A DNA stretch of 20,042 nt. Origin: a virus. A program made the translations under genes and the position numbers. Below, in pieces: positions 1 through 20,042 of the stretch. Numbering within the stretch: the first letter of the stretch is position 1; each line of letters begins with the position of its first letter. The notes beneath the pieces are model-generated. The model did not search any database. It was not told the origin of the DNA and worked only from the letters and a program-made list of their open reading frames with translations. Location of the stretch: IMG/VR virus record IMGVR_UViG_3300006101_000574, positions 1 to 20,042 of that record; one strand, written 5' to 3'.

Positions 1-36
1 GAGAGCTAGTGTGAGCAGGATTATGTTGCGTAGCAT
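1..36 (-). CDS. possible start of a secreted/membrane protein (partial)
   Basis: An ATG at position 36 opens a minus-strand frame that runs off the left edge and reads MLRNIILLTLAL. A basic residue followed by a hydrophobic run resembles a signal peptide or N-terminal membrane helix. There is no clear Shine-Dalgarno sequence; the ATG follows an AT-rich stretch (TATATAC-TATATC). Only 12 codons are visible, so this is a weak call. Confidence 0.3.
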   Translation of the reverse strand, partial: MLRNIILLTLAL

Positions 37-135
37 GATATAGTATATATGCTGGTAACTACTGATCAGCTGAAAAAAATCGCTGCCGCTTCGCGGGTAG
101 AAAATCTACCGCGCCGTTCCTTTCAGGCTCTTTGG

Positions 136-321
136 CTAGTTGACCCTGGGGCGGAACCTAAATAGAAATGCATCTAGTCTACAGGAGTACTCTTGCTGAC
201 TAAGAGTATTGGCATACTTGACCCAAGGATCTGGCTCCTCGTTTGGTGAGTATACGGCTAGAATCTTGAATTCTTCAGTTAGGCTAGTCCAAATAGTGCC
301 TTCTTTTACTTGATGTGTCAT
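136..321 (-). CDS. hypothetical small phage protein (61 aa)
   Basis: No function recognised. A 61-residue protein, last of the minus-strand operon that begins at 2100. I chose the ATG at 321 rather than a TTG six bases earlier because it forms an ATGA overlap with the stop of the upstream gene and has AGGAG seven bases before it. The middle reads as beta-strand-like (IWTSLTEEFKILAVY), and the C-terminal part has EYSC followed by an aromatic/arginine-rich end (FLFRFRPRVN). It resembles small one-domain proteins common in T4-like marine phages, judged by memory only. The coupling suggests co-expression with the preceding 78-residue gene. Confidence 0.7.
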   Translation of the reverse strand: MTHQVKEGTIWTSLTEEFKILAVYSPNEEPDPWVKYANTLSQQEYSCRLDAFLFRFRPRVN

Positions 322-554
322 AACCAATCTCCTGGGTTGGCCTGCTCGATCTGATCAAATTTGTCCCATACAAACTGTAGTAGTCCTTTGGCAGTGGCAG
401 GGTCGTGCGTCATTAATAGGGTGATACGGCTCAGCATTACGCCCGTGATATTGTGTGGCTCAAACTCAGTTTGCCATTTCAGTATCACTTGGTCCAAATC
501 ATTACAAAGATCTACTAGGGCCTGTTCGTATTGTGGTGAGTCTTTGTCTAACAT
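318..554 (-). CDS. hypothetical small acidic protein (78 aa)
   Basis: No function recognised. The 78-residue product is acidic and predicted largely helical, with no cysteines arranged as a metal site and no membrane segment. The start is supported by AAGGA five bases before the ATG. It lies one base or so after the oxygenase-like gene and overlaps the next gene by four bases (ATGA), so it is translated as part of the same operon. Its C-terminal motif NPGDWL echoes an NPGDQP stretch in the upstream oxygenase-like protein, which may be chance. Confidence 0.7.
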   Translation of the reverse strand: MLDKDSPQYEQALVDLCNDLDQVILKWQTEFEPHNITGVMLSRITLLMTHDPATAKGLLQFVWDKFDQIEQANPGDWL

Positions 555-555
555 A

Positions 556-1212
556 TTATCCTTGTTTGATTAGTGGGTGTCCGCCCAGAGCAGCCGTGTC
601 CAAATAGACGTTGCCCGCGGCCGATATACGATATTGATTGCTGGTGTAAAATGGGTATACTTGATGCATAAACTGTGCTGGAAACATGATCATGGTACCT
701 TCCCAAGTGCTGTCTAGCTCTATGGTATTGGTAGCTATACGACCCAGGACATCTGTGTATAGGAACTGGAACGCACCGTTTAGGCAGGGCTTACGATCAG
801 GGAACACTGTGTCTTCTGCAGGGCGGCTATAGGGTATCTGGATCCAAATTACCCAGCTGAGTAGGCCATTATGAAAGTGTGCAGGGTTGTACTCCGTGGC
901 CCGTTGAAAGTTCATCCAAGCTGTGCCTGTTGAGATGTTGACGTTATGGGTAAACAGATTGGTAGTAGAGCTGATGTTGTACATGCGGTTGTACCAAAGT
1001 GCTTGATCACGTATCCACTGATCCAAGGCTGCTATACCGGGTACTAGCCCATACTGCTCACGTAGGTGCCCAGCCAGTTCTGAGTTCCATGAGGGTTGAT
1101 CCCCTGGGTTGGCCTGTATGGTGTCAGCTCTAGCTTTGAGCTGGGTCATGATCTCCAAGGGCACGTTGACCTTGACGTAGTCAAAGTTGGCCAGTCCTCC
1201 GGGTTTAAGCAT
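556..1212 (-). CDS. 2OG-Fe(II) oxygenase-like protein (second of a pair)
   Basis: Likely a 2-oxoglutarate/Fe(II)-dependent oxygenase of the 'putative 2OG-Fe(II) oxygenase' type (PF13759-like) found in T4-like phages. From the ATG at 1212 (218 aa), HFHNG at about residues 112-116 gives the first histidine ligands, followed by an LSWVIWI strand. MFPAQFMHQV supplies the distal histidine near 183, and an arginine near 195 (YRIS) is in place to bind 2-oxoglutarate. A start 30 bases upstream is possible, but 1212 has GGAG nine bases before it and an 8-base overlap with the preceding oxygenase-like gene. Known relatives hydroxylate proteins or small molecules; the substrate here cannot be told. The two adjacent oxygenase-like genes are diverged in sequence, so they probably have different substrates. 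Confidence 0.72.
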   Translation of the reverse strand: MLKPGGLANFDYVKVNVPLEIMTQLKARADTIQANPGDQPSWNSELAGHLREQYGLVPGIAALDQWIRDQALWYNRMYNISSTTNLFTHNVNISTGTAWMNFQRATEYNPAHFHNGLLSWVIWIQIPYSRPAEDTVFPDRKPCLNGAFQFLYTDVLGRIATNTIELDSTWEGTMIMFPAQFMHQVYPFYTSNQYRISAAGNVYLDTAALGGHPLIKQG

Positions 1213-1816
1213 TGAACACTGCTCCGTGATCCCAGGCTTCACAGCGTATGTTCCAGCTGAGGCTGACCCTGTCTAGATCGGTTAGGTTATGTCGGGTACC
1301 ATGCTCCAGCCACCCTGGGAACATGATCAAGCGACCCACCTTGGGTTCAAAATCTACCTGGGTGGGCTGTAGGTGATATGGGTAGCTGTGTTCTAGACTC
1401 TTAACTGGACTGTTGATATAAAGGTTACCCTCAGTACCCTGGGTCTCAATATAGTAAACACCAGCTATGTCTACACAGCCGTGATTGTGTGGCCTGGCAT
1501 ACTGACCATGGCCTGTATGGGTGATCCAACTGTTGCTGACCCGCCATTGGGCTATCTGCTTGTGGGTACCTAAGGCCAGCAGATATTGGTTCACATGATA
1601 GTCTAGCTCATGCTGGAATAGGGTCAAGGGTTCCTGTTTGATGATATTGCTGCCAAAGTTAGGATCTGTGACCTGGTGCTGACCCTGGCCTGCTGGCTGT
1701 AGCCGATCACGATGACGTTCTAGCAATGGCTCTAGCTCGGCCTGTACCCTGGCCAGCACGGCACCCTCTAATTGGGCTGTGTACAAGGGTGTGGGAAAGT
1801 AGTACTCTAACCCCAT
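1205..1816 (-). CDS. 2OG-Fe(II) oxygenase-like protein (first of a pair)
   Basis: A 203-residue protein matching the phage 2OG-Fe(II) oxygenase family (PF13759/TIGR02466-like). It begins with the family's typical YYFPTPLY segment. The metal-binding H-x-H is PHNHG (H110, H112) followed by the GVYYI strand. LIMFPGWLEHGT gives the distal histidine at 172, and DRVSLSWNI gives the 2-oxoglutarate arginine at 183. AAGGA lies five bases before the ATG. It overlaps the upstream membrane-protein gene by ten bases. The family is established as a jelly-roll dioxygenase fold; the specific substrate in phage is unknown. Roles in modifying virion or host proteins are speculation. Confidence 0.82.
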   Translation of the reverse strand: MGLEYYFPTPLYTAQLEGAVLARVQAELEPLLERHRDRLQPAGQGQHQVTDPNFGSNIIKQEPLTLFQHELDYHVNQYLLALGTHKQIAQWRVSNSWITHTGHGQYARPHNHGCVDIAGVYYIETQGTEGNLYINSPVKSLEHSYPYHLQPTQVDFEPKVGRLIMFPGWLEHGTRHNLTDLDRVSLSWNIRCEAWDHGAVFNA

Positions 1817-2100
1817 AACATCCTTACTAATCCTGTTGAGTCTATGCTGACTAGCAAGATGTAGTTAGCCAGCATGCCAAATGATTTCCTAGTATAACTA
1901 GCCCAAGCATACATAGCACAGCCAGAGATCCAAACAGGGTAAAGATACAGTAAAGGCGGATTGGGAACGGTGAGCGCCATAGTAATGGAGCAGCCAATCG
2001 AAATAGCCCAAGCCAAGAGCTCAACAAAAAAGCGAAAAGGATTAGTGCGATAGTCATCTCGGATCCAATCTAGGGTGGGTTTAAATAGTGTATCTAGCAT
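1807..2100 (-). CDS. small multi-pass membrane protein (97 aa)
   Basis: Hypothetical membrane protein, first gene of the operon with the oxygenases. Hydrophobic segments at roughly residues 22-44 (FRFFVELLAWAISIGCSI), 50-67 and 75-95 suggest two or three transmembrane helices; loops carry DYRTN and ARG/LYS-rich YTRK. I chose the ATG at 2100; a TTG 15 bases upstream is also open. No Shine-Dalgarno is visible. The predicted transcription start of the promoter at 2106-2135 falls on or near this ATG, so its message may be leaderless. The helices and the FGMLANYILL segment vaguely recall small transporter-like proteins, but no family is claimed. Confidence 0.7.
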   Translation of the reverse strand: MLDTLFKPTLDWIRDDYRTNPFRFFVELLAWAISIGCSITMALTVPNPPLLYLYPVWISGCAMYAWASYTRKSFGMLANYILLVSIDSTGLVRMLWG

Positions 2101-2105
2101 AGTGT

Positions 2106-2135
2106 ATTTTAGCAAAAGTTAGGCCGTTGAGTCAA
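2106..2135 (-). promoter_or_regulatory. sigma70-type promoter for the oxygenase operon
   Basis: On the minus strand TTGACT (2130-2135) is followed after 18 bases by TAAAAT (2106-2111), each one mismatch from consensus. It lies just downstream of the terminator at 2137-2162 and just upstream of the membrane-protein gene. The expected start site is close to 2100, the ATG itself. The TAAAATAC stretch also resembles the late boxes seen further right, so its class is uncertain. Confidence 0.55.
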
Positions 2136-2136
2136 C

Positions 2137-2162
2137 AAAAAAGGCTGCGAGTGCAGCCTTTT
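2137..2162 (-). terminator. rho-independent terminator
   Basis: A perfect stem GGCTGC/GCAGCC (2143-2148 with 2153-2158, four-base loop, extended by A:T pairs) is followed on the minus strand by a run of six T. It lies 20 bases past the stop of the winged-helix gene and separates it from the oxygenase operon. A T run on the other strand means it could also act bidirectionally. Confidence 0.85.
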
Positions 2163-2181
2163 CCATGAGCGTCTTTAAGTA

Positions 2182-2454
2182 TTAAAGAGTAATGCCCATT
2201 GCGCGAGCTTTGTAACCCAAGGCTACGATTTCACGGCTTGGTTTGCCCATTACATATTCTGTAACTTGAACGCCATTGCCAGCTTTGCGGCTGTTTGTGT
2301 AAACAGCGTAACCGCTCTGACGAATACGGCTTGCTTCAGCGGCTAGGTTCTTTACACCAAAACGCTTTTCAGCTTGGCTAGCAGTTAATGCGTCACCATT
2401 GTACAGTGCGTTGAAAACCTTGTAAGTCTTAGTTTCTGGATTAAAGTATTTCAT
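2182..2454 (-). CDS. winged-helix/HTH DNA-binding protein
   Basis: A 90-residue basic protein that looks like a small phage transcription regulator of the HTH_39-like type. The HTH is TASQAEKRFGVKNLAAEASRI at about residues 24-44. It is followed by the recognition/wing part RQSGYAVYTNSRK and a beta-hairpin GNGVQVTEYVMGKPSR. The ATG has GAGGA about seven bases upstream. The gene has its own promoter (2502-2530) and a strong terminator (2137-2162), so it is a monocistronic unit, as expected for a regulator made in quantity. The DNA target cannot be read from sequence. Codon use is somewhat more regular than in its neighbours (GCT, CGT, GTT rich), in keeping with high expression. Confidence 0.78.
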   Translation of the reverse strand: MKYFNPETKTYKVFNALYNGDALTASQAEKRFGVKNLAAEASRIRQSGYAVYTNSRKAGNGVQVTEYVMGKPSREIVALGYKARAMGITL

Positions 2455-2501
2455 TTCTATTTCCTCTTTAAAGATTATGCTGAAAACGATCAGCTAGAAA
2501 C

Positions 2502-2530
2502 ATTATACAACAGTGATCTAGAGATTGCAA
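2502..2530 (-). promoter_or_regulatory. sigma70-type promoter for the winged-helix gene
   Basis: TTGCAA (2525-2530) and a perfect TATAAT (2502-2507) on the minus strand, separated by 17 bases. It stands between the stop of the 132-residue gene and the winged-helix gene, whose ATG is 47 bases downstream of the -10 box. The -35 matches consensus at four of six positions. Confidence 0.7.
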
Positions 2531-2532
2531 GT

Positions 2533-2931
2533 CTATTTGGCAGAATCTTCTTGATTAAGATTACCAATAAACTTGCGATCGGGAAAGCGTGAATGCAGAA
2601 CCTTGAAAACGTCGGTCATTGTAGAGCCCTGTGCTAGGAACTGCCCTGTTTCTTTTGAGTAGGCATACAGCACATCGTTTCTACACTCTACGTCCAAATG
2701 CTCATAAGCAGTTTTTGAACGGAACTGTTCTAGACGCTCTAATAACTGTTCATCACCCATTGATTGAGCCGCACGAGCCAATTTGGCAGCACGTTCAAAT
2801 CGTTCAGGATGTTCTCTGAGTAGATCAATAAACCAGTGTTCATGCAAGCGCCAACCCCAATTGAAACAGATGACTGCTATCAACAGGTTCAGCACCCAAG
2901 GGTTTTCTAGTAACCAATTTACTATATCCAT
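2533..2931 (-). CDS. membrane-anchored hypothetical protein (132 aa)
   Basis: Function not recognised. An N-terminal transmembrane helix (about residues 10-27, WVLNLLIAVICFNWGW) is followed by a charged helical cytoplasmic region (residues 33-75). A C-terminal alpha/beta module reads VECRNDVLYAYSKETGQF and ends in RFPDRKFIG. That last part is shared, from memory, by many small phage proteins of the form 'beta-strand, KETG/DKDT turn, strand, helix, RFP'. It follows the 46-residue membrane protein by four bases with no clear Shine-Dalgarno, so translation may be coupled. A fused anchor plus soluble module suggests a membrane-located early protein. Confidence 0.72.
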   Translation of the reverse strand: MDIVNWLLENPWVLNLLIAVICFNWGWRLHEHWFIDLLREHPERFERAAKLARAAQSMGDEQLLERLEQFRSKTAYEHLDVECRNDVLYAYSKETGQFLAQGSTMTDVFKVLHSRFPDRKFIGNLNQEDSAK

Positions 2932-2935
2932 ATTA

Positions 2936-3076
2936 TTATTTACGTCGTTTGATTGTCCAAAGGAACACTGCCAGTACAGGCAGGGTGATCACAAGAGTAC
3001 TGGCTAGCCAATTAATGGCTAGGAAATTGATAAAGATTATACTCTGGATCCATAATTCTGTTAGTATTTGGTTCAT
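2936..3076 (-). CDS. small membrane protein (46 aa)
   Basis: Very short gene supported by its ATGA overlap with the stop of the CDGSH-like gene at 3073 and by its composition. Two hydrophobic stretches (SIIFINFLAINWLASTL and VITLPVLAVFLWTI) are followed by a basic end (KRRK), typical of a one- or two-helix inner-membrane miniprotein with a cytoplasmic C terminus. Two stop codons end it, four bases before the next ATG. Function unknown. Confidence 0.6.
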   Translation of the reverse strand: MNQILTELWIQSIIFINFLAINWLASTLVITLPVLAVFLWTIKRRK

Positions 3077-3291
3077 TCTGATCTTCCTGAAGTACAAGAG
3101 TCTGACCAAAGATCGGCTGCTTGTCGTTGGTATTCTGCTAGTTCGTCATCTCTAGCCTGTTGTTCCTGCATGAAGGAATCTAATTTACTTTGGTATTCAG
3201 ATTCGCTTAGACCATGCCAACCAATACACTTACCTGTAGGACTACGTCCACAACCACAACGGGCAAAGTTTTCATCTGCTTTAATTTGCAT
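3073..3291 (-). CDS. CDGSH-like cysteine-rich small protein (72 aa)
   Basis: A 72-residue protein with an N-terminal cysteine/histidine cluster CGCGRSPTGKCIGWH (residues 12-26). This is close to the CDGSH iron-sulfur pattern (C-x-C-x2-S-x3-P-x-C-D-G-x-H). It is one residue shorter between S and the third C, and has I in place of the D. The geometry C-x-C...C-x3-H is kept, so a 2Fe-2S cluster or zinc are both possible. The rest is a charged helix (residues 30-60) rich in Glu/Gln/Arg. Its ATG overlaps the upstream stop (TAATG) and its stop overlaps the next ATG (ATGA), making it one link in a coupled chain. No function is assigned. Confidence 0.68.
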   Translation of the reverse strand: MQIKADENFARCGCGRSPTGKCIGWHGLSESEYQSKLDSFMQEQQARDDELAEYQRQAADLWSDSCTSGRSE

Positions 3292-3398
3292 TATTCATCT
3301 CCTTTTAACAATTCAACAGCTTTGATTACAGTAATTATCACCACAAAGGCCGCGGCAATAATTACCAAGGCCTCAGCTACCCAAACAGTATCCTTCAT
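3291..3398 (-). CDS. single-helix membrane miniprotein (35 aa)
   Basis: A 35-codon gene: MKDTVWVAEALVIIAAAF followed by VVIITVIKAVELLKGDE. It is essentially one transmembrane helix with a short charged tail. The ATG lies in an ATGA overlap with the upstream 54-residue gene, has a GGAAAGGA Shine-Dalgarno about 10 bases upstream, and its stop forms TAATG with the next gene. These couplings make it credible despite its size. Confidence 0.6.
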   Translation of the reverse strand: MKDTVWVAEALVIIAAAFVVIITVIKAVELLKGDE

Positions 3399-3559
3399 AG
3401 CCGCATTATCCTTTCCAACTCACGTTTAGCATCTGGAAAATGGCCTTGCTCTAATCGGTGTTCGACTAGTTCTTCATATAGTTTATATAAGTCTTGAAGA
3501 TACTGATTGGGTTGATTGTAGGGCTGGGTCCACTTGATTGAATAGAGATATTTTTTCAT
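3395..3559 (-). CDS. hypothetical minicistron (54 aa)
   Basis: A 54-residue basic, tyrosine-rich protein (MKKYLYSIKW at the start, then a helical YLQDLYKLYEELVEHRLEQG stretch). It sits between two coupled genes: a TAATG overlap with the stop of the zinc-finger-like gene and an ATGA overlap with the single-helix protein. No domain recognised; likely a helical bundle fragment or adaptor. Confidence 0.6.
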   Translation of the reverse strand: MKKYLYSIKWTQPYNQPNQYLQDLYKLYEELVEHRLEQGHFPDAKRELERIMRL

Positions 3560-3819
3560 TATGAACTCACATGTTTAATAAACTTAAACAAGTCCTTTTT
3601 GTTCTTGGGAGCCCAAAACTTACCTTCCTTGCCACAAGGGCCAAAGCTGAATCGGGCCATTACACAGGATTGATAGTGTGCTTTTACAGTGATCGGTCCT
3701 GTAACTGGATCAATTTTGGTTTCGGCAGGAACCATTTCTCTCTTGCAGTACCAGGTGTAGAGTTTAAGTGGATTCCAACTGGCATATTTGCAGTCTTTGC
3801 ATAATACATTGTCGCTCAT
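3559..3819 (-). CDS. small cysteine-rich (putative zinc-binding) protein (86 aa)
   Basis: First gene of the minus-strand early-type operon. CKDC at residues 7-10, a third cysteine at 25 (WYCKRE), and later cysteines near 52 and 62 suggest a zinc-ribbon or treble-clef-like fold; the tail is lysine-rich (KNKKDLFKFIKH). Such CxxC minicistrons are common in T4-like phages and often bind host proteins or nucleic acid, but no specific role can be claimed. GAAAGAA lies upstream of the ATG as a weak ribosome site. Transcription should come from the consensus promoter at 3851-3879. Confidence 0.7.
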   Translation of the reverse strand: MSDNVLCKDCKYASWNPLKLYTWYCKREMVPAETKIDPVTGPITVKAHYQSCVMARFSFGPCGKEGKFWAPKNKKDLFKFIKHVSS

Positions 3820-3850
3820 ACGATTCTTTCTATACGGTTACGATTTTGTT

Positions 3851-3879
3851 ATTATACAATAAAGGGTGCAGTCTGTCAA
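3851..3879 (-). promoter_or_regulatory. consensus sigma70 promoter, leftward
   Basis: Minus strand: perfect TTGACA (3874-3879) and perfect TATAAT (3851-3856) with a 17-base spacer. It drives the minus-strand minicistron operon starting at 3819. Its -35 box faces that of the rightward promoter. Confidence 0.85.
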
Positions 3880-3893
3880 CTACGTCAATACAG

Positions 3894-3922
3894 TTGACAG
3901 CGCCCCTGGCTTAGTATATAAT
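3894..3922 (+). promoter_or_regulatory. consensus sigma70 promoter, rightward
   Basis: Perfect TTGACA (3894-3899) and perfect TATAAT (3917-3922) with a 17-base spacer. The start site should be near 3929, leaving about 27 bases of leader before the SWIM-protein ATG. It is the likely source of the long plus-strand minicistron operon (3956-8088). Confidence 0.87.
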
Positions 3923-3955
3923 GTACACATGTTAGATTAATTCAGAAAGATCTCG

Positions 3956-4333
3956 ATGAAAGCATTGCGTGAAACTACAGTTTGGACAGAAAAAGATTAT
4001 CGAGTGCCAAACCATATCTATTTGTTAGATGGTGATAAAATGGTTGCCTATGTGCCAGAAGGCGGCGTAGATCCATTTTATTTTAAGAACCCAATTAAAT
4101 TCAGCCGTACTGGTCGCAAATTTGAAGAAGTAACACCTAGCCCATTCAATCAATGGGACAAATTGCTCAAAGCACATATCGATGTAGCAGAACCCCTACC
4201 ATTTATCAAGAAGGTACAGGGCTCAAAACCCAATACCTGGTACGAAGTAAACACTAATGAAAAGACCTGTACCTGTCAGGGCTTTACCTTCCGCGGCACT
4301 TGTAAACATGTTAAGGAATTAGAAACTGAATGA
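3956..4333 (+). CDS. SWIM zinc-finger protein (125 aa)
   Basis: The C-terminal segment CTCQGFTFRGTCKHV has the SWIM pattern C-x-C-x(n)-C-x-H (C105, C107, C116, H118), a zinc finger known to bind DNA or proteins. The N-terminal 80 residues carry strands and a lysine-rich patch (NPIKFSRTGRKFEEV) but no domain I recognise. It is the first gene after the consensus rightward promoter, so likely one of the earliest and most strongly expressed products. Its stop overlaps the next ATG (ATGA). A role in host takeover or DNA binding is plausible but inferred from position and fold only. Confidence 0.8.
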   Translation: MKALRETTVWTEKDYRVPNHIYLLDGDKMVAYVPEGGVDPFYFKNPIKFSRTGRKFEEVTPSPFNQWDKLLKAHIDVAEPLPFIKKVQGSKPNTWYEVNTNEKTCTCQGFTFRGTCKHVKELETE

Positions 4334-4674
4334 GCCAATATACTCCAGACCGTTGGATGATTGTTAAGATCGATCACAAGGACACAGTACACTATAGAGT
4401 GTTCGCCTGTTGGTACGGCGGATACGCTGGATCCGATTCTTGGAAATTGAATTCGGGCATTACTTCTGTTGTCCTAGAAGACGACTGTTATCACTTTACT
4501 GGATCTAGCGGTTCTGTTTATATTTGCCATAAGGATTGTTATGGTGCTAATATGTATGGTCATAGTGTCCTAACCCATCTGATCGAAGAAGGCAAACCAG
4601 TTGGAACTATCATTGAACCTTTACCTGAAACTGTTAACCCACTAGAACTACCGTATGAAACAGATCATAGCTAA
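4330..4674 (+). CDS. hypothetical conserved-looking protein (114 aa)
   Basis: Function unknown. The core reads as an all-beta domain: RWMIVKID, HYRVFACWYGGYAGSDSWKL, SGITSV, YHFTGSSGSVYICHK. The GGYAGSDSWKLNSGI segment is one I associate with small proteins of cyanophages and other T4-like marine phages. Cysteines at C27, C53, C66 and C70 could bind metal, though spacing is not canonical. The start is fixed by the ATGA overlap with the SWIM gene. The last 20 bases overlap the following 44-codon basic gene. Confidence 0.75.
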   Translation: MSQYTPDRWMIVKIDHKDTVHYRVFACWYGGYAGSDSWKLNSGITSVVLEDDCYHFTGSSGSVYICHKDCYGANMYGHSVLTHLIEEGKPVGTIIEPLPETVNPLELPYETDHS

Positions 4675-4789
4675 GATCCGTCAAACTCAACAGAGTAATG
4701 ACCGCCGGAAAAAGTTTGAAAAGATGCGTGAGCAGTTAGATCCACCTAGACCACGCAGACCTGCTGCCAAGAGTGTGCCCAAACCATGA
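4655..4789 (+). CDS. small basic protein (44 aa)
   Basis: A 44-codon gene in a different frame overlapping the end of the previous gene by 20 bases. Its stop overlaps the next ATG (ATGA at 4786). The product starts MKQIIAKIRQTQQ, has a basic helix (NDRRKKFEKMREQL) and ends in a proline/arginine tail (DPPRPRRPAAKSVPKP). The net charge is strongly positive, so nucleic-acid binding is conceivable. No recognisable family. Confidence 0.55.
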   Translation: MKQIIAKIRQTQQSNDRRKKFEKMREQLDPPRPRRPAAKSVPKP

Positions 4790-5094
4790 AACAGTTTACA
4801 GTGAACAAATTGGATCGTAGGCACAATGGCTATAAACAGTTCACACACTATATTACACCCATACCTCAATGGGGTATAGGTCAGTTAGAGTATAAGTTAA
4901 GGTTCTTTGAATGGCGCAAGTGGTGTTGGGAAACCTGGGGGCCAGGAATGGAACGTGATATTGCTATCGAGTTAGGTAGTCGTCAGTTTGAAGTATGCCG
5001 TTGGGCATGGCATACAGAAGATCGTGCCCGTAGACTGTATTTTGCCAGCGAAAAAGAACTTAGTTGGTTTATTTTAACATGGAGCTCAGAATGA
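4786..5094 (+). CDS. array protein with WFxLxW C-terminal signature (102 aa)
   Basis: First member of a group of small proteins that share a C-terminal signature. Here it is RRLYFASEKELSWFILTW: a hydrophobic/aromatic strand, a polar turn, an acidic helix start, then WFILTW. The body is tryptophan- and aromatic-rich (FFEWRKWCWETWG), with predicted alternating strand and helix. The start overlaps the upstream stop (ATGA). The final bases hold an ATG within the LTW codons that is in frame with the next gene. Function unknown; the signature probably marks a common small alpha/beta fold. Confidence 0.72.
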   Translation: MKQFTVNKLDRRHNGYKQFTHYITPIPQWGIGQLEYKLRFFEWRKWCWETWGPGMERDIAIELGSRQFEVCRWAWHTEDRARRLYFASEKELSWFILTWSSE

Positions 5095-5282
5095 TAGTAG
5101 ATATGCAACATCAAGGTGAAGAACACAAATGTAATGTATGCTCATGCGAGTTTACAGATGATGAAGGCGGCACTGTAGGCTACTTTGGCATTTTGCCTGT
5201 GGCTTTTTGCCCAACTTGTTATTCTAGTATGTACGACATGGTACAACAAGACATGGCATTAGATGAAGGCTGGGACGATTGA
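5091..5282 (+). CDS. small zinc-ribbon-like protein (63 aa)
   Basis: CNVC at residues 14-17 (with another Cys at 19) and CPTC at 40-43 make a convincing two-knuckle zinc ribbon, followed by an acidic tail ending DEGWDD. I chose the ATG at 5091 because it overlaps the upstream stop (ATGATAG). An in-frame ATG at 5079, inside the preceding gene's signature, would add MELR. Zinc ribbons of this size in phages often contact RNA polymerase or other host proteins, but that is only a family-level expectation. The stop is overlapped by a TTG start (TTGA). Confidence 0.7.
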   Translation: MIVDMQHQGEEHKCNVCSCEFTDDEGGTVGYFGILPVAFCPTCYSSMYDMVQQDMALDEGWDD

Positions 5283-5575
5283 GTACTGTCGTTCTTACCA
5301 CTAGCCAATGGCAACGGATACGTGAGGAGTTACACACAGAATATCCAAAAAGTGTTTTCATGATTAAAAATAAAATGAAAACGATTTTGGGATTCACTGT
5401 GCGTGAACATACCGAATGGATTGAAAACCATAAAGCAGAAGCTGAAGGTGACTACGAATGGAATCAAGGATACAGTAAATTTTCAATAAGACTTGACTTT
5501 TATAATAAAAACAAGTACACTATGTTTTTATTAAAGTTTTCAGAAATAATTAACGACAAGGGATTGCAACTGTGA
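5279..5575 (+). CDS. hypothetical protein, TTG start (98 aa)
   Basis: Begins with TTG, whose last two bases form the stop of the previous gene (TTGA), so translation is probably coupled. The N-terminal part reads TVVLTTSQWQRIREELHTEYPKS; the middle has MIKNKMKTILGFTVREH. The end RLDFYNKNKYTMFLLKFSE is a divergent form of the array signature (FYNKNKYTMFLLKF in place of FxxxxDxxWFxLRW). A later ATG (residue 28) would lose the conserved-looking N terminus, so TTG is preferred. This region is locally AT-rich. Function unknown. Confidence 0.68.
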   Translation: MSTVVLTTSQWQRIREELHTEYPKSVFMIKNKMKTILGFTVREHTEWIENHKAEAEGDYEWNQGYSKFSIRLDFYNKNKYTMFLLKFSEIINDKGLQL

Positions 5576-5922
5576 GACAATTGATATTAGACAAGCTCGA
5601 AGCAATTTGGGACGAAAGTATCGATACCTTGTTGGATATCGGTCTTCACGATGCTCACTTGATGAATGATCAAGAACTACTCAAACTGTTTGTATCTGTA
5701 ATTGAAATTGGTCCAGGCCCTGCTGCCGAAAAGAAAACTGCTGCCAAGTACAGAGAAGAACTTAAAAGACTCTATGGAGTAGATCGCCCATTTATTTGTG
5801 GCACTGCTGGACCCTTACAACAAGATAACCTACATGAGTATGTGCTAGTCTGTCCAGCATATGGTGCAGATGGATTTGCCATGTATAAAAAATATAAAGA
5901 CTATTCTGCTCCAGGATATTAA
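5572..5922 (+). CDS. hypothetical protein, GTG start (116 aa)
   Basis: GTG start overlapping the previous stop (GTGA). The 116-residue product is helical in its first half (LEAIWDESIDTLLDIGLHD, then ELLKLFVSVIEIGPGPAAEKK). The second half has GTAGPLQQDNLHEYVLVCP and a lysine/tyrosine-rich end (MYKKYKDYSAPGY). It lacks the WFxLRW ending of the surrounding array. No family recognised and no membrane segment seen. It is followed by 18 non-coding bases, one of the few gaps in the operon. Confidence 0.66.
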   Translation: MRQLILDKLEAIWDESIDTLLDIGLHDAHLMNDQELLKLFVSVIEIGPGPAAEKKTAAKYREELKRLYGVDRPFICGTAGPLQQDNLHEYVLVCPAYGADGFAMYKKYKDYSAPGY

Positions 5923-5940
5923 AATTAAAAAGGAACTACC

Positions 5941-6180
5941 ATGACACTACAAGAACTAGAACACATATTCCGCTTTCAAACTACACCCGAAGAAGACTAT
6001 GTACCAAAAGATCAATTAGACTATTTTTTAATCAATGGCTACGATCGTATGGGTAAAACGCACCTAGTTACAGAACTAGAATCATTGGCTAAAACACTAA
6101 CCGACAGTGGTTATGTGTTTGAAGGCTATCGTGATCGCATGCCAATCTTTATCGTACCGGAAATCGTACAGCCTCTATGA
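5941..6180 (+). CDS. hypothetical protein (79 aa)
   Basis: Has a good Shine-Dalgarno (AAGGA seven bases before ATG) after a short gap, so it may restart translation independently of the genes before. The product is acidic, with helix LQELEHIFRF, a central KDQLDYFLINGYDRMGK and a terminal beta part YRDRMPIFIVPEI. GYDRMGKT looks superficially like part of a P-loop but lacks the proper GxxxxGK[ST] spacing. Its stop overlaps the next ATG. Function unknown. Confidence 0.68.
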   Translation: MTLQELEHIFRFQTTPEEDYVPKDQLDYFLINGYDRMGKTHLVTELESLAKTLTDSGYVFEGYRDRMPIFIVPEIVQPL

Positions 6181-6398
6181 AAAACGTAGAAGTAGGCATG
6201 TTTAGATTGCCTGGCATTGCTTTTGAAAAAGGTGAACTGCCTACTGAACTGATTCAAGATATGCAGGCCTGGGCTGAACAAGAAGGTGTTGGCATGAGCA
6301 TGACTGAAACTCTTTGGTCATTTAAGAAAGAATCGCATCGTGAATGGTTTATCTTACGATGGAGTGATCGTATCCCCAAACCCGAAAAAGATGAGTAA
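6177..6398 (+). CDS. array protein with WFxLRW signature (73 aa)
   Basis: Short member of the array: the C-terminal part LWSFKKESHREWFILRWSD matches the shared signature (strand, polar turn, acidic/aromatic, WFILRW), followed by a charged tail PKPEKDE. The first half includes an amphipathic helix LPTELIQDMQAWAEQEG. The start is in an ATGA overlap and the stop is in a TAATG overlap with the next gene. Its arrangement (helix, then strand-turn-WFxLRW) is the clearest minimal version of the family. Function unknown. Confidence 0.7.
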   Translation: MKNVEVGMFRLPGIAFEKGELPTELIQDMQAWAEQEGVGMSMTETLWSFKKESHREWFILRWSDRIPKPEKDE

Positions 6399-6583
6399 TG
6401 CCGATACCGGGAGAACGCACAGAAACATCTCCTAAATGGGAACGTCACTGGACTATATTCCCACGTAGGATAAACGGTCGTTGGTATTGCAGAGACTATG
6501 TTTATCGCAAGTTTGTTCTTAGCCCAGGTGGCGGATTTTGGAAGTACGGTGATGAGTTTGATGTGATAAGGGATAGTGAATGA
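6398..6583 (+). CDS. hypothetical aromatic/basic protein (61 aa), paralogue of next gene
   Basis: A 61-residue protein rich in Trp, Tyr and Arg (WERHWTIFPRRINGRWYCRD). It shares a layout with the next gene: W, basic strand, RWY, strand, then a glycine/tryptophan turn and a final DEFDVIRDS helix, matching NDFIIDRI there. The two probably arose by tandem duplication. The start is fixed by TAATG with the previous gene and the stop by ATGA with the next. RRINGRWYCRDYVYRK has the look of a small SH3-like beta barrel; this is only an impression. Confidence 0.65.
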   Translation: MPIPGERTETSPKWERHWTIFPRRINGRWYCRDYVYRKFVLSPGGGFWKYGDEFDVIRDSE

Positions 6584-6771
6584 TTAACTATAGAGGCCCA
6601 GAAGGTGATTGGAAGCCTATGTTTGCGTGGAAACCTGTTAGGATTCGCAAGCGGTGGTATTGGTTGACCACAATCTATCGTAGAGAAAAGAATAGAGTAG
6701 TATGGCCGCATCAAGGATGGGATTTTGGTAATGCAAACGATTTTATAATTGATAGAATTAAAAATCCATGA
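6580..6771 (+). CDS. hypothetical aromatic/basic protein (63 aa), paralogue of previous gene
   Basis: The 63-residue product aligns by eye with its upstream neighbour: KPVRIRKRWYWLTTIYRR corresponds to PRRINGRWYCRDYVYRK, and WDFGNANDFIIDRI to FWKYGDEFDVIRD. Both ends are in ATGA overlaps. The basic, aromatic core suggests a small beta-rich fold that might bind nucleic acid, but nothing specific supports that. No Shine-Dalgarno is needed if translation is coupled. Confidence 0.65.
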   Translation: MINYRGPEGDWKPMFAWKPVRIRKRWYWLTTIYRREKNRVVWPHQGWDFGNANDFIIDRIKNP

Positions 6772-6995
6772 TCAGAGTCAGTGTACTAGATGATCAGTTT
6801 AACCGTGCGTTTTGGAATGCCAAGCGTTCTTTGCCTGTTGAGCATTTGGAGTCGCCGAGACAATATGGCCAGCGTTGCCGCGAAGTCTTTAGGTATAGGG
6901 TTGATCACAATAGTCCGCGGGGAGCCCTTGATACTGTGTATTATATCTTTGATTGTGACGAAGATTATACTTGGTTTATGTTAAAATGGTCATGA
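6768..6995 (+). CDS. array protein with WFxLKW signature (75 aa)
   Basis: Ends in YYIFDCDEDYTWFMLKWS, one of the best examples of the array signature (strand YYIFD, acidic turn DCDEDY, then WFMLKW). The first part (SVLDDQFNRAFWNAKRSLP and GQRCREVFRYRVDHN) is helical then strand-like. The start overlaps the upstream stop. The DNA coding WFMLK (TTGGTTTATGTTAAAATGG) is nearly repeated in three other array genes, and its ATGG gives an ATG in frame with the next gene. Function unknown. Confidence 0.72.
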   Translation: MIRVSVLDDQFNRAFWNAKRSLPVEHLESPRQYGQRCREVFRYRVDHNSPRGALDTVYYIFDCDEDYTWFMLKWS

Positions 6996-7309
6996 ATTAC
7001 AGTCCCGAAGTTATGGCCAATATGGCTGAATGGATCGAAAAACAAAACGTTATTCTGGAGGCGGAAATAATAGAAGCACAAGCCAAAGAGTTCCAAGCAT
7101 CCGTTGATAGAGAAGTACTTTGGGGTATGCTAGAAAATATAGGGTGGACTCGAGTTATTCTGTCCAGATTCATAGACAATAATCATGCGGTTGATATTAC
7201 CTATTGGCTCAAAGACAACTGCAAGTATGCCTATGAGCGACACGGGCGTGATTTTATGTTTGAAAGTGCTAAAGATGCTAATTGGTTTAAGTTAAGATGG
7301 GTAAGTTAA
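6992..7309 (+). CDS. array protein with WFxLRW signature (105 aa)
   Basis: The ATG at 6992 overlaps the upstream stop (ATGA); an in-frame ATG at 6986 lies inside the preceding gene's signature and would add two residues. The N-terminal two-thirds is a long charged helix (VMANMAEWIEKQNVILEAEI through EFQASVDREVLWGMLENIG), likely a coiled coil. The end FMFESAKDANWFKLRWVS carries the full array signature. The ATG that starts the next gene is embedded in the codons for LRW. Function unknown; the extra helix may serve oligomerisation. Confidence 0.7.
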   Translation: MNYSPEVMANMAEWIEKQNVILEAEIIEAQAKEFQASVDREVLWGMLENIGWTRVILSRFIDNNHAVDITYWLKDNCKYAYERHGRDFMFESAKDANWFKLRWVS

Positions 7310-7467
7310 TAGATTATCATTGTGTTCATGTTGACAGAATTCCTACACCTGTATTAGTATGGTTAGTAGAAACATTTGGCCCTGCCGGTATACGTTGGTG
7401 GCATAGCAATAATAAAATCTATTTTCGTGATGAGCGTGATTGGATTTGGTTCGAGCTAGGAACATAA
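7297..7467 (+). CDS. array protein, short (56 aa)
   Basis: A 56-codon gene between two recognised array members. Its ATG is formed by the AGATGG that codes the LRW of the previous protein, with a 13-base overlap. The product ends NNKIYFRDERDWIWFELGT, a clear variant of the signature (YFRDERDWIWFEL), after a short helix PTPVLVWLVETFGPAG. It stops one base before the next ATG. Signature and placement make it credible despite its size. Confidence 0.65.
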   Translation: MGKLIDYHCVHVDRIPTPVLVWLVETFGPAGIRWWHSNNKIYFRDERDWIWFELGT

Positions 7468-7468
7468 T

Positions 7469-7762
7469 ATGGCAATACCACAAGAACGAGAAGATATGCG
7501 TATCGCGATACAGCTCAAAGAAGAAGGTTGGATAGCTGAACTAATTGGAAATACCGCTGTAGATTTACAAGACAAAGTAAATTGGTGTAGAGAATCCTTT
7601 GGGCCCATGTATTCGCAACTGTACCCTGATGCATGGGCTGGTAAATGGTTTGGTGCTGAACTGCCATTCCAAACAGGCGGTATTGATAGCAAAAGAGATG
7701 TTGTTCTCATGTTTAGAGATGATAAATTATACACAATGTACAGGATGATGTTCCCTAATTGA
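7469..7762 (+). CDS. array-related protein (97 aa)
   Basis: A 97-residue protein one base after the previous stop. The N-terminal helix (PQEREDMRIAIQLKEEG) and central WCRESFGPMYSQLYPDAWAGKW are unlike the neighbours. The end DVVLMFRDDKLYTMYRMMF follows the array layout (strand, F-x-D-D, aromatic, hydrophobic-basic) but has lost the WFxLRW residues, so it is either a divergent member or only analogous. The stop is overlapped by a TTG start of the next gene (TTGA). Function unknown. Confidence 0.67.
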   Translation: MAIPQEREDMRIAIQLKEEGWIAELIGNTAVDLQDKVNWCRESFGPMYSQLYPDAWAGKWFGAELPFQTGGIDSKRDVVLMFRDDKLYTMYRMMFPN

Positions 7763-8088
7763 ACGATACTATATTACCTTTACCAAATGGTGACTTTACC
7801 ACAGTAGAGCATGTTGAGCAACACGGCCCTCTAGAAGTTATAGTACATCGCTTTCGTATGGGTGATGTTGAAGATCCAGACTTGTATGCGGCTGAACCAC
7901 TTTACCAATGGCAGAATAGTGAAATGGGCGAATGGGTAATGGCCAATGCTGTCCAAAAACCCATATGGCACCGGCACGTTGATCCTAGCAGTTTTGGTTG
8001 GACATATACAATACGAGCAGAACTTATGCCAAAAGACTATACATTTTGGTGGATGAAGTGGGGTTGCGACTTGACAAAAATAAGTTGA
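7759..8088 (+). CDS. hypothetical protein, TTG start (109 aa)
   Basis: TTG start fused to the previous stop (TTGA). The product contains LYAAEPLYQWQNSEMGEWVM and then KPIWHRHVDPSSFGWTYTIRAEL. From memory, this 'PLYQWQ-S-GxWVMENA-x-WHRH' pattern recurs in small proteins of T4-like marine phages. The end AELMPKDYTFWWMKWG fits the array signature (xELxxxDxxxWWMKW). H92 and H94 (HRH) could bind a metal. It is the last gene of the minicistron operon; the promoter for the next cassette begins inside its last codons. Confidence 0.72.
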   Translation: MNDTILPLPNGDFTTVEHVEQHGPLEVIVHRFRMGDVEDPDLYAAEPLYQWQNSEMGEWVMANAVQKPIWHRHVDPSSFGWTYTIRAELMPKDYTFWWMKWGCDLTKIS

Positions 8089-8100
8089 CGATCGTATAAT
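8071..8100 (+). promoter_or_regulatory. sigma70-type promoter for the ParB-like/HNH/nuclease cassette
   Basis: A perfect TTGACA (8071-8076) and perfect TATAAT (8095-8100) with an 18-base spacer. It starts inside the last codons of the minicistron operon and lies about 50 bases before the ParB-like ATG. A second TATAAT at 8123-8128 has no matching -35. Confidence 0.75.
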
Positions 8101-8151
8101 AACTAACATGCACACCGTTGTGTATAATTTAAACAAAATGGAGAAACCAAA

Positions 8152-9327
8152 ATGTTAAGTTTAGCAAATAACGGGCAGGCCCAAGCCGCGTCCACATACG
8201 CTAGTCAGAGAAATGCCCGTTTTAATGATGAGTCAAGTAACATCCTATCTGTAGAAGATCGTTGGATATCTACTTATAATAATCTTCCAACTCAAGTCCA
8301 ACAGACAGCAGTAACAAACACCTTGGCAAGTGCTATTGACGAGTTCCGCCGAAATAATCCTACACTAACTTCTTGGGCAGACTTAAAAGCTCTGTTACCA
8401 GAAGCAAATGATAAACCAATGGTGTGGATTAAGATTGATGCTACTATGCAACGGCTCCTTAAGATGTTTTGGAGTATGGACATTGTAGGCGGCTTTAATC
8501 CAATTAAACTAGTACCAATCCAAGTATACCGCCCAAATCCCGACGAAGATATCTATGTAGCATGGGATGGTCAACACACTTTGGTTGCATTGTGGCTAAT
8601 CGCTACACAAGTATTCGGTGAAGACCCTACTAACGTGATGATTCCAGTGAATATTTACAAGACACATCAAAAAGCTGAAATGCGTGATAGCTTTGTAGGA
8701 CATAATGGTGGTGAATATAAAGAAACGCTTGATCAATATGACAAGATTGAACAAATGATTTACGGTGTTCGCATTGACAACAGTAATAATCCGGAATGGG
8801 TAGTTATTGAGCAAAAACAACGTATCATTGAACACTACGATTTATTCCTAACTAAGAAAGATAACGGTGATGCAGAGCAACCAGGCGCTATTAGTCGTAT
8901 GCAAGAAGTACAAAAACTAAGTGTAGAAGCACTAGGTTGGTTGTGTGAGTACTTGGTTGCGGTAGGTTGCCACAGCCGTGCAGTAGAAGAAAAAGAAATG
9001 GTTATGATGAGCTATTTCTTTGATCGTTGCCGTGCCGCAGGTATTACTGTAACTAAACAGTTTATACAAGATATTGCCATAGTTGCTAAACGTCACTGGA
9101 AGGCAGACTTTAGTCCATTCAGTATTTTTTGGACCAGAGCTAGTATTGCCTACAATGTGTGGCATAGTCAGCACGTAACAGGTGTACATGCTAGGTTTAA
9201 CAAGGAACCAATACATGGTTATCCGTTTTTAGTTGAACAGTTTAAAAAGGATTTGCCACAGTATCAGTTTCCTATCTCAGCTAATAATTCAAACTTTGTC
9301 CCTACAACTGAAGACTTGTTTATATGA
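8152..9327 (+). CDS. ParB/DGQHR-like domain protein (391 aa)
   Basis: Contains a ParB/sulfiredoxin-fold domain at about residues 90-175. It has an entry helix (DATMQRLLKMFWSMDIVGGF) and strands around LVPIQVYRPN. The signature AWDGQHTLVALWLI (DGQH at 139-142) is the motif shared by ParB N-terminal nuclease-type domains and DGQHR/DndB proteins. The C-terminal 200 residues are helical and unassigned, with a GHNGG motif (183-187). GGAGA before the ATG serves as ribosome site. It heads a three-gene cassette with an HNH protein and a PD-(D/E)XK-like protein. Catalytic nuclease activity, nucleotide hydrolysis or sequence recognition are all possible; I cannot choose. It is not a partition ParB: no HTH and no ParA partner are seen. 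Confidence 0.72.
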   Translation: MLSLANNGQAQAASTYASQRNARFNDESSNILSVEDRWISTYNNLPTQVQQTAVTNTLASAIDEFRRNNPTLTSWADLKALLPEANDKPMVWIKIDATMQRLLKMFWSMDIVGGFNPIKLVPIQVYRPNPDEDIYVAWDGQHTLVALWLIATQVFGEDPTNVMIPVNIYKTHQKAEMRDSFVGHNGGEYKETLDQYDKIEQMIYGVRIDNSNNPEWVVIEQKQRIIEHYDLFLTKKDNGDAEQPGAISRMQEVQKLSVEALGWLCEYLVAVGCHSRAVEEKEMVMMSYFFDRCRAAGITVTKQFIQDIAIVAKRHWKADFSPFSIFWTRASIAYNVWHSQHVTGVHARFNKEPIHGYPFLVEQFKKDLPQYQFPISANNSNFVPTTEDLFI

Positions 9328-9779
9328 GATTGAGAAAATATGACAAGATGAAGAGCCAAGGTCATCTACTCCTAGATGTAGGTAAGTTATGCTGTGTAGA
9401 CGGATGTGGCAAGCCTCTAACTCCTTACAAAGGGCCCGGTGAGGATAAACTCTGTAGGCAACATCAAATAGATCAAGTTTCGTATGGCGGGTATGGCAGA
9501 CATGATAGGCCTCACACTTTTCACAGATCAGATGTTTGTGAATGTTGCGGTCAGGATATCAATGCTGATCCCAGATGGGAGAAAGCACAACTATTCTTTG
9601 GCATAGAACTGACAGAAGAACAAAAGCATGAAATCAAACGCCGCTACAACCATGGCGATCATGATCATCGTAAAGCAGACGGTGGGGATAACAGCGCCAA
9701 CAACACTAATGCGTTTTGTTCGTTCTGTCATTGGGTAAAAACTGTTATTAATAACGACGGAAGAAAGAAGGAACTATAA
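9324..9779 (+). CDS. HNH/endonuclease VII-like nuclease (151 aa)
   Basis: Cysteine/histidine-rich protein with two zinc-like sites: CCVDGC with CRQH (residues 23-47), and CECC (72-75) with CSFCH (132-136). Between them lies GDHDHRKADGGDNSANNTN (111-129), the ββα-metal core, with D/H pairs at 112-115 and asparagines at 123-129. This resembles T4 endonuclease VII (DHDH...N...CxxC) and HNH enzymes generally. The ATG overlaps the stop of the ParB-like gene (ATGA) and its stop forms TAATG with the next gene, so the three are translated as one unit. Likely a nicking or resolving nuclease; whether it serves phage recombination, host DNA breakdown or anti-phage competition cannot be told. Confidence 0.75.
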   Translation: MRLRKYDKMKSQGHLLLDVGKLCCVDGCGKPLTPYKGPGEDKLCRQHQIDQVSYGGYGRHDRPHTFHRSDVCECCGQDINADPRWEKAQLFFGIELTEEQKHEIKRRYNHGDHDHRKADGGDNSANNTNAFCSFCHWVKTVINNDGRKKEL

Positions 9780-10624
9780 TGAAACGTACTAACATTAAAG
9801 AAGGTTTTGGCGGTGAAGTGCCGTTTACAAAATTTATTGCAAGCGATTTAGAAACATCAAATCGTTTATTAACAGCACTGGATCTTGGCTATGAGGATGG
9901 GTATACAGTTACTCCGGAAGAGCATACTTCACATTCAAAACGTGTAGACCTTGTGATCCGTGATGCTGATCAAGACGTAGTCCTAGTAGTTGAAAGCCAA
10001 GACGCAAGTGGCTGGTTAGATGCAGTACATGCCAGTAAGATTACCTATTATATGTACGATAAAAAGTGTGACGACGGTGTTCTAATCTGTGAAGATGCTG
10101 ATGAACATATCAAAGGATTTGTCAAGTGGTTAAACGACAATACTCCGTTGCGTATCACTTTAGTAGGAGTAATGATATTTGAAACAAGTGCCAATCCACA
10201 TTGCGAGTTTACTTGCCTAATCCGTCCGAGTGATCTACGTGATAAGAAGGTACGTAGAGTTAGTGCCGCCGCCGGCATTGATACTACGGTTGCTGATCGT
10301 ACTCAAGAATTATACGATTCGAATCCCGATTTGTTTACCAACATTGCCCGTGACTATGTTAGTAAAACTAATGTAGGCGGCAGTGGTATGACGGCTGCTA
10401 TCCATCCGTATAAGACAGATGGCTACTGGGTAGAAATTTGGCACGCTGGTAAATTTGATACAGATGGTTTTAAGAAGTCCTTTACTGATACTGTGGAATC
10501 AGCAGGACTTGAAGCAGGATTCCAGGCCCGTCGAGGATATGTTAAAGTGCCCAACACTAAGTCCGCTATCGACACATTCAATCTCCTAGTATCAGCATTA
10601 GAAACTAAGAAAATCCACGGTTAA
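9779..10624 (+). CDS. PD-(D/E)XK-like nuclease-fold protein (281 aa)
   Basis: Residues 50-120 look like a restriction-endonuclease fold. VDLVI (D57), then a strand ending VVLVVESQ (E72-x-Q74) gives D-x14-E-x-Q, a variant of PD-(D/E)XK in which Q replaces K. WLDAVHASKITYYMYD follows as the helix that recalls the 'HxGKxxxYA' segment of similar nucleases. The C-terminal 140 residues, including GYWVEIWHAGKFDTDGF and GFQARRGYVKVPN, form a second domain of unknown type. AAGGA lies seven bases before the ATG. A late-type box begins in its stop codon, so this gene ends the cassette and the next block is regulated separately. Confidence 0.66.
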   Translation: MKRTNIKEGFGGEVPFTKFIASDLETSNRLLTALDLGYEDGYTVTPEEHTSHSKRVDLVIRDADQDVVLVVESQDASGWLDAVHASKITYYMYDKKCDDGVLICEDADEHIKGFVKWLNDNTPLRITLVGVMIFETSANPHCEFTCLIRPSDLRDKKVRRVSAAAGIDTTVADRTQELYDSNPDLFTNIARDYVSKTNVGGSGMTAAIHPYKTDGYWVEIWHAGKFDTDGFKKSFTDTVESAGLEAGFQARRGYVKVPNTKSAIDTFNLLVSALETKKIHG

Positions 10625-10630
10625 TAAATA
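10623..10630 (+). promoter_or_regulatory. T4-type late promoter box
   Basis: AATAAATA matches the T4 late consensus TATAAATA at seven of eight positions and overlaps the stop codon of the upstream gene. With the T4 spacing the start site would be about 10636, at the ATG of the epimerase gene (10635). Confidence 0.55.
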
Positions 10631-10634
10631 TCTC

Positions 10635-11453
10635 ATGAAGATATTAGTAACTGGCTGTGAAGGTTTCATTGGACGAAATATGACTGCTTGGATGCAGGCA
10701 GAAGAAGGTTGGTCGGTAGACGGTTATGATTACGACCCAAACGAATTCCCTGACGTAAGTGAATATGACTGGGTAGTGCATCTAGGCGCCATAGCTGACA
10801 TGACTGATACAGATGTTGACCGCATTATGAAGCAGAACTTAGAGTTCAGCCAACGTCTGTTCAATGACTGTAATCGACATGGTGTTAATCTACAGTACGC
10901 CAGCTCTAGTTCAGTCTACGGAAACACCAAAGACTTTAGTGAAAGTGCCCAGTGCCACCCACAGACTCCCTATGCTTGGAGCAAGTACCTATTTGATCGT
11001 TGGGTGTTTCAACAGAGTCCTAGCATCTATGTACAGGGATTCCGTTACTTTAATGTTTATGGCAAATATAATCACTTGCGTGGGCATCGTGCTAATGTAA
11101 TACACAAGTGGCGCGAACAGGCTCGCAACGAAGGCAAGATCACAGTTTGGGAAGATGCTGAAAATATCAAACGTGATTGGACTTGGGTCGGCGATGTTTG
11201 CCGTCTACACATAGATTTTATTAAAACTGTTAACGGATCGGGTATTTGGAACTGTGGTGCAGGACTAGCACACAGTTTTCTAGATATAGCAGAAGAAATA
11301 GCAGAACAAGAGCGTGTAGACATAGAATTCGTACCAATCCCCCCAGATGAACAGTATCGCATGCGCCATAAAACTTGTGCAGATTTGACACTGCTAAAGA
11401 AGACTATAGGCAAACGTAAATGGTTAAACGTCTTTGAGTTTTTATCACAGTAG
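10635..11453 (+). CDS. NAD(P)-dependent sugar epimerase, HldD/RfaD-like
   Basis: Extended SDR-family protein (272 aa). The Rossmann signature TGCEGFIG is at residues 6-13. The catalytic triad is SSSSVY (S92 or S93) with YAWSK (Y113, K117). GFRYFNVYGKYNHLRGHRANV and the KRDWTWVGDV segment are very like ADP-L-glycero-D-manno-heptose 6-epimerase (HldD), which makes the heptose of lipopolysaccharide inner core. It is shorter than bacterial HldD (about 310 aa). No other heptose or nucleotide-sugar gene is in view, so exact sugar specificity is uncertain. The late-type box and absence of a Shine-Dalgarno suggest late, possibly leaderless expression. It may alter host LPS or supply a sugar for virion or DNA modification. 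Confidence 0.83.
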   Translation: MKILVTGCEGFIGRNMTAWMQAEEGWSVDGYDYDPNEFPDVSEYDWVVHLGAIADMTDTDVDRIMKQNLEFSQRLFNDCNRHGVNLQYASSSSVYGNTKDFSESAQCHPQTPYAWSKYLFDRWVFQQSPSIYVQGFRYFNVYGKYNHLRGHRANVIHKWREQARNEGKITVWEDAENIKRDWTWVGDVCRLHIDFIKTVNGSGIWNCGAGLAHSFLDIAEEIAEQERVDIEFVPIPPDEQYRMRHKTCADLTLLKKTIGKRKWLNVFEFLSQ

Positions 11454-11457
11454 AAAC

Positions 11458-11465
11458 TATAAATA
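11458..11465 (+). promoter_or_regulatory. T4-type late promoter box (exact consensus)
   Basis: A perfect TATAAATA, the T4 late consensus, ends seven bases before the ATG at 11473. The start site by T4 spacing would be near 11471, leaving a two-base leader; no Shine-Dalgarno lies between. Confidence 0.72.
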
Positions 11466-11472
11466 CACTACT

Positions 11473-12225
11473 ATGCGTATAATTGATATTTTAACTGAAT
11501 CGTCAACACCTAATCCTGTGGCCAAGGCTGCACAAAAGGTAGCTAAAGGATCGGGTCAACACAAAAATCCTAAACGTGCTCTAGAAGTTCCACGTAAAGA
11601 AAAACACAAGAAATCGATCCCAGTTGCTGAAGCAGGCAAAACTGCTCGTGAAAAGTGGACTGCGGCGTCAAACGCTCGTGAAAAAGCACATCAAGAACGT
11701 GAAGCCGAGATAGCTAAACTTCCGCAAGAAAAGCGTTCAGGTGCTGCTATAGATGCATTGGCTAATCATCTTGACAAGGTAAAAGAACAGCATTCAGATG
11801 TTATGAAAAAAATATTCAAAGACAAGCTAGGCAAGCCTGTAGGTGAGATTGGTATCGATCCAGAAGCAAGTCCAGGCGGTGGCAATTGGTATGTTAAACA
11901 TTATGCATCAGGATATGATGTAGTAGGTTTTGACAATGCCACCGAAGCCAAAAAAGAATTAATGTATGCCCATAAACATGCAGATGTATTAGGTGAAATG
12001 TTCCTTGATGAACATGGCAAAGCATCACGTGCATTATGCCTAAGTTCAAGGTCAGACTCAGACCTGGGTGCTAGTCAGTTGGCTAGTTGTAAAAGTCAAG
12101 GGCTCCGTGCTAGGGATGGTAAGAAATCACACAAGTTAGGTAAAAGTCCTAATAGTAGAATCACAGTAGGTGGTCATAAGATCAAAGGCGCCAAATATGG
12201 GGGCAAGTTGCCCGACTGGAGTTAA
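11473..12225 (+). CDS. candidate internal (virion-packaged) protein (250 aa)
   Basis: Basic, low-complexity protein. It begins MRIIDILTESSTPNPV, which resembles the capsid-targeting N termini of T4 internal proteins (MKTYQEFIAE...) and contains L-T-E, matching the (I/L)-x-E cleavage rule of the T4 prohead protease. Residues 10-100 are Lys/Arg/Ala-rich and probably disordered. A compact part follows around GIDPEASPGGGNWYVKHYAS. The end is rich in Ser/Lys/Gly and finishes GGHKIKGAKYGGKLPDWS. The ATG at 11473 follows an exact late promoter box. Function as an injected DNA-binding or host-takeover protein is inference from composition and N terminus. Confidence 0.6.
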   Translation: MRIIDILTESSTPNPVAKAAQKVAKGSGQHKNPKRALEVPRKEKHKKSIPVAEAGKTAREKWTAASNAREKAHQEREAEIAKLPQEKRSGAAIDALANHLDKVKEQHSDVMKKIFKDKLGKPVGEIGIDPEASPGGGNWYVKHYASGYDVVGFDNATEAKKELMYAHKHADVLGEMFLDEHGKASRALCLSSRSDSDLGASQLASCKSQGLRARDGKKSHKLGKSPNSRITVGGHKIKGAKYGGKLPDWS

Positions 12226-12226
12226 T

Positions 12227-12958
12227 ATGCGATTTAGAGAATTTGTTGATACTAAAATATTCAATCCTCGACCTCAAATAGTTGGCGATAAAGATGTGTT
12301 TGCCATGCAACAAGAATTAAAAGCCAAGGGTGAAAATTTAGGAACCTTTGGTCCTAATCACGATGGGCTAGATGGTCTGCTAGGACCTTACACTCGACAT
12401 GCAGCTGATCATCAGCCAGAGATTGCGGCCAAATACAAAACTGTTTTAGATCGCCCTAACAGTGCTGATGCACAGAAAATTGATGTGTCAGCTATCCAAG
12501 ATCCAGACTTTAATAAAAAGCTAGATAAGATTGCCAACGACCTAGGTGTTAAGTCTAGCGACCTACTGACCATAATGAAATTTGAATCAGGTGTTAATCC
12601 AAGTATCTATAACAAGGCAGGCAGTGGCGCAGTAGGATTGATTCAGTTTATGCCTAACACTGCTCGTGACCTAGGTACTACCACAGCTGAATTAGCGCAA
12701 ATGGATGCTGTACAACAGCTAGACTACGTCTACAAATATTTTAAGAAAGTAGGTGTAGGTAACGGCACACTAGGGGACCTATATATGGCGGTGTTTATGC
12801 CTAAGTTTGTAGGCTATCCTAACGATACTGTACTAGGTCAAGATGGTGCTGACGGATTTGCCGGTAGAGTTTATGCACAGAACTCCGGATTAGATAAAAA
12901 CAGAGATGGTGCTATCACTGTCGGTGATGTAAAAAATTCCATACAAAGAACTGCTTAA
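12227..12958 (+). CDS. peptidoglycan-binding / lytic transglycosylase-like protein
   Basis: Three-part protein of 243 residues. Residues 22-66 look like a peptidoglycan-binding repeat (FAMQQELKAKGENLGTFG then DGLDGLLGPYT). Residues 95-175 are an SLT/goose-type transglycosylase domain with the catalytic glutamate in MKFESGVNP (E120) and the GLIQFMPNTA motif (137-146). The C-terminal GLDKNRDGAITVGDV (221-235) is an EF-hand-like calcium loop (DxNxDGxIxxxD). The N terminus MRFREFVD recalls capsid-targeting leaders of T4-like phages, so it may travel in the virion. GGAG lies five bases before the ATG. Likely role: local cell-wall cleavage during entry or lysis. Confidence 0.8.
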   Translation: MRFREFVDTKIFNPRPQIVGDKDVFAMQQELKAKGENLGTFGPNHDGLDGLLGPYTRHAADHQPEIAAKYKTVLDRPNSADAQKIDVSAIQDPDFNKKLDKIANDLGVKSSDLLTIMKFESGVNPSIYNKAGSGAVGLIQFMPNTARDLGTTTAELAQMDAVQQLDYVYKYFKKVGVGNGTLGDLYMAVFMPKFVGYPNDTVLGQDGADGFAGRVYAQNSGLDKNRDGAITVGDVKNSIQRTA

Positions 12959-12964
12959 TAAATA
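12957..12964 (+). promoter_or_regulatory. T4-type late promoter box
   Basis: AATAAATA overlaps the stop codon of the transglycosylase-like gene and ends five bases before the ATG of the YqgE-like gene (12970). The T4-spaced start site would be exactly at 12970, with no Shine-Dalgarno between. Confidence 0.6.
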
Positions 12965-12969
12965 CCTGC

Positions 12970-13518
12970 ATGAATATTGTAGGTAACTTACTAATCGCAC
13001 CCCCAGCTGTAAAAAATAACTTCTGGCACAAGACAGTGATCATGATCACTGAACATCACACACGTGGCAGCGCCGGGTTGGTGCTAAACAAACGTAGTGA
13101 ATTAACTCTAAATGAATTTGGCGCACAGTTAGGCATACCTTTAGACTTGCCAGGATACCTCTATGTAGGTGGTCCTGTGAATGTTAAAAGTCTAAGTTTC
13201 CTACATACCAATGAGTGGGTCAGCAAAAACACCATGCATGTTAACAACGAGTTTTCAGTTAGCTCTGCAGAAGATATCCTACCTAGACTTAGTGCAGGAG
13301 ATTGTCCAAAACAATGGAGAATCTTCTTGGGTATGTGCGGTTGGGGCCCTGGACAGTTGTTAGGTGAAATCAAAGGCGAAAACGGTTGGGAACACAACAA
13401 CAGTTGGTGTACTGTAAACAGTGATGCTAGCCTAGTGTTTAAGTCAGATCAAAAAGATCAATGGTGCGAGGCACTCGATCGTTCTGCGCAGGAATTTGCT
13501 CAAAACATCCTAGCATAG
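12970..13518 (+). CDS. YqgE/AlgH family protein (UPF0301)
   Basis: A 182-residue protein of the YqgE/AlgH (DUF179/UPF0301) family. The diagnostic start is NLLIAPPAVKNNFWHKTVIMI, then EHHTRGSAGLVLNKRS, later GYLYVGGPV and the FLGMCGWGPGQLLGEI block. This family is widespread in proteobacteria; its members have been linked to regulation but the molecular role is unresolved. Length is normal for the family (about 185 aa) and all core motifs are intact, so it is probably functional. It is unusual cargo for a phage. The gene follows a late-type box with no ribosome site visible. It may modify host regulation late in infection, but the sequence alone does not show how. Confidence 0.9.
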   Translation: MNIVGNLLIAPPAVKNNFWHKTVIMITEHHTRGSAGLVLNKRSELTLNEFGAQLGIPLDLPGYLYVGGPVNVKSLSFLHTNEWVSKNTMHVNNEFSVSSAEDILPRLSAGDCPKQWRIFLGMCGWGPGQLLGEIKGENGWEHNNSWCTVNSDASLVFKSDQKDQWCEALDRSAQEFAQNILA

Positions 13519-13535
13519 ACTGTAATCTGTAGTAC

Positions 13536-13543
13536 AATAAATA
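13536..13543 (+). promoter_or_regulatory. T4-type late promoter box
   Basis: AATAAATA with an expected start site near 13549, just at the AAGAGG ribosome site (13549-13554) of the HNH gene. It gives a short leader that retains the Shine-Dalgarno. Confidence 0.55.
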
Positions 13544-13559
13544 ATTAAAAGAGGTTATA

Positions 13560-14075
13560 ATGGCGGCAACATTATTGCTCAATGCTGACGGCGCACCCGT
13601 GGGCTACATGCCATTGAGCACACTAACTTGGGAAGATGCAATCCGATATATGGTCTTAGACAAGGCCGATGTACTAATGTTTCACGACAATTGGATTGTG
13701 CGCTCTGCCAATTGGGAAACACAGGTCCCTAGTGTTATGATGTTGCGAGAGTACATGAAACCTAAAACTGTTGTACGTTTCAGTCGCACAAATGTATATC
13801 TACGCGATCACGGTCGTTGTCAGTACTGTAGCAAACATATCACACGGCAGGAGTCAACTCTAGATCATGTAATACCTGTGTCAAAAGGTGGAAAGACTAC
13901 TTGGGAAAACTGCACCACAGCATGTGGACCATGTAATTCAGCCAAGAGTGATGTTACCAAAGGTTGGAAACCTAAAATCAAACCCTACAAGCCAGACTAC
14001 TATGAACTGGTAAGTAAACGTAAGAAAGAAGAATTCAACATAAGGTATACAGAATGGCTACAATTTTTACAGTAA
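13560..14075 (+). CDS. HNH endonuclease family protein (171 aa)
   Basis: Typical HNH nuclease of the family with an N-terminal LLLNADGAPVGYMPLS...WEDAIRY module (residues 5-30) and a C-terminal HNH domain. RDHGRCQYC gives C87/C90, STLDHVIPVSKGG gives D102-H103, WENCTTACGPCN gives N117, C122/C125 and N126, all the expected zinc and catalytic residues. AAGAGG six bases before ATG is a good ribosome site. Related bacterial proteins are of unclear function. In phages such genes may be homing endonucleases or DNA-processing enzymes; standing alone between YqgE and DUF454, it could be a free-standing mobile endonuclease, but there is no intron or insertion scar. Confidence 0.85.
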   Translation: MAATLLLNADGAPVGYMPLSTLTWEDAIRYMVLDKADVLMFHDNWIVRSANWETQVPSVMMLREYMKPKTVVRFSRTNVYLRDHGRCQYCSKHITRQESTLDHVIPVSKGGKTTWENCTTACGPCNSAKSDVTKGWKPKIKPYKPDYYELVSKRKKEEFNIRYTEWLQFLQ

Positions 14076-14488
14076 AAGTTAAGAAGGCACTGTGGTGCGC
14101 ACTAGGGTTCCTATGCCTAGGGTTAGCCTATATTGGATTGATTACCCCCGGTATCCCTTGGTCAACTCCTACAGTAGGAGCAGCCTATTGCTTTGCCAAG
14201 GGCAGTGATCGTATGCATAATTGGCTGATGAATCATCGTATTTTTGGACCATTCCTACGTGGATGGGCAGAGAAGCGTGTATTTCCAGTTAAGGCTCGCT
14301 GGCTTATGGTATTAACAATGGACAGCAGTCTTATCATCATGTGGTTCACTACACACAATGTCAAAGCAGTGGCCTGCACAGGTATCTTTATGGCCTTGAT
14401 AGCATGGTGGGCTATGGCCTACCCTAAATCAGCAGAAGAATACGATGAACGTAAAGCAGCCGGAAAGAAGATAGGCTGGTTCGGGTAA
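14054..14488 (+). CDS. DUF454/YbaN family inner-membrane protein (144 aa)
   Basis: Membrane protein of the DUF454 (YbaN-like) family. TM1 is ALWCALGFLCLGLAYIGLI (residues 12-30). The family hallmark is GIPWSTPTVGAAYCFAKGSDRMHNWL, then NHRIFGPFLRGWAE. Two further hydrophobic segments are residues 83-98 (WLMVLTMDSSLIIMWF) and 105-122. It overlaps the HNH gene by 22 bases. AAGG eight bases upstream supports the ATG at 14054; the next Met would delete the first helix. The family is of unknown function in bacteria. Here it sits in the late block among envelope-directed proteins (transglycosylase, exported nuclease, lipoprotein). Confidence 0.83.
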   Translation: MATIFTVKVKKALWCALGFLCLGLAYIGLITPGIPWSTPTVGAAYCFAKGSDRMHNWLMNHRIFGPFLRGWAEKRVFPVKARWLMVLTMDSSLIIMWFTTHNVKAVACTGIFMALIAWWAMAYPKSAEEYDERKAAGKKIGWFG

Positions 14489-14491
14489 CAT

Positions 14492-14499
14492 CATAAATA
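14492..14499 (+). promoter_or_regulatory. T4-type late promoter box
   Basis: CATAAATA, seven of eight matches to TATAAATA. The start site by T4 spacing is near 14505, inside the left arm of the hairpin at 14499-14526. Confidence 0.55.
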
Positions 14500-14526
14500 G
14501 TAGTACTTTATAATAGGAGTACTACT
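14499..14526 (+). promoter_or_regulatory. hairpin over the ribosome-binding site of the exported nuclease gene
   Basis: AGTAGTACT (14499-14507) and AGTACTACT (14518-14526) are perfect nine-base complements around a ten-base loop. The AGGAG ribosome site (14515-14519) spans loop and stem, and the ATG at 14528 is just past it. Read-through RNA from upstream would form this structure; RNA started at the late box (about 14505) would lack most of the left arm. Confidence 0.6.
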
Positions 14527-14527
14527 C

Positions 14528-15349
14528 ATGAAGAAATACTTATTAGGCTTGGTTTTAGCCTTAGTTGCTACTAGCAGTTTCGCTTGGACACAACGCCAAC
14601 CAAATCCTCCACAAGCATGCCAACCACATGCTCCATACGGTTTCCCACAAACAGCTGGTGTTACACCAATTTGCCGTCAAGCATATCTAGTTGGATATGA
14701 TGCGGCAGCCAAGTTGCCTAAATATGTAACATATGAACTATTGCCACAAAACGCACTAGGATGTGTTGCTCGTACTAATGCATTTGCTGCTGATCAGTCC
14801 GTGCCAAATGGTGCTACACCAGCTGACTATGCTGGTACAGGTTACGATAAAGGACACATGAGTCCAGATGGTGACTTATCATGGGACGTTCAAGTAGAGT
14901 TCGAAAGTTTCTTGATGACCAATATGAGCCCACAAGCGGGCAGTTTGAACCGTGGTATTTGGAAACTGTTAGAAACATCAGTACGTGGTTGGGCAGTACA
15001 ACGCGGTCAATCATATACAGTTTATGTAGGTGGTTTATATGGCCCAGGCGACAAAACAATTGGTAAAGGCGTAGTTGTACCACATGGTTTCTACAAGATC
15101 GTTATCAACAATCAAACTAAAGAGATCGCAGGATGGGGCTTTCCGCACACAGCACCGTATCCAAACTTGGGTAATGACTTAACCAAGTTCCGTGTTCCAG
15201 TTGCTACTATTATGAAAGATGCTGGTGTGCAATTTGCGTTTCCACAAGGTGCAGTTGAACTTGCGCCGGGTAAAGAATGGCCAGTTGATTTTGGCGCTTT
15301 AACCAATGCTAAACGTGCTAAGTGTGGCGCAAATGCAAGTACCGACTAA
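14528..15349 (+). CDS. exported DNA/RNA non-specific endonuclease (NUC1/Serratia type)
   Basis: A 273-residue ββα-metal nuclease with a cleavable signal peptide. MKKYLLGLVLALVATSSFA ends in a textbook SFA site before W20. The catalytic motif is GYDKGHMSPDGD (DKGH at 107-110, histidine general base H110), a form of the family's DRGH. TNMSPQAGSLNRGIW supplies the magnesium asparagine (N141), with E149 nearby. Export implies action in the periplasm or outside the cell, unlike ordinary phage nucleases. Cysteines at 31, 49, 79 and 267 could form disulfides. Possible roles: degrading incoming DNA of competitors, or DNA released at lysis. Its ribosome site lies in a hairpin beside a late promoter, so it is probably made only late. 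Confidence 0.88.
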   Translation: MKKYLLGLVLALVATSSFAWTQRQPNPPQACQPHAPYGFPQTAGVTPICRQAYLVGYDAAAKLPKYVTYELLPQNALGCVARTNAFAADQSVPNGATPADYAGTGYDKGHMSPDGDLSWDVQVEFESFLMTNMSPQAGSLNRGIWKLLETSVRGWAVQRGQSYTVYVGGLYGPGDKTIGKGVVVPHGFYKIVINNQTKEIAGWGFPHTAPYPNLGNDLTKFRVPVATIMKDAGVQFAFPQGAVELAPGKEWPVDFGALTNAKRAKCGANASTD

Positions 15350-15422
15350 TCCAGATAAATACCCTGTGTATCCCGAAGATGACGGCTACGACACTCCAAA
15401 GAATCCTTATAGCGATGTTTGA
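15333..15422 (+). CDS. possible minicistron (29 aa)
   Basis: An ATG overlapping the end of the nuclease gene opens 29 codons (MQVPTNPDKYPVYPEDDGYD then TPKNPYSDV), proline/tyrosine/aspartate-rich. A late-type box (15354-15361) lies inside it, and an in-frame GTG at 15366 stands at the expected start site. So the real product may be only the last 18 residues, or nothing. Low certainty. Confidence 0.3.
   Translation: MQVPTNPDKYPVYPEDDGYDTPKNPYSDV
15354..15361 (+). promoter_or_regulatory. T4-type late promoter box
   Basis: GATAAATA (seven of eight matches to the consensus) with an expected start near 15367. It probably drives the coiled-coil, HAD and lipoprotein genes downstream. Confidence 0.5.
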
Positions 15423-15483
15423 GTGTCTAGCTTGTCTAGGATGTGGGTTAGGTGGATTGGAATATGATAAAAAAGACGATTGA
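15415..15483 (+). CDS. possible cysteine-rich minicistron (22 aa)
   Basis: ATG overlapping the previous stop (ATGTTTGA) opens 22 codons: MFECLACLGCGLGGLEYDKK and DD. The CxxCxxC pattern is unusual for chance sequence. It overlaps the start of the coiled-coil gene in another frame. No Shine-Dalgarno; accepted only as a possibility. Confidence 0.3.
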   Translation: MFECLACLGCGLGGLEYDKKDD

Positions 15484-16834
15484 ACGGGATTTACTGCTAG
15501 GGTTATCTAAAAAACTTGGTGTTTTATTTGAAGAAATTGCCAAGGAATTGTACCAACAGCAACTACCAGGAATACCTGAGCCAGTGATGCCTCCCGAGGG
15601 TGAAAAACAGTTTGAACCTCATGAAAAGATTCCAGGAAAAACACTACCAGGAATCGAGCGTCCTTCACAGGTTTCCACTACCGTACATAATCTAAAACAG
15701 TTTCAACCTTATCTAAAATCAGCAGGAAGAAAAGTATATCCATCAATGGGGGGCAGTCTACACCCTAAAATGATCAATCTACAAGATGGAAATGTGATGT
15801 ACGTGTTTGACAGAAATAGACACTCACATGGAAAACATTCTAAGCCTCTGGCTAGCATTATTTTTAATCCAACAACTGGAAAGATCCAAGGACATGATGT
15901 GGTAAGGCTCAATCCACAAGAACAACAGTATGTTTTTAATTGGTTAAAAAGAAACGCTGGAAATAGACAACAGTTTTACCCTTCAGTGATTCCTACTAAT
16001 GTGCATGAAGAAGAAAATCATAAGGCACATAAAAAAGATCAAGATACTGATCGTCAGACAGCTGATCCTTTAAATTATCACGGAACTGATCCTGCTATTA
16101 GAAGTTTGTTGTTTAAGGCTGCACAGGAAGTAGGACCTAAACAAAATCACTTAGAAACTCTGCTAGCTTTCTTATCCAGAAAAGAAGAAGAACATCAGGG
16201 CATGATTGATAACCTTTCTGCAGAAAATGAACAACAAAGAGCAGAAATCAAAGGACTTATCCAACAAATAGAAAATCTAGTCACTGACATTAGAGAAAAA
16301 GAAAAACGTTTCCAAGACTTTAATCAGCAGGTAGCTCAACAATCAGATATGACTGTTCAGCAACAGGCCAAAGCTGCACAGGCGCAAGCTCAAACACAGG
16401 CTGCACAACAACCAGCGGCACAGGCTGCACAACAACCAGCGGCACAGGCTGCACAACAACCAGCACCTGTGTCAAATGTTGTACCAATGAGAGCTAAAAG
16501 ACAACAGCCAACTGCTGCTAACGTAGCTCAATATCGTCAAGCTGCAGAATCTGTTCAAGGTAGTATTGAACAGGTACTACTTGAAGGATTAGCAAATCAC
16601 CTAGGTGAACTATGGGAAGGTGCTTTTAAAAATATAGATATTGATCGACAGGAACAAGGCCATACAGCTACATTTGAAGTAGGTCGCTACAAAGATGGAT
16701 TTTGGATTCCTTTACAACATCACGCAAGCCAAGAACAAGCACAGTTTCATGCTAAAAATCTAAAAAAGAAATATCCCAGTATGGAAGTCGGTATTAAAGG
16801 TCAAGACGGACAAGTTAAACTTGTGGGACTATGA
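15464..16834 (+). CDS. coiled-coil protein with Ala/Gln/Pro repeat (456 aa)
   Basis: Unknown function. The ATG at 15464 is preferred over a TTG 12 bases earlier. Order of parts: N-terminal helix and proline-rich linker (1-70); a globular segment around INLQDGNVMYVFDRNRHSHG and IIFNPTTGKIQGHDVVRLNP (about 100-160); a long coiled coil (about 225-300, ending ENLVTDIREKEKRFQDFN); a tandem AAQQPAAQ linker (about 312-334, see the DNA repeat); and a C-terminal domain (HTATFEVGRYKDGFWIPLQ, then MEVGIKGQDGQVKLVGL). It is in the late block and overlaps the HAD gene by an ATGA. The layout suggests a structural or scaffold protein; T4 homologues are not recognisable. Confidence 0.75.
   Translation: MIKKTIERDLLLGLSKKLGVLFEEIAKELYQQQLPGIPEPVMPPEGEKQFEPHEKIPGKTLPGIERPSQVSTTVHNLKQFQPYLKSAGRKVYPSMGGSLHPKMINLQDGNVMYVFDRNRHSHGKHSKPLASIIFNPTTGKIQGHDVVRLNPQEQQYVFNWLKRNAGNRQQFYPSVIPTNVHEEENHKAHKKDQDTDRQTADPLNYHGTDPAIRSLLFKAAQEVGPKQNHLETLLAFLSRKEEEHQGMIDNLSAENEQQRAEIKGLIQQIENLVTDIREKEKRFQDFNQQVAQQSDMTVQQQAKAAQAQAQTQAAQQPAAQAAQQPAAQAAQQPAPVSNVVPMRAKRQQPTAANVAQYRQAAESVQGSIEQVLLEGLANHLGELWEGAFKNIDIDRQEQGHTATFEVGRYKDGFWIPLQHHASQEQAQFHAKNLKKKYPSMEVGIKGQDGQVKLVGL
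16400..16465 (+). repeat. 24-bp in-frame tandem repeat (about 2.75 copies)
   Basis: The unit beginning GCTGCACAACAACCAGCGGC is repeated at 16400 and 16424 without mismatch and partially at 16448. It codes AAQQPAAQ in the linker of the coiled-coil protein. The copies are identical at DNA level, which suggests recent expansion by slippage. Confidence 0.9.
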
Positions 16835-17991
16835 GAGCTCGTGAAATACAGCCTCGCAAACTAGTTATATTTGACATAGATGATACTTTAGTTCATACAC
16901 AAACTAAAGTTCATGTAGTCAAAGACGGTCAGGTGGTTAAAAGTCTAAACAGCCACGATTTCACCCACTACAAACTGCAACCAGACGAAGAATTTGATTT
17001 TGGTGATTTCCGTGATGCACGTGAATTCTTTGATAATGCCAAACCTATCATTCCTATGATCAATCAGCTGAAGCATGATATTAACACAGGCAATACAGTG
17101 ATCATGGTTACTGCACGTGCAGACTTCAATGACAGAGAACTGTTCTTAGATACATTCCGCAAGTATGGAATAGATATGGATAAGGTTCACGTGCATCGCG
17201 CAGGTAATCTTGTTGGCAAATTTTCAACAGAAGAAAAGAAAAAGATTATTATCAGAGATCAATTAAAAAAAACACACTTCACTAAAGCAATCATGTACGA
17301 TGATGCTGAACCTAATCTGCATGCGTTTGTCAGTTTGAAGAATGAATTCCCACACACTAAATTTTATGCGTGGCATGTTAGCCTAGACGGCGATGCTAGT
17401 GAATATCATAGAACAGATGAAGGTGCATTTGGCAATCTAGTATGGAAGGGGCAACAACAGTCTACTCCTAGCAAACAACATGTAGAACCACGTAATAGTC
17501 TACAAGATCTAGGCTCTGAACATGGTTCAGGCAAAGAACTTAGAGCAGCAGAATATAGTCCTAGGGATTTACAGCGTCAACGAGAAGCAGAATATTGGCG
17601 TAAAAAGGACATGGCAGATCGTATGGCTTGGCATCACGATGACGGTGAGCAGGATTGGCAGGGTGAAACTGTTGATCCAATAAGCGGCCACGGAATTAAC
17701 GTGCCTAAATCAAATATAAAACAAACTACTAACACTCATGTTACCCGTAAAGATCCAGCTGTAAAAGTAGATATACAACAGCGACAACCAGATCCGCATG
17801 CCTACACCTACAGCAAACCTAGTGAAAACTTTGCCGATGGTCGAGGTCCAGGACGTCCAGGCGATAGCCAGCGTCACGGTATACCTAAAGGTGCTACTAT
17901 GGCTGAATTAGAAAAAGCCAGTCATAGTAAAGGTCGTAAAGGACAACTAGCTCGTTGGCAGTTAAACATGCGTAGAGGACACAAAAAATGA
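16831..17991 (+). CDS. HAD-superfamily phosphatase with basic C-terminal tail (386 aa)
   Basis: Residues 10-190 form a HAD phosphatase: LVIFDIDDTLVH has nucleophile D15 and D17; MVTARAD is motif II (T94); lysines near 137-147 give motif III; and AIMYDDAEPN is motif IV (D157, D158). This resembles the phosphatase of T4 polynucleotide kinase/phosphatase and related enzymes, but no kinase P-loop is present. The remaining 190 residues are low in hydrophobics and mostly charged. They end in GRGPGRPGDSQRHG, an AT-hook-like GRP core, and a basic GRKGQLARWQLNMRRGHKK segment. Both ends are in ATGA overlaps. Likely removes a phosphate from a nucleic-acid end or nucleotide, with the tail binding DNA; substrate not shown. 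Confidence 0.82.
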   Translation: MRAREIQPRKLVIFDIDDTLVHTQTKVHVVKDGQVVKSLNSHDFTHYKLQPDEEFDFGDFRDAREFFDNAKPIIPMINQLKHDINTGNTVIMVTARADFNDRELFLDTFRKYGIDMDKVHVHRAGNLVGKFSTEEKKKIIIRDQLKKTHFTKAIMYDDAEPNLHAFVSLKNEFPHTKFYAWHVSLDGDASEYHRTDEGAFGNLVWKGQQQSTPSKQHVEPRNSLQDLGSEHGSGKELRAAEYSPRDLQRQREAEYWRKKDMADRMAWHHDDGEQDWQGETVDPISGHGINVPKSNIKQTTNTHVTRKDPAVKVDIQQRQPDPHAYTYSKPSENFADGRGPGRPGDSQRHGIPKGATMAELEKASHSKGRKGQLARWQLNMRRGHKK

Positions 17992-18371
17992 AAAAATTAT
18001 TAATTGCACTGTCTTTTGTAGGTCTTACTGCTTGCTCAAGTATAACCGGACTAATTCCCAGCAAGTGGGACGATAATCAAAGTCGTGCCGCAGTAGATCT
18101 ACAGGTAGATGTTCGCCATTTTGACTGCACAGGCGATCAAAAAGCTCAGTTGGCTGCGATTGCTAGACAAGTAGAATGGTTTAATCTGTATGCGGCTAGT
18201 AAAGGTACCGATGACATGGCTAAACTGAATGCTGTGTTTGCCACAACAGTTAAAGAGTATCAGGATCGTTTGAATCAAGGACCCGTTAGTCCTATCTATT
18301 GCGACTTAAAAAAGAAAATTATGATTCAGCAGGCTGACATAATATCAAAAGCAGTTCTATTTAGATTCTAA
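17988..18371 (+). CDS. lipoprotein (127 aa)
   Basis: Signal peptide with lipobox: MKKLLIALSFVGLTACSS, with cleavage before C16 (LTAC). The mature part has LIPSKWDDNQSRAAVDLQVD, a pair of cysteines (DCTG and YCDLKK) that could form a disulfide, and a C-terminal KAVLFRF. Serine after the Cys (CSS) favours outer-membrane sorting by the E. coli +2 rule. It may be an outer-membrane lysis (o-spanin-like) or exclusion lipoprotein. No matching inner-membrane spanin partner is apparent, though the 78-residue helical gene follows directly. Overlaps the HAD gene stop by ATGA. Confidence 0.8.
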   Translation: MKKLLIALSFVGLTACSSITGLIPSKWDDNQSRAAVDLQVDVRHFDCTGDQKAQLAAIARQVEWFNLYAASKGTDDMAKLNAVFATTVKEYQDRLNQGPVSPIYCDLKKKIMIQQADIISKAVLFRF

Positions 18372-18381
18372 GGAAAATATC

Positions 18382-18618
18382 ATGAGCGATATATTAAATC
18401 AAGTAGCATCAAGTGGTGATCAATGGGCAGCAGAACGTGCTCAATATGCTCTACAAGTACATGACGCAGTGGTCAGTGGACAAATGAGCAAAAGTGAAGC
18501 GACTGAAGTATTGCAAGATATGATTGCCACACAACAACTACAAGAAGCTGCACAAGCTGATCAAATCAAAGCTGCCCTATTCTTTGGAATTACTCAGCTG
18601 ATCAGTATGTACGCTTAA
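18382..18618 (+). CDS. small helical protein (78 aa)
   Basis: Hypothetical protein of two or three helices ([20 protein letters not shown], then [20 protein letters not shown]), ending with a hydrophobic [17 protein letters not shown] that could be membrane-associated. AAGGA nine bases before the ATG. It follows the lipoprotein by ten bases and so may act with it at the envelope. It ends 17 bases inside the convergent ALAS gene. Confidence 0.7.
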
Positions 18619-19804
18619 AGATTTCACTTAGGGCCTGTACTAGGTCCTCAATCATACCATCATCATGAAACGGAGTAGGTGCAAAACGCAACCGCTCCGT
18701 TCCCACATCAACTGTAGGCGAGTTTATAGGTTGTACATAAATGTTAAAATCATTTAGTAAATCATCGCTCATGGCTTTACATTTTTTAGCATCGCCTATT
18801 AGCACAGGTACAATGTGCTCTGTGGCACATTCCATTACAGGAATACCAGCTGCTCGCAATCTATGTTTTAATTTACGAGCTCGCTCTTGATGTTTCTCTC
18901 TTAGCTCATTGTGATCTTTAAGATATTTGATAGCTGCGAGTGCTCCTGCACAGGTAACAGGACTCATACTTGTTGTAAAAATAAAACCTGCTGACATTAA
19001 GCGAATAGCATCTAGTACAATAGCATCTCCTGCAACATAACCACCTTGTACTCCATAGGCTTTGCCCAGGGTTCCGTTAATAAAATCTATGCGTCCTTCT
19101 AGACCCAGTTGCTCTACCTTACCGGCGCCGGTTGCACCATATAAACCCACAGCGTGTACTTCATCGATGTAGGTCATTGCTTCATATTTGTCTGCTAGAT
19201 CGCATATTTCTTTAATCAATCCTACATCACCGTCCATTGAATATACGGATTCAAATACTATGCAAGGTATATTGCCAGCTGCCTTACTGGCTTTTAATTT
19301 TGCTTCTAGATCTTCTAGATTATTGTGTTCAAATACACTTTTGGCTGCACGGCTATGCAGTATGCCTACCACTAGACTATTGTGATTATTCTGATCACTG
19401 ACGAATTCTATATTAGGAATGATCTTACTTAGAGCAATTAGAGTCCATTCGTTGGCCACATAGGCTGAACTAAACAGCAGTGCCCGACTCTTGTTATGTA
19501 GCTGTGCTAGCTCGTGTTCTAGGGCCACATGATAATGACTAGTGCCTCCAATGTTGCGGGTACCACCTGATCCTGCACCAGTCATATCTAGAGCAGTGTG
19601 CATGGCATCTAGTACAACTTTATGCTGACCCATACCTAAATAATCGTTTGAGCACCAGTTAACAATGTTTTTGATGTTGTATGGGCCGTACCAAATTGCT
19701 TTGGGAAAGTCACCGCGCTCACGTATAATGTCGTTGAAAACACGATATTTGCCGTTGTCTTTTAGAGTTTTTATCAGGTTAATGAATGGTTCTTTGTTTA
19801 TCAT
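18602..19804 (-). CDS. hemA: 5-aminolevulinate synthase (ALAS)
   Basis: Full-length (400 aa) PLP enzyme that condenses glycine and succinyl-CoA to 5-aminolevulinate, first step of the C4 heme pathway. Motifs: [10 protein letters not shown] (51-60); [13 protein letters not shown] (76-88), which carries the Thr typical of ALAS over other alpha-oxoamine synthases; SDQNNHNS (H141); [11 protein letters not shown] (D214, H217); NGTLGKAYG with the PLP lysine K248; and the C-terminal [16 protein letters not shown]. Numbering coincides with Rhodobacter capsulatus ALAS. Small changes from the usual text are SSAYV for SGYV and HNS for HAS. Nothing is missing, so activity is likely. A late-type box stands seven bases before the ATG, so it is made late, perhaps to feed heme or corrinoid synthesis. 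HemA-type ALAS occurs mainly in alphaproteobacteria. Confidence 0.93.
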
Positions 19805-19811
19805 AGTCCAG

Positions 19812-19819
19812 TATTTAAA
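19812..19819 (-). promoter_or_regulatory. T4-type late promoter box for ALAS
   Basis: On the minus strand TTTAAATA, seven of eight matches to TATAAATA, ends seven bases before the ALAS ATG (19804). The T4-spaced start near 19806 leaves a two-base leader and there is no Shine-Dalgarno. Confidence 0.6.
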
Positions 19820-19826
19820 CTAAATA
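19819..19826 (+). promoter_or_regulatory. T4-type late promoter box for the rightmost gene
   Basis: ACTAAATA (six of eight matches) with an expected start near 19832, just before the AGAGGA ribosome site of the gene at 19846. It abuts the ALAS box, giving a back-to-back divergent pair. Confidence 0.5.
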
Positions 19827-19845
19827 TACATAGAGGACTGAATTC

Positions 19846-20042
19846 ATGGCAAAGAACGGCATTTCAACACTATCAACCAAGCAAGCACGGCAATTAGCTA
19901 AACTTGACATCGCTTCAGCAAAACGCCAAGGTAAAGTAGTTGCCGCCAACGGAACAATTTCAGGTAGTGCTGATCCTACTAAGAATTACTATCGTTCTAG
20001 AGCTTTTTATGATATTACACAGTTACCTACACAGTACAACGG
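19846..20042 (+). CDS. hypothetical protein, 3' end outside window
   Basis: ATG with AGAGGA about seven bases upstream. The 65 visible residues (MAKNGISTLSTKQARQLAKL, then IASAKRQGK and SADPTKNYYRSRAFYDITQL) are basic, with a helical start and an N-P-T-K-N-Y-Y turn, ending PTQYN at the window edge. I recall similar N termini among small T4-like marine phage proteins, but no function is known. Late-type expression is suggested by the box at 19819. Confidence 0.7.
   Translation, partial: MAKNGISTLSTKQARQLAKLDIASAKRQGKVVAANGTISGSADPTKNYYRSRAFYDITQLPTQYN

Follow-up and report, generated by a model that had tools for sequence, protein, structure and literature searches.

Small early gene clusters are a familiar kind of locus in large phages. 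In T4-like phages, they comprise many short, overlapping genes behind host-type promoters, a layout shared by the array described here, and most of these genes lack an assigned function and are presumed to be host-directed. The window analysed in this study is the whole IMG/VR virus record IMGVR_UViG_3300006101_000574, a sequence of 20,042 bases that is probably a piece of an uncultured phage genome. A comparison with 50,697 phage records gave no near match to the window, and neither a DNA search nor tblastn against cultured phages returned a useful match. The relatives of the window used below were drawn from viral records as long as 281 kb; three of the 20 such records searched encode a T4-like Gp23 major capsid protein that scores above the Pfam cut-off. 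Searching the literature for arrays of this kind yielded nothing relevant.

A sequence-only reading of the window had described positions 4786 to 8088 as an array of diverged small genes sharing a C-terminal signature. All named open reading frames, with the C-termini given for them and the tight junctions between them, were located in the sequence (Table 1). ATGA overlaps were found at 4786, 6177, 6768 and 6992 and TTGA overlaps at 5279 and 7759, while the gene at 7297 overlaps by 13 nt and a gap of 1 nt precedes 7469. For the gene at 6992, the alignment identifies the ATG as the start common to its closest relatives and the TTG at 6971 as a mechanical call. The array proved less uniform than described: the eight named genes were matched by the domain defined below, whereas those at 5064/5091, 5572, 5941, 6398 and 6580 were not. 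Inside the array, 6398–6583 and 6580–6771 (+) form a paralogous pair (39% over 41 aa, E 6e-5) from a second small family, unrelated to the array domain.

Table 1. Promoters, leading gene and domain members of the array region in the window
Feature	Position	Strand	Evidence
Divergent perfect sigma-70-type promoter	3851..3879	-	Consensus match
Perfect sigma-70-type promoter TTGACA-17-TATAAT, upstream of the array operon	3894..3922	+	12/12 consensus match
First gene of the operon, SWIM zinc finger, not a domain member	3956..4333	+	Pfam SWIM E 1.1e-4; position same in relatives
Domain member, end ASEKELSWFILTW	4786..5094	+	Strict leave-family-out E 9e-4; profile comparison
Domain member, weaker form FYNKNKYTMFLLKF	5279..5575	+	Strict leave-family-out E 9e-5; direct profile comparison with 6992 family negative
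Domain member, 11-aa tail beyond LRW	6177..6398	+	Leave-family-out E 2e-6; AlphaFold2 pLDDT 82
Domain member, end DYTWFMLKWS	6768..6995	+	Leave-family-out E 9e-5
Domain member, capsid-helix-like N-terminal piece (about residues 20-50)	6992..7309	+	AlphaFold2 pLDDT 90.9; leave-family-out E 5e-5
Domain member, shortest form (56 aa), end DERDWIWFELGT	7297..7467	+	Leave-family-out E 4e-3; profile E 2e-8 to 6992 family
Domain member, weaker form MFRDDKLYTMYRMMF	7469..7762	+	Leave-family-out E 8e-5
Possible domain member, KDYTFWWMKWG	7759..8088	+	Leave-family-out E 0.05, not secure
Perfect sigma-70-type promoter past the array, ahead of the 8152 gene	8071..8100	+	Consensus match

All eight genes terminate in a strand, a turn and a helix, closing on WFxL[RK]W-like residues or on a weaker variant of these. 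In the related loci, 121 ORFs on the coding strand contain the pattern W[FYLWM].[LMIV][RKT]W, but none of the antisense ORFs does, compared to 2.6 expected after shuffling, which excludes chance; in 88 of the 121, the motif lies no more than five residues from the C-terminus. A domain HMM was seeded with the last 25 residues, iterated and extended to a domain of about 60 aa. It recovered all eight window genes and approximately 400 members in 68 viral loci, with zero reversed decoys at E < 0.01. Thus the signature is indeed shared, but it is not limited to the last 20–25 residues as had been proposed: the unit is the complete domain, in which the preceding helix and strands are common in addition to the last strand and helix.

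The HMM built from the C-terminal residues, which the sequence-only reading had suggested as a check, recovers the other members. With the own family left out, seven of the eight window genes were retrieved at E < 0.01 (E 2e-6 to 4e-3 under strict conditions), in a test that is not fully independent because the training members were gathered with the family included. The eighth gene, 7759, stayed above this threshold (Table 1), and seven of 35 proteins of its own family were recovered. Profile-profile comparison joins the 4786, 6177, 6992 and 7297-type families, with similarity extending past the motif over 53 columns. A direct comparison of the 5279 and 6992 families gave no link (E 0.55), so the assignment of 5279 comes from the HMM. 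Sequence divergence is considerable, as members within the array of locus L111 show about 13–27% identity to the first one. Judged by these profiles, at least seven of the eight small genes are diverged copies of one domain. Comparison of the array genes with Pfam, PHROGs and PADLOC gave nothing secure (none of the eight matches a PADLOC model), and a sequence-profile search of the PDB returned no relative of the domain. Without a name in any library searched (Pfam, PHROGs, PDB), this domain is a new family.

The idea of one small fold duplicated many times agrees with these profile tests as well as with two AlphaFold2 models of the same topology. The model of 6992 shows a beta-alpha-beta-beta-alpha arrangement behind a long N-terminal helix, and that of 6177 the same arrangement plus one additional N-terminal strand (Table 1). 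Several of the uncultured-phage proteins returned by Foldseek were the same for both models, and the Atu_ph07 protein A0A2L0UZT1 is a structural neighbour of the array domain. Neighbours among solved structures (best Z 5.6 and 6.2) fall within the range of common arrangements. They include DCoH-like proteins and designed ferredoxins, which share the beta-alpha-beta-beta-alpha arrangement at Z values of 5 to 6 that are common by chance, with no sequence relation.

Domain members mostly occur in one tight block per genome, usually five to nine and at maximum 23. In seven large records, nearly all members were placed in a single block, with two to nine hits per genome. The richest loci are L111 with 23 and L116 with 18 members; these extreme arrays (L111 5854–14922 and L116 4990–14121, +) contain many members overlapping the next gene by 10 nt. 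In nearer relatives, the subfamily order 4786, 5279, 6177, 6992, 7297, 7469 and 7759 is largely kept, together with the surrounding non-members 3956, 5572 and 5941.

Early expression from one strong promoter, as had been proposed, fits the sequence. A perfect TTGACA-17-TATAAT promoter is present upstream of the operon, and such promoters are greatly enriched in the relatives: their sequence, about 1.57 Mb with some redundancy, contains 129 distinct perfect copies, while base composition predicts approximately 0.02 per 20 kb. Given the consensus promoters in the window and this enrichment, early transcription by host RNA polymerase is likely.

The remainder of the window harbours further genes of interest. 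Directly behind the array and an HNH-like gene, 9779–10624 (+) matches the PADLOC candidate defence family PDC-S11 (E 2.8e-7). Genes grouped together at 12970–13518, 14054–14488 and 14528–15349 (+) encode AlgH-like (DUF179), DUF454 and DNA/RNA non-specific endonuclease proteins, which are more usual in bacteria. On the other strand, the product of 18602–19804 (-) belongs to the aminotransferase class I/II family (Pfam E 1.5e-63) and resembles 5-aminolevulinate synthase; viral alaS genes of aquatic phages have already been described (PMC11480375). Two adjoining 2OG-Fe(II) oxygenase genes (PF13759) are located at 556–1816 (-).

In the relatives, the terminal motif often doubles as the ribosome-binding site of the following gene. 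L-R-W is commonly spelled TTGAGGTGG there, of which TTGCGTTGG is a synonymous spelling; the most frequent spacings from the AGG to the following ATG are 5 and 8 nt, and as TTG-AGG-TGG the motif is often the Shine-Dalgarno sequence of the next gene. Among 169 terminal motifs, 89 encode the arginine with AGG, compared to 178/2104 among the other arginines of the same genes and 0/35 where the motif is internal. This bias survives the removal of redundancy (46/86) and was seen in 17 of 21 subfamilies; TTG is the most frequent codon of the leucine ahead of the arginine (39/73). The ends of other genes in the same genomes show a weaker form (28%), so ribosome-binding sites at gene ends are general here and the motif fits in. 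Within the window, the codons at the arginine position are AGA, CGA, AAA and ACA, and the TTG-AGG-TGG usage is absent. We also considered whether [RK]W is kept since its codons carry the ATG of the next gene; this was rejected, as A-ending arginine codons are not enriched (33% vs 44%).

The N-terminal parts had been said to differ from gene to gene. This applies to the relatives, where the same pieces occur on different domain subfamilies, but in the window only 6992 clearly carries an added piece. The N-terminal ~30 residues of the 6992 family match Pfam Gp23 unaided in six of 55 members (best E 3.6e-4); the match covers about 27 residues, is below the Pfam cut-off, and the whole capsid fold is absent. 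These residues align at low identity with approximately residues 283–308 of T4 gp23 (PF07068), a stretch which we take to be the spine helix of the HK97 fold. In a reverse search of the N-terminal profile against 10,516 ORFs of eight genomes, the four best non-family matches were capsid proteins (E 7e-5 to 3e-3; next E 0.19), each the best non-family ORF of its genome, and none of 100 column-shuffled profiles scored better than E 0.043. The match in Atu_ph07 is annotated as “major capsid protein”. Carriers of the capsid-like piece are the 6992 type and, in L031, a RWYxNNxKFWF-type protein.

In relatives, 28 members contain a Walker-A segment (G[RKQ]xxGK[STN]), which occurs on two domain subfamilies. 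In 16 of these 28, it is preceded by a KGRGLVQLTGR-like stretch, the signature of GH19 lysins. Some members are matched by PHROG endolysin models, the best at E 0.0028, and the only good matches of the stretch are two endolysin-like ORFs at E 5e-4 and 9e-4, against 7.4 for the next hit and E 0.003 for the best among 60 shuffles; one of these ORFs has a GH19 match below the cut-off. Compared to GH19 endolysins themselves, the likeness comprises only about 11–17 residues, with no catalytic domain, and is absent from the window. The Walker-A pieces matched PHROG terminase models with one member each (E 0.02–0.07) and had no good match in the genomes; we do not propose a terminase origin for them. 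A piece of the SGRQTGKS type was also detected in L118 (7115–7504, +) on a protein rejected by the domain HMM, and may occur on a different C-terminal part as well. At the low identity seen, an old capture of the N-terminal pieces and convergence are only partly separable; the specificity of the hits favours capture.

Based on these results, we propose that a single small ferredoxin-like domain expanded in tandem within this lineage to give the array, and that host RNA polymerase would transcribe it early, as one operon. Every copy would most likely be a small binding protein. Its fold would be sealed by the C-terminal strand and amphipathic helix (xFxFxdexDAxWFxLRW), while variation falls on the first helix, on the loops and, where a member has one, on the added N-terminal piece, so that each paralogue could address a separate host or defence factor shortly after infection. 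Tandem duplication would supply new copies, along with swapping of N-terminal pieces; in relatives, last codons that also provide the ribosome-binding site for the gene behind them would offer a simple route for array growth. To this reading, small early host- or defence-directed binding proteins from tandem expansion, we give an even chance. We infer the early timing, the binding function and the targets; since the genes are paralogues that differ from phage to phage and follow host-type promoters, host or defence factors appear likeliest as targets. Against such a toolkit, related phages agree rather well in gene order and sequence, whereas fast-evolving antagonists would be expected to differ more.

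Conserved order bears as well on the suggestion that the locus is a gene nursery, filled with duplicates that have hardly any function or none. Copy number does vary among loci, up to 23, but the kept subfamily order and the purifying selection indicated by a pooled pN/pS of 0.22 (69 independent pairs) and a median dN/dS of 0.13 speak for working genes, making a nursery extremely improbable. Hardly better placed, and in our view very unlikely, is a convergent likeness of unrelated small proteins with an amphipathic end, or an LRW kept only as the next gene's ribosome-binding site. The AGG bias at the motif in relatives and the low identity within the L111 array would be in line with it, but the similarity exceeds the motif, reaching 53 columns and the whole domain, and two families share the predicted topology. 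Moreover, the motif is kept where it is internal, never with AGG, and in the window, where it is not a ribosome-binding site.

The N-terminal pieces allow two further readings, both attractive from the sequence likeness and both unlikely to the same degree. As decoys or mimics, the pieces would imitate the phage's own capsid and lysis proteins early and occupy host sensors, with the domain as a carrier. The capsid-like N-terminus of the 6992 family, specific against the 10,516 ORFs and shuffled controls and found in annotated Atu_ph07 as well, and the GH19-like segment in relatives are consistent with this, as is the published sensing of the major capsid protein by CapRel (PMC9712102). However, CapRel sensing was demonstrated for other capsid proteins, only one window gene has the piece, and this piece shows low identity, judged by eye, to the capsid protein encoded in its own genome (about 9/25 residues in G001) and does not track that protein. 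Alternatively, the same likeness could reflect interference or assembly factors, whose pieces would bind capsid, packaging or lysis partners, either to control how the phage itself assembles or to spoil assembly for a co-infecting phage; a defence in which a small protein blocks virion assembly has been published (PMC10884400). Here, the consensus host promoters suggest early rather than late expression, and most members have no such piece. A wider version, with carrier-domain cassettes displaying fragments of virion and lysis proteins early, as decoys for host immune sensors or to interfere with rival phages, and with the last codons of each as the ribosome-binding site of the next cassette, seems to us slightly less probable again.

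With its approximately 400 members, the domain turns many “hypothetical” small ORFs into one testable set, and the capsid- and lysin-like pieces raise the question whether phages produce early imitations of their own late proteins. The family spans uncultured phages with longest records above 250 kb, and the cultured jumbo Agrobacterium phage Atu_ph07 holds distant members: hypothetical proteins of this phage (e.g. record 199522–199830) are recognised by the HMM (best E ~1e-6). These are scattered over the Atu_ph07 genome, in contrast to the tight array in the window. Compared to the early clusters of T4-like phages, the array consists mostly of one paralogous domain with exchanged N-terminal pieces, and it is a new form of the small early gene cluster of large phages.
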